Shown piece after piece: positions 1 to 64,000 of a stretch of DNA of 64,000 nucleotides. The notes beneath the pieces are model-generated. The model ran no database searches, had not been told where the DNA came from, and was given only the letters and a program-made list of their open reading frames with translations. How positions within the stretch are numbered: position 1 is the stretch's first letter; every line of letters begins with the position of its first letter. The position numbers and the translations under genes are program-made. Source of the stretch: Grifola frondosa (Eukaryota; Basidiomycota; Agaricomycetes; Polyporales; Grifolaceae); NCBI GenBank assembly GCA_001683735.1, contig LUGG01000022.1, positions 744,001-808,000 of the forward strand. The letters are read 5' to 3'.

Positions 1-557
1 TTCTATCTAGAAGCTCTGAGATTAGATAATGATGTTATTTAGTTCGAATGTCGGACAGACGTACAATTGGCAAGGTGAGATAATCTTCAACTGCATTCTG
101 GCTAAGTCCAGTGCTATCAACCATTTCGCTAGTTCCCACTCCTCTTTGCATGTGAACGGTGCCCAGCTCGTATCGCCTGCTTCTCTTTTGCTCTCGTATG
201 GTTTCGAACGACGTTCTCCTGTGATCAAGAATACTTGCGGCCTCAGTCGGAAAGTCTCTGACCCAGGTTTCTTCGGCAGACCTCCCGCTTCTTCGTCTTC
301 AACTTCTTCAACACGGACACGGTGGGATGCATCTTTGGATGCGGAGGATGCTGGAGGATGCAAGTGAGGATGAGGATTGGTATGTAATTCGAAATTTTCT
401 TCATATCTATGCTGCGTTCTGCAGTGGAAATCCTACGCTTTTGGTGGACAAGCTCGCGAAGCGCATCACGACAAGACTGTTTTTGAGTCAGGTGAGATTG
501 AAGCCCTTGTAAAGTGGGTAGTGTTTGTAGACAGAATTGACACTGATGGTTTGGCAT
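1..557 (-). CDS. Plavaka-type transposase, N-terminal exons (runs off left edge)
   Basis: Read leftward from an ATG at 557. Exon 1 begins with a small Cys/His cluster, C-x2-C followed by H and C (HQCQFCLQTLPTLQGLQSH), the kind of N-terminal zinc-finger-like motif seen at the start of Plavaka transposon proteins of Agaricomycetes. Exon 2 carries the family's typical acidic VEEVEDEEAG stretch followed by SWAPF and EEWELAKWL, and ends at a GTACGT donor near position 65. Plavaka proteins are several hundred residues longer, so the catalytic part lies outside the window or is lost. The exon 1/exon 2 join is inferred from a frame change and a CAG acceptor near 345. It is a mobile-element gene, not a host gene; whether the copy is intact cannot be judged. 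Confidence 0.72.
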
Positions 558-775
558 AATTCAGATGGTCTTTGGGATATCAAGAGCTCGTTGCATTATC
601 CCAGCAGAGTCCTGAAGGTGGCCCGTGCGTAACGCTGCTTCTATACGATCGTTGCCCGGTGTCAACGCTAACATTTGGATTTTTTTCTCAGCTGCTATTG
701 CCTCGATTTTATTCTCTCTTGTATTCACCATGCCGGCGAAATGACGCACTCAACGCAGGGCACGCAGAAGATGGT

Positions 776-2854
776 ATGGGCGAGTTTGACAATCAGCAAG
801 CTCTGGCGCCAAAACCGAAGAAAAAGCGTGCTTCTGGCGACGATCTTGCGGGCAATACAATTTTCGAGGAAGAACGCGGACTGTGCGTACTCCGTCAACA
901 AAGCAACTTCAAAATAGTACGTGGTATAATTTTTAAGGTGGTCGCTTCTAATTTAAACTGTCACTGCGGCAGACCAAGAGAAGGACGACCACAAAGATAT
1001 CGAGATTGAACAACTTCACAAGCAGCTAAACAAGTACAAGAAACGAATCGCGATCATGTCAACTGCTTCACCCCGACACACGGAGGATGACTTTGACCAG
1101 CTACCGGTAGAAAGCGAGGAAGAAGATGAACCTCAGCCGCTGGCTAATCTTCATTCATCTGTAAGTGCATTCATTTATTATATTGTACAGCCTCCTCTCA
1201 GCCTCTAATCCTATTTAGATACGGAGAGGTATTCCGATCACTCCAGCTACTGCGGGCGACAAGCTCAAAATTCAAATTCTGCGCACCACCTTCCATTGAA
1301 AAGGCAAGGTGACCAACAAGAATTCTCGTCACCCACTCCACATGACAATCTTCAAGCTCGACGCAACCTCACCATGGACTCCACAGCCCCCCCTGGCGAG
1401 ACGCCTTCAATCCGTCGCTCTGTTCCTCTCGGCGAGACATCTTCAAGAGAGAGTTCACCACTTACAGATCATCGCAGCGACATCATCCTTGAAAATTCCT
1501 CTCTCCCGCCTTCTCATTCCTTGAGCATGACAACGCTCAAGGTCGCACCTTTTCGCTCCAACCAACCACCTAGCGGACGTGCAAAGGCCTTTGATTATGT
1601 TGACGATGTCAAGGTGCTCCTTCTCAATGCCATTAGAATATTTGAATGCTACATCTACACAATTAATCCTTTTCCGAGCGCACAAGAGCAGGAGCAGTGG
1701 GCACAGAATATCTGGGCGATGGTGACGCGGGAAGATGGACAACACTACGTGTTGTCGGATCGGATGACTACTATTGTAAGTTCGTTGTATTCTAACACTG
1801 CGCGCAACACTCAAATAATTTGCTTGCTATAGATCAAGGCTCGAAAGTCGAACGCGCGAGGGGATGTTGTGGATTTGGCTCGCCCGTTGACACAGCAAGC
1901 GTATGGCTTTGTCCTCGGCAGTGAAACAAAAGGCACGGAGCGCAAGAACGTTCGACGCTACCAGAATCTCACGGATGACTCAGCTTTCCATTACAAGGTG
2001 AGTTTGGATTTCTATTACAATCGTATCAACTATATTAACCGAGTGTTAGACATACGATGCTGCTAAGGGCATCAGCAAAATCTCAATTTAACTTATCATA
2101 CTTTTTGTCTCTTAACTGCTCTTAAATGCACTTATAAAAACCCTTATGAGATCTCTTTTATCTCTTAATTGCTCTTTTTGTTCTTAATTAAGAAGAAAAA
2201 GAGATATAAGACCTAAAAGTCAGTTCATAAGGGTTAGTTTAAGAGGAAAAAGTATGATAAGTCAAATCGAGATTTTGCTGATGGGGTGCACGTTCTGGCT
2301 TCGCGCAACACAAGCATGTATCAGACCTGATACAGAAGGCCTTCTTCAAGAACACGAGAGCGCTTGGCGTCGAGTACCAAAAGTACTTCGATCCAATTCC
2401 ACTAGTGACAATTGCGTTCATCTTCACGGTGGTAAGTTCATTTGTTATGATTTAAGTATATACATCTTACTAGTTGGGTATTAGATATCCGCCAACCTGG
2501 ATGAATGGGCTAGCGGGAAATATGTTCAAGCTCAGTTTCGCGAATCGAACCACAAGGCAAACTATCAAAATTACCTTCAAGACCTCATGGAATGGGAAAG
2601 GTCTGCACCCGAGGTAGTGCAGAACATTCGGAAGAAATGGCACGATCGCGCTCGGTAAGCCAGCATTTTCGTGCAGAATACTTGCTGACATCATTGTTTT
2701 CAGTCGGATTGCTGGCGCGGTGGCCGAGAATGCCTTCAATGGACGCGTTTCTGTGAACGCCATGAATTCGGCGAAGCTGGAGCTACAGGGCAGGACAGGG
2801 CTTACCGATAGCGAGAATGAGGACGATAACGATGACGAGCACATTGACGCGTAG
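776..2854 (+). pseudogene. DUF6532 protein gene interrupted by a MITE
   Basis: Multi-exon gene with a low-complexity, charged N-terminus (a short coiled-coil-like stretch around EIEQLHKQLNKYKK) followed by a DUF6532 domain, a basidiomycete-specific domain of unknown function often found in expanded families. Recognisable segments are FECYIYTINPFPSAQEQEQWAQ, RGDVVDLARPLTQQAYGF, FFKNTRALGVEYQKYFDPIP and NLDEWASGKY, in the usual order. The last exon ends in an acidic tail and a TAG at 2852-2854. The exon that starts near 2050 (TYDAAK) is split at 2070 by a 214-bp inverted-repeat element and resumes at 2284 with GARSGFAQHKH in the correct frame once the element and one GGG copy are removed. The start is uncertain; the ATG at 776 is the first in the open frame that looks coding. 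The insertion contains stops, so the present allele is probably dead unless the element is spliced out. Confidence 0.78.
2070..2283. mobile_element. Non-autonomous inverted-repeat element (MITE), 214 bp
   Basis: The ends are 37-bp terminal inverted repeats (2070-2106 and 2247-2283) starting CATCAGCAAAATCTC, with two mismatches between them. GGG lies directly outside each end (2067-2069 and 2284-2286), consistent with a 3-bp target-site duplication. The interior is AT-rich, has no open frame, and contains further partly self-complementary tracts (CTCTTAA, CTTATGA). A 3-bp duplication fits the PIF/Harbinger or CACTA-like (CMC) groups, but the end sequence does not let me choose. The host exon reads through if the element plus one GGG is removed, which fixes the boundaries well. 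Confidence 0.88.
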
Positions 2855-3041
2855 AACTTCCTTCGCTAGGACCGTAGCAATAAAATATATGATTTCTTGG
2901 TATTTCTCTAGTGCTAGTGAGTGCTATCGAGACTCGACAACTCCGACAATATCTGGCTAAAAAATAATATCTGAGCCAACGGGAGTACTATAGAGACAAG
3001 GACTCAAACTATCGAGAACTATCGAGTACTATGGAGAATAA

Positions 3042-4812
3042 GTGCCAGACAATGTTGCCTCGGGAACAGGGGACTTGTCGACCGAGCTAGGGCTGCTCGC
3101 GAACCTAGGTATTGCTCCGGAGCATTGTCGGTTTTTCCTGATGACCAACGGTCTCTCCATTCCGCCGCTTCGTGCATCGTACATGTTACAATATCGCAAT
3201 GGGCTTATTGGAAAGCACTTCAAGAGTATCCAACAGCTGGCTATTTTTCATCTTGATGACTCACTATGCTCGCCTTTGGAACGAGACTTATGGAAAGCCA
3301 CCGGGGAACTCGGTGCTCTTCTATGGTATTACGAGATTGAGAACATGCCTATGTACTTGGTACGTGACATGTCGTGCCCCATGTGTTGTATTTGACAAGC
3401 CGTGCCATTTCAGAAAGATCTCGAGATCCTTATTGGCAATGTACTTGACATATGGTCTTTAATTGACCCTCAACGAGTCTTCGTCAAACCCAAGCTCCAT
3501 ATTCTCTCCCATATTCTTGAGGATGTTCGTCATCACGGGCCTCCTCCCCTTTACTCAACCGAGATCTTCGAGTGCTTCAATGCCATCTTCAGAATGTGTA
3601 GCGTGCTATCAAACCATCAAGCCCCGAGTCGTGATATCGCATGGACATGTGCCGATTTGGACCGATTCAAGCATGAAATCAGTGGCGGATGGTGGAAAGG
3701 TCAAGACGGCAAGTTTGTACAGGCGGGCGTTCGTGTACGACAATATTTCAATAATACGCAAGTGCAACGCAGGCTCGGCTTCGTGTCCAAAGCCTCTCAC
3801 GTAGCTGGTAAGGGTTGTCAATTTTTACATATCACAACGCTGAAGCATTAGTCCTCAGGAACTATGCACTGCCCCGCGAAAATGCGCAAAAGCGCACAGA
3901 CGTGGGCGTCGTTTCGAATCCAGTCATCTGCGCGTGGACTTTCCTTTGCTGATGAGACGAGATGGTATCCATGCACATACATAATCTCTCGTCAAGAAGA
4001 TCGTTGCATCATTGGCTCGTGGGTTTTCGTAGAGCACAATGTGAGTTCTCGTACATGCCACCAGAGTGATTGCAATCTAACATACTCCTGTAGTCGGTCA
4101 CATACATTGGCAGGATTTCTTACATCCTGACTCCGGCAGATGGACAGATATGTGCGGCGAGCGTCGTGCTGGAGGAATTTATCTTGACGAATAGCCGACA
4201 TCCGAAATTCAACATGCCCGAAGTTCTGCGACGAGAGGGCACCGGTGTCTCACATATTGTTGTCAAGCCTGAGGTTGCTGTGCTTTCTTCTGCTCATTTC
4301 ATACTCGGATCTGACCGGTGGTTATATAGGAAGTTCTATTCATTGTAAATGTTCAACACAACTGTTTGGACGGACAATGTGCTGCGAGTGGACAACATGT
4401 GCGAAGACAGGAGCGCCAGGACACGGAGATAACTGAGCCCATGTGGGAGCACTCAGATGACAACAAATTCATACTGAATTTGCACGCGCTTCATAACGCA
4501 GCGCTGACGCGTAGAATTCTACCACGCTACTTGACAGAACCGCTACCATATCTCCAAGACAGGATCTCCGAGCACAAAGATATGGCAGCAAAGTTGCGGG
4601 TCATTCACGACGCAAGACGGCAAAAAGAGGCCGACGCACGTAAGGCGCGCCAACAGAAAAAGAAATCAACGACAGCGGGAGCGGGCGCAGGCAAGGCTGC
4701 CGAGGAGGTCCAGCAGGGACAACCAGAACAGTCTGCCAGTGCCAACACAGTAGAGCCCCTGGACCATGAGCAAGTAGTCGACGGTGGCGCTGCGAGTGGC
4801 GCTGTGGAATAA
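3042..4812 (+). CDS. C-terminal part of a large Agaricomycete multigene-family protein
   Basis: Spliced reading gives NGLIGKHFKSIQQLAIFHL, DLWKATGELGALLWYYEIEN, FVKPKLHILSHILEDVRHHGPP, YSTEIFECFNAIFRMCSVLSNH, ISGGWWK and later VQHNCLDGQCAASGQ. This order is familiar from long hypothetical proteins repeated many times in mushroom genomes, usually near transposons; I know of no assigned function. Those proteins are much longer, so the N-terminal half is missing here and the ATG at 3042 is probably not a true start. At least four introns are needed (for example GTACGT after 3360 and GTAAGG after 3807). Near 3945 the frame changes without an obvious intron, so the copy may be damaged. It ends in a Lys/Ala/Glu-rich tail with TAA at 4810-4812. 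Confidence 0.6.
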
Positions 4813-6586
4813 GGTACGCTGTCCGCACAATGAATGTTCAACAAACATACTCACCTTCTGTATTACACACGCAGAAGTGCGGGTGCTCATGAACACCATC
4901 GCGTTAGGCCGCGCAAATGACAGGGAGCGGCATGAAGTGGGGAGAGTGGCAGGATGAGGTCCTGAGCAACATGTGTCAACTATTGTCGGATGTCTTGAAC
5001 GAGAAGCAATGTATATAATAAGAGATTTCTTGAAGGCCGGCTGGAATTGGGCAAGACAGCCATGATGGAGATGGTTTAGAACCAGCTGGGTGCTGGCTGA
5101 GTGCGAGTTGGAGGATGGCTGGCGACCGCCAGCTGGCTCACAGGTGGAGTCCGGATTGCTTCCATATGGGGTATCTAACTAGGCGCCAGCCAGACTGTCC
5201 AGCTGGCGCCTGCATGAGACGGAAATGGCGGTGTAGTTTTGGTGAACCTTTGTGTCAACAGTTGGTCATGACCAAAGCTAGGAATCAACGTCTTAAGCCG
5301 CACACCACAAAAAACTACCAAGCTGGTGCAAAATATGCGATCAAGAAACATATCAAGACGCACGAACGCACCTCAAAAACTCGACTAGCCGAGGTAACGG
5401 CAGAGTTGGATAGTCAATTTGCAGAAGTGCAAAATATATATGCAGTACGTTTTGCATCTACTCCTGCATACATTCCACTACTCATTCCCTGGGCAGGCGA
5501 AGTCCCTGCCCATACCATCGAAGTTGCCCGACGAGTCTGTCCATGATTTGGCGGATTATATGCGTGGTCTCTAAAGCTAGAGGTATGACATATGAAATGT
5601 ATCATTGTGTAGGACTTGAAGAATTGTAAATTCCTAGCTTGCGACGTCTCCGATCTCTCAGTAGATCGCGAATATCTCCCTGTTGACTCCCAACACAAGC
5701 GTATGGTCGATCCGCAAGTGTTATGCGAGAATCAGAGTGCGTCAGCCCTTGATGTTCACCGCTCTCAAATCTTCCTGGATACGGTCCCACGTTGGCTTTG
5801 TAAGGCACAATTTGGCAGAACATTGACCATTTCAGTATCTCAGTAAGTTGTTCGTGACTCACGTGAGAATGTCGTGCATACACTAATGTTCCTTGTAGCT
5901 GTGTATGATATGTAGGGCTTGCAATCAGGACCTGTGATTTTCTCGATGCCCAGAAATTGGCAAGTCCTCTACTTCCAGTGGCAGTTTTCAACGATTGTTC
6001 TGGCTGTCAAATCCGATAAGTCTGTCTGCGGAAAGATATTGCTTATGAAGACTTTCCCTGCTGACAGAAGCCAAGGCTGCCACTGGCAAGCTCTGGAGGG
6101 GAGGTAAGAATGAGCCGATTTTGTCATAAAAAATCTTGCCATCCGCCTGCTGTACCGCATCTCCCAACATAAGGCGCGCAAGTGTGAGGATATATGCTCT
6201 CATTCTTCGCGCTGCATATCATGCTCTATTAAGCTATGTAGTGTGCGGGACGCCGAGGTACTGCCTCCATCAATATGAAGATAACAACGAGTGACATTAT
6301 GCTGCGATCTGTCATTTACCTGGGATGGTGTTTCAGATGATCAAGGACTTGCCTGTGGTGCCATAGTCCTGAAATAGCACACTCTACCAGTCGCACTTGC
6401 TCACTGACAATTGTTATGTTATGTAGATCACCGTTTATTGGTGCACCGTAAGCCCATGACTACCCATCCGACCGTCCCTCCCGGGCGCATCACCGCAAAG
6501 AGACGATCGAACAAACATCAACGAGAGGACCCTGTCCTCTCGGGCAGATATAACAGACAGCGAATCTCGAATCTTTCTGCCGTATC
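4813..6586. other. Region without a recognisable gene; hairpins and decayed reading frames
   Basis: About 1.8 kb with only short open frames. 5040-5215 is rich in AGCTGG/GGCTGGCG motifs and contains a perfect hairpin with 9-bp arms GGCGCCAGC (5182-5190) and GCTGGCGCC (5202-5210). Short plus-strand frames at 5230-5560 (Lys-rich, ending AELDSQFAEVQ) and 5610-5845 could be remnants of a spliced gene, but I recognise no family. Given the flanking transposon-related sequence it is probably decayed mobile or repeat DNA. Confidence 0.4.
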
Positions 6587-8414
6587 ATGTCTGAGTCTCC
6601 TGCTGTCAGCGCTGAAGATGTTCAGCAAAAGTGAGTGATGGCTGAAGTACTGCGACATGTTTTCTTGTCTTATCGATACCTGTTGTACAGTCTCAGCGCA
6701 ATCTGCTGCCTGGTATCGTCTACTAGTCAGTGACTTATTTGGTCTTTGCAAGTCGTCTCTTCATTCATTTCATTTCACCGCTAGCTCTTCTTGTTTTTGA
6801 GAACCTTGTCACTTTCGATCGTGAATACCGCCTCGTTTAGAAACGTCGATTCTCTGCTGCAACCCTTTTTTTCCTGCTCACAAGATACACTGTGCTTCTT
6901 CAATTACTTTTTGACCTTCCAAGCATAAATCCATTGTCAACGAAGGTGCAGACTGAGTTTTAATTCCGGGTTATCATCGCTCACCATTCCTCTCAGAGCT
7001 GTTCTGTAACAGCTTGGTTAGATGCAGTTTTCGAGTTGCTCACGCCTGTCCTTCTCGCTGGTAGGCGTGCAGTTAATTGGCTTTTCAACATGAATATTTC
7101 GTCTGATATGTCCTTCGAACAGCATTCTCAAGCCTTCGAGCATATGCATTATCTGGACGTCAATGGCAATTGGCTTCGTTGATATTTCTTCTAATGTTGG
7201 TCCCGTTCGGTACCGATCTCGTGAGCCGTATTTTATATGTCATCCCCGACTTACATTCACTCTGGCATATGCAGTTCGAGGTCATAAAGCAAGTACCAAT
7301 GGAAGCCCCACCTCCGCTCAATTGTATCTCTGTTAGTCCAGTTTCTCCGCAACTTCAAAACATGTCAGTTGATTTAAAAAATGTTATTGGATTTGATCGA
7401 ATTTGACCACAATATGATAGATGTTTGTCCTTGTCTCAGCTTTCATTCACTTGGCTCACATGAAGCAGTGCATTATGTAGCACGCTCTGCTGTAATGGTC
7501 GCAGACGTCCTCGTTCTTACAGTGACCGTACACCAGACATATCGTACTAGAAAGATTGCAATGGAAGCTAATCTCAAAACATCATTCAGCTCATTAGTAT
7601 TGCGAGACGGTTAGTTTTCTTGCTGTTTTGATCATGCAGAGTATTCATTGGTTCCATTTCCATACTAGGTACACTGTACTTTTTGTAAGCTTATAGATCT
7701 GGAATGCGCAGGACAATGTCATCTGACTGTGAGGGAACTCCAGAATATTGTTGATCATCAATATTGCAGATATCATTGCAACTGCGACCCGGGTACGTTA
7801 ATTTGCCCACAACCCATTCTCGCAGAAATTTATGCGTTGCAACTAGCAATTCCTCGATATCAGTGCTTACTTTGTGGACCCGTCAGTCCATCATCTCATC
7901 ACCATTGGTATATACTATGACAATGCAACACCTATACAGCATGACTGCCATTCTCATCTCACGGTTCATTCTCAATCTCCGTGAGATCGACTCGCCTGCG
8001 AACAACGATGCAGATGCAAGTCGCCCATCCTTCCTTCGCTCGCAAGAGCACTCGCTCCAATTTACCAATTTCATCGAACCTCTCGGGGCCCCTCTCGACC
8101 ACGAATTTTCATTCTCGGTGCAGGAACCTTGCCAGTCTTATGAGGAGCAAGCCGACAGAGAAATTGAGCACCGTGGAACACTCGGTAATAATGAGGATAC
8201 GGTGTCGAGTTGGACAGATGCTCGTAGGCCTTCTGACGCGGCCGGCCGTTCCCAAATAGAAGAAGATACTCGGAGCGCAATGTCTATCTGGTTCGTATCT
8301 GGCCATTTCTCACGCAATGATACTGACTCTGGGCTTAGAATCGTCGAAGTCCACCGTTCTCAAGACTCCCGGTTACCATTAATCGTACACATAAGAAGCC
8401 TCCTCCTCTTATGA
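6587..8414 (+). pseudogene. DUF6533 multi-pass membrane protein gene with in-frame stop
   Basis: Family hallmarks in order: a short first exon MSESPAVSAEDVQQK, then LVFENLVTFDREYRLV followed by KRRFSAATLFFLLTRYTVLLQ (DUF6533 region), a later segment AYALSGRQWQLASLIFLLMLVPFGT, the segment ARSAVMVADVLVLTVTVHQTY, SSLVLRDG, and the C-terminal ISRFILNLREID with a Ser/Glu-rich tail. These proteins are basidiomycete-specific, have about seven membrane segments and no known function. Where relatives have Trp before KRRF, this copy has TAG at 6838-6840, a single G-to-A change, so the protein would stop very early. A further stop interrupts one segment near 6960, although that one could lie in an intron. 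The start at 6587 has the expected family N-terminus. Confidence 0.72.
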
Positions 8415-9069
8415 TACTTAATTACAAACTTATTCTAGTCCGCGGAATGAAACTTCGTGAACCTGACTCAGTTTCGCTCGATCCGAAGCTATAAATTCCA
8501 GTCAATTATCACAAAGAACACCATCCGGTAGGCATGAGAGAATGGTGCAACATTATGCGCCTATTAGGGACGTATCGAAGACGGAAGGACGCTCGGGAAA
8601 TCATCCTAAAGTTCATGACATTCTAACAACACCCTCAATCTATTCAATGAGGGAACAATTATTCGTGTCCTAACACTGTAAACATCTTGCATATACTTGA
8701 CTCGTGCAGCAGTTATGGAATGAGCGGTATCAATTTTGTAACTACAGAGGACAGCGGTACATACAGCGGGTCAGTGGGGCAACAATGAGAAAGCGGCATT
8801 CCAAGCCAGGTCTAAAAACTAACTGTTGTTTAAGGTTCCTTCGGCATCAGTAAGGTTGGGGATTACTAAATTCATGAGCGGAAATGGGAGTAAGGGAAAA
8901 GAAGCAATGAGCGAATGAGCGAAACCGGGGGAACAAAAGCCGAGAACTCGACCTCCGACAGCGGTATGTTTTACAGATCATACAACAACATTCCGAAGCA
9001 CCGACACATCCAGATCGTCCAGCAATTCATCAGGTCATCGACATCGTCGTATCAAGATTGAGGGTGAGC
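8415..9069. other. Intergenic region
   Basis: About 650 bases between the DUF6533 relic and the 3' end of the next minus-strand gene. Only short open frames; no repeats, RNA genes or recognisable motifs were seen. It probably contains the 3' flanks of both neighbours. Confidence 0.4.
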
Positions 9070-12000
9070 TTAGTGCATGTCCTCCCAGTTCGGCCGCGGC
9101 GAGCCAATGGAGAGCTTGCCCAGCTGCTTACGCTGCCGCAGGTTCTTAACCTCGGTACTGATGAGGTCCCGCAGCCGCTCCAGATCTAGACTGCGCTCAG
9201 CGCGCGAACCCATCAGCAGGTTGCGCCAGATGCCAGCTGCGGCGACCGAATTCTCGATGCCAAGCTGCATGGGACGATGCAGCCGGACCATTTTCTGCAT
9301 GAGATGGTCTGGGCTTGGATATATCGCATCGGGCCAGGCAATGCGGATGGCGAACCACCACCCAAGAGGCTATGAATAATGGTCAATAAGAGACGTCGAA
9401 TGTCGGAATGCCTCTTTGACTACTCACACGGCCATCCGGCAGACACCGCTCCGGATACGTATCGTAAGTAGTCAGCGAGCCGTCTGGCAGAGAGAAGCTA
9501 TAAGGGAAAGGCGGGCCCAGCAGAGTTAGTTCTAATCTCGGCGAAGCTCACTACAAGACGTAGACATACCGGTGCACAACCCAGTGGTTATCGTCATTAC
9601 GGTGCTTCGCAAGCACAATTAGGAGCCTTGGGATACCCTCAAGGCCGAACGGCGCCCACAGATCTCTGAGCATTCCACAAGCATCCCCATGCCGCCCATT
9701 ATATACAGCAGTACTGATCGCATCCGCCATATTCGGCGGCACAAACAAGCGGTCAACTCGTCCGGGCGGACTATCCGTCATCTTCGCTCGGACATACCGC
9801 TTGTATGTCTGCGTCGACCAGATACTCAGTGCCACCTCGTCTACCTGCATGCCGCGGCCGCAACTGTTCACTGCATTGTCCAGCTCAACCATCGGCCAGA
9901 CAATCGCCCAGCTGAGCAGCCGCTGGTGCACACGCTGCCATGGCGGGGGCGAACGCGGCTCATTGCCATAGTCGTTCGGATGCCACATCTGCGCATCGTG
10001 CATCGAAACGAGCTCGCCACGGGAATCTTGGTGGGGTAAGGGAGGAAGCGGTGGGGAGTTCCCGCGGAGATCGGGGTAACCACCAGTATTCCCATCAGGG
10101 ATTTCAGGCATACCAGAGTCGGTGACTGCAGCCTGAGCCTCGCCTTCATCGTAGTCCTCGCCGTCATCCCGGGCGACCTCCCATGTTTTGTGCGTCGCCA
10201 CGGACTGGCTACCAGTTGGTTTCACCCTGAGCTTGTACAGCTCTTCTTCGAGATATTGTCGACCAGGGGAATCCTCGCGGTCGGTAGTCGGCATGTATTC
10301 ACTTGCTCTTCCACGTGTGTCGCCGTCAGTAGTAGCGAAACGTCGGCCGTCGTCTTCGTCGTCATACATATCCTCTTCGCGGATGGCACCGTGCATGGAC
10401 CCATCATGATGGTGCATCGAGCCCGGTAGCGTGTGAAGATGTGTGGACTCGCGGATCATCTCAGTCTCGCCTGTCTGGAACATCGAATCCGTGGGCTGCG
10501 TGTGGATACCGACCGTCTGCGTCATGGGGCTCTGTGTAAACGCGCCATTCATTTCGGAGGTGGGATAGTGGTGATGGTGACCATTAGGGTACCCGCGCCC
10601 TTCAGTCACGTATGACCCGCCGCGCGAAGACCGCAAGCTCTTCTCGATCTTCGGTGCGAGATTGTCCAGTCGCTCGCGCATGTTAATCATGCCCTCAATG
10701 AGGTCTTTCGCCCATTCCGGCGGCTCTTGCGTCGTCCCCAATTGGGTGGACCGCTTGGAGCCAGGCTGAACAGCAGCCAACGCCGCAGCAAGGTGCACAG
10801 TAGGATCGTGATCATGATAAGATTTTCGGTACTGTTTGATGGACTGCCAGTCAGAGCAATATTATTAACAGAAGCTCGGAAGAATCAAACCAAGCATATG
10901 GGTCCTTACCTCATTGTCGTACTTCATACCAAGCTTCTTTACCCTCGCACGGACGGCCTTGCGGACGGCCCGCTTCACAGGCTCGCCCATCTGCTGGTCC
11001 AGTGCGTGCAACAGCTGGCACAATTCCATGTCGTGAAAATGCGAGTTCTGGATCTCCGGTTCCAACATCGACGGCGCCATTGCGGAAGGCGCATAGGACG
11101 TGCGCGAACGCGAGGGCCTCATGAGTAACTCATGAACCATTTGCTGCTCTTCTGCATCCAGATCGCCCACAGGAGAGACCGGACGCGAAGGCGTGGGTGT
11201 CGCCTCAGGATCATGGTTCGAGCGCTTGGATAATACAGGCGACAATAACGCCGCCGCTGCCATCGCGTGTGGAATCTGACTAGCCTGGCTGCGAGGAGAC
11301 ATAGGCGCCTGAGACCGCGCTGCATGCAACCTGCTCAGTTACGTTTCCTTTGAATCTTGCGTAAGACTCACCACGTTGCGATGTGGCATAGCCTTCTCCG
11401 GCTCCGTTGCCGTTCATGTCTGTTACGCTTTTAACCGATTTCGCTGATTTCGCTGACGCACGAACCGTGTGCTTCGACTTCGCCTGGGATGCCGACTCCG
11501 ATGGCGCAATGGACGGCGTTTTCGTGTCTCTGCGGGGCGGCACTTCCTCTTGTGCAATGGACTCCGGCAACGGCGGATAGACAGTATAGTTCGTCTTTTG
11601 CGTGTTGCGTGATTTCGCCGACGCTGCTGTCCGAGGTGACCATGGCCTATCGATTCCACCAGGACGCATGGGAGACAACGGACGAGCAGCGGATTTGGGT
11701 GATTGGAGCTGGTGAAATATGAGTTCGCATCCCGAGCGTCCGCACCTACACCCTCGCCCACTCACCCCATTCGAGCCTCCCCCATCAGCCATGGACGGCG
11801 ACACCTTCGAAGCCGATCCTGAACGGGTATGCCGACTCCGTGTAGGAGACGCAGGATCAGCGACACCAGGTCCCATCGAGATACCTCCACCGTTTATCGG
11901 CGTCATTCCATATTGCTATCAAATTGTTACTGATCACCATGGTATCATAGAGCATACGGACAAACCTGGAATGGATTCATAAGACTCTGAGTTGGAGAAG

Positions 12001-12603
12001 CAATTGGCGAGAGCGGAGGCTTAGGACCTCCAAAGCTTTCACGCGGCAAAGGTCCGAAATGCCAAATGACGAGCCGTAGGATTCGAAGTGTGGACCAGGC
12101 GGATCGTCAGGGCCAGGTTCACGGTCAGGCTAACGAAGGATAAGCGCGAGGACGTGATTGAGAGCATATCACTCACAACACCAGTGGTATGAATGGGAAT
12201 GGTTCGACCGACATCTGAGCCGTTAACCTCCTGGACGTCCGACCTGATGTCCTCACCACCACCGTTTCGTGTGACACCATAGTCAACGGGTTCTTCTGCA
12301 AGTTCCCCGAGTCTGCTGGCGATGCTAGCTCTGTCTTTTCCTCGAGTGCTACGTGAGTTATCGCTCCCTCTATCGTCGTCATCAATCATTGGGGGGGTCT
12401 TCTGCATGCCTTCGAGATATAAGAGCACTTGGGGACAATGTGAATCGAACCCCAGTAGGAAACACAATAGCATACCTTTCTCGTTCGACGCTGTGGATGG
12501 GGGTAAGCTGCGTTCGGAGCCTGGATGCAAATGACGTACCGGGCGTAGTAGATCTCATGAGCAAGCTCTTCATCATCTCTGGGGAGGTTCCAAGCGCGTC
12601 CAT
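9070..12603 (-). CDS. Long conserved hypothetical protein, basidiomycete type
   Basis: Start chosen at the ATG at 12603 (MDALGTSPEMMKSLL), giving short 5' exons that join in phase to LLYLEGMQKTPP, then a long Ser/Pro/Arg-rich disordered region (11280-12000), a basic helical stretch VKRAVRKAVRARVKKLG (about 10960), more disorder with a His-rich patch (about 10570), and a compact C-terminal domain of roughly 250 residues: VDEVALSIWSTQTYKRYVRA, DRLFVPPNMADAI, LLIVLAKHRNDDNHWVVHR, WPDAIYPSPDHLMQKMVRLHRP, ending NWEDMH. I do not recognise a named family. The NHWVVHRFSLPDG...YDTYP arrangement faintly recalls the His/Asp part of C48 (Ulp1-like) folds, but no catalytic Cys is apparent, so I assign no activity. 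No membrane segment or signal peptide was seen. At least six introns. Confidence 0.7.
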
Positions 12604-14034
12604 GATGTACGGATTTTGGTTCGTATTCGAGAAGGGTAGCGCAAGGATAGAATACAAGAAGCGGGGCCAAAATAAAGTAAGCAGGAGACGGTATGAAGCG
12701 TAGAAATAAAGGGTAGTAATCAGCCGGAGAAGGATATCGAGGTTCGAGTTGGGTATAGCCCAACATGAGGTGACCGCGAGGCACTACATTCATTGTTGTT
12801 GTCTGTTTGCATGCCGATCCATGGCAATTAAGACCTGAAATAAGTATTTTCCTTTTGTTCAATCACATTTATTGTCGCAAGGACTGCAACACATTAATCT
12901 CAGGCCTGCACGCCCAATTGTGTCTTCATGAATGGCAGGATGGCAGGTTATTGCTAGGCTACAGTAGCTCATTCGAATGCACGTCAAATGAGATGCCACT
13001 GGTAAGCTCGGAGACTTTCTTCAATCCTTCACAACAAAAAAGACCGTTTGAATAGTAGACGACCGTTACAATTCAATCAGCATTCTCCAAATGGAAGCTC
13101 GCACTCAGCATCTTATTGAAGTCCTAGCAGAACTTCCACAAATGACAACTGATATCTGTCGTCATGTATCCCAGCGGAAAGTGGACCTGGCCGTCTCAGC
13201 ATTGCGGTCCAGCGCCTCAAATCGCGCCACTAATAGTACCATTCCACGCCTCTTGAATTGTGGTGAAATTATTTGCGGCGCGGTTAGCCAGGGTACAGGG
13301 TCCGTATGCTCATTTGCTCCTGCCCTGTGAGTACATACATGTTTGCATTTCCAATCCGTTTAAAAGGGGCACTGAATTTGACGATCTTCCAATACGCCGT
13401 TCGATCGTTAGTCACCGAGGATCGTAATCACAAGAATGCAGTGAGAGATTAGAGATTTAACCGGGGTAAGTCTCTGACCATATTCCCCCAACAAAATCTG
13501 TCATAACTACACAACGTACTTACTCGGTGTCGCTATGCTCTTGAATTTTAGGACGGATAGACGTTTGCATCATTTTCCGAAGGCGACGATGGCGTTTTTT
13601 TTTTTCGAGCACTGCATCGGCATAAACCTGGCCAACGACCAAACCTCCGGAGTACCTTTTCACAAACCCACGACTTTATTCAAAATTCCACGGTCTTAAG
13701 CACAAAGATCATGTAAACCACCTGCGATCCTCCCGATGTTTTGAGATGCCTCCGTTGCCTCCTGGCAGGAACGTGGACATTCGATCGTGTAGCATAATTT
13801 AAACGGAGGCAAATTGGCTAAATCGGAGATCCCTCGACGTAAATCTCAGTGTCTTTGATGCATTCGATCGTGTGGCCAGCCGTAGCTAATTATTTGAGAG
13901 CAACCATCGGATGAAGGCGGGATGCGAGGATGATGTACACCATTCTTAACGCTCTGCGTGTACGTCACTAGAATGAGGCGCAATACATGATCCCAAGCGG
14001 TCTCGCGGAAGAACCAATGGTCTTGGTTCAACCG
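12604..14034. other. Intergenic region, possible small gene
   Basis: About 1.4 kb. A 79-codon plus-strand frame at 13091-13330 (starting MEARTQHLIEVLAELPQMTT) is the only one with plausible protein-like composition. It has no recognised family, and I give it little weight. A 13-base T tract lies near 13596. The left end should hold the promoter of the minus-strand gene starting at 12603. Confidence 0.3.
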
Positions 14035-16142
14035 TTACGCCATTAACGCCGCGATAGCCTCAGGAATAACAGGCCGCTCCTTCCACTCCGCCTCCCATCC
14101 AGCTGGCGCCCCCTCTTGACCACCAACGCTTGGCAGTCCAAAGACTGCAGTGGCCAGCCAAACGTCATTCCCGCCCGCCTCATGCTCGTCCATAAGCGTC
14201 GGCAGCACGCCCGCGGAACCATGAGATTCGTATTCGCATCCGTACGCAAAGCCTTCCCAACCCTGCCCGGTTTCTGGCGCAGCTCTGCAAGGGCAGACAC
14301 ACCCGCCTTCGATGCCGCACGCGCGTCACCACCGCTCTCCAGTGTGCCGAACGCCTCCCGGTCACAGGCTCGAGCGCCCGGTCGTCCTTTCCCTGTCCGT
14401 ATATCGCGAATCCACCCTCCGCGGAGAGTAGTTGCCGCCCTGTCCTAATGCGGTGCACACGGAGATGCCACAGCGGCGCGTCCGCCGCCGGGGGCACAAG
14501 CCACGTCTCCACGGCCACGTCCTTCCACGGATACCACATTGAGCGGAGCCATCCGCCGTTCTCGATGCGCGCCTCCTTCGTCTCGCGCCGGACCTTCCAC
14601 GTCTCGCCTTTGTCGTCGCTCAGCGCGAGCGCGTTGTCCGCGGCGAGCTCCTCGAGCGTCAGGTTCCCCGAGGGTACGCTGTATCCAAACGCGGCAGAGT
14701 ACGAGAATTTGCCGTACTTGGCGGCGCTTTGTTTCACGGGGTACGAGCATTGCTGGCCAGAGGAGAGCAGGAAGGTGTGCCCACCGAGGTTCGTGGCGAT
14801 ATGCAGTGGTTTGTAGAGTATCTTGGTCGTTTCCGGAGGTCCTCTGGGTACGGCTCTTCTTTGGTGGCCCAGAACGGATGGTGGTCTGGAATAGAGAGCG
14901 CATGACTGAGAGGACGATGAAGGACTTGCAGCACCAGTAGGGACTACCAGGCGAATTATAATTCTATATTGAAAAAGCCACTGTCAGAAGGACGAAGCTT
15001 ATTTTTATGAACCCCGGCAGATGTCACAGCACCTCGGTCATATTGAGATTCGGATAACAATATCCAATCGTGAGTGTCCCGTCAGAATTGTATGCGCCAG
15101 GCTGTCTGGCCCAAAAGCGGATGTTACGCAGCTGAAGACCTTTGACGACACCCCAAGTCAAAGGAGCAGGCAGGTCCACGTCGGCAAAGGCAAGCGCCCC
15201 CCAGAAGGACGACATAGCGAAGCGATATGTCAGGCTCCGTCCAAAAGTGATAGCGCGTCCTATCGCAATAAGTGCTTGTCAGTGCACGGGCCCGAAAGAC
15301 GTATGAGGTGTTGAACCTTCAGCATCGAAGTAATACACAAAATCTAGTGCGAACTGGCGCGCACGATTCCTGTAGTCTTCGCATCTGTCGGGATCTTCGT
15401 CTTGAGCCAGCTTGGAGTAGACCAGTTGTGCAAATTGGATTGCGAACGAAGACGAGTAGTAGTCGAGCTGTACAACGCCTTCTGGGCCATCTCTCGACCA
15501 ACCATCGCCGATATAGAAGGTATCTAAATGATCCATGTCTGCTTTCATGCGCTTCGCGTCGAATTTTGGAGATCCCACTTTGGATAGACCAAGGTTGGCG
15601 AAAACCTAGGAACGTAGATGTCAAATCCGAAGGGGTAAAGCGATTATAGCAAACTCACTCGGAACCACAACCAATTAGTGTTTGGCATCTCCTTGTCATT
15701 CATACCGCCAAGCCATGTCTCCAGATGTCTCTTGCCTTCATCAGGAAGGGGATCCCACAGTTTTTCTCTCGCTACTGCAAGGGAGAAGCCAATGGCGGAA
15801 CACTCAACCATTCGTTGGTCTTTGTTCCGCATGCTCCCCAAAACTCCTCATGATCAGGGTTCGTGCCACTCGCGAAGCCTTTCACCCATCTTTGGGTGCC
15901 TTCGTACGAACCTCCACCAGCAAGTAGAGAAGCAAGACCCCATATTGGACGAGAGAAGCCTTCGAGTTGTGCGGCCGATTCATCGTAATGAGTACCAGTG
16001 AAACCAAGGTGGATACGAGCGCCACCGGGAAAGAAGTATGAGATGCGAGAGGGTCGAGGAGACCAATCAAGAACCTGCCGAGATCCTCCTTGGTTTCCAG
16101 AGGATTGGAGGCAAAAGGCATTGTATTGGCGAAGGACGACAT
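14035..16142 (-). CDS. DUF2264 family protein, about six frame breaks
   Basis: The spliced reading covers the whole DUF2264 domain (PF10022), found in fungi and bacteria and probably related to alpha-barrel glycoside hydrolases; its substrate is not known to me. Landmarks: [122 protein letters not shown] and [12 protein letters not shown]. To keep this order one base must be added at six places: 16027-16029, 15836-15839, near 14907-14914, near 14835-14842, 14357-14359 and 14210-14212. All are at or beside G/C runs. Either this is a fresh pseudogene or the assembly has undercalled bases; similar breaks in essential genes nearby favour the second. No signal peptide is obvious, and the exact start is uncertain among several nearby ATGs. 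Confidence 0.82.
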
Positions 16143-16699
16143 GGTCGATGAGCACAATGGCGGCGAATAGCTGAGGAAGACATGGCGAGTGGTGGGCTAC
16201 TTATGCTGCTGGACGAGCTCCAGGTCAGGAGCTTGGAGGACACCGGTCCGCTCACCTTCGAGTTACTGGGGACGGCCCGAAGCTACTCCGATCGAGCTCG
16301 GTGGCAGATTTAGCTCACTCACCGACTCCTTCTATGATCAGAATAATATTGCCCATGCGTGAAATGAAAGGACTTGTTTACGAAGAACGCCGAGTAAAAG
16401 GAGCCTGACAATAGTAGTACTCGGCTCGAACATGGACCAATTTGTCTTCAAGCTCATCGCCGGCGCAATACCTCGCATGTGGCTCAAAAATCTTGAAAAA
16501 CGAACGCTCCCTGTGATTTCTGTGTTCTGTGAATAGAGAAGTTCACATGATGAGGAATCGAACAAGAACTGAAGTTAGTAAGCTGCCGTGGACGTGACAT
16601 ATGGTGTGTGACAATCGCGTTACGGCTCGCGTCTCTATCACGGTTTGACGCGTCGCCCCTCATCTCTTGACCTCATCTCACGTTCGCACCGCTCTAAAC
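16143..16699. other. Divergent intergenic region between DUF2264 gene and MCL1
   Basis: About 560 bases separating two divergently transcribed genes, so both promoters should lie here. A minus-strand open frame at 16338-16565 has no recognisable family and I do not call it a gene. GAGCTC-rich tracts occur around 16210-16310. No transposon or RNA gene was seen. Confidence 0.4.
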
Positions 16700-19600
16700 A
16701 TGACAAGCAAGAGTTTTGTCAACTCCGCCCATCTACCTGGAAATACATGCATCGCATTTGCTAGAGATGGCTCGTAAGTGCTTGTATGGGCTGGTGACTG
16801 GAAGCTCATCTCTGTTGAAGACGTGTCTACACTGGTGGTACCGACGCGCTGGTTCGCATATGGCGCACAGACCTCGGCGCAGATCAAGAACCAGATGTTG
16901 CGATTGAGGCAGTAGAGGGCATCTCAACTCTTGCAACTGGGGTTCGCTCTCTCCCAGTGTGTTCACACGTCTTTCCGGCACTGATTGTTATGCATCATTA
17001 GAATGACTGCTGGCTGTCCGGAAGCGAAGATGCGGAGGTTCGAAGATATACGCATGCTAAGGCGGACCTTGAAGGATTGGTAACGAATGCTATGGGGGTG
17101 GCTATTCGCTGTGTTGCTGTCGATCCCAAAGGCAAAAGAGTTGCTGTCACATCGGAGTGCGCACCTTAAACCTGACACCATGGTTTTGTACTTATGCATC
17201 ATTTTAGCGAACCCACCGTGAAAGTGATTGAGATTGAGAATACGGTGAAGATATCTGTTCTTGAAGGCCATACCAAGGCAGTTCGCAAGGCGTCGTGGCA
17301 CCCGTCAGGCACCCTCTTGGTATGTACTGTCCGCTCTCTAACAATCGTTCGAAACCGACTTGTGGTAGACGACATGTGGTGCGGATGGAAAAATTATAGT
17401 ATGGGATGTCTCAGAAAGCGAACCCAAACAAGAGAAAGTCATCGAGGGCATCATCCCCGTGGTCACTGATACAAAGTATGGATGTGTCGTGTTCTTGTGC
17501 TGAGTCCAAACTGAGGATGATCAGTTCACCCGAATTTTCTCAGGACTGCTCAGCCGTCTGGCATACATCCGGGCAATATTTCTTCGTGGCGACTCGAACA
17601 CACGGTCAGTACGTTTTATCGCTTGCCGACAGATTTGTCCTGATTGCATCTTCAGAAATTATAACCATATCTCGTAGTGACTGGACGAAGAGTTCTACTC
17701 TCGCCGACGATGCATGCTCTGGCGAGATCACTGCACTGGCGCTCTCGAAGAACGGTGTATACCTTGCCTCCGCCTCGAAGTCAGGAATATTCATATGGTC
17801 AACTCAGAACCGCCGACTGCTCTTCCGGTTCGCAATATTCCACAATAGTTCTTGCTCTCATCTGATGCCAATGCTGGCCGTCTCAGATTCCAAGAGCCAC
17901 TCACAGCACCAATCACGCAGATGGCATTTTCTCCCTCACAGAATCTTCTCGCATGGGTAGATTCAGGCGGTGTCCTCACTCGGTGGCCAGAGCCTATCCC
18001 AGCGTCCGCTCCCGACCCCGTCAGGACGTCCGCTGGTACGAAATCCGTCACCGTGCCTGTGAAAAGGAAGGCGTCGCCAACGCTCTTTGACGACGACAAC
18101 GCCGTAGTGGGAGATGCCAGCGGCAACGTTGACCTCGAGGAAGATCTTGGAATTGACCTCGATAACGATGATTGGATTTTGGACGACCTCGGTGACGGCA
18201 TGCAGGATGATGATGAGTCGAAACGATTCGGAGGCAAAGATGGCATTAAGGAGATGGGTACGTATGATTTATTGCATAGTGCGGGAATGCTCGTTTACAT
18301 AATCTCCTAGTGAGCGTGACAAAGGCGCAACCAGCTTTCCAACCAGGCTCTACGCCAATGGAGAACAAGAAGCGATACCTTGGTGAGCACGCTCGGACCG
18401 TTGTCTATGGACAGGCATTAACATTCTGCAGCATATAACACGATTGGCGTAGTCGAAGTGACCGATCAAGATACACACCACATCGTGAACGTCGAATTTC
18501 ACGACAGGTCCGCACGAAAGGGGTACCACTTCACAGATCACTTCAAATACGACCTCGCCGCACTCGGTAAGCCGTTGTTAGCTTGGGTAAGTAGTCTCGC
18601 CGAACTCACCCTGCCGATCAAACAGGCGAGCGCGGCGCTTTATATGCGTGTCAACCAGAGAACGACCATCCCGCACACGTCATGTACAAGCCTTACGGAA
18701 CGTGGGCATCGCAGGGGGAGTGGACGTACGACCTCCCGAAGGGCACGAAGGTGCTCGGCATCGCGGCCGGGGCCCCCCGCCGACCAAGTCGCTGCGCGAG
18801 AAATCCGACGTGGACATGCAAGGGAACGGAAATGTCGTGGTCGCGACGAGTGAGAACGAGCTGCTCTTCCTGTCCGGCAGCGGCATCGAGCGGTGCTGCC
18901 TGAGCCTGCCAGGCGATTTCGTGGCAATGGTCGCCGGCCCCGAATGGGTGTTCGTCGTCAACCGCGATGGTGCGACCACCATGGATGGTATGGTCCTTTG
19001 AGGCATCACCGCGTGCAAATGTTGATATCAATCGTCCAGGTTCTCAGAATTTGACTGGTAGACTCATCAATTTTGACAACTTCTGTCTGTTGCAGAAGGA
19101 CGCGCTGCCCATTCCGAAGCGCCACCTGTTAAAGTGGATCGGCATCACAGAAGAAGGCGTAAGTGAAGTGGCTGTTTCGTTTCCGAGATAAAGTAACTTA
19201 TTACTTTGCAGGCCCCTGCAATCTATGACTCCGCAGGCATTTTGAACATGCTTCCTAGATTCAGGTTACCATTTTCAGCAACGTGGACTCGAGTCTTGAA
19301 TACTAGTGCTCTCGAAAGGCGTGAAGGAAAGGACGAGTCTTATTGGCCTGTTGGTTGGCCGGAGACGTATTTATGTGCTTGATTCTCAAGGTGCGTAGCA
19401 TGGTGAAATGAGTCTCCACAAAACCTAACGGGCAGGATAGGGGCGACAAGAAAACCCAGGCTTCCCTAAGCCCCTCATCCAGGAACTACCAATACGGATA
19501 CCGTTCAAACGTACCGACCCGAAAGAAGCGCCGTTGGAAGAACAGTGAGCCTGGCGATATTCCCAATCATCGTCAAGAATATTTCTAACTGCTGCATTCT

Positions 19601-21011
19601 ACAGTTTCGCTCGCGAGAGCGTATTGCTCGACATCCTCCGAGACTCACTCGGTGACGAGTTAACGACAGACGAGATCTCGCGGAGAGAGCTCGCCCTTGA
19701 CAAAGAGCTCATCCAGCTCGTCCAGAACGCATGCAAGAACGACAAGCTGGCCCGCGCTCTCGACCTCACGCGGTTGCTCCACCATAACGCCTCCTTCGAC
19801 ATGGCCATAAAGGTGGCGGGCTTCTACCACCTCATCGGGCTCCAGGAAAAAATGGAGGCGCTCAGAGATGACCGCGAAGAATCGGACCGCCTCGCGGATG
19901 CACGCGACAAGCGACGGCAGCGAGCGCGAGATTTTGCGACTGTACCTGCTCCCCGTATGCCTCTCGCCGGGCCATCCCGCCCGAAGGCATTCCAGGACTT
20001 CCGGCCTCCGCCTGCGCTGCACAGACCGGGTCTCGAGCGCGCAACCCCCGCTGTGGACTCGTTTAGGAGTACCAATATTGCGCCACTAAGGACCGGGATG
20101 AGCAGCCAAATGTCGACAGACACCACGGTGTATGAATCATCCTTTGGGGATGAACCTGCGAATAACGACTTTTCGTTTGCATCGCCGGGTAAGCGGAAGC
20201 GAGCAAATGACGATGAACCTGTCAGAGAGTCACGGTCTCCTGGACTGGACAACGGGTCGAAACGACGCGCCATCGCCGACTCCGCAAGGATGGCGCCTCC
20301 TCCGCCTCCAGCGAGTGAGAGCATTATCGGAGCGTTGAATACAGTGCATAGTTGACAACCTTATTCCAGGAAGCAACCCGTTCGCTCGCAAGCCTGGAGC
20401 GGATACGGGCCGCAATCCGTTCGCGAGAAGTGCAGATATGAATAAATCTGTCCATAAGAGCGACAGTTTCTTCTCCAAAGTCGATGCGGCGGAATCAGAC
20501 AAGACGAAGCGTACGTCCACTCCGCAAGATGTATCTATTATGTCTGAGTTTGGGATATCAGGGCCTGTGCCGAATAAAGGCAAGGCAAAGGAGAAGAAAG
20601 AGGCAGGAAAGCAGACGACCTTGTTTGGCCTTCCACCCATTGCTCCAGCGGAGAAATCGGGGAGAAGGTACCGGGACGGAAAAAGAAGTCTGATTCTTCA
20701 GCAGAAGATTCACAGGACACCATTGATGCGTCTGAGACTCAGACAACCGACGCGACCATGGAGATACACAGGTAGAGACACAGACGGATACCCAAGACGA
20801 GGAACTATCACAGGTACCGACTGAAACCGATGAATCGGTTGAAAGCAAGGACACGATACAAATGGTGGTGAGCAGGACAAGCCCATCACCGGTCACAGAT
20901 TAATTGACAATGTTTCCTCCACAGGATCCCGACAGAGGAAGTCCTGAACCCATAGACTGGCCACCTTCTCCAGGAGCCACTACGAGTAAAATCGACACCG
21001 CTGCGAGTTGA
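16700..21011 (+). CDS. MCL1: MCL1/CTF4/AND-1 replisome adaptor, WD40 protein
   Basis: Homolog of the Ctf4/Mcl1/AND-1 hub that links CMG helicase to DNA polymerase alpha-primase in the nucleus. N-terminal WD40 repeats: [95 protein letters not shown] and SAMSKNG-type repeat units near 17740. An acidic linker follows (near 18080-18240), then the conserved SepB domain with [41 protein letters not shown] and KDESYWPVG, and a C-terminal helical and disordered tail with [12 protein letters not shown] motifs. Start ATG at 16700; TGA at 21009-21011. Many short introns. The frame must be repaired by one base at 18773-18778, near 19353, at 20659-20662 and at 20771-20772, and near 20345 there is another shift. 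Because this protein is normally essential, these are probably sequence errors. Confidence 0.9.
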
Positions 21012-21227
21012 TGACCACGCGGGCCGTTGATGACAATGGAGACAATGATCGTTGTACTAATCTACGTTTCTTTCATCTATGCCCAACATCGATATACCAG
21101 GGTGAGATATCACTAAATTGGACGAGCTCTACATACAGCAAACTATGAGAGGTCCTTTTGCATGAACGAATCAGTGATCATCAGATCCTAGAAATACGGT
21201 AAGAATTTGTTGTTTGGAATCGGATGA

Positions 21228-22755
21228 TTAGAAACATGCCTCCGGAGCGAATGGCCAGTTGTCAAATGCACGCATAACGAGTGCCCAATCGGCGACGGTT
21301 AACGCGCGGACTTTCTTCATGACATCAACACGCTGTTCCTTTGGAAGGTTTGTATCGGTCAGAGTCTTGAGGAGGACTTGAGCACCGGGCGCAAGCGAGC
21401 TGCGAGTTGTAGGTCAAAACACGCACTCATGGGGCGGCATAGACGAAAGGAACATACGATATGGCGCGCTTCAACGGTGTGCTCTTCTGGACGAAAAGTC
21501 GGCGAAGGCAATAATCCCACTTGTCAAGCATGCCCTTGCCAATAACCTTGAGAGAGAAGATCACAGATACGTAAGAGTGAGTGGTATAGATAGTATGCAA
21601 ACCTGATCAGCGTATGGTATGATATTTGCAGCAATGAGCGGCTGGCCTGCTCGTCGCACTTCAGGTCGCCGTTCTTGGGCGCCCCTTGGCGTGCGAGGGA
21701 AGAAGTGATCATCGTAAGGAAGAAGCAGGGCTGGGTCGAGCGAAGTCTTGGATTCTGCTGTCGCTTCCGTGATCACACTCACTTTGCAGCGACTGGCTGC
21801 TCCAGAAGAGGAGGATTGGCGCTGTGGAAAGGTCAGACACGCAGATGCAAACAGTAAAAGACATACCTGCCAGATCCACTCCCCCATGATGACACTCATG
21901 GGTATGCGTCCATATTTATATAGCCATGAGTGTTCTGGGATGTGCCGGTACAATTGTGCAATGAGCTGTTCTCCGTGGATGGAATGTGGGAGGTGGCTTA
22001 TAAAGTGTAGATGGGGATGGACTGCCACGGGATGAGCAGAAAAGTGAGTGACATTGAAGTGGACCAGCAACAGGAAGATAAATAGAAAACCTAGGGCCTA
22101 GCGCAGGTGAAGACTCACTCTGCTAGGTAGGGGCGATCCGACGAACCCAAGCTAGGCCCTAGAAAGGTCACCAGTACTTACTTGGCCCTCCCATGGTACT
22201 GTCTCGACGCCTTCCAGTAGTCCCATATTTTCAATCTCGAAGTATGTATCCCACATGAACCCTGACAAAGGTACCACAGTCACCCGAGGATCTGCCTCTT
22301 GTAGAGGCTGCGATAAATCAGCGACAGGAATGACTCTCGGGGAGACAAACGCACACGAAGATATGGAAGGTAATGTTCATTGTCCTCGAGGATTATGAGT
22401 TTGCGTATTTTAGATGAGGGCAGCTCGAGCAGAGCGCGAGACAGAGCTCCGGGACCTGATAAAACTGTCAAGTAACAAACAGCTGCAGTGACAAATGCTT
22501 ACCAGGAAAAGCTTCGATAACAATCTTATTATCACCAGCGGCAATACTGTCTCCACAAATGAATGATTCTGCAACCTTGCTTGCCGTTACTGGATTGCAG
22601 ATAGACACTCTATCTTTGGGGTGAATGTGGCTGGGAAACATGTTGCGCCATTCTGTAGAGGGAGGTAGTGGCGGGATCGCAGTTGTGGTCGAATAGAGGC
22701 GACATGACCAGCCCAAGGATTTTGAGACATGCGAGCAAAAGCGAAGAGTAGCCAT
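21228..22755 (-). CDS. MTF1: Mitochondrial transcription factor Mtf1 / mtTFB (rRNA adenine dimethyltransferase fold)
   Basis: Member of the KsgA/Dim1-like methyltransferase family used as the mitochondrial RNA polymerase cofactor. Start chosen at 22755 because MATLRFCSHVSKSLGWSCRLYS is a good mitochondrial presequence (Arg, Ser, no acidic residues); an in-frame ATG at 22803 lies further upstream. It is followed by NPVTASKVAESF, the SAM-fold motif I region IEAFPGPGALSRALLEL, KIRKLIILEDNEHYLPYL, HSWLYKYGRIPMSVIMG and the conserved C-terminus GKGMLDKWDYCLRRLFVQKSTPL ... VADWALVMRAFDNWPFAPEACF. TAA at 21228-21230. It is divergent from YSH1 with about 150 bases between the start codons. Confidence 0.85.
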
Positions 22756-22908
22756 AACTTGAGCTTGACAGTCCCGCAAGTCGAAGAACTCGTCGCTCTT
22801 CACATTTCTTCACAAGGAAAGCACGTGAACTCCACGTGCATCCTGGCTAGTGTTGCCTGCACTTTCAGTCTCCATCCTCCGGTCTATTGTACTTGTAAAA
22901 TCGTCTTT
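22756..22908. promoter_or_regulatory. Bidirectional MTF1/YSH1 promoter
   Basis: Only 153 bases separate the MTF1 start (minus, 22755) from the YSH1 start (plus, 22909). Both 5' untranslated regions and both promoters must fit here or overlap the neighbouring coding sequence. CACGTGAACTCCACGTG contains two CACGTG E-box-like palindromes (22822-22827 and 22833-22838), possible bHLH factor sites. No obvious TATA box. Confidence 0.5.
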
Positions 22909-25900
22909 ATGGCTGATGTTCCTACTTTGAAAATTACACTTCTGGGTGCTGGTCAAGAGGTCGGCAGGTCATGCTGTGTTTTACAATATCGCGGAAGGAC
23001 TATCGTTTGCGATGCAGGCGTGCACCCTGCGTACAGCGGTATCGCTTCTCTACCCTTCGTGGATGAGCTGGATTGGAGTACTGTCGATGTGTTGCTCATT
23101 ACCCAGTGCGTTGACTTACATGTTGTCTGATACTGGACAGGACTTAACAGGCCACATCTAGTTTTCACCTTGACCATGCCGCAGCTTTGACATATATTAT
23201 GGAAAAGGTGTGTCTGCACGAATTCCATATGTCGTTCTCCAGCTTATTTTTGTACAGACTAATTTCAGAGATGGTAAAGGCAAGGTGTACATGACGCATC
23301 CCACAAAAGCATTGCATAAATTCATGATGCAGGACTTCGTGCGCATGAGGTGAAGTGCCTTCGCGACCGTAGAGTTGTAGGCGAGGCTAATCATTCCCCA
23401 TAGTTCATCTGCGTCCGATGCTCTGTTTACTCCTCTCGAGATGTCAATGTCTTTGTCGTCAATTATCCCGGTTTCCGCCCATCAAGTCATTACCCCATGT
23501 CCCGGTGTCACATTCACGCCTTACCATGCCGGACATGTCCTAGGCGCCTGTATGTTTCTTATTGACATTGCTGGTCTGAAGATTCTGTATACTGGCGATT
23601 ATTCACGCGAAGAGGATCGGCATCTTGTTAAAGCTGAGGTACCACCGATACACCCCGACGTGCTCATCGTGGAGAGCACATATGGCGTTCAGAGTCATGA
23701 AGCCAGAGAAGAGAAGGAGCTACGATTTACGAGTCTTGTCCACTCAATTATTCGTCGTGGAGGTCATGTGCTCTTACCTACTTTCGCGCTGGGGCGAGCT
23801 CAGGAGCTACTGCTAATTCTGGACGAGTACTGGACAAAACACCCCGATCTTCATAGTGTTCCTATATACTATGCTTCAAGTCTGGCGCGGAAGTGCATGG
23901 CTGTCTATCAAACGTATATACATACTATGAACAACAACGTAAGATCGAGATTCGCAAAACGAGATAATCCGTTCGTGTTCAAGTGCGTATCTTCCTCGTA
24001 TTTGTATGGCTCCTTCCTCAACATGCGTGCACAGACACATCACCAATGTACCCGGCACCAGAGGCTGGGAGCGCAAAATTGCTGACGGACCTCCGTGCGT
24101 TGTCCTAGCTAGCCCAGGCTTCGTGCAGTCGGGTCCAAGCCGAGAGCTGTTGGAATTATGGGCACCCGACTTCCGAAATGGTCTCATCGTGACGGGCTAC
24201 TCGGTTGAAGGTACGATGGCGCGGGTGAGTGGCTGCTCCGCACATCCTCTCAGCGTCTGTCTGGCATGTATGCGCGCCGTCTTGTATGTACTCGATGAGA
24301 AGCAATGGACAGCTTTCTCTCACTTCCGCTCCTCGCGTGATTCACCCTTTGTGAGCGTGATGTTCATGATCCCTCCCACCTTCTCAGGATATCCTCAACG
24401 AACCCGAAGAAATCACCTCGTTGAAAGGCGCCACCATCCCTCGCAAACTCTCTGTCGATTACATCTCTTTCAGCGCTCATGTCGACTACTCGCAAAATGC
24501 TGAGTTTATGGAATTGGTCAAGGCCCAGCATATCGTACGTTTCTCTGATCGTCTGCTGGTCAGCCACAACACCTAATTGTGCATTCACAGGTATTAGTTC
24601 ATGGCGAAGCAACTGGGATGGGTCGTCTAAAGGCGGCGATGCAAGACAGATATAAGAATCGGGATGAAGACGTGAAAATCCATACGCCACGTAACCTCGA
24701 GGAACTTGAATTGACTTTCCGTGGCGAGCGTGTAGCAAAGGTATGGACAACACTACTGATGACTCGCGACTTTCCCGCTTCATCTAATCATTTATAAGGC
24801 GATTGGATCCCTCGCGTCCAAAGCTCCGCAGCCCAATGACATTCTGTCCGGTTTACTTGTTGCCAAGGACTACTCATACACCCTCCTCGATCCGCGGGAC
24901 CTGAGGGACTTTGCAGGGCTCTCAACGTGCGTGGTGACGCAACGACAAAAGGTTGCGCTGGGCGTCGGCTGGGACCTGGTGCGCTGGCACCTGGAGGGCA
25001 TGTTCGGCAGTGTTGAGGAGGGACTGGATAAGGATGGTGTGCCAACAATCCGGGTGCGTGCCAATGCCTTCACGTCACAAATATTTCGCTCACGCGTATT
25101 GCTTGAAAGGTTATGGAGCGGTAGACATCAAGCAGACAGAACAGCATGAGCTCACGCTGGAATGGGACTCGAGTGCGAGCAACGATATGATTGCGGACTC
25201 CACTCTCGCGCTTATCACAGGAATCGACAGGAGCCCTGCGTCCGTCAAACGTAGGCTCCCTACCCTTTACATTAGCCTAGTTCTCAGCCTTTTTTTTTCA
25301 TAGTGACGACCCACCCGCACTCACATGTGCATTCGCACGCGCCGGAACACCCACATCCACACTCAGACACTCACGGCGAAGACGAAAATCCGCAGATGAT
25401 TAGAATTCAGCGGCTCGCGTGGTTCCTCGAGGCGCACTTTGGCGAGGCAGAGCTGCATATGCCCGAAGAGACAGACGAGCCGGAGCAGGGCGAAGACAGT
25501 CACGAGCCGTCCCTTCTTGTCCGACTAGACGAGGCGGATGCGCTCATCAACCTCCTCTCCATGGTAAGCGCGTGATCCAATTCTCCCCATTCGTAACTCA
25601 TAGACTCGCTTGTGCCGCAGACTGTGACAAGTACAAACGAAGCGCTCAAGAAACGCGTCGAGGCTGTACTGGACATGGCTTTGTCGACCGTGAGCTCCCT
25701 GAACGAGGCATTTACTTCCGGTATTCCCATGTCCACCGAAGAAACTATCGCGGAGGTGGTGAAGGAGAAATCGAGCTCAGCTCCAGTGGACTTTGATCAC
25801 GAGATCTCCCCGTCCCTTGGTGGAGCAAATGAAGGTTCTCCAGCGGTAAAGGATGATAGTGGGAAAGGTAAGGAAACGATGCCATCCCAAGAGGATGCAC

Positions 25901-25983
25901 AAGGCGGAGATCAGGAGGAGGGCGATGAGAGTGGTTCTGGATCGGACGAGGATGACGATACGATCCTCCAGGTACACGATTGA
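22909..25983 (+). CDS. YSH1: Ysh1/CPSF73 mRNA 3'-end endonuclease
   Basis: Metallo-beta-lactamase/beta-CASP endonuclease that cleaves pre-mRNA before polyadenylation, acting in the nuclear CPF/CPSF complex. Motifs in order: [20 protein letters not shown], the zinc motif HFHLDHA (across the first intron), [69 protein letters not shown] and VLVHGE. The C-terminal domain follows ([28 protein letters not shown]). Unusually, it has a His-rich stretch of alternating HP/HS residues at about 25315-25375 before [14 protein letters not shown], and an acidic tail. Start ATG at 22909, TGA at 25981-25983. About ten short introns; no frame repair is needed. The 3' end is duplicated downstream at 28300-28863. 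Confidence 0.94.
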
Positions 25984-26410
25984 TGTTGCATCTCAAATGC
26001 CAGTACATTTCACCCATTCAGAGACTTTGGGGAGTACCGTGTACACTATGACCATCTTGAGATTCTATTACAAACAGAATAAAAGCTACAAACGATCTAC
26101 GTTCGTGACATCAAGACCGATCAAGGCAAATATGAGTGTGTAGCGCAAGACCAGCTGCATGTGGCTCTCTAAAAGCGATGACAGGGATATGAGTAGTACA
26201 TCGAGCACATGACTATGATCCCTATACCAAGGACACCAAAAGACGCGTATGGTAAGATGTAAGGGTATTGGTATTAGGTGGCTTCGTACGCGAAACCGCC
26301 AGACAAGCTGCACAGCAGCCAAAGCAAATGAGCGACCAAAGGAGCGGGCGAGAGAAAGAGCGACGGTAGCTGCGATCGATGAGAAGAGACGGACGTTTCG
26401 TAGAATGTGA

Positions 26411-27790
26411 CTAGAACGATCCACGGCGGGCAGCATGGTTATCGGCCAGGCGAGCATGGTGTCGACGATGGGATTCGTAGATAGCACGAGAGTCGGGAGC
26501 TGTTGAAGCAGCCCGGCGGCGGGCGTTGTTGTGGCAAGTCTTGCGGCTCGGGACGGAAGGCGATGAGTTCGCCACTGTGGAAGCTGAGCTCGTGGAGGGA
26601 CTCGCCGTAAAAGACTCAGACACCGCAGTCGTGGACGAGGGCGTAGGCGCGGGATTTACCACCAAAGATGGTGCACTCGCCGAAGCACTCGAAGCAGATT
26701 GGGAGACTGCCGATGAAGAAGACTGCACCGCGGCAGTTGAGCTTGCGCTGTGAGAGGAGGCAGCGATGGAGGACGATTGCGAGGCGGTGGTGCTTGCGGG
26801 CTTACTGGAACTGGATGACACCACGGCCTTCGTGGCATCACTGCAGAACGATATTAACAAGTTAACCTGTATGTGTCATAGTTACACATGAGAATGACAA
26901 GAAAGAGACTAAGGAACAGAAGCGCACATTGTCCGTCTCGCACTGCACCTGGACTTGGTTGTCGTTGGACTGGAAGAATGCAGTCGGACAAGTACTAGAA
27001 GAACCTATGGAAGCGTCGAGTTTTCGTTAATGTTAGATGGCATCTGGAAGGAGGGAAACTGACATGTAGCACCAGAACCGTCGCACCCATCGAAGTAACT
27101 GAAAACGGAGGTGAGACGGAAGGAACACCTCCAGGGAGTGACAGTTACCTAAAGGAAGCCTCAACATTGAAAGCATGGCTAACGTTGGTGACATCAATGG
27201 CATCATTAATGAAAGGCTTGGGTTGGGACGCAGTGACTTACGGAGGAATCAAACTGATGTCGGTAGACGAACCGCCGCCAGGGACAGTGGGGTTACCCAG
27301 AGTCATCTCGAGGAGCGTACACTCCTCGCCGTTCAGCAGACATTCACCTTCCGGACAACAACAACAATATTCAGCAACATATGTAACGAGCACGGAAATG
27401 AATGCGTGTACCAGTCTGCAAGTAACTACAAGAGAAATGTCACATTGGATATATCAGCAAAATATTTGAAACCTACGCGATGCCTCCTGAGAATGGCCCA
27501 TTACTGACGTAGTCTTGTCCTGTAGATAGAATCTGACCACCTTGAACGAGTTGTGGCTGTCCATTCAGCATTGACTCGGATAAGCAGGCTTTTGAGGTTC
27601 AAATTAATTTGGTCTTACAGTCCCTTTGCCGCAACTTCACAAAGCGAAATGAGCTTCAAGATATCAAGATGGGGAGACGAAGTACTACGACTGACTTGTT
27701 CTGGAAACGAATGATGTGCTGCTCCGCGCTCACACCAGTGCTGGCGATGAGAACAGTAGCAAGAGAGGCGGCAAAGATTGAACGAAACAT
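26411..27790 (-). CDS. Secreted glycopeptide-family protein with Ser-rich tail (copy 1)
   Basis: Start ATG at 27790 gives a clear signal peptide (MFRSIFAASLATVLIASTGVSA) followed by EQHIIRFQNK. Spliced exons continue with LNGQPQLVQGGQILSTGQDYVSNGPFSGGIA, CLLNGEECTLLEMTLGNP, VPGGGSSTDISLIPP, HAFNVEASF, YFDGCDG, TAFFQSNDNQVQVQCETDN and LLISFCSDATKAVV. This order matches a family annotated as 'glycopeptide' in Agaricomycetes: small secreted Cys-containing beta proteins of unknown role. Here it is followed by about 100 residues very rich in Ser/Ala/Thr, likely O-glycosylated. The frame that continues similarity with copy 2 beyond the Ser-rich part is a different one, so the true C-terminus is uncertain; that frame contains a hydrophobic stretch near 26360. 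Confidence 0.68.
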
Positions 27791-28129
27791 TACAGTACGT
27801 GGATAACGTCAGAATAAATGAAGGACAATGCTAAGTGCTAGCTGCAGGTGAAGGGAAGAGGTCGGGGGATACACATAGTTTCTTCCTTCTTATCGACAAT
27901 GTTCGTTCCCCACGGCCCAGCGCCTTTCAGGCGTCCTCGCTCCTGTACCTTCCATTACACGAGGTAAGTAAGGTTTATGAGTTGTTGCCTTGTTGTTGCC
28001 CAAATCGTACTGTTTCCTCCACCTTTACCTATGAGTAAGATGTTATTCGAACTCGATCGAAGGACATGAATTATAATGAATATGCGTCAGAGACGGACAT
28101 TATGCATGCACATCCGAATGTTTAGTATC

Positions 28130-28299
28130 CCGAAATAATTAAAACTGTGCAGTACAGAAAGAAAATATTACTATACTCACAAGATCGTAAATACCTAGGA
28201 TTTGTACAACAGCGCCAGCGCATTTAAGACCATCAATCATCATCACCCATATTTTCCGTCTCAGCGACCTTCCTCCGATGGGTACGGACAGAGACTTTC
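28130..28299 (-). pseudogene. Duplicated 3' end of the Sec7 gene (fragment)
   Basis: Near-identical to 32315-32485, which is the final exon end and 3' flank of the Sec7 gene. Shared landmarks are CCCGAAATAATTAAAA, ACCTAGGATTTGTACAACAG and CATCAATCATCATCACCC. It includes the corresponding stop-codon region but no more of the coding sequence, so it cannot be functional. It marks the right end of duplication unit 1. Confidence 0.85.
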
Positions 28300-28863
28300 C
28301 ACTCAGACACTCATGGCGAAGACGAAAACCCGCAGGTGATTGGAATGCAGCGGCTCGCATGGTTCCTCGAGGCGCACTTCAGGCAGAGCTGCATATGCAC
28401 AGACGAGCCGGAGCAGGGCGAAGACAGTCACGAGCCGTCCCTTCTTGTGCGACTGAAAGACGAGGCGGATGCGCTCATCAACCTCCTCTCCATGGTAAAC
28501 GCGTGATCCAATTCTCCCCCGCAGATTGTGACAAGTACCAACGAAGCGCTCAAGAAACGCGTTGAGGCTGTACTAGACATGGCTTTGCCGACCGTGAGCT
28601 CCCTGAACGAGGCATTTACTTCCGGTATTCCTTGTCTACCGAAGAAGCTATCGCAGAGGTGTTGAAGGAGAATTCGAGCTACGAGACCACCCGTCCCTTG
28701 CTGGAGGCTCGAAGGTAAATGAGGACACCCCATTCACCAAGGATGATGAGGGGAAACGAAGCCGTCCCAAGATGATGCACCAGCGGAGATCAGGAGGAGG
28801 CGGTGAGAATGTTCTTCTGGATCGGACGAGGATGACGATACGATCCTCCAGGGACACGATTAA
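28300..28863 (+). pseudogene. Duplicated 3' end of YSH1 (fragment, decayed)
   Basis: Corresponds to 25360-25983 of YSH1. The frame is broken by small deletions, for example where the original reads GCGCACTTTGGCGAGGCAGAG the copy has lost bases, and the intron region is shortened. Later regions have lost blocks (near 28680 and 28760). The copy lacks the whole catalytic part and has no start. It defines the left end of duplication unit 2. Confidence 0.85.
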
Positions 28864-29015
28864 CGTTGCGTTTCAAATGCCAATACATTTCATCATTCAG
28901 AGACTTTTGGTAAGTACCGTGTACACCACGACCATCTTGAAATTCTGTTATAAACAGAACAAAAGCTACAAACAATTTAAGTTCGTGACATCAAGGCCAG
29001 CTGCGTGGGGTTCTC

Positions 29016-30316
29016 TCAAAGCGATAAGAGGGATATAAGTAGTACGTAGAGCACATGACTATGATCTCTATACCAAGGATACCAAAAGATGTGTATGGTA
29101 AGATGTAAGGGTAGTGGCATTAGGTGGCTTCGTATGCGAAACCGCCAGACCAGCTGCACAGCAGCCAAAGCCAATGAGCGACCAAAGGAGCGGACGAGAG
29201 AAAGAGCGACGGTAGCTGCGATCGATGACAAGACACGGATGTTTCGCAGAATATGCTTAGGACGATCCACGGGCAGCATCATCACCGGCGAGGCGAGCAT
29301 GGTGTCGACGATGGGCTTTGTAGATAGCGCGAGAGCTGGGAGCTGTCGAAGCATCCCGGCGGCGAGGCTGGCAGGACTGCAGAACGATATTAACAGGTTA
29401 ACCTATGTGGGGTCATAGTTACACATGAGAACAACAAGAAAAGCATCAAGGAACAGAAGCGCACATTGTCCGTCTGGCACTGAACCTGGACTTGGTTATC
29501 GTTCGGCTGGAAGAATGCAGTCGGACAAGTGCTAGAAGAACCTATGGAAGCGTTGAGTTCTCGTTAATATTAGATGACATCTGGAAGGAGGGAAACTGAC
29601 ATGTAGCACCAGCACCGTCACATCCATCGAAATAACTGAAAAAGGAGATGAGACGCAAAGAACGCCGAGTCCAGGAATGGATGAGCTACCTAAACGAAGC
29701 TTCGACATTGAACGCGTGGCTGTAACATGAATAGCATCATTAACGGAACGCTTGCGTTGGACTGCAACGACTTACGGAGGAATCAAACTGATATCGGTAG
29801 ACGAACCACTGCCAGGGGCAGTGGGGTTAACCAGAGTCATCTCGAGGAGTGTACACCCCTCGCCGTTCAGCAAACATTCACCTTCAGGAGAAGAACAAAA
29901 ATATTCAGCGACATATGTGACGAACACAGACATGAATGCATGTACCAGTCTGCAAGTACCTATGGAAGAAACGGGTCACATCGGATGTATCAGTAAAATA
30001 TGTGAAACTTACGCGATGCCTGCTGTGAATGGCCCATTGCTGACGTAGTCTTGTCCCGTAGATAGGATGTTACCATTTTGAACAAGTTGTGGCTGTCCAT
30101 TCAGCAATAAGCAGGCTTTTGAGGTTCAACGTAATTTGGTCTTACAGTCCCTTTGCCGCAACTTCACAAAGCGAAGATGAGCAAGATATCAAAGATGGGG
30201 AGACGAAGTACTACGACTGACTTGTTCTGGAAACGAATAGTGTGCTGCTCCGCGCTCACACCAGTGCTGGCGAGGAGAACAGTAGCAAGAAAGGCGACAA
30301 AAATTGAGCGAGACAT
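29016..30316 (-). CDS. Secreted glycopeptide-family protein (copy 2, no Ser-rich tail)
   Basis: Paralog of the gene at 26411-27790. Start ATG at 30316 gives a signal peptide MSRSIFVAFLATVLLASTGVSA followed by EQHTIRFQNK. Exon landmarks: LLNGQPQLVQNGNILSTGQDYVSNGPFTAGIA, EECTPLEMTLVNPTAPGSGS and FNVEASF. After NLLISFCS the reading frame goes directly into PASLAAGMLRQLPALALS and on to a stop at 29016, because the Ser-rich segment of copy 1 is absent. The gene looks potentially expressible, but a few exon joins are uncertain. Its promoter now lies next to a transposon insertion (from about 30650), which may alter expression. Confidence 0.55.
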
Positions 30317-30689
30317 TACAGTCCGTGAATTAGTTCGTTAAAATAAATGAAGAGTAATGTTCAGTGCCAGCTGAAGGTGAAGAGGAAGATGAAGGGGACG
30401 CACATCGTTCCAACGTAGCCCCTTCCTTCTTATCGACAATACTGTTCCCCACGATCCACCGCCTTTCAGGCGTTCTCCTCCATTCCATTGATGCAGTAGT
30501 CGCCTTGCCATTGCCTAGCCCACACTGTTTCCTCCGTCAAGTTTGCCGGTAAGATGATGTAACTTGTGTGAACTCGATCAAAGCAGATAAATATGATGCA
30601 TCAAACATTGAGACACGGACATTACTATTCTAATGCACGTCTGGACCGGTCGCGCTCCGTGTTGAAGCGCTGATGCTGTACACAACAGT

Positions 30690-32112
30690 GAGTGCACCAG
30701 TGATGTTCCTTGATCGGTCGACGTGAACAGTTTACTTGTCGACTTTGTCGATAGTTGCGCAACTGTTTGCCAACCTTGAAAGACGTCGACCGTGTGAATA
30801 TCATGTCGACCGGACAACTTCGATTTCTGATTGGTTAACGATCACGTGTGATCACGTGCATGGAGCGGTGTGTGGTTGCTCCGGCTGAGGCTACCAATTT
30901 GGGGAATATGATTCTACTGTCGACGAAACCGCCATGCCACTTCCATATTTAGCAATATTTAGCAAAGAGTTGTCGTCGACTGATTACATATATTTTCACA
31001 CGGTCGACGAGCAACTTGGTTGCGAAGTTGGCGAAATCAGCAACACTGAGGGGAACTACCAATGTTTCCACTGGAAACATAGTGATATTGTTGTAAACTT
31101 AGATTAAATAATTTCAATGTGAAATTTATGATTACATTGTAATATTGTTTCAAATGCTTCCGGAACAAGTCCCAAGATAATCAGAATGTAATCTAGCAAT
31201 ACATAGTAAAAACATTATATATATTTTTCAATTTTTTCTCATGCACACATTTTGACTGGGATTATGAGATGTTTCCACATAAAATATTTTGGTTTTCTTG
31301 TGGACACATACATAACATTTTGCTAAGAACTGTTTGGAATGGGTTTTCAATGTGTATCAAATATTCCCGGTGATTTTATTCAGAATGTGATCATTATGAC
31401 ATCTGAAATATTATTGCAAAACATATTTAAAATGTTATCAAGATGTTGACTTTATGCATATCTGGGTAACATTCGGAAAACATCGGAAAGTTAATTAAAA
31501 TGTATTCCGTGGAATCGTGTATGATTCGCACGCGATTATGCGAGATATGAGTCACGTGAAGCGAATCATACACGATTCCACGGAATACATTTTAATTAAC
31601 TTTCCGATGTTTTCCGAATGTTACCCAGATATGCATAAAAGTCAACATCTTGATAACATTTTAAATATGGTTTTGCAATAATATTTCAGATGTCATAATG
31701 ATCACATTCTGAATAAAATCACCGGGAATATTTGATACACATTGAAAACCCATTCCAAACAGTTCTTAGCAAAATGTTATGTATGTGTCCACAAGAAAAC
31801 CAAAATATTTTATGTGGAAACATCTCATAATCCCAGTCAAAATGTGTGCATGAGAAAAAATTGATAAAATATATATAATGTTTTTACTATGTATTGCTAG
31901 ATTACATTCTGTTATTATCTTGGGACTTGTTCCGGAAGCATTTGAAACAATATTACAATGTAATCATAAATTTCACATTGAAATTATTTAATCTAAGTTT
32001 ACAACAATATCACTATGTTTCCGGTGGAAACATTGGTAGTTCCCCTCAGTGCAACTTGTCGACTCTGGTAAACTGTTGGTCGACCGGAACATCACTGGAG
32101 TGCACTGGCCCA
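30690..32112. mobile_element. Outer inverted-repeat DNA element hosting the palindrome
   Basis: Flanking the palindrome is a second, longer inverted repeat. The left side at 30690-30742 and the reverse complement of the right side at about 32058-32112 share CAGTGATGTTCC, CGGTCGAC, AACAGTTTAC and GTCGAC in the same order. GTCGAC recurs several times inside (30719, 30741, 30784 and later). It has no coding capacity, so it would be non-autonomous. The ends begin CAGTG-like, as in some hAT elements, but I could not find a matching 8-bp target duplication, so the superfamily and exact ends are open. Confidence 0.55.
31044..32051. mobile_element. 1-kb near-perfect palindromic (foldback) CACTA-like element
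   Basis: The left arm 31044-31529 and right arm 31561-32051 are inverted copies, with a 31-base spacer (31530-31560). By eye they differ by only a few substitutions and 1-2 base indels. Both ends start CACTGAGGGGAACTACC, and CAA directly flanks each side (31041-31043 and 32052-32054), as expected for a 3-bp target-site duplication. CACTR ends with 3-bp duplications are the mark of the CACTA (EnSpm/CMC) superfamily. It is AT-rich, much lower in GC than its surroundings, and encodes no transposase. Confidence 0.85.
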
Positions 32113-32417
32113 GTGCGCCTGCTGCGCTTGATTCATTGCTTGAATAGGCGGTCGCCTGCGTCGCTTAGTCTAGCGGGCAGGGCTTGGCGGTGCGTGGAGA
32201 GCTCATCTAAACAGAGCTCGTTGATAGCTGATAGATTACTGTAATCGTACTGCGTCCGATTTGTTGTAGTACATCAATGCATCAGAAGCAATACTCCTCC
32301 GAATGTGTGGTATCCCGAAATAATTAAAATTGTGCAGTACAGAAAGAAAATATTACTATATCCACAAGATCGTAAATACCTAGGATTTGTACAACAGCGC
32401 CAGCACATCCAAGACCA

Positions 32418-35400
32418 TCAATCATCATCACCCATATTTTCCGTCTCGGCAACCTCCCTCCGATGGGTACCGACAGGAGACTTTCGAAGGCCAGCACTTG
32501 GCGGAGGTTCCTCGCCCTCCTCGATTGTCTCCTCATCCGGTTGTCCTTTCCATTTACTCTTGGGCCCCGTGGCCTCCACTGTCCCATCGTCGGATGTAGA
32601 CCCAATTAGTGCCCTCTCCAGCGCCTTCTCACCGCGCCTCTTCAACCGCAGGTTCATCGCTGTTCGCAGCGAATCGATGTACGAATCATACTTGACACTC
32701 TCCGTCAGCAAGTACTGTGATTTCTTCTCCCAATTACTCAACGCTCTCGTGGCGTTGGAAGAACGGGGTTGGTACTGAGAAGCATAGTAAACATTAGAAA
32801 AAAAAACATGAGTGGACGGTCAAGCTCACCAGGTGCATCATCGGTGTCCGCAACTCATTGTGTTGCTGGAGATCGTCCTTCAGTGATGCGACATGTTTCT
32901 GCAATGCCTCTAGTTGCGTTTCCTCGTCATGCCTGCTCGCGACAGTCGGAGGCAGTGGTGGTTTCCAATCATTGATGAATGTTCGATCCGTCCACGGAGA
33001 CTTGTCGGCCCGCACAGTAGCCGCGATATCTTTGAACCTGCTGCGCCCGCTCCGAATACTCACCACGTCCGCGCTGTCTGTATCCCGGACAGAGTAATTA
33101 TCTTCAGAGATGGAGCGAGTGCGTGTGACAGGGTCAATCACGCGGTTCCAGCCATATTCCATGTTGGAGACACCGCCAGCCAGAGGCTCCCTGCTCTGTC
33201 GGGCCGCCCAATAGTTGCACGTGGAGACCCATTCGTTGACGAGCTCTTCGGTACCGGCTTGGAAGAAATAAACGGCCCCGCTTGCTAGGGTCAGCACCAT
33301 GCAATGTGGGCGTTGCCTGTTGTAGCCAGGTGGTGGGAGGGCGTGTGCAAGTGAGTGTGCGAGCAACACGTTTCCTACGGGAGTGGCGTTTTCCTGGCAT
33401 GCAAATTAGCATAACTGAATGATCTCAGGAACCGCGAAATCTCTCACGAGCCAATTTCCGCCACCCACCACGCTGGAGCCGCCCATTCCGTGCTCTCCGA
33501 ACGTGAACATGCTCAACTCGCCCTTCTGAATCACGACGAAGACATCCATCCACGCCTTCGACCTGGCTCTCTTCCCTGCAGACTCCCAGTACTGCTTACG
33601 ACACAACATGCCCTCTTTGGCCCAAGGTGGTCCGAGAAGAGCGAGCTCTTCATCTGTGATGCTGATATCTGTTGAAGAATTCACGCTGTTGACGCTGTGA
33701 TTATCGTCCTCCTGAGCTTCACGGATAATTGTATGTGAGAGGTTAGACGCGAAACCAAGAGTTGGCGCAAGGAACGAAACAGATGAGCCATGTAACCCCT
33801 GCAAATATCAACTTAGCATTGCATTGTGGTCACAGATCTTCATAAACATACCTCATGGGAAGTGGCAAAGCTCGGTGCTGGACTGGCACGTCCATCAATA
33901 CTGCTATTGCTGCTATAGGGACTAATCCCACTCTGAGCATTGAGTATCGACTGCAGTCCACGGATGCTACCACGCTTGAGGGTAGTTAGTCGGTCCTGCT
34001 GGGTACGCACGCTTCTGTTGCGCAAGACCGCACCATGAGGGCTCAGTGAAGATGTAGACGAGCGTGCCATGAGGGCGCTGCCGATAGGCTGCAGGATCTG
34101 CTGCGCTTTGACGGCATTGTAAATATCCTGTCAAGAAGTATGAGCTTGAGGTCGGACATTACGAGTCTAGATTACCAACCTTGAGCATGGTCTCCATTTC
34201 CGCTTCCCAGTTGCGATCGTATACCATCGTAGATGCTGGTGGTGCAGGCGTGGAAATAGCGGGTGTAGTTGTGGCACTCGAGTCTTGAGCCTTCGAATTG
34301 TTCCCCGAAGAGACTGCCACGGACACTGCGCTCTCATTTGCTGACGACTGACCCACGGAATCAGAGGCAGTCGTGAGTTGTCCTGAAGAGTTGCCCCCAA
34401 TGATCGGCCCGGGGAGCGGTGAGAGCGCATCGCGAGTAATACTATTCCAGCTGGTGATACTGTCACTTCTCTTCATGCGTCGCACGGTGCTTCCTGCAGC
34501 ATCTCCGCCATCTGAGCCACCTCGAAGACTGCTCCAGTCATCGTAGCTGAGATCAGTACTAGAGCCGAGGCCACCCGGCTGTACCTGCATCTGGATGGCA
34601 GCAATCGTGTTTCGTATGAACTGTCCACGGGACATTCGCGATGTTAGCTCAGCGACATGCAGATCAGTATTTAATAACAACAAAGAATAAGCCGCCGCAT
34701 GGACAACACCTATGGAACGCGGCGGGTTAATGGTGGCCACTGGGAGGACGAGACAACACGTACTAGCACTACCAAAAATGCTAGTGGGATTGCAGTCCCA
34801 GAAGCGTCGTCCGAATTCCTCAAGAATACGGTCCACTTGTTGAGTTTCGGCCTTGAGAAACAACTTCGCGCAGAGCCGTCTGAGGGTTACATTAGTAAGA
34901 CGAACAACCATATCTGTCTTACTCACCTGAACGCCATGTCGATCCGCAAATTGGAGAAATCGAAGAAGTCCATGTAGTACCGCAGAGCGGTCTTATTGAT
35001 AAGGCTCCTGCATAGCAAATGAGATTCGCTACAACCTGATGGTATTCATACTCACTGTCCACCAAGCCACTCAGCAATTTTGTCCTTTGGCAGGAACTCC
35101 TCATCCTCTGCCCAGCACTTCGAAGCCAGATCTTTACCTCTGGCTTCAATATCGGCTGAATCCTCCAACTTCGAGGGTGACTGTCGTAGCGCAAAGCGCG
35201 TCGTAATGAGGTCGTTCGTGGTGAGGTCTTGCTGCGAGCTCGTCGAAAGAGGATGTGCTATGTTGGGGCCAACGAACTCGTCTGATGAGGACACAAAGCG
35301 GACACTACGAGGCTGCTCACGGACGCGTCCATCATCCCTATCCGGAATGAGCGAAGGCTCAGAGGCGGACGCCGTAGATCGGTGCTGCACGCGCAGCCTA

Positions 35401-36491
35401 TTTGAATCGCGAGAACTGGAATGAAGGTGAGTGGCGGCAAGTGCTCCGCTGCGGGACGGGGGCGAGCGTGGCCCATATCTAAGGGTCGTTACTCGGGGTA
35501 TGTTGTCAGCAGAGGAGCCCGCGCGGGGGCGTAAAGGAGTGTTGAGAGAAGAAGTACGAGGCGGGACGACTGGGCCTGCGAGAGGCGTAGGTGTTAAAGT
35601 AGGGGACGATAGCACAGCACCAAGAATCGATTCTTCAACCATAGAAACGGGCTGTAGAGTCACCGTCGGGGGTTCAGGCAGAGTTCTCGATTCTTTCGGA
35701 ATTGGTCGGACGGTCCGTGTCGAAGCAGTGACATTTTCATCCTGAGAAAGGAGATGTGGATGCTTGGGTGGCGTGGACGGCACGCGGAGGTCCAAAGAAG
35801 ATGCGGATATTGGGTCAAGCTGTGAGAGTTCACCTCGAAATTGAGACATGATACCATTCAGTCTGGAATCCCATGCTGGGGATCCATCTGGCCGCTTGGC
35901 TTCTGCGGAGACGCGCAAAGGAGTCGAGGCTGAACCAGCGGCCATGACCTTTTTAGCTCGGCATCGCTCACGCTCATACTTCTCCGTTTGCTTCGAACAG
36001 GCGCTTTAATATGCTTTGCAGGTTTCCCCTTGACCGTTTGGGATGGAGACGGAGAGCGAGAGCGTTGAGTGGAAGGTCGGCTTACTAGAACTAGTGAGTC
36101 CGACTCATCCGTAGCTTCTGAGAACCGGGCGCCGTTACGAGTCACAGCAGCCGCTTTCACGTCCGACGAACTCGAAGCAGCACTGAACACGTCAGAACTA
36201 TCGGACGCAATAGGCATACGAGCGTTCTTTGGTAATGGTGGCACGGGAGGAGGCTGAAATGCTTCGAACAATGGCGACGTTGAATATGTGGCGATCGATG
36301 TGGTCGACGGCGACGACGTGAGGGTTCTCTATATTGAAAATAATTTTATCTATGTCAGCGAGCACACCGTAAAGCAAGCGTCTTACAGATCGCTCTCGAG
36401 CACTCGATGAACCCAGCATCTTCCCCAAGAAAGCGGAGGTCTTAGCCCTAACCGACGACTTCGCGGGCTGGGTGTAGTCGGCTGTTAACAT
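32418..36491 (-). CDS. Arf guanine-nucleotide exchange factor, Sec7 plus PH domain
   Basis: Start ATG at 36491 (MLTADYTQPAKSSVRAKTSAFLGKMLG). A long Ser/Pro-rich disordered N-terminal half precedes the Sec7 domain: KDKIAEWLGGQ, ALRYYMDFFDFSNLRIDMAFRRLC, the catalytic-loop region LFLKAETQQVDRILEEFGRRFWDCNP and VHAAAYSLLLLNTDLHV. A second Ser-rich segment follows, then a PH-domain region (EGMLCRKQYWE, KAWMDVFVVIQKGELSMFTF, VLTLASGAVYFFQAGTEELVNEWVSTCNYWAARQS) and C-terminal coiled-coil helices (EETQLEALQKHVASLKDDLQQ). Sec7-PH-coiled coil is the layout of the Syt1/EFA6-type Arf GEFs, which activate Arf at Golgi or plasma membrane. The catalytic Glu (KAE) is present. Its last exon is duplicated at 28130-28299. 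Confidence 0.87.
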
Positions 36492-37412
36492 GGAGAGGAT
36501 ATCAAGACGCTCATCTCACCTTGCCGCCCTCTTTAAACGAGCTCAGGGACCGAGGACTTGTCAAGACCCATTCCGGGCTCGGTGAGTTGCCATTTCCCAC
36601 ATCTTTGTTCGCTCCCAGGTGATGGGGTGCCTTTGATCTGCTCCTTGGGCAGGTGTCACCTGCACGGATGGCGGGGAAGAAGGAACGGCTGTAAATAAGT
36701 GTCAGCGTAACCTGCTTTGCTGCCCACTGCCTTACATATGCTCCGAGAATTAAGGCGAGACCCCCCAGATTTTAACTGGACAACGTAGCGCGCAATATGT
36801 GTACTACGCATTCCACAGCTCGAATTTGGTCAATTCTGTCTGCATCACGTAACCTGCTTGAAACCTAAGGAATGATGCAGACAGCCTCAACGTCCACGCT
36901 ACAGTAACACAGTCAGAAACTGGAGGAACTTGATCATTGCCCAGCACCCAAAAGTGATCAATTTGAGGCTGAGGAAGATACCAACATCCGCTTATTTCTA
37001 GTCAAAGCATCTCAGATGGCAAAATGTGGTGCCCAGCCTGGCTCATAACCCAAACCACACTGGGCACATCAGGGACAGAGCCAGTTGGTGAAAAGCACTA
37101 GTGGGAGCCTGACAAGCCCTAGTCAAGCTCTCAAGCCCAGAATTCATTGTCGGCAATGACACAGGTATCTGGAACTCATGTCAACATGCTTCCGGATAAT
37201 GTTTCGCAAGGAATGTACATACCAAACTACAGAGCGTCTTCAGCTGATGTTATCCTCATCATGAAGAGTACTTATACTCCACTCCGCCGATAACGAACAT
37301 ATTGGGCGACAGCACTATCCTAGGCTAACAACTCGAAGCTGGCTGAATGCCTGAACCTCAGACAGCCAGACTCGAGTCCTGGTATTCAAGCTAAATCGCG
37401 CATTGCATGACG
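36492..37412. other. Intergenic region
   Basis: About 920 bases with no coding frame of note. It should contain the promoter of the Sec7 gene (right of 36491). GCAGGTGTCACCTGC near 36650 is a 15-base palindrome and a possible protein-binding site. Nothing else was recognised. Confidence 0.4.
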
Positions 37413-38278
37413 CTACTGGCATGCCGGGCAACAATAACCATATGGTCGCAATAAATATCCATCAGACCTCCGGAAGTAGTTGGACCACGTTAGCAGTACC
37501 CAATCCAGTATATCCCTGAGATCACTTTCGTCCGTCTCAATCTCGGGCACAAGCAAGAGAGTATGAATTCGAGCGCGACAACATTGGACTCACCTTCGCG
37601 TTCGCGCGACGGGGTAGCTGTAGCCTTCCGTCCATCTTTACCGCCCCGTTCCTTCGCCTTCCGGAGGAGGGTCGCGAGGTCAGGGCTACTCGCGGTTCCG
37701 GGCGACCGATACATGGAGCGGCGCTTGGTCTGAAAGTCGGTGTCTTCAGCGTCGTAGAAAATCTCGCTAGATGAGGAGGATTGGGGAAGCGAGGGAATTA
37801 GACGGCCCCGCGGAGCGGGGACTGGTAACGGGCGACGGGGTTGGTGGCACAACGATGGGCGTAGCGGGCTGGAGGCCAAAATATGGCTTCTGGGCCGGAG
37901 AAGAGAAGGGGCTTATGGATGCGTTTGTGAGGTCTGCGCCTAGGGCATCGACGTCGAGGCTCTCCTTCAGCTGGACGGTCCCACTTGCACGCAAAGCCTG
38001 CTCGAAGTCTAGGTCTGTACGTGACACACGTCGGCTGGCAGTCCCATGGAGGTCGTTGGAGGCAACCGGCTGAAGACCAGTTGTAGAATGAAACGACGAA
38101 GGCGGTGCTGGAGACCGCGGGGACGGCTGTCTGAAGAGGGAAGCCAGGGTGAATGAGGTGAAGAGGTGAGCGAGCCGAGCGTCGCGGCGAACTCGAATGC
38201 GCGCTCGATGGCGCGGACTTTGCCAATAATCACACGGCTATAAAATATAGCAAGCAATTTGTTGTTGTACGACACCAT
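37413..38278 (-). CDS. Ser/Pro-rich hypothetical protein
   Basis: Putative start at 38278 (MVSYNNKLLAIFYS) leading to KVRAIERAFEFAATLGSL, then a Ser/Pro-rich stretch, the helical FEQALRASGTVQLKESLDVDALG, SPFSSPAQKPYFGLQP, SSSSEIFYDAEDTDFQTKRRSMYRSP, DLATLLRKAKERGGKDGRK and, after an intron, IETDESDLRDILDWVLLTW, with a TAG at 37413-37415. Three frames are used without introns between them: one added C in the CCCC run near 38120 joins the first two, and another shift near 37815 joins the last. I do not recognise the family. The composition argues that it is a real, mostly disordered protein. The start is provisional. Confidence 0.5.
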
Positions 38279-38526
38279 GGCCAGGATCCTCATTACATTT
38301 GCAAGAAAAAGAAGTAGATAAAGACTTGTTGCGCAATAATCTATAACATCTACTGGTCATCATCGTACAGAACCCTCATGAATGAAAAGAAGAAGCAAAA
38401 AAGAAAGACATGTGTGGGTCATCGGAACTACCTCGAGCCAGCTGAAGCTACATAACAAATCTAGTCAGATATTACAAGCATAGAAGATCGAAGAGATAGC
38501 AACAGGAGAACAATCTCCAAACGTCC

Positions 38527-41500
38527 TTAAGCCGCGCTGTCGTCTTCACTCGCTTTGCGAGTGGACGATGATTGTACCTGCGCAGTAGTGGAAGTCCGTC
38601 GTTGGCGTTTCATAGACACGCTGTTTCCGGAACCCATCATCCGATTCGTCGGCGACACTCGCGAACCAGAAGGCATCGAACTCGTCGTCGACGCCCGCGG
38701 CCTAGTTGTGGCAATCTTGGGCAAGGATGAACTTCCCTTGCGAGAGGAACCATGCGGAGTGCCAGACGCACGGTTCCTGAAGAAATAAAACATTATTGAC
38801 CAAAGTTCACAGAGAACACCATGCAGACGCACCTTTTCTTTATAATGTCTGTCTTAAGAGATAATGGCCGAACAACACCGTGAAGTTTCTGCAATGATGT
38901 TTGTCAGTATCATCAAATCACTGCGGGCATCCTCCGATACGTACGAAAAATAAGCCACAAGCATTGCCTAAAACCCAATTTAACACCGAATATCAAATAG
39001 AAATAGACGACAACATACAAAGCGGTTGACCATCAGGATCTCTACGCCACAGCGGCGTGTTGGTAGTCTGACAATTCGTGCAGACGGTCGGCGACTGCTC
39101 CCCGTCTTCGCTGGAGATCCTCGCGTGCTGACCCGAAACACCAGAAGCTTCCGGGGTGCTCCTACCAACAAGTCAGCTCGCTCATTCTGTGACGCATGCG
39201 AGAAAGCACAAACCCTTTCCTCTGCGCCGGGCCCGCTGCGGCGCCGCGCGACGCCGAGTCCTGCGAGACGCGCTTGCTCGACGCGATCTTCCTCGGGGGA
39301 TGCCGCGCGCTCGCGCCGTTCTCCGCAGATGGTGGCGTGGACGCATTCGACGTATTATATGGCTCTGGTGATGCATTCGAGCTCGAGTTGACGCCGTTGC
39401 CCCATCCATCGCTAGATGGGCTAGGATGGAAGCTCTGGAAAGGACCCTCCGAGTGCTCCACGGGCAGAATCTGCGTGGGATCAACGTGCGTGACAGGGTA
39501 CCCGAATGAGTTGTGATCGAGCAGAGCAGGGTACAGCGTGTTCAAGAGGTGCTGGAAGTCCCGATCACCATCAGTGACATTGAACTGTGCATATGTCTCC
39601 GCCACCGCAGCAGAGGCAGCTACAGCGGCCGCTGAGAGCCCTTCGTTGGGATGTCCCATTGGTGGAGAATACGTTCCGCTCAGGGAGTGCCGTAACGAAT
39701 CTTGGAATGACATATCCGGTGACCGACTGCCCTTCGGCTGTGACATTGATGCCGAGAGAGTAGAAGGCGTCGTGGAGTTCGCTGCCCCAGACAGATCAAA
39801 GAAGGCATCGTAGGGTGATAGCGGGGTGAACATGTAAGGAATAGACGAGTATGGGCTGCCCCGTCGGAAGTGGTCCAAATCCTTCGGATCGAGGGATCCT
39901 GGGAGGTCGACGGCCGGGGGGTCGCCACGCAGCATGCTTTCAGCCAGAGGGGCATCGGCGCGCCGCTTTGTACCAGAAAGACCTTCAGGGGACAATGGCC
40001 TGCCGTTCACTTGGTGGCGACCACTCACCCCGTTAAAAATGCCCTCTCTCGCTACAGTGTGATCGAAACTCGTCTTCCGTACATGTTTTGGGAATGTCTT
40101 CTGCTCAGGCGAAGGAGCATTTGATACCGCCATTCTGGAAAGCAGTCCGGACGTAGGCAGAGAAGAAGGATGCGTACTCGGGGAGTTCAGCGCAGAGAAC
40201 GTCTCAAGCCCAGTATAGGCTACGCAGTGCTCAACTTGAGATTCGAAAACAGCGGGTAGCCCCGCCTGCGTTGCAACAGGACTGCGACGACCCGGGTGTC
40301 CCGGTATAGGTATACTTGGCGAAGTCGACACTCCTTTGGGGGGAGAATTCGATGGGAACTTGAATTGACCTGAGTCAGATAAGACACCAGCCATCGGCGG
40401 CCTTGACCGCGAGCGGCTCGCGGGACGCCAGTCCATGGGTACGCGAGACCGAGATCTACTCATCGCTCGCCAGTCCATAGGAACCTCACTGAAACGACGC
40501 AATTCAACGTGCTGTGCCTCAAGGATGAGGAAAGCGATACTCACTCATTCTCATCAATTCCATCCTGATTCGCACCATCAAAGCCCACAACCTGAACTCG
40601 CGCCTTCCCCTTGTCGATAGTTCTCCCTCGTTCACCATTCTCTGCGCCAGAAGGAGGCGACCGTGCGGATTCCGCCGCTTTCACATCAGCGTTCTCCTGC
40701 GGTGTTTTGTCATCGCCTCCGCCACTTGCTTTCGCCTTCTCCTCGTCCTCTTTCTTCTTCTTGAGGGCTAACGCCATCATTCGCCATGTTAGATTCTCCA
40801 TCCGCTGCGCATGAGGCAACGTCGCTTTCGTACGTGCATACATTCTCCAAACTTGCGTAGCCAGAGGACTTCCCTGGCTAACTTCTCTGGGTCGGTTTCG
40901 GCTGAAGCTAAGTCTATCGACTTGAGATCAGGCGACCCAGATGCAATCGGCGATGGAAAATTCGGGGGACTCCGGGGATCCATAGTGGAATTCGTGGGGG
41001 TGAAGAGGTTGTCTGTAAAGAGATCGGAGAAGATACGGGAAGGCGGGCTAGATACAGAAGTCGGAGCAGTAGATTTCTGATCCCCGAAAAACGAGGCACT
41101 TGTAGGACTAGAAGACGCCTCTACGACTCCTTCAGGGATGGAGGGCTGCTGGGGACTTGTCAATTGATTCAGAGACAGGTAGGAAGGCTCAGAGAAGCTG
41201 GAGGACGATGACGCTATCGATGCTGGCGACATCCACAGAGATGGTGGAATAGAAACACTGAATCGCTCCAATGATGGGGGCATACTGTTGTAATCCAAGT
41301 TGTTAGGAGGCGGAAGGAAACCTTGGGTAAGACCGTCCAAGGTGCCTTCAGCGCCCGAACTCATACTAGACATACGGCTCCGTCCATTGGAGCCTGCTAA
41401 GTGAGGACCTCCTGGTATCTGTTGGCTCAAAGAACTACGTTTGAACTGACCAAACTCAGGTCCTTGAACCCGATGTCCGTCAAATCCTGAGTTATTCATG

Positions 41501-42207
41501 GGCATGGACGCGGTTGACTGCAAGTTGACTGGGCCGAATGACTGCGACAGACCACTAACGGGCGACTTTCGTTTATTATAAGGCGCACCGCCAGAGCCTG
41601 CACGCAGATGGATAGGAGAAGTTCTTTGAGATGTCGAAGATGGCGGGGAGGAATACGGAGAGGAGACATTGGACCACGGGAGCGATTGCTGGGCCATGCC
41701 CGGACGAGGGATGTCTGTGTTCAGCGGTTGGACCCTCGCGTTGATTGAAAACTCATGTGGCGAGTGATTAGATCTACTTGGTAGACTGGAGGGCACACCT
41801 GCTGCGGGGGGACCTAAAACGCCTGACGCGGCAAGGGCTTGAAAGGTGGAGGGGTCGAGAGGGGAGGAGAACACGTTTCCCCACTCATTACTTGGCAGAG
41901 AGGACGGGGTGCCATGTTGGACCGAGGGGTCACTGGCGTGAGGCACCGGCGGCACGGGGTGTTGCAACATGAAGGGGAGAGATTGGGGATGGCTAGGATT
42001 TGTCAGTGACAACTGCTGCACCCAAGGAGAAGAGTGAGAAGATGTGGAGATTGAGGATGGGGGAGGGCTGAGTTCTAGAGGGGTGGACGAGGTTCCTGTG
42101 TGAGGCAATGCCGAAGTGTTCACGGTTGGGCGGCCAGGAGGAGACCAAGGTCTGTTGTTTACGTTTACGTCGGTGAAGGTCCTTGGAGACACTGTCGGGA
42201 GTTCCAT
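38527..42207 (-). CDS. areA: AreA-type GATA transcription factor (nitrogen regulator)
   Basis: Long Ser/Pro/Asn-rich protein starting at 42207 ([21 protein letters not shown]). The DUF1752 motif near 40790-40860 reads [26 protein letters not shown], diagnostic of the AreA/Nit2/Gln3 group. The C-terminal GATA zinc finger, [26 protein letters not shown], has C-x2-C-x17-C-x2-C spacing and is followed by [22 protein letters not shown] (about 38835-39090, split by two introns). The tail is basic and Ser-rich, ending EDDSAA with TAA at 38527-38529. Between them lies a region with RSRSR repeats ([26 protein letters not shown]). By family it activates genes for secondary nitrogen sources in the nucleus. 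No frame repair was needed. Confidence 0.92.
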
Positions 42208-42869
42208 AGGACTCCTCTGATGGACGTCAGCGGGGAGAGAACATGTGAGAGATGAACGGGGTCAACGACATAATTGACGCACGGCTAATAGCAGATGGCA
42301 GCCGCCTACGGGGTGCCGAGCTGCTCAGCGAACGCGACAATGTGACTTGCGTCGAGGGGCAAACTGGGCGACGACAAGCGAGTGCTGAGGTCGAGAAGAT
42401 GGAAGTAGGGGACGAGAGGAATGAGGAGGACGACGAGGAGAGATGCGGACCGTGGCCGAGAGAAGGGCCAAACAAACCGCTCACAAACCGCTCATATGCT
42501 TTGCCGACGCGATTGGTCGTAAATTAATATTCCAGCGATCAACAGATCCAATACTCCGCCGTAAACGGTTTCCCTCCCCAATCTCTCTCTCGCATATCCT
42601 TCTGTGCCATCTCAAAATCATTATCATGTTCTCATCTGTGAACAGACACATCCAACGCGCTTCCGTTTTGATATCACACACCAACGACCCCTGCGTGCCG
42701 TGCGAAACGGGGATTTTCGGGAAGGTCCCTGATTTTGGCGCTCCTTCAATCGATTTTCATGCAGGCGAGTTTCAAAAATCACGAATCGCGATAGTACTCC
42801 GTCCGTCGCGCGTCAAAATTCACAGGCATCCTCTGCTGGTGCCTTGAATTTGCAGATCCGCAAATACTA

Positions 42870-43204
42870 ATGTCTACTACTCCTCACAACCCAGCCAGCT
42901 CGAGTCGTCGTGGACAGTGTCCATCGACGACCCGTCTGGTCTTCTGATTCCGTCCGTATCCCATTGTCTCCTTAAACGCCTGTCAGTTTGTCTCGGCCTC
43001 CGTGCATGCTTTTGTTACTCAATGTGGAAAGGAGCAACTGAGGACGCCATCACCATCACCATCTGCGGACGCGTTGTCAAACAATTTGATCCCATTTCGT
43101 GTGGAGACAGTCACGAAAACACATCGTATTCACGATTACCCGGCATCTCCACTCCTTGACAAACCAGGCAGCTCAAAGACCATTCAATGTCCACATGGAC
43201 GCGT
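42870..43204 (+). CDS. Tentative two-or-more-exon small gene, unknown
   Basis: An ATG at 42870 opens MSTTPHNPASSSRRGQCPS, and a GT...AG intron (about 42940-42987) joins in phase to FVSASVHAFVTQCGKEQL, then PSPSPSADALSNNLIPFR, VETVTKTHRIHDYPASPLLDKPGSS, ending at a GTAAGT donor near 43204. The in-phase join and good splice sites are the only support. I recognise no family and could not follow the downstream exons with confidence. It is divergent from areA, about 660 bases away, so it could also be sequence upstream of areA without a gene. Confidence 0.28.
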
Positions 43205-45640
43205 GTAAGTCCACCGACTTCCTAAACACGTTTGCCATCAGATTCCTGTTTCGTTCAATCCAAGAGATTCCTCCGCTAGGGTGTGGATATCCTTTGAGCT
43301 GGCATGTATTTTTGTTAAAGCTGATGACTTCTTGCCTTTCTGGTTCTCGATGGTGATCACTCGACCAGTTTTCTGCTGTCACAACTCTTCTACAGGACAC
43401 CAGGTCTTGGCGCGCAGCTTCTTCCGAAGTAGCCGTGTGAGTATTTTCTCTGCTCTCCATAAAAATACTTGCTACCATACCTCTTCGGTCAGACCCTGGC
43501 GTCAAGTTCCGTGGTCTACTTACTCATTTCGCCGCCACTCCTACTGCCACCGCCGAATAACAGTAATACTTGGCCTGCTCGCTTTCGGTAGCTTGTCATC
43601 GGTGTACCTTGACAGGACCGCTGGCTTTACTCCAGCGCTGTTCCACCTTCTTGCTGTTACGCCACATTTCTAGAACCAGTGCTGAACGTTTATGCGTACC
43701 CACGGGAACCACCTGCAGTCTTCGTCCACCGTCTTGTTTGGTAAGAACAATGGTACCGCCCGCACTGTGTGCCCGCATGCCATGGCTGTCAGGTGGTGCA
43801 TCCACGATGTCCTCATACAGTCCCAGGGTACATGTAATCCCGCATTCCTTTCTGTGCCAGCACTCGCTCGTTGCTCCCTCTGCTATTTCAGACACAGTCT
43901 GCTTTCGTCCTATTGAACGCTCTTGGAACTGCGTGCCGTGATGTACTCTCTTGCTAAGCCATTGGGCCGTGGTCTAGAAGCCTGATCCGTCCGATTGACC
44001 GGGATGCTTGAAAGAGTTTAGTTCTATGCAGTCCGTCTGATATCGATCCTCCAGTGCGTCTCCCTCATCGTTGCCACTCGGGATGGAGTTGCCTCTTTGC
44101 ATGCTTGCACTCAGGCGGACTTCCGCACCTGACGGCATCCTGTCTTCGACAACAGAGCAATCTGATCTGTGCGCGCCACGCTCGGTGGGACCAGCCGTCT
44201 TCCTGGGGCCGCACTTTTGCTCACATGCGTGATCTCACGTCGACAGGGCTGAGAGCCTCCATTCTCGCGTCTACGCCCATTTGGCACATGCGTCCCACCG
44301 CTCCGGAAATGATATATTTCTCCGGTGTACCTGGCGTTATACCTCTTTTTCCTCGCCGACTGCGACAATGTACATAAGTAGACCACTCCCGCGACTTCTC
44401 GCATTCTCGCTCTCCCTGCACGAACTTTCGCGGTCTCTCCGCACCGTACCGTGTACGTGAATCGGCTCCGTCTGCGCTGATCTTTGCAGTCCCGGTGGAG
44501 ATGTACCACACGAAGACGTCAAGTTTGTGAACTGGATGTCGCCGGAATCGTGTTCGTTCGAATAACATGAATTGGTGAGTAAGATGTCCTCCAATTGATG
44601 AATCTCTGCTTCGTTCTAACAGAAATTCCTTCCGATATTCATTTATTACTTAGAATATCGTGTACACGTATCACACGCCCTCGATTAAGGCAATAATTTA
44701 TACCTCTTGGCAGCATCAAAACCATCAAATCAGTTGGGCCGAAGGTGCGAAGCGTTGCCTGAAAGTTCTCCTGTTCCGCCCACCGAATTACAGCTCGGCA
44801 ATTGCATCCTCATCACGCCCAGGACTGCACAGTCTCAGATCCTGCAGAGCTGCACAAGAGCGAACGATGATATATGACGTCTCACCGGCCGCCTGAATTT
44901 GACTGTCGCGTGCTCGTACGTATGTGATTGGAGTCATCTAAATCTCTCTTATCTCCCGCTCCGTTATCTGCACATCGGCAGATGGCATTGTGCGGTCTCT
45001 AGGGCCAATTGGCGAGCTGCAGTTTGCCTAGGCCTAGATGAAGCGGGCGGGCGGGCGGACGGACGATCGAACGCGTCGGGGCACGGATCAAACGCGGTGG
45101 CGGGCGGCGAGAATACATGGCCCGCTGAGATGCCGGTACACCCCAAATCTCAAACCCGTTCCGGGCAACAACCGATCATCTCACATCTTGTGGACGGGTT
45201 TCACGTCCGACACATAGAGATGACTCACTTTGCCCTTCGAAAAGGCGAGCTGTTGTTCGATGTGCACTGCGGTCACTTCGCACTTTTCCGCACGGTCAAG
45301 GGTGACCCAGTTGTTCCGATTTGGTTCCGACCATTTACGCCTTCAAAGCTTCAAGCTTCAGGCCTCGACATACCATTGAGGAAACATATCCGAGATGTTC
45401 GGGTTCACTCTCACGAGGTTCGGTCACGGAATAGAATAAAATTGAATGGCGAATCAATGCGATAAATTCAAAATAGCCAGAGCCCAAAGGAGAATGCGAT
45501 GCCAATATCACCAGCGAAACGACATTTACGAATATGTCTAGTTGAGTGTAGCGAATCCGACCGAGTTCTGATCGAAGGAGAATGCGGTGTAGACGTTTTT
45601 CATGGAGCTGTGGCAAGGCTCATCAACGACGATTCGCAGG
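43205..45640. other. Gene-poor region, possibly decayed coding sequence
   Basis: About 2.4 kb with many short open frames on both strands and none convincing. On the plus strand, fragments around 43640-43750 (LEPVLNVYAYPREPP) and 43500-43560 look protein-like and may be exons of a decayed or unrecognised spliced gene. GCGGGCGGGCGGACGGACG near 45047-45065 is a short GC-rich repeat. No transposon ends were identified. Confidence 0.3.
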
Positions 45641-46830
45641 CTCAATGTTTGAGTTTACCCACGCATATCCGAGCAGGCAGGTGTTGCTTCCCAATCCGAG
45701 ATCCCGGCCAAGAAGCATACCGACACATTGGGTCGTTCCACTGATATGCCCGTAGTGAAGCTATGGCGAATATTAGACCGAGTGAGAGCAGTGCTAATAA
45801 TTGCTTACCTCGCAGCACTGATGGTCCACATCTTTCCATCCCACGTGAACGAGACCTGGGAGCAGCGTTGCACGGGTACAAGTGGAACCCCTGCTGTGAA
45901 TCATACACCTTCGAGCCGGGGATGCTCTGGCAGAACGCCTTGCACTTGGCGGTCCCTATATGAGAGTAGTTCCGAATCAATGACAGTTTGGAATCCCGAT
46001 TGGACACTCTAGGACACGATGGGTGAGACGAAAGGAAACTAGGCACAATGCAAATACATACCTTTGTGCCCCAAAAAGTATTGGCACCAGAGGCCTGCCA
46101 GAAGCCCACCCGTGCCGGTGACCGTGTGGTATTTAATCGGACCGGAATAGAGCGAGGCGTCAGTACCACCAAAGTACAGCTCGGAACCCGTCTTGGCCAG
46201 CTTGAAACCAAACACGCCGCTTGGCACGACCTTCTGAGTCAGAAGCGTGTTGAAGAACGGGCTCTAAATAGTGTCGTTAATGGACTTATACGCTGCCAAC
46301 ATAAAGGCGCACATACCGCTCGGAGGTTGGACAGCTGCGGGAATGGAGGATTCCGTCAAAGCCCGTCCTGCAAAGCTGGGTGACACGGTATCCACAGGAA
46401 AGAAGGTTTGCGATGTGGCCTTGTAGCGACCGTGACTGAAGCAAATTTAGCCTGATCCTGTCCACTAGCGACGGAACACTGACCAGTGTCACTGTATACG
46501 GGCCAGACACAGTATATTTGTCTGCGGATTGAACCTGGAAAGTGCCAGACCTCCGTGTGATCGTGCTCGAGGCGGGGGCATTGAACCTGTGCTTCGAAGT
46601 ACAGGCAGAGCTAGTGCGTTTGTGGAGGGCTGTAACCCAAGCTCACGACGCTGTGTGGCGTACCGTGGGTCTTATGGAATGCTTGTGGTGCGGAGCTTCC
46701 GGCGTCACGGTTGCATGTCCCACCATCAGATTAGATGACCCAGCTACTCGTTGATTAGCGACAGCAGGGAATATTTGTTTGAGTACACACACTATCGAAA
46801 TCGATGGCGAAACTTTCCACGGGAGTGCCA
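45640..46830 (-). pseudogene. Relic of an A1-family aspartic protease gene
   Basis: The best-preserved exon (about 46060-46270) reads VPSGVFGFKLAKTGSELYFGGTDASLYSGPIKYHTVTGTG, the typical mid-region of secreted basidiomycete pepsin-like proteases, and a following fragment continues with ASGANTF. Upstream on the minus strand, TGFDGIL-like sequence and a GSSNLMVG segment (near 46720) correspond to the regions before and around the first active-site loop. There VAG stands where the catalytic DTG is expected. The pieces lie in different frames without clean introns and no full-length reading is possible. No signal peptide was found. I call it a decayed gene. Confidence 0.68.
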
Positions 46831-46839
46831 ACGGAGATA

Positions 46840-47865
46840 GACCCAGCCCAAGCTCAGTCGTTATTCAGGTCTGTAAGCCTTCCTGCTGACGCTTGTCGAG
46901 CTTATAAACAGCGTGTGGTTTGATCTCACACCCTGCCGCTTGATTTTAGCGGCGGTAAAATAAAAGACAATTTAACCCAACTCGTTAAATGCCTCTAAGC
47001 CAACATTGTTCTTTAGATTGATCAAGTTCTGGCGATGTTTACTACACGTAGAAGATGAGCGCTCGGTCAAAATCGAAGAAACGTGTGCACGAACTTGCGA
47101 GTGCGAGTGTCTTCCTGAATGGCCCTCTGTGATCAAACATGACTTCTTCCCGTGGCAGAACATTTCTTCTATGAAGGGAGATACGGATACCTGATTCTTG
47201 AACATTAGGACTAGCAGTGGTGAAAAGCGTGAGAGAAAGCGTTGGATGAGGTGACCATGTTGGAAGATCGAGGTGGGTCTTTAAATGTGAGCTTCCCAGA
47301 GCCGTTGCGAGGATGAAGGGCCCAAATATATGGCCATATCGCCTCGGAGGGGGATCGTTAGAAACGGACTAGATGAAGGTTACTGTATCCGTGTTCGACT
47401 GCTAAGGCAGTGACGATACTTGGATCAATACACTTAGTAGGTGCAGTGCTGTCACTCCACTGCACTCAGGAATTTCTGGCTGAAATTCTGTTCAAAAGAT
47501 GCATATTTGAAGGTATATCTGTCATAATCACTTGTCTCTTGAATACCAAATGAAAGTCAAGAGTATAGCATGTTTCATGGTAATGGCAGAGCGGAAAAAA
47601 GCGCAAAATAAAATCACGTGATCGAGAATGTTTCCAACCTTCCTGTTTTGGAAGCTTTCAAAAACGGTGTACGCTACTAGAGAACGACGACGGATGCGGT
47701 TTGAACTATTGCAGCGACAAGAGAGCATTAGGGAAGATGATATGTTATGGTATAAGCTGCTTGAATAATTTAGACACTACTTTCTTTTCTTCTTTAGCCT
47801 CTTCTTCTCCTTGTCCTCTCCTTGGTCCTCATCTTTTGTACCTTGATCAATCTGCTCGACAGACT
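46840..47865. other. Intergenic region
   Basis: About 1 kb, AT-richer than its neighbours, lying between the protease relic and the 3' end of the signal peptide peptidase gene. No coding, repeat or RNA feature was recognised. A short 62-codon frame at 47006-47194 is Cys/Glu-containing but has no family resemblance. Confidence 0.35.
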
Positions 47866-49295
47866 CTAGTGGCTCAGCCACTCCGTGAAGGAGGTTGGAG
47901 CGGCAGAAATGTCCGTAATCATGGAAGTAAAAGCGGAATCGGGCTTCTCTTCCGGTTCATCACTCCAACTCCACGCCTCTTTAAGTTCTCCGCGAATAAG
48001 CGCCGTTGCGATGAACGACAAGATACAAGCCGGACTATTGCACATTAGCCATTGTACGAAGAGGAAGCCGCTAAATCAGTTCATACCTGAGATATAGCAA
48101 CGCAGGTTGAGCTTTCTTGAAGAAATGCATCACAAACATTGTGGTTCCTAGTCCAGCAACGTAGGCGAACAACGCTGCCCAAAAGTATGGGCGGGACGCA
48201 GAGGAGCGATGATAGTCGTATCGGAGCGCCAGGGCAATGAACATCCCCGGGATGACGATGTCGCCCAGCCCAAGCATCGTGAATCCTCGTTCGGTACTGA
48301 AAAACAGCGACTTGGGCCACAACAGTTTTATAGGCACGTCGAGGCTGGTAGCCACCTTAACCATCTGAAAACCCGTGAATATACAGCATAAAGGGAAAGG
48401 AATGCAACTGAACTTGCCACTTCGGTCCCGAACACCCACCAGACGTCGTAAAGGAAAAGGCCGCAGAGGAGCACGCAACCGGTCTTGAAGGAGTCGATCT
48501 TCAACAATGATAATGCATTGTGTGAGAACGAAAGGGCCAGGATATCAGTGAGGAGAGCAGATCGGCGAGTACTGCTAGTGCCGAATGTATAGAGAATAGA
48601 TGGGAGGGCGCCCAAAGGCATAAGATAAAGTGACGGCGTCCTCACGGAAAACGAGATAATTTCTAGCAGATAGAATTACAACCACACAACTTCATCGAAA
48701 TGAAAGTGCATACCTTTTGGACCTTTTAAAAACAGTAGTTGATACTTCTCGCATTGTTTCCAACGACTAAGTCCGACAACCCATCTGGAGAGTGATATCA
48801 AGGACTAGAGTTGGGAGAATTGAGCTAATTATCATCACAAATATCCCAAAGCATACCTTGCTCACGCTCCCTACCCCAGCGACAGTAAAGTACCATTGGA
48901 GCAGCCATGTTATCCATTCTCTACCGAAGTACTTGAGAACGAGGTATAGTCCAAACAGCACCACGGAGCCGATCTAAATGGCTGTTAGTCCCGGCCTGCG
49001 TAGTTCTCGCTTTGTTTCGTGACTCACTATGGGAAACAGGTACGCATCCGTTGAAGACAAGCGCTCCGTTTCTTCTTCTTCGTCGTCGTCTGTGTCGCTC
49101 GTCAGTTTCCCTTCTCCCTTCGATTTCGGGTTCTGCACAATCAAGTCACATAGGTCAGGAAGTGTAGCGCCAGAAATAATTCGTGAAACTGACAGGGAGA
49201 GACCCATATGATCCAGCATATATGGAGAAACTCGCCAACGTAAGTAGACCAGCATAGGACGACAACAAATCCCAGTCGGGACCAGTGACTGCCAT
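47866..49295 (-). CDS. Signal peptide peptidase (presenilin-type intramembrane aspartyl protease)
   Basis: Cleaves signal peptides and other type II membrane segments within the ER membrane. Start at 49295 gives MAVTGPDWDLLSSYAGLLTLASFSIYAGSYGSLP, then an acidic cytosolic loop (SDTDDDEEEETERLSS), several hydrophobic segments (SVVLFGLYLVLKYFG, WYFTVAGVGSVSK), and the family's catalytic motifs: YD in CGLFLYDVWWVFGTEV, GLGD in FTMLGLGDIVIPGMFIALALRYDY, and PALLYL near the end. The C-terminus continues SPACILSFIATALIRGELKEAWSWSDEPEE and stops at 47866-47868. Length and motif spacing fit the eukaryotic SPP group rather than presenilin. It is divergent from the SSU1-like gene at 49640. No frame problems were seen. 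Confidence 0.9.
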
Positions 49296-49639
49296 CGCGA
49301 AACTAGTGAAGTGATCGAGAGCCACGTCGCGACTCGAAAACCACGTTATTTGTACATATTTAAAACGGAAGCTATTGGTAAATACGAGCAAATAGTGCTG
49401 TCACTTCGGCATCCATCGGCGAAGGGCGTGCTTCAATTCCCACGATTTTTCTATCGGTATCGTAAAAGTATCTTAAAGTTCGCAGGCCCCGTGGAAGCTA
49501 AGCTTTATCGCGGCCGGTAAGTTCGGCTTATTATCCACATCCCGGTGATCTCCTAGAGGGGCCGTCAATATTTGCGGAGACTGTCATCCGTATCTGTTCC
49601 AAGATCCAGATCCTACCAGTACACCTTCCGGCCAACAAG
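49296..49639. promoter_or_regulatory. Divergent promoter region, signal peptide peptidase / SSU1-like 1
   Basis: 344 bases between the two divergent start codons. The ATTCCGAAT motif seen upstream of the second SSU1-like gene is not present here. No TATA-like box of clear quality. Confidence 0.35.
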
Positions 49640-51194
49640 ATGACTGCCCTGGACGGTTCCAAATCGCTCAAGGACTGTATACGGTATGCAACCGTAGTTA
49701 CTAGCCTTCGGAAAATCGCATATAGACTTACTCTGACTTGGCTCAGCCATTTCACTCCTGCCTGGTTCGCTGTTATCATGGGTAGGTCCTTAAATTATTT
49801 ATTTTGATGGTAATGAGTTTGTGCGTCGTCACCAACGCAAACCAGGAGTCGTCCCCTGCCTTCCTTTCGCGAATGAACGATGTAAATCCGTACTAATCAA
49901 AGTTCTGGATTATTGTAGGAACGGGCGCCATCTCTATCCTCTTTCATAATTTCCCCTACGCCTCAGACTCTATAGCGATGAAGATATTCACTTTTATATT
50001 CTTCTTTCTCAATCTCACGCTTTTCACACTGTTCAACGCACTCAGTATATCGCGCTACATCCTGTTTCCGGACGTGTGGCCGCTCATGATCCAGCATCCC
50101 GTACAAAGTCTGTATCTCGGGACATACCCCATGGGTGCCACAACTCTCATCAACATAGCGGTGGGTCTCATATATCAGCAATACGGATTCGGCGGGAAGG
50201 CCTTCCTATACGCTCTGTGGGGCTTCTGGTGGCTAGATGTCGCGATATCGTTCCTGTGCGCATTTGAGATGGTTCATGTCATGTACGTCTGTGGATCTCT
50301 AATTGCATGCACCCAGCTAATGAGCTCCTGTCTCAGGAAGACACGACACGACCATTCCCTGGGCAGAATGACTGCCATCTGGCTGCTTCCGGTAGTCACC
50401 CTTGTCGTTGCCTCGTCCACAGGCGGAGTCCTTGCGCAGGCGCTGGCACGGTTCTCCACATCCCACGCCCTTGTCACGCTGACAGTCTCGACCTTTATGG
50501 TCTCCATAGGTCTCGCGCTCGCATTCATGATCCTCACCATGTACCTCCTGCGGCTCATCGTTCACGGGCTCCCCCTGGTCCGAGCATCGTCAGCGTCTTC
50601 ATTCCACTCGGACCCATGGGACAAAGCGGCTTCTCCATCCTGCTGCTGGGGCAAGGATTCCAGTCCCTCTTGCCTCTTGATTACGGCACCTCCAGCGTAT
50701 TGCGGTATCCACACGTCGGCGAGGTCATCAACGTCCTCTGCACTTGTGCAGCGGTCGTGTTGTGGTCGCTTGCGACAATGTGGTTATTCTATGCGCTCCT
50801 GGCCGTGCAGGAGGTCCTGCGCCAGACGCGGTTTCCGTTCAAGTTACCATTCTGGGGACTGATCTTCCCAAACGTACGTCGACCTATTTGTCGCACTCAT
50901 GACAGTGATTCTAACAGCATTCCCTACTCTCAGGGTGTCTATGCCAACCTGACCATCCAGCTATACCGCACCTTCGATGCTGAATTTTTCCGCGTTTGGG
51001 GTGCTATCTACTCTGTTGCGACCTTGATCCTATGGATTGTCGTATTTAGTCGGACAATAGCACTTGTACGGAACGGTGCCATCTTTGAGGCTCCATGTGT
51101 GGAGGACATCGACATGGCGCGAGGGATAGAGAAACGCCTCGCTGATAACTGCACTCCTTCCAGTGGACGGAGCAGTCGCTGTCATAACTCGTGA
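49640..51194 (+). CDS. SSU1-type sulfite efflux transporter 1 (TDT/SLAC1 family)
   Basis: Ten-helix plasma-membrane transporter family (PF03595) that in fungi includes the sulfite pump Ssu1; malate and nitrate channels are relatives. Start ATG at 49640 (MTALDGSKSLKDCIR). An intron (49684-49747) joins in phase to HFTPAWFAVIMGTGAISILFHNFPY, followed by LFPDVWPLMIQHPVQSLYLGTYPMGATTLINIAVGL, ALWGFWWLDVAISFLCAFEMVHVM, MTAIWLLPVVTLVVASSTGG, then after a frame shift PSIVSVFIPLGPMGQSGFS, FPFKLPFWGLIFPNGVYANLTIQL and LILWIVVFSRTIALV. One C must be added to the CCCCC run at 50571-50575 (HGLP-PGPS). The paralog at 53625 is open through this exact point, so the break is a local change or a sequence error. 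Ends at TGA 51192-51194. Confidence 0.8.
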
Positions 51195-51574
51195 ATGGTT
51201 CGTTGCTACAGCTCACACTCGAAATATCAGCATATTACTGACACTTCTCCACTTCTCAAGTAGCATGATTTCTTGAACAACGTATGGCGACTCGCACTAT
51301 TGTATACCGCAACACTTCGACAATTGAAGATGTTCATGCACACATGCCGCTCGCACGGAAGGCCGCGTCCTTCCGAACATCCTGCGGCGTTACGCAACTC
51401 GAATTGACAACGCCGAATAGAGTTTCGAGAAGGCATATGGAGAAGAGAGGAAAGGGATCACACGCTGGGAACCCCTCTATCTCCGCTCACTTGCTGGTCG
51501 TCGGATATCCGAATAGATAATTGATACCAGGTCCAGTCCGATACGCACATGACTTACATAACGTACAATGCTGT
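51195..51574. other. Convergent intergenic region
   Basis: 380 bases between the 3' ends of the first SSU1-like gene and the persulfide dioxygenase gene, so it should hold both terminators. An open plus-strand frame at 51284-51520 has no recognised family. Confidence 0.4.
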
Positions 51575-52851
51575 TCACAGCAGGGCGACGATCTGTGGGT
51601 CCACCTTCACCGGCGTCATCAAGAACAACCGTCCCTGCGCGTCACGCGGAGGCAGCTTCCCTGCCCTGACATTCACCTGCAGCGCGGGATGCAGGAGCCT
51701 CGGCGCGCCCAGGACGGCATCGCGATCATGCCGCCACTGCGTGAACGATGTTTCCTCCGTGCCGTCTTTCATGTGCTTGTTGCTCGCGCGCTGCTCGGCA
51801 ACGGTGGCACTGCAGGAGGGACTGCGATCTTCTGGGTAGTCATGCCCCACAAACAGGCGGTGGTCCTCCGGGAACGAGAGCAGACGCTGCATGGACTGGG
51901 ATTGCAAGGGTAAGACAAGAACAGCAACGACTGCAATGCGGAATGCGTACGGAGTATAGATGTTTGACACTCCCTCCAGGGAAATCTGCACGGGCGGAGC
52001 CGACATCGGGCTTTTGATCATCACCGTCAGAGCCGCCAGAAAATTTTGAGCGCGCAAACAACGCTCAATCACAGCGCTCACATTAAAGATTGAGTCACCG
52101 GTGAACACGGCCTTGCCCATGACGTATCCAAGATGGTCCGGCGTGTGTCCAGGCAGATGCATCACCCGGCACGAGATATCGCCTAACTTGAACTCTTCGT
52201 CGTCCTTGAGGAATATGTCGAAGGTGTTCGCAAAGGCAGCGTGGTCAAAGCCGTAGATCGGCGCAAACGTCTGTTGAACCTGTAAGATCTTCTCGCCAAT
52301 GCAAACTGCGACATCCCCGCCCAACTGTTGCTTCAAGTACTGGGCAGCAGTAAGATGATCCGCGTGTGCATGGGTCTCGCTAGGGATTTGTCAAATCTCT
52401 GTTCCTCTGTATGAAGATAGATGACATACAGAATACGACGGACAGATATGTTATTATGTTCCATAAACGCAAGAAGCCCATCCGCTGTGCTGGTAGAGAC
52501 CTTGCCCGAACTGGGGTCGTAATCCAAGACAGGATCGATCACGACCGCCTCGAGTGTGCGTGGATCAACGGCAACGTACTGCCAGGTTGAGGTCTCTTTC
52601 TCAAAGAAGCCATAGACGGTGGGCGTGATGGCATCCGAGCTGTCATATCTCTGCGATGGTTCCGCGGGAGGGACCTTCGTTAAGAACTTGGAACAGTTGC
52701 TGGGGGCGACAGACGTAGACGGGATTGGAGCGGTGTTTATCGGACGGGACATGACGGATAGACGGAGTAATGTTAGACGCGTAGAGGGGTACGTAAAACA
52801 GACGGAGAAGGATGCAGAGCGAAGGACGGGGTGTCGGAGTCGTCCTAGCAT
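51575..52851 (-). CDS. ETHE1-like persulfide dioxygenase (metallo-beta-lactamase fold), mitochondrial
   Basis: Predicted non-haem iron enzyme oxidising glutathione persulfide with O2 to sulfite, the step after sulfide:quinone oxidoreductase in mitochondrial sulfide removal. Start at 52851 gives an Arg/Ser/Leu-rich presequence without acidic residues (MLGRLRHPVLRSASFSVCF), then VYGFFEKETSTWQYVAVDP, AVVIDPVLDYDPSSGK and, across an intron, the metal-binding motif ETHAHADHLTAA. Next come RVMHLPGHTPDHLGYVMGKAVFTGDSIF, PDVGSARADFPGGSVKHLYS, PEDHRLFVGHDYPEDR, TVAEQRASNKHMKDG and PALQVNVRAGKLPPRD. The DVG-AR-DFPGG block is characteristic of the ETHE1/Blh group rather than glyoxalase II. TGA at 51575-51577. 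It sits between two sulfite-exporter-like genes. The substrate has not been tested here; it is inferred from family. Confidence 0.85.
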
Positions 52852-53624
52852 GAATTTACGCCAAATTTATACAGCGGTGACGAAGGACGATAGCTGACAG
52901 GGAGAAATATTGGTGCTGCATGTCTCCCGTGACCTTTATAAACGCGTTGAGTAAGAAGGGCCAAGGAGGAGCACGAGTGGTTCAGCATTCCGAATTCATG
53001 CAAGCCGAATTCCGAATACTACAGGGGTGCACATAGGATGCAAGGAATCCTCCCATTCAAGGAGAGCGGGATGATTCGGCTGACCGAAGTAACAATCATA
53101 CGAGCTTCGGGAAACGTACAATGGAGACTGGCAGGTGTGCATGAGGGAGCGGAAGGGACAGCGGAGATGCACAAAAATCGAAGTTAAGAGGAGTGTGACA
53201 CGTGACGCCGACATGAGATCCGTGCGAGGTGGTGGCTGACAACGATGACCAGGCTTGTGGCACAAGACGGGGATGGTGATGCAGGTAATTCGGAATTCAT
53301 GTTCTGGAGTGTTGAGCAGTCTGACGTTTCACAGCCTCCTTTGATCCCACCGTGCATACTCGAGACCGTTCATTGGAAGGTCCATCCACCTGCCGCCCGC
53401 TCCGAAGCTGTAATTCGGAATTCGCTAAATAGGCGCCCTTCACATTAACCTGACCCACCTCCATGCCTGTCCGGTTCGCTCGCTTTAGCAGTTTCATCGC
53501 TGTTCTATCTTTCTCAAGGACGCCCGCGGCAAGATAGCATCGTATAAAGTCCTTAGACGGTTATACCCGCAGTTGATTCGTGTCTTGTCACCCCTCAGTC
53601 CATCGCGCTCGCGACCGCTCAAAC
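52852..53624. promoter_or_regulatory. Shared promoter region, dioxygenase / SSU1-like 2, with ATTCCGAAT sites
   Basis: 773 bases between the divergent start codons of the dioxygenase and the second SSU1-like gene. Four copies of ATTCCGAAT (either strand) occur: 52987-52997, 53007-53018, 53286-53298 and 53411-53423. The last two are the identical 13-mer TAATTCGGAATTC, 125 bases apart. The motif is partly palindromic (GAATTCCGAATT). I do not know the factor; a sulfur- or stress-responsive regulator is a guess from context. Confidence 0.5.
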
Positions 53625-55159
53625 ATGTCTCCGCCCCTAATCCAACCCCATTCAGACTGGAAGAGCTGGAGAGAACGCATTCGGTGAGCCGACTTCATAT
53701 TTTATTGGACCGCACAATTTTCTCAATTTTTCTCTGCAGGCATTTTACGTGGGCATGGCATGCTGTCATCATGGGGACAGGAGTCGTCTCCGCCTTGTTG
53801 CACAACTTTCCCTATCATAACGAAAGCCTTGGACTCAAGATTACAGCCGTTGTTTTTTTCCTGCTCAATCTTGTCCTCTTCGTGTTTGTGTGCACTTGCA
53901 CTATCCTGCGCTATGCGTTATATCCTGAGGTCAGTGTTTTGATGTTGAGTGGCATACATCTCCATGTCTCACTCCGGCGTTGTGTACAGATATGGCCATT
54001 GATGATAGTACATCCGGCCGCGAGCCTCTTTGTTGGTTGTTTTCCTATGGGTGCGGCGACACTCATAAATGCCGGCTTGGTGCGTATTCGTCAGGAAAAC
54101 AATGGTTTATCATTCAGCTGAACGTGCTTTTGTGTACTCAGGCAATTAATCAAGATTGGGGTTTTGGGGGTAATGGCTTCCTGTACACGTTGTGGGGTTT
54201 CTGGTGGCTCGACTCAATAGTGTCATACATCATCGCCTTCGGAATGATTTACACCATGTGAGTGTGCTTATGTCGCTCACATTCTCACGCCCTGATTTGC
54301 TCCCACCAGGATGGTTCGACAGGACCACTCGATATCCCAGATGACTGCAGTTTGGCTTTTACCCGTTGTCACACTCATCGTCGCATCATCCTCTGGCGGC
54401 CTTTTGTCTAATGCTCTACGGTCTCACTCGACGACCCTTGCGCTGCTTACTTCAGGGTTCTCCTTCACCATGGTGATAATTGGATTATCCTTCGCCCTCA
54501 TGATGATCACAGTTTACCTCCTTCGGCTCATCATCCACGGCCCGCCAGACCCCTCTCTCATCCTCTCTGCATTCATCACTCTCGGTCCTCTCGGACAAGG
54601 TGGATATTCTTTGCTTGTGAACGGGCAGGACCTCTCTGAGCTCCTTCCGCTGCACATCGGGAATGACTTCCCTCAGGCAGCGCTTGCAGGCCAGATGATT
54701 TTCGCGGGCTGCTTCTGCGGCGCGTACATACTGTGGTCGATGGGCATCGCATGGATACTCATTGCATGCTACTCTATCTTCCATGTTCGCGCGAGCACGA
54801 AGTTTCCATTTACCATGAGCTACTGGGGCCTTATTTTCCCGAATGGGGTGTTTGCGCTGTTGTGTGTGCAGCTCGCAAAAGTGCTCGACAGCCCGTTCTT
54901 CCGAGCATTTGCGGCCGCGTGGTCTTGTGAGTGGTGGGTTTTTCTCCCGATAACAAACTCTTCCTCACATACACTTTCTCTAGGCATCGTCTTCATTCTG
55001 TGGCTCTTCGTCTTCACCCGGAGTATACCGTCATTCATTGATGGCTCGCTGTTCAAGGCGCCCTACGTACCCGACGCACCACCTGCACCGTGTTTACAAG
55101 TGTATGACGCCGAGGCCGATAAGGTGGCAAGCGATACAACAGTGTTCAATATTTCATGA
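53625..55159 (+). CDS. SSU1-type sulfite efflux transporter 2 (TDT/SLAC1 family)
   Basis: Paralog of the gene at 49640 and uninterrupted after splicing. Start ATG at 53625 (MSPPLIQPHSDWKSWRERIR), then HFTWAWHAVIMGTGVVSALLHNFPY, KITAVVFFLLNLVLFVFVC, IWPLMIVHPAASLFVGCFPMGAATLINAGL, FLYTLWGFWWLDSIVSYIIAFGMIYTM, MTAVWLLPVVTLIVASSSGG, LLRLIIHGPPDPSLILSAFITLGPLGQGGYS, ILWSMGIAWILIACYSIF, FPFTMSYWGLIFPNGVFALLCVQL and VFILWLFVFTRSIPSFIDG, and a stop at 55157-55159. Ten hydrophobic segments fit the family. Intron positions differ partly from the first paralog (no intron inside the VIMGTG motif here). It shares a promoter region with the dioxygenase. The sulfite substrate is inferred from similarity and context; malate or another anion remains possible. 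Confidence 0.82.
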
Positions 55160-55499
55160 TGATTACCTACTACTCCTTGTGAACGTCGTTGCCGAGTGTA
55201 CTTCTTGCTTTCCCGTTATGACGCATTGACATTAGAATAGCACATATATACCTGCTGTAATAGAGTCGTCGGACTTGAGGTCCACGTTTACTTGGACTCG
55301 TTGAGCGAATGAAAGCAGGACTCGCATTTACTTCATCCACGTGGCAATTGAGAGTTACACCGCGTGACGTAAACGCCTTCCGCTTTAGGCGAGGGGCCTA
55401 TGCACCGTTCACGTTCCAATTGTCACAGCAGTTCAACACCAGGTACTCTTCGGCCTTACCCAACCGCTCACCCGGTTCTGCAATTCACCATCTCATCTT
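55160..55499. other. Intergenic region upstream of LSB6
   Basis: 340 bases with the 3' flank of the transporter and the promoter of the lipid kinase gene. GTGACGTAA near 55365 resembles a CRE/ATF site; nothing else stands out. Confidence 0.35.
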
Positions 55500-58400
55500 A
55501 TGCCTAACCGCTCCGACTACCAGCCACTAGCACAGGACGCAGACGATGCGGAGTCCGACGTCGGAGAGGGGCTGCCGCAGCCACCGCAACCGACACGCAG
55601 TCGGCGGTCACAGCGGCCAGTGCACATTGATCTCAGCAAGCTGGACAGCGCGTTCAAGAGGTGCGTCATATGTCTCTCCTATGACTCGAGGACTGTATTC
55701 AGTGGGGAAACAGGTGGACGGAGTCCATTGCACAGAAGGTGAAGCGCAAGAAGAAGGTCGAGGACAACTCGCGGAAGGAGATATGGCGGAGCGTCTTCGA
55801 TCCTCCCATCGCTGCGCTCACTTCTGAAAGCGGTACGGTACGCTGCATCCCGCTCATGTTGTCTTGCTCGCCGTTTGACGGCGTGTGCCTGTTGCAGGTC
55901 AAGACCCTGGACCATAAGCCGCAGATGACCCAGGCCGACTATGACAAGTAAGTGCTGGTCTCGCGTAATATGCGGCTGGTCTGACTGACGAGACAAGAAT
56001 TATTCAAGAAGTCAAAGACGCCATTGCCGAGGGTATTCACCCGAAGATGATCCTCAAGGGGTCGTCTGGGTCATATTTCGCGCGAGCGAAGGTTGAGGGC
56101 CTGTGCAGACGGTTGCGTGAGTCATCTTCGATATCTATTTTGCTACCAATTATTAAGAATCTCCTAGCGTGTTTAAGCCGAAAGATGAAGAGCCGTATGG
56201 CAGGCTTAATCCCAAGGTTAGTGGCAAGATCTCCGATCATTTCAATATTTTGACTCTCAGATATAGACCACCAAATGGCTTCATAGGCAGTTCCGGTGGA
56301 TAATTCCCTTCGGTCGTGCATGCCTGATTCCCAATCTCAGGTGCCTATTTATCCATCATATTACTTCTGATATCTAACACTGAGATGTCCAGTTATATAT
56401 CCGAAGCTGCGGCTTCCCTACTTGATGACCGATTAGAGTTGAACATTGTCCCTAAAACGCAGCTCGTTTCGTTATCAAGTCCAGTAGGTTTAGGTTTATT
56501 TTCTCCTTTACCCGAACGACCTTCTGATTATATCGCAAGGCGTTTTTCTACGATTGGCTTGACAGAAATGCAGCCAAGAAAGGGAAACCGCTTCCAGATA
56601 AGATCGGCAGCATGCAATATTTCCTTCACGGTTATACTGGTGTGTCTTTTCGTCTAATTTGTTTTCGAGTTATTTATTTCGGTATTTCATAGACGCGTCC
56701 GACTTCCTGCGAAAGCACCCGTGGCCGCGGTCGCGCCATTTCGGACACTTTTGATGACTCTAGTCATAGGAAGGGGAGTTTCTACAAGAAATTCCTGAGT
56801 ACTTTGAAGATTGTATGCGGTAAGACTGGCGAGGAAGAATACATGTATGATGAGGACGACCGCGAAGATGAGAGGGTCCTCTTCGATGCCTCGGAAAGTC
56901 GCTCTGGCGATCCGTTTTATTGGTCACCGGCTCTACAAGATAATTTCCGGGAAGAGTTAGAGAAGTGTGTCAATCTTTGTATTCGTAATTCTCTCAAATT
57001 GACCGATACTTCTCCTAGGTTGGTCATATTGGGTGAGTTCTCATGGTTATGTGATTTAGCTATATGTCCCTTCCCTTCTCATTTGTCGAATAGACTATCT
57101 GATGCTAAACACGGACCGCGGTGCGGACAACTATATGATCAAGTACTGCGAATCCGACCATGGAAAGTCCCTTGTTGACGTCGCGCCTTCACGATCATCA
57201 CGACTGGAGATGCCAATGATGACAGAACTTCGACGAACAGACTCTTCGACGAGAAGCCCGCAGCTCGGCGCGGGCCCGTCGATGATGCTACCCACGAATT
57301 CCCAATACGGCTCCTCGAGCACTAATCTTCCGTATACCAAGCAACCACATATCCATATAGCCGCCATAGATAATTCCCTTTCCTTCCCGCACGAGCACCC
57401 CCGCGGTTGGCGCTCGTACACGTATGGCTGGCTGTTCCTTCCGGTCACAATAATTGGTCGCCCGTTTAGCCAGAAGACGCGCGACCATTTCCTGCCTTTG
57501 TTGACATCGAAGTCATGGTGGGCGGATACCACATATGAGTTGCGAAAGCTGTTTGCTGTAGACCCCGACTTCCACCCGAAGATGTTCAACGTAAGTATGA
57601 CAATATGTAGTCAATACAAATTCCTTATTGTTTTTTTAGCGGCAACTGGCAGTTATCAAGGGGCAAGCGTGGAACATCGTGCAGTCATTAAAACATGGGG
57701 TATGTCATTTTGTTCTTGTCGTCATACGTAGAAGTACTCAGTTCTCATTTTAGGATGAAGGTAGGAAGAGCCACACTCTCAAAGTTATATTACTAACAGT
57801 GGACCAGGCCCTTTGGAGCTGACACGCAGAATCAAAGTTCTCGTATGGAACGAAGAGGTGGAAATCTCCGATGAAGTGCTCCCTGAGATGACCAACGGCG
57901 CCATCGCACAGCATCCCGCATCTTCTCCTCACGCATCCATCAACACTATGCCGCTCCCCGCCCAGCCGAAACGCAAGCGCAGCCAGAGCGCAAGCCACAT
58001 GTCCGACTTCCCACCTCCCATGCGGCGGTTGTCCACGGACCTCTCAGGCGTGACGCGTCCCGTGTCCTTCTCGGCCAAGTTCCACCGCGTGCACCCGGCG
58101 ACGACAGGCGTTACGGTGCTCGAGCACATGGAGCGCCTCGACGCTGTCGAAGCCGGGCTGAAGCGCATCGGGGTGGAGGAGTCCGCGGAGGAGGAGGAGG
58201 AACAGGACGTGGGCGAGGTCTCGTACGCGAAAGTGCCTTCATCCGCCCCCGCTGCTTCGTCAGTGTTTTCGTCGCCGGCGATATCGAGGGAGCAGTCTGG
58301 AGAGGCGCTGTCTCCCCACGCGGTTTCGGATCGCCTGCCAGCAGTGCCGGAGGACGCCATGTCGTTGTCGATGTCGATGACGGAGGAGGATCTGGTCGCG

Positions 58401-58526
58401 ATGTCCAAGTCTACGTCGCAGCTTGAGGCACCGCACTCTGCGTTGCACACGCGCTGGGGGAGCCATCACATTCCCGACGAGCGGCCCAGCCTAGACTGGA
58501 TGCAGGCTGATTCGACTGAGAGTTGA
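55500..58526 (+). CDS. LSB6: Type II phosphatidylinositol 4-kinase
   Basis: Makes phosphatidylinositol 4-phosphate on Golgi, endosome and vacuole membranes. Start ATG at 55500 (MPNRSDYQPLAQDADDAESDVGEG). Kinase motifs across about ten short introns: LKGSSGSYFARAKVEG (nucleotide loop), VFKPKDEEPYGRLNPK (ATP-binding Lys), FGRACLIPNL, SYISEAAASLLDDRLELNIVPKT, FFYDWLDR, KIGSMQYFLHGYTDASDFLRKHPWP, LVILDYLMLNTDRGADNYMIKYC (catalytic loop with DRGADN), and IHIAAIDNSLSFPHEHPRGWRSYTYGWLFLP (metal-binding IDN). A long Ser/Pro/Glu-rich C-terminal extension (57900-58500), longer than in yeast Lsb6, ends with TGA at 58524-58526. The usual palmitoylated Cys-rich CCPCC motif is not evident between KWLHRQ and FGRAC, so membrane binding may differ. 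Confidence 0.92.
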
Positions 58527-58818
58527 AGATGAGGACGGTGATAGTAGAGGTAAGCTTTTGTTGCGCTGGCACTCCACATCGGTATACTGAGTCCTGTCGT
58601 ACAGCGCTTGGAGACGGTCGACGCGAAGCCATTTTGTTCGTGCTGGTGATCGTGGCTGCGGACATTGTGAGGCATTCGCTATCCTTCTGCTTTCTAAATG
58701 CTGTCTTTTTGGAGTATTTAACGAAGAGGCATATGTAATATTCTGCGACGGCTTCATGACATATTATACAGATCAATAGAATGCATTTGTGCTACAAGCA
58801 TTGTTTGTAGGAAATAGA

Positions 58819-60439
58819 TCAATCTCCTTCGGACATTAGCCACTTTGCGAAGTCATCCAATCGCTTCTTCTCGCCCTCATCGCCCCCACCCTCAGCCTCC
58901 TCACCTGTACCACTACGCTTGAAGCGCTGCTTTCCCGCATAGAGCGATGCTTCGATTCGTCGCCCCGCAAAAAATCTGCCGTTCATTTTCTGATGGGGTT
59001 TTTCAGTGTAGGCAATTAATGGTACAGAACAGAAGAGACTCACGATCACACACGCCTGTGCACTGAGTGGGTCGCGGAACTTCACGGTCATGATGCCGTC
59101 AGGTTCCTCCTACGAGCATCCAAAATTTATAAGTTCAGAAGAGAATTAGTAGAGAATTCACGTACATCGTACAATACCACATTTGTGACCTCCCCGAGCG
59201 ATGAGCATTCATCGCGAACGTCCTCCTTTAGGTCAAGCAGTAACGATGTATCCTCATCCAGTTCCTTCAGCGTGAACATATGCTTCAAAACAACCACCCT
59301 GCCCTGCTTATTGGCCGCATTAATCTTGTCTTCCTCCGTGATCGCCGGCCCAAACCCGTCTTCGTCATCCCACTCGCCCAACTTCCTGAGCAACAAACCA
59401 TGTTAGCACGCACCCACGCCAACAGCACCATATACATACTTTTGCATCTTGCCGATCCTTCTCGTGGCCCGTTTTTTGTCCTCCATCGTCTTCCTCGGGC
59501 GCGGCGCACCACCCGCGGCGGTCGCACCGCTCTCATGCTTGTGCCCAAACTCCGCGCGCTGCACATGCATGCGCGTATTGGGCTCGCCGATGCGAAGCTC
59601 TGCATCGTCAAGAATGTCCACCGCGAGGGACACCGAGTCCTCCTTGAAGTACACGATGAGGGCGTCCCCGCTGAACGTGCCGTCGTCCCGCGCGTACAGC
59701 TTCACCTTCGGCACGCCCTCATCGTCTTCCTCAATCAGCCCGAACTTGCCGAAGCGCGCCAGGAGCTCATCTGTATCCGTGTCCCGTGGCAGGCCTGTCA
59801 CGTACACCGCCGTGTTCTTCGACTTGCGTTCGGGAGCGCAGCAGTGGAAGAGCCAGGGGCAACTGAGTTGGATGCGGGCCCCTTTTTGCCGCGTTTGTTA
59901 ACGGGGGCAGAAGGCTGACCAAGTGTACTCGATGTGTAGTCCTCGGGCTCCTTACGTTTTTTGTTCGTCCTCTTGAGCACAGGCGCAGCGGGAGTCTATG
60001 GGTATTGGAGGGGATGGGGAAAAGACATATAGATTGACCGAAATACAACATAGCACCGGGAAAGGCCGCCGAGGGCGCATTGATTGAGCGGGGAATAGGC
60101 GAGAGGGGACACTCCAGTGGCAGCGCGTACTCACCTCCTCGTCCACACCCGCAACCGAATATGCCGCCTGCTGTGCCTTCACGAGATCCTCGTCGAGCTA
60201 CTCCCGCATTCAACTAGTGAGAGGTTGATATAAGGAATACAACCGGTCGGACTCACGACAGGGACCCATGCGCCCTTCACGGCGTCGTACTCGAGCTCAC
60301 TCCCGTCTTCATTCTCGAACCGCCATGTCCCAACCGTACGATCGAAATGGACGCGGGGATCATCTGCGAAAGCTGCTGCTTGGGCTTCTGCGGAGGAGCC
60401 GCCTGCGAGGGCGGAAGGCGGTGTGTCGATCGTCGACAT
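58819..60439 (-). CDS. CUS2: CUS2/Tat-SF1-like splicing factor, two RRMs
   Basis: U2 snRNP-associated factor acting in the nucleus. Start at 60439 (MSTIDTPPSALAGG), with FDRTVGTWRFENEDGSELEYDAVKGAWVPV near the N-terminus, a basic linker (KRTNKKRKEPEDY), then RRM1: TAVYVTGLPRDTDTDELLARFGKFG, KVKLYARDDGTFSGDALIVYFKEDSVSLAVDIL. A basic spacer leads to RRM2 of the UHM type: GRVVVLKHMFTLKELDED, LKEDVRDECSSLGEVTNVVLYD, GIMTVKFRDPLSAQACVIKMNGRFFAGRRIEASLYAGKQRF, with the NGRFF motif near the end that UHMs use to bind ligand peptides. One base must be added near 59835-59842 to join the linker to RRM1. It ends FAKWLMSEGD. The first RRM diverges, as in relatives. Confidence 0.88.
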
Positions 60440-60690
60440 CGTTGACTGCTCAGAGAAGAATTGGTGGTCTTTCGAGATGATTATAAGGCTGCTACAGTTG
60501 TTTGTGTGAACAAGAAGCCCGTCCGGCGTATGTTAGGGTATCGAGACAGGTTGGAGGTGGTAGAACACTGTAGAGTGCAGCGGTCAGGAGAACAAGCGCT
60601 CTTTCGCGATCATGCACCGGTTCAGGTGACGGTTACTAGCTACTACTACTGATATTCAGAAGCACGATATATTGGCTGCAATTTAACGCT

Positions 60691-61396
60691 CTACTTAAAC
60701 ATCAACATGGGGAAGTAGGAATCAGGATCGTGAGGTGCGTCTGCTGCTCGCTCTGGTCTCCAGCGTTTGTAAGGGATCGGAATAGTCGGGGGAAGCTTGG
60801 ACTCCGAGTACGCCTGGCGAGCTGCACCAATGGTCGCGATGGCGGCAGTGAGGTCGATAGGTTTCTTTACCTCTTCAGAAACGGCGGTTTGTCCGTGTTC
60901 CTCCAGACCTTCAACCGGGGCGAAGAGACTGAGCCCCAAAAGGCATCAGGATGGGTGGTGCGACGAGTGGAAGGGAACGTACGTTTCCGCCTCGGCATGC
61001 TCGACGAGCAGGGAGGAGAGCTCAGCTTGCGTGACTACAGATAACTGTGGGTAAGCGCGTCGCACGTCGCGCTTCCAGTAAGGGTTCTGCGCAGGGTCGG
61101 AGGCTGGTAGATTCGTGAGTGGAGTCGCCAAATGATTAAAAGTAGGCGCATACCCTTGGTAGCAGGTGTGCAGTACCTCTCGGGTCTGGAACCCGGAGGG
61201 GGAAACCTGTTAATACCAGCAATGGGCAGACCACTGGAGATGTCGGGGTCAACTACCACGGCATCTCCTACGTACATTACACGCGTCAGCCAGTAGCGAG
61301 ATCAACATACATGAGAGAAAACGCACTGAATTTCTTCCAAAATCCCTTTGGACTGAGGTGGTAAAGAGTGTGGTCTGCAATCTTTCGTGTGGCCAT
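60691..61396 (-). CDS. Complex I (NADH:ubiquinone oxidoreductase) 21-kDa-type accessory subunit
   Basis: Small four-exon gene. Start ATG at 61396 reads MATRKIADHTLYHLSPKGFWKKF; a short intron leads to RDAVVVDPDISSGLPIAGINRFPPPGSRPERYCTPATK; the next exon is ASDPAQNPYWKRDVRRAYPQLSVVTQAELSSLL; the last reads LTAAIATIGAARQAYSESKLPPTIPIPYKRW and ends SYFPMLMFK. The NPYWKRDVRRxYPQLSVVTQ block and the proline-rich VDPxxSSGxPxxxxxRxPPPGSRP segment match my memory of fungal mitochondrial complex I subunits of about 21 kDa. The name rests on that recall. It shares an upstream region with the divergent gene at 62103. Confidence 0.65.
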
Positions 61397-62102
61397 AGCT
61401 CTCGAAGTCGGTGAGGACGATGAGCTCAGGCCGCAGACTGGCAGTGGTCTAGACGGTTGTGCCCGATCACATGCGTCCAGCGCCTCTCGTCACTCCCATG
61501 CCTGTGTATGTTTTTCTGTTCCACCTTCCTCGGCATGCCAGCTCTTATTTCTGTCAGCGGCTGCTGTCTTTACTCCTTCTGCAATATTGAAACACACGAA
61601 ATGATACTGGTCGAGCGAAAGCCCAGCCTTGCCCAACGCCCCGCGGGTGACCGGAACAACGTCAGGCGACGTCTGGATGTATTCCGAGGGGACCATACAC
61701 CTTCTTGTCATATCAACTTGGCGGTGCAATGATTGTGTATAGAAGACACGCCGATGAGTTTTCACCTTTCGCTCTGAAGCCATTGGTTTATGCACCGACA
61801 TCGGAGACGAGTATACGTTACATCGGCCCTAGGATGAGCAGTGGATCGCGCAATCGGGTCGTCGCCGTTACACAACCTCGCACCATCTGTCAGCGCCAGC
61901 CAATTTTATGCTCAATCTCTACGTGTTTCTCGTTCGGCATGTCTCGCTTGCGCTATAACACTGCCATCTTGTGTTTTCGCGTTAATCTTCGGGAGACTCA
62001 CGAAAAGCCTATAAATCGTACCTTCGCAGAGTTCGACTTCCTTACTCTCCCTCACCTGGTTTTACACAAGCTCACTCGTTCTTCACTTGGCTAATCGTAA
62101 GA
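61397..62102. promoter_or_regulatory. Divergent region between complex I subunit and UPF0643-like gene
   Basis: About 700 bases between divergent start codons. Open frames on both strands (for example minus 61490-61801) have no family resemblance and no good neighbours. It should hold both promoters. Two TCACTTGG/CTCACTCG pyrimidine-rich tracts lie just before 62103, typical of fungal transcription start regions. Confidence 0.35.
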
Positions 62103-62986
62103 ATGTCAGAGGTTAGCGTTGCTATGTACTCTCCTCATGAAACCTCGTCAAGGGCCATGGCGCCCTCATCTTTCGAGATTGCACAACCAATTCCGAAGGC
62201 CCACCAAGGCCTAAACACCTCTGTCTCTTCGCGTACTGCCCACGACCCACACCAGCTCCCTACTTTCTCTCGCGTGACGTCTCCCATCCTTTATTTACCA
62301 CCTCTCCTCTCCTCCCTCCCTCGTGGCTACGCCCATCGCCCCCCGCCTTCATCGCCGCCGTCGTCTTTCCGTCCACTCACTACCGATTCTCACCTCCCAT
62401 CCATCGACCCTGCCTCTCTATCTTTACACCGCGCTCTGCACAAATTCCGCCATGTCACATCCGATTATGCGACTGTTCCATATACTACCGCGTTCAACTG
62501 GTCCGAACTCGAGCTACCTGCTAACGAGGAACGAGAGTGGTACTGCGTTGTGTTCCGGAGCAAACGACGTGAAGGCAGCAATGGCGGTCGTATGTCTAGG
62601 TCCCTCTTCTCAATATTCTACCTTGCTAAATCTCTTTGTAGCCTTGTACGATGCGGACAAAAACGCCCACGAAGAGGCCGTGCAGAACGGAGGCGTGAGT
62701 ACTCATACAATCATCCTACCTGTGTATCCTTACTAACGTTTTCTAGTTAATACTCTATTGGTACGGCACACCACATCCCACAACTGGCCTTAACCTGGCC
62801 ACTTGTATCTGGCAATCTCGCGCCCATGCCGCCGCGGCAAACGCGCGTCCCCATCATGTTCGCGCGATGCGCCTCGCTGCCTCATCCTATGAACGTTACG
62901 AGCTCGAGCGATACCGCCTGTCAAAAGTACGCGGCGAGACTGGCGTGCACGTAGAGCCATACGACGGCGGTGATATCGGCTGGTAG
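62103..62986 (+). CDS. UPF0643-like conserved fungal protein
   Basis: Three exons. The first runs 62103-62592: a Ser/Pro-rich N-terminus (MSEVSVAMYSPHETSSRAM), then LHKFRHVTSDYATVPYTTAFNWSELELP and EREWYCVVFRSKRREGSNG. The second adds ALYDADKNAHEEAVQNGG, and the third LILYWYGTPHPTTGLNLATCIWQSRAHAAAANARPHHVRAMRLAASSYERYELERYRLSKVRGE, ending GGDIGW with TAG at 62984-62986. The IWQSRAHA...RPHH..AMRLAA.SYE.Y.LERYRL pattern is conserved across ascomycetes and basidiomycetes in the uncharacterised UPF0643 group. No enzymatic role is known to me. No signal peptide or membrane segment. Confidence 0.72.
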
Positions 62987-63373
62987 AGCCTATTAGCTTA
63001 TTAAGACGTGTTGATTTTTCTGTTGTGTTGCTATCGTTGGCTATCGCGCGCTCTCACTAGAGTCTCTCCGGAGAGGCTTCGCTTGTTATTTATGACTCAC
63101 CTCTGTATAGGTTCCGTTTTCGTAATCCACGCGATTCTTATCAAGCATGCCAGCTGGCTAGGCAAGGCATGTTTTCCCAATAAGATTGATCGACTTATCG
63201 TCAATCGTCCTATTATGGTCAGTAACGGAGACTAGTTAGTATTCTTCTGCCCCATGGCCACCCTCTTCTTGTCTGAGAATGTTGACAAATGTACCTTGAA
63301 CTCAAAGTTCCCGGTACTCCGCTCTGTGTGATAGTGCTCGTAGTGAGCATAGGATCTCTTCATCCTGGCCATC
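62987..63373. other. Intergenic region
   Basis: 387 bases. A 76-codon plus-strand frame (63008-63235) has no family resemblance and overlaps what should be the 3' untranslated region of the UPF0643-like gene. Confidence 0.35.
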
Positions 63374-64000
63374 ATGTCAGGTTTTGCTCCAGTTGATGAT
63401 AAAGGGACCGTCTTGTTCTATGAGGACAGCGGTGCTCCGGCGGGATCCACGACATATACCACAATAGTGTTCGTCCATGGCAATCTCTTCCACGGTGGTG
63501 AGTCATCATCGTGCTGCATGCTACAGCTCGTCATGAAAGCTGTTCAGCTGTCTTCCGTCGCCTGGCTCAATACGCTGCCAGCCACAACCTGCGCCTTGTT
63601 TTCCTCAATCTCCGCGACTTCCCTGGCTCCACGCCCTACACTCCTGCAGAAGTTGAGGCCATCCGGAGCCCGAGTCGCAAGACTCAAGATGATACACTGC
63701 GAGCCTGCGGCCTCGAGATTGCCGCATTCATGAGCTGGTTCATCGAAACAGAGAACCTTCCGCCGATCGCTGAGCCATCCGATGCATGCTCGGACGGGGC
63801 GCTCACAGGTGGCATCGCGCTGCTTGGCTGGTCTTCCGGTACTTGCATCACTATGCCGGTTCTCGCCCATGCAGATAAGATGTCAGACGACATGCGCAAG
63901 CTGTTCGATGCCCACTTCCGCAGCTTCATTCTGTACGGTAGGTCGACAACGAGCGTCCCGCCTAGACGACTTACATTGCTGCTGTTATTGTTTGCAGATC
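63374..64000 (+). CDS. Alpha/beta hydrolase, N-terminal part (runs off right edge)
   Basis: Start ATG at 63374: MSGFAPVDDKGTVLFYEDSG, then the oxyanion-hole segment IVFVHGNLFHG, an intron of about 40-50 bases, and VFRRLAQYAASHNLRLVFLNLRDFPGSTPYT. A helical insertion and the nucleophile elbow GWSSG (G-x-S-x-G) follow near 63830, then TCITMPVLAHADKMSDDMRKLFDAHFRSFILYG, where another intron starts near 63937. The fold is clear; the substrate is not. Many fungal homologs are annotated simply as alpha/beta hydrolases. The acid and His of the triad would lie beyond the window. Confidence 0.82.

What the first reader, a model, noticed from the sequence alone, without database searches (positions are those of the whole stretch)
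49640..55159. Candidate sulfide detoxification cluster: two SSU1-like sulfite exporters around a mitochondrial persulfide dioxygenase
Seen: two paralogous TDT-family genes flank a metallo-beta-lactamase gene with ETHE1/Blh motifs (ETHAHADH, DVGSARADFPGG) and a mitochondrial-type presequence. Known: persulfide dioxygenases make sulfite from glutathione persulfide; fungal Ssu1 exports sulfite; in bacteria the BigR operon pairs the ETHE1-like Blh with a TauE/SafE sulfite exporter. Inference: this fungal locus couples production and export of toxic sulfite, a eukaryotic parallel to the bacterial pairing. I have not seen this arrangement described for basidiomycetes.
Basis: partly seen in the sequence, partly recalled or inferred. 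Interest (0 to 1): 0.78.

Follow-up and report, generated by a model that had tools for sequence, protein, structure and literature searches.

The report
Fungal sulfide-detoxification cluster and regulon
In the maitake mushroom, a gene for an enzyme that probably turns a toxic sulfide product into sulfite lies between two genes that look like sulfite export pumps, and a short DNA word in its promoter recurs beside other genes expected in the same detoxification route, which suggests a coordinated sulfide response in mushroom-forming fungi.

Summary
The window is Grifola frondosa. Two PF03595 (SLAC1/TDT) genes, probably Ssu1-type, flank a Blh-type persulfide dioxygenase (PDO-1). Its N-terminal extension looks like a mitochondrial presequence. 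The first transporter, TDT-A, has a broken frame in this assembly.

Linkage is conserved. A TDT and a PDO lie on contigs of equal length in 27 of 46 other species that have both in my lists (1.65 expected). Mycena and Favolaschia lack it (0 of 9). The A-B transporter tandem looks old (8 of 8 fused models read A then B). PDO-1 between A and B is probably derived.

New here: PDO-1 and TDT-B are divergent, and their 773-bp shared promoter holds four copies of ATTC[C/G]GAAT. Close pairs of this word occur at 5 places in 39 Mb (0.098 expected): this promoter, a second PDO promoter, an alternative-oxidase promoter, the 3' end of a bZIP gene, and upstream of an OXA1-like gene. I then predicted it for sulfide:quinone oxidoreductase, whose one gene found has it 96 bp before its ATG.

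Best reading: a sulfide-oxidation, sulfite-export and respiratory-bypass regulon. Substrates, localisation, binding and co-expression are inferred.

The parts
49640..51194 (+). TDT-A, PF03595 transporter of the A clade (probably Ssu1-type), 5 exons, frame broken in exon 4
50565..50590 (+). approximate place of the frame break of TDT-A, at a run of C; assembly error or real
51575..52851 (-). PDO-1, Blh-type persulfide dioxygenase, 4 exons, 366 aa, with presequence-like residues 1-75
52852..53624 (.). 773-bp divergent promoter region shared by PDO-1 and TDT-B
52987..52995 (.). ATTC[C/G]GAAT site, 136 bp from the PDO-1 ATG
53009..53017 (.). ATTC[C/G]GAAT site, 158 bp from the PDO-1 ATG; pair with the previous site
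53288..53296 (.). ATTC[C/G]GAAT site, 337 bp from the TDT-B ATG
53413..53421 (.). ATTC[C/G]GAAT site, 212 bp from the TDT-B ATG
53625..55159 (+). TDT-B, intact PF03595 transporter of the B clade (probably Ssu1-type sulfite pump), 6 exons, 415 aa

Best explanation
The locus is part of a sulfide-detoxification module. Sulfide:quinone oxidoreductase (SQR, on contig C4) oxidises sulfide in mitochondria to a persulfide; PDO-1 and PDO-2 oxidise glutathione persulfide to sulfite; Ssu1-type transporters, at least TDT-B, export the sulfite. Alternative oxidase (AOX) keeps respiration going when sulfide blocks cytochrome oxidase. A factor that reads ATTC[C/G]GAAT, nearest site 96-212 bp upstream of the ATG, co-regulates SQR, PDO-1 with TDT-B, PDO-2 and one AOX gene. 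Shown: gene identities by homology, linkage in relatives, the divergent promoter, the distribution of the word in this genome. Inferred: substrates, localisation, binding by a factor, co-expression.
For: Homology: PDO; TDT; AOX; SQR. Linkage on contigs of equal length: any TDT with PDO in 27 of 46 other species against 1.65 expected; A with B in 30 of 35 others. Word: 4 sites in 773 bp (0.007 expected from 352 sites in the genome), close pairs at 5 places against 0.098 expected, reversed-word control 0. Two of the 5 are the places where I first saw the word; of the other 3, one is the promoter of an AOX gene and one a bZIP gene of the sulfur-regulator kind. The prediction for SQR was made before its locus was fetched, and held: 96 bp from the ATG, where chance is about 0.002 per 200 bp (352 sites in 39.06 Mb). 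Loci of TDT-C, two PF00174 genes, two GGT genes and 30 kb of flank (L015, L017, L018) have none. No CDO_I gene was found, so cysteine dioxygenase is not an evident other source of sulfite. The bacterial relatives of the enzyme also sit beside exporters and ArsR regulators.
Against: TDT-A has no site and a broken frame. The word was first noticed by eye. The C1 pair lies at the 3' end of a gene, not in a promoter. Of the 26 loci with the 11-mer I scanned ORFs of only some with Pfam, and 9 of those loci showed nothing linked to sulfur or respiration; the other single sites of the 352 were not examined. Conservation of the word in relatives could not be tested. Two PF00174 genes (sulfite oxidase or nitrate reductase, not resolved) may remove sulfite without export. 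Mycena and Favolaschia show no linkage (0 of 9), and 10 other species miss it. Ssu1 against Mae1 by profile is close. A mitochondrial product would still have to leave the mitochondrion before a plasma-membrane pump could act.
Confidence: 0.6

Rival explanations
1. The word marks a general mitochondrial or respiratory-stress regulon. AOX, OXA1-like, SQR and PDO products are all mitochondrial by inference, and the cluster responds to respiratory block as such, sulfide being one trigger.
For: Paired sites at AOX and an OXA1-like gene.
Against: The word also stands before the TDT-B pump and close to two sulfur-type bZIP genes, which are not respiratory.
Confidence: 0.18
2. Linkage is only slow-changing gene order without function, and the word is a chance or clumped word.
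For: Equal contig length says nothing about distance, and some contigs exceed 3 Mb; species are related and so not independent (several Trametes); Poisson counts ignore clumping; the motif was found after the fact.
Against: 27 of 46 against 1.65 expected, with contigs as short as 46.6 kb and 101 kb; the pair scan returned AOX and a bZIP gene without guidance; the SQR prediction held.
Confidence: 0.14
3. The two transporters carry another anion (malate or other dicarboxylate, nitrate, chloride) and their place beside PDO has no metabolic meaning.
For: The PF03595 family holds several substrates; Mae1 and Ssu1 score almost alike against the A+B profile (129 and 136 bits; 17 and 40 of 57 best hits).
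Against: Loop signature GPx.Q as in recalled Ssu1 in 44 of 57, the GPPxF of recalled Mae1 and of TDT-C in 0 of 57; the tree puts recalled Mae1 and TDT-C on one side and A, B and recalled Ssu1 on the other, with long branches; repeated linkage with PDO.
Confidence: 0.1

Closest known systems
Bacterial bigR operon (BigR, Blh, TauE-like sulfite transporter) of Xylella and Agrobacterium; PMC5823870, abstract and passages
   Same: Blh-type dioxygenase with a sulfite exporter under shared control; supports respiration under sulfide
   Different: Eukaryote; Blh sulfurtransferase half missing; exporter from an unrelated family (SLAC1/TDT, not TauE); no ArsR repressor; separate genes with a divergent promoter; wider set with SQR and AOX by shared word
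Candida albicans Zcf2 - CDG1 - SSU1 circuit; PMC13170222, passages
   Same: A fungal factor raises a sulfite-producing dioxygenase and the Ssu1 pump together
   Different: There the source is cysteine dioxygenase; no CDO_I gene was found here; there the circuit is not a gene cluster as far as the passages say
Bacterial persulfide dioxygenases of the 4ysk/4ysl, 4efz and 9g8t kind
   Same: Sequence over residues 76-356, metal motifs
   Different: N-terminal extension, introns, partner transporter family
Neurospora CYS-3 sulfur regulon; PMC8550094, passages
   Same: Sulfur genes under a bZIP factor; two bZIP genes of like basic region (likeness recalled) stand near the word here
   Different: The CYS-3 site is ATGRYRYCAT / ATBRCGCCATC, not ATTCSGAAT

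Membership tests
Blh/PDO-type persulfide dioxygenase | Metallo-beta-lactamase fold with HxHxDH, PGHTP and GD metal motifs | tested here: met
   invariant in 15 relatives
Blh/PDO-type persulfide dioxygenase | Closest to Blh dioxygenase domain and bacterial PDO rather than to glyoxalase II or ETHE1 | tested here: met
Blh (bifunctional) | N-terminal sulfurtransferase (BLH_phosphatase/DUF442) half | tested here: not met
   match only to model positions 132-421; not found in PDO-1
Persulfide dioxygenase | Oxygen-dependent oxidation of glutathione persulfide to sulfite | not testable with these tools
   needs enzyme assay
Ssu1 sulfite pump | PF03595 fold family | tested here: met
Ssu1 sulfite pump | Groups with Ssu1 and not with Mae1 | tested here: inconclusive
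Ssu1 sulfite pump | Sulfite efflux | not testable with these tools
   needs transport assay
bigR operon | ArsR-type repressor and TauE exporter beside Blh | tested here: not met
   the neighbours are TDT genes, a signal peptide peptidase and a PI4-kinase-like gene; works like it, is not a member
CYS-3 regulon | ATGRYRYCAT site in the shared promoter | not tested
   only the difference between the published site and ATTCSGAAT was noted; I did not scan for ATGRYRYCAT
Functional gene cluster | Linkage kept across species more often than expected | tested here: met
   27 of 46 other species, 1.65 expected; 0 of 9 in Mycena/Favolaschia
Functional gene cluster | Co-expression | not testable with these tools
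   no expression data

The most novel reading that the evidence does not exclude
Mushroom-forming fungi have a dedicated sulfide-response regulon read through a 9-base pseudo-palindrome, ATTC[C/G]GAAT, which joins SQR, two persulfide dioxygenases, an Ssu1-type sulfite pump, alternative oxidase and sulfur-type bZIP genes in one sulfide-oxidation and respiratory-bypass programme, a convergent eukaryotic counterpart of the bacterial bigR system.
Probability: 0.42. Interest if true: 0.78.

Novelty: new variant of a known kind. Interest (0 to 1): 0.6.

Why it matters
It would show that fungi, like bacteria, pair a Blh-type persulfide dioxygenase with a sulfite pump, but with an unrelated transporter family and with a regulatory word that also takes in sulfide oxidation and an oxidase expected to tolerate sulfide. 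The model makes direct predictions for expression under sulfide, for promoter mutation and for sulfite excretion. None of the listings from my ten paper searches described this arrangement; the library lacks most subscription journals.

Tried and rejected
Rejected: (1) TDT-A with a real extra intron: the 53-nt intron implied by database model P0241 would delete a segment present in the orthologues I read. (2) ETHE1 proper: 4chl ranks far below the bacterial enzymes. (3) A known CYS-3 site as the shared word: the published site differs. (4) CACGTG and a MET31-like word: CACGTG occurs once in the shared promoter and 12 times in the window, AAACTGTGG once in the window and not in the promoter; no enrichment test was run. 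(5) Gamma-glutamyltransferase and GST near PDO-2 as cluster members: no site in the GGT loci or in L017; their linkage in relatives was not tested.

Dead ends: PDB sequence search with TDT-B gave chance hits only; pair scan with gaps of 31-61 gave 0; first genome-contig scan found nothing; a DOI that I recalled for the paper on two bacterial PDOs is not held. SSU1 and ETHE1 as whole words in one paper: 0.

Weak points of the linkage count: the species tables were typed by hand from the top-120 lists; contig identity is judged by equal length; protein clusters with several members can show another strain's contig, so misses may be false (Abortiporus TDT-A, Rhodofomes, Schizophyllum commune, Lentinula raphanica). 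Rows without a species name or without a contig (for example Ganoderma boninense, the Moniliophthora TDT) and rows of groups with no partner in the lists were left out. The A and B profiles were built from 19 + 19 members of the lists that they then sorted; one fragment, P0075, has a margin of only 4 bits. The tally of neighbours of bacterial homologues used 89 of 143 ORFs from 36 of 80 loci, and 25 of 81 families were shown.
Full report
OBSERVATION. The window lies in a 39.06-Mb assembly (C19:744001-808000), identified as Grifola frondosa by database proteins on a contig of the same length. The three genes are real: TDT-A (+, 49640-51194), PDO-1 (-, 52851-51575), TDT-B (+, 53625-55159), with GT-AG introns. 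TDT-B covers PF03595 almost end to end. The frame of TDT-A breaks in exon 4, and the public model bridges it with a dubious intron; the break sits at a run of C, so an assembly error is possible. The genome search found three PF03595 genes: these two and one on C5 that has the Mae1-like loop. A second PDO, PDO-2, lies about 25 kb from PDO-1 on the same contig.

THE ENZYME. PDO-1 aligns from about residue 76 to 356 with 9g8t, 4ysk and 4efz (E 5.4e-78 to 5.6e-65); ETHE1 4chl is at 9.2e-14. 4ysk is, as I recall, the P. putida persulfide dioxygenase. The best NCBIfam model is the dioxygenase half of Blh; the other half is missing. Metal motifs are invariant in 15 relatives and present in PDO-1. 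The first 75 residues have no counterpart in the aligned PDB chains, and the first 60 hold 8 basic and no acidic residues: a mitochondrial presequence is likely, not shown.

THE TRANSPORTERS. A and B are split by one branch of the tree with support 100 (28 and 32 rows). Profiles made from 19 members of each sort 113 of 113 A-list proteins as A and 113 of 120 B-list proteins as B; the 7 exceptions are double-length models. Recalled Ssu1 falls on the A/B side; recalled Mae1 and the C5 gene fall together on the other, all three on long branches. By profile score the margin is small (136 against 129 bits; best reference Ssu1 for 40 of 57, Mae1 for 17 of 57); the loop signature is Ssu1-like in 44 of 57 and Mae1-like in 0 of 57. 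I call them probably Ssu1-type.

LINKAGE. From the top-120 lists of three searches, with equal contig length as the test (Grifola counted): A with B in 31 of 36 species, A with PDO in 20 of 28, B with PDO in 18 of 33, any TDT with PDO in 28 of 47; without Grifola the last is 27 of 46, against 1.65 expected from contig share of a 45-Mb genome. The species belong, as I recall, to Polyporales, Gloeophyllales, Corticiales and Agaricales. Misses are 9 of 9 in Mycena and Favolaschia and 10 of 38 elsewhere. Tight cases: Tricholomella locus tags D9615_002516 (PDO) and 002517 (TDT); Steccherinum A and PDO on one 46.6-kb contig; Trametes sanguinea A, B and PDO on one 101-kb contig. Counter-case: in T. 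cinnabarina A and B are scf184961.g6 and g7 while the PDO is scf184941.g32. Eight of eight double-length models read A then B with nothing between. So the A-B tandem is old and PDO-1 between them is probably derived. In the PDO tree PDO-2 is the short branch beside the Trametes type (support 84/49) and PDO-1 a longer, unresolved branch.

A SHARED PROMOTER WORD. PDO-1 and TDT-B are divergent over 773 bp. I noticed a repeated word there and before PDO-2; the 14 repeated 8-mers shared by the two promoters all overlap it. The 11-mer ATTCGGAATTC occurs 26 times in the genome, 3 of them in this promoter and 1 before PDO-2; the reversed word 9 times. The 9-base core ATTC[C/G]GAAT occurs 352 times, reversed 78. 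Two cores with a gap of 0-30 occur at 5 places, reversed 0, against 0.098 expected; with a gap of 31-61, 0. The five are: this promoter; PDO-2 (151 and 176 bp before the ATG); C10, before the second of two tandem AOX genes, the only AOX locus found (182, 437 and 450 bp); C1, at the 3' end of a bZIP gene with basic region NTAAS-ARFRIKKK; C5, about 140 and 156 bp before an OXA1-like gene, taking its first ATG in the open frame. Another bZIP gene of this kind, on C12, has one site 411 bp before its ATG. That this basic region is of CYS3/MetR type is recalled. I then asked whether SQR has the word: the one SQR gene found (PDB SQOR E 3.5e-47) has it 96 bp before its ATG. Loci fetched for other reasons (TDT-C, two PF00174 genes, two GGT genes, L015, L017, L018) have none.

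AGAINST. The word was found by eye first. Of the 26 loci with the 11-mer I scanned ORFs of part with Pfam; nine loci (L022, L026, L028, L032, L033, L034, L038, L043, L044) showed nothing linked to sulfur or respiration, L025 has an AP-1-like bZIP by eye only (no Pfam match), and eight were not scanned. The other single sites of the 352 were not examined. The C1 pair is not in a promoter. TDT-A has no site. Poisson ignores clumping. No fungal DNA of relatives was available. Two PF00174 genes may oxidise sulfite.

KNOWN SYSTEMS. Bacterial relatives of this enzyme sit near ArsR-type regulators (HTH_5 in 9 of 89 neighbour ORFs), SulP permeases (7), Blh phosphatase-like domain (5), DUF6691 (5), TauE (4), rhodanese (3); PF03595 is not among the 25 of 81 families shown. 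The bigR operon pairs Blh with a TauE-related exporter and supports respiration under sulfide (PMC5823870, abstract and passages). In C. albicans Zcf2 raises Cdg1 and Ssu1 together (PMC13170222, passages). Grifola gave no CDO_I hit in an exon-by-exon search. The case works like these two but is a member of neither.

VERDICT. The finding is real and goes further than its author could see: linkage in relatives, and a candidate cis-element that reaches other genes of the pathway. It remains a computational inference.

Noticed in passing
G000:C19:813033-815078 (L015): One of two gamma-glutamyltransferase genes of the genome lies between PDO-1 and PDO-2; no ATTCSGAAT site in its locus.
   Followed up: partly
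G000:C19:836547-837116 (L017:8547-9116): Glutathione S-transferase gene about 13 kb beyond PDO-2.
   Followed up: no
G000:C10:210708-214327 (L062, L065, L066): Two tandem alternative-oxidase genes, the only AOX locus found in the genome; three ATTCSGAAT sites lie between them.
   Followed up: partly
P0017, P0018, P0031, P0034, P0041, P0042, P0044, P0260: Eight database proteins of 648-716 aa are an A-type and a B-type transporter in one chain: annotation fusions of a tandem pair, or true double transporters.
   Followed up: partly
window 48074-48544, - strand, and neighbouring exons: Signal peptide peptidase (PF04258) gene that is divergent from TDT-A.
   Followed up: no
window 55500-58530, + strand: Gene after TDT-B with a weak PI3/PI4-kinase match, probably a type II PI4-kinase (below the curated cut-off).
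   Followed up: no
G000:C1:952390-952437 (L023): Two copies of the word lie in the open frame at the 3' end of a bZIP gene; why they are there is unexplained.
   Followed up: partly
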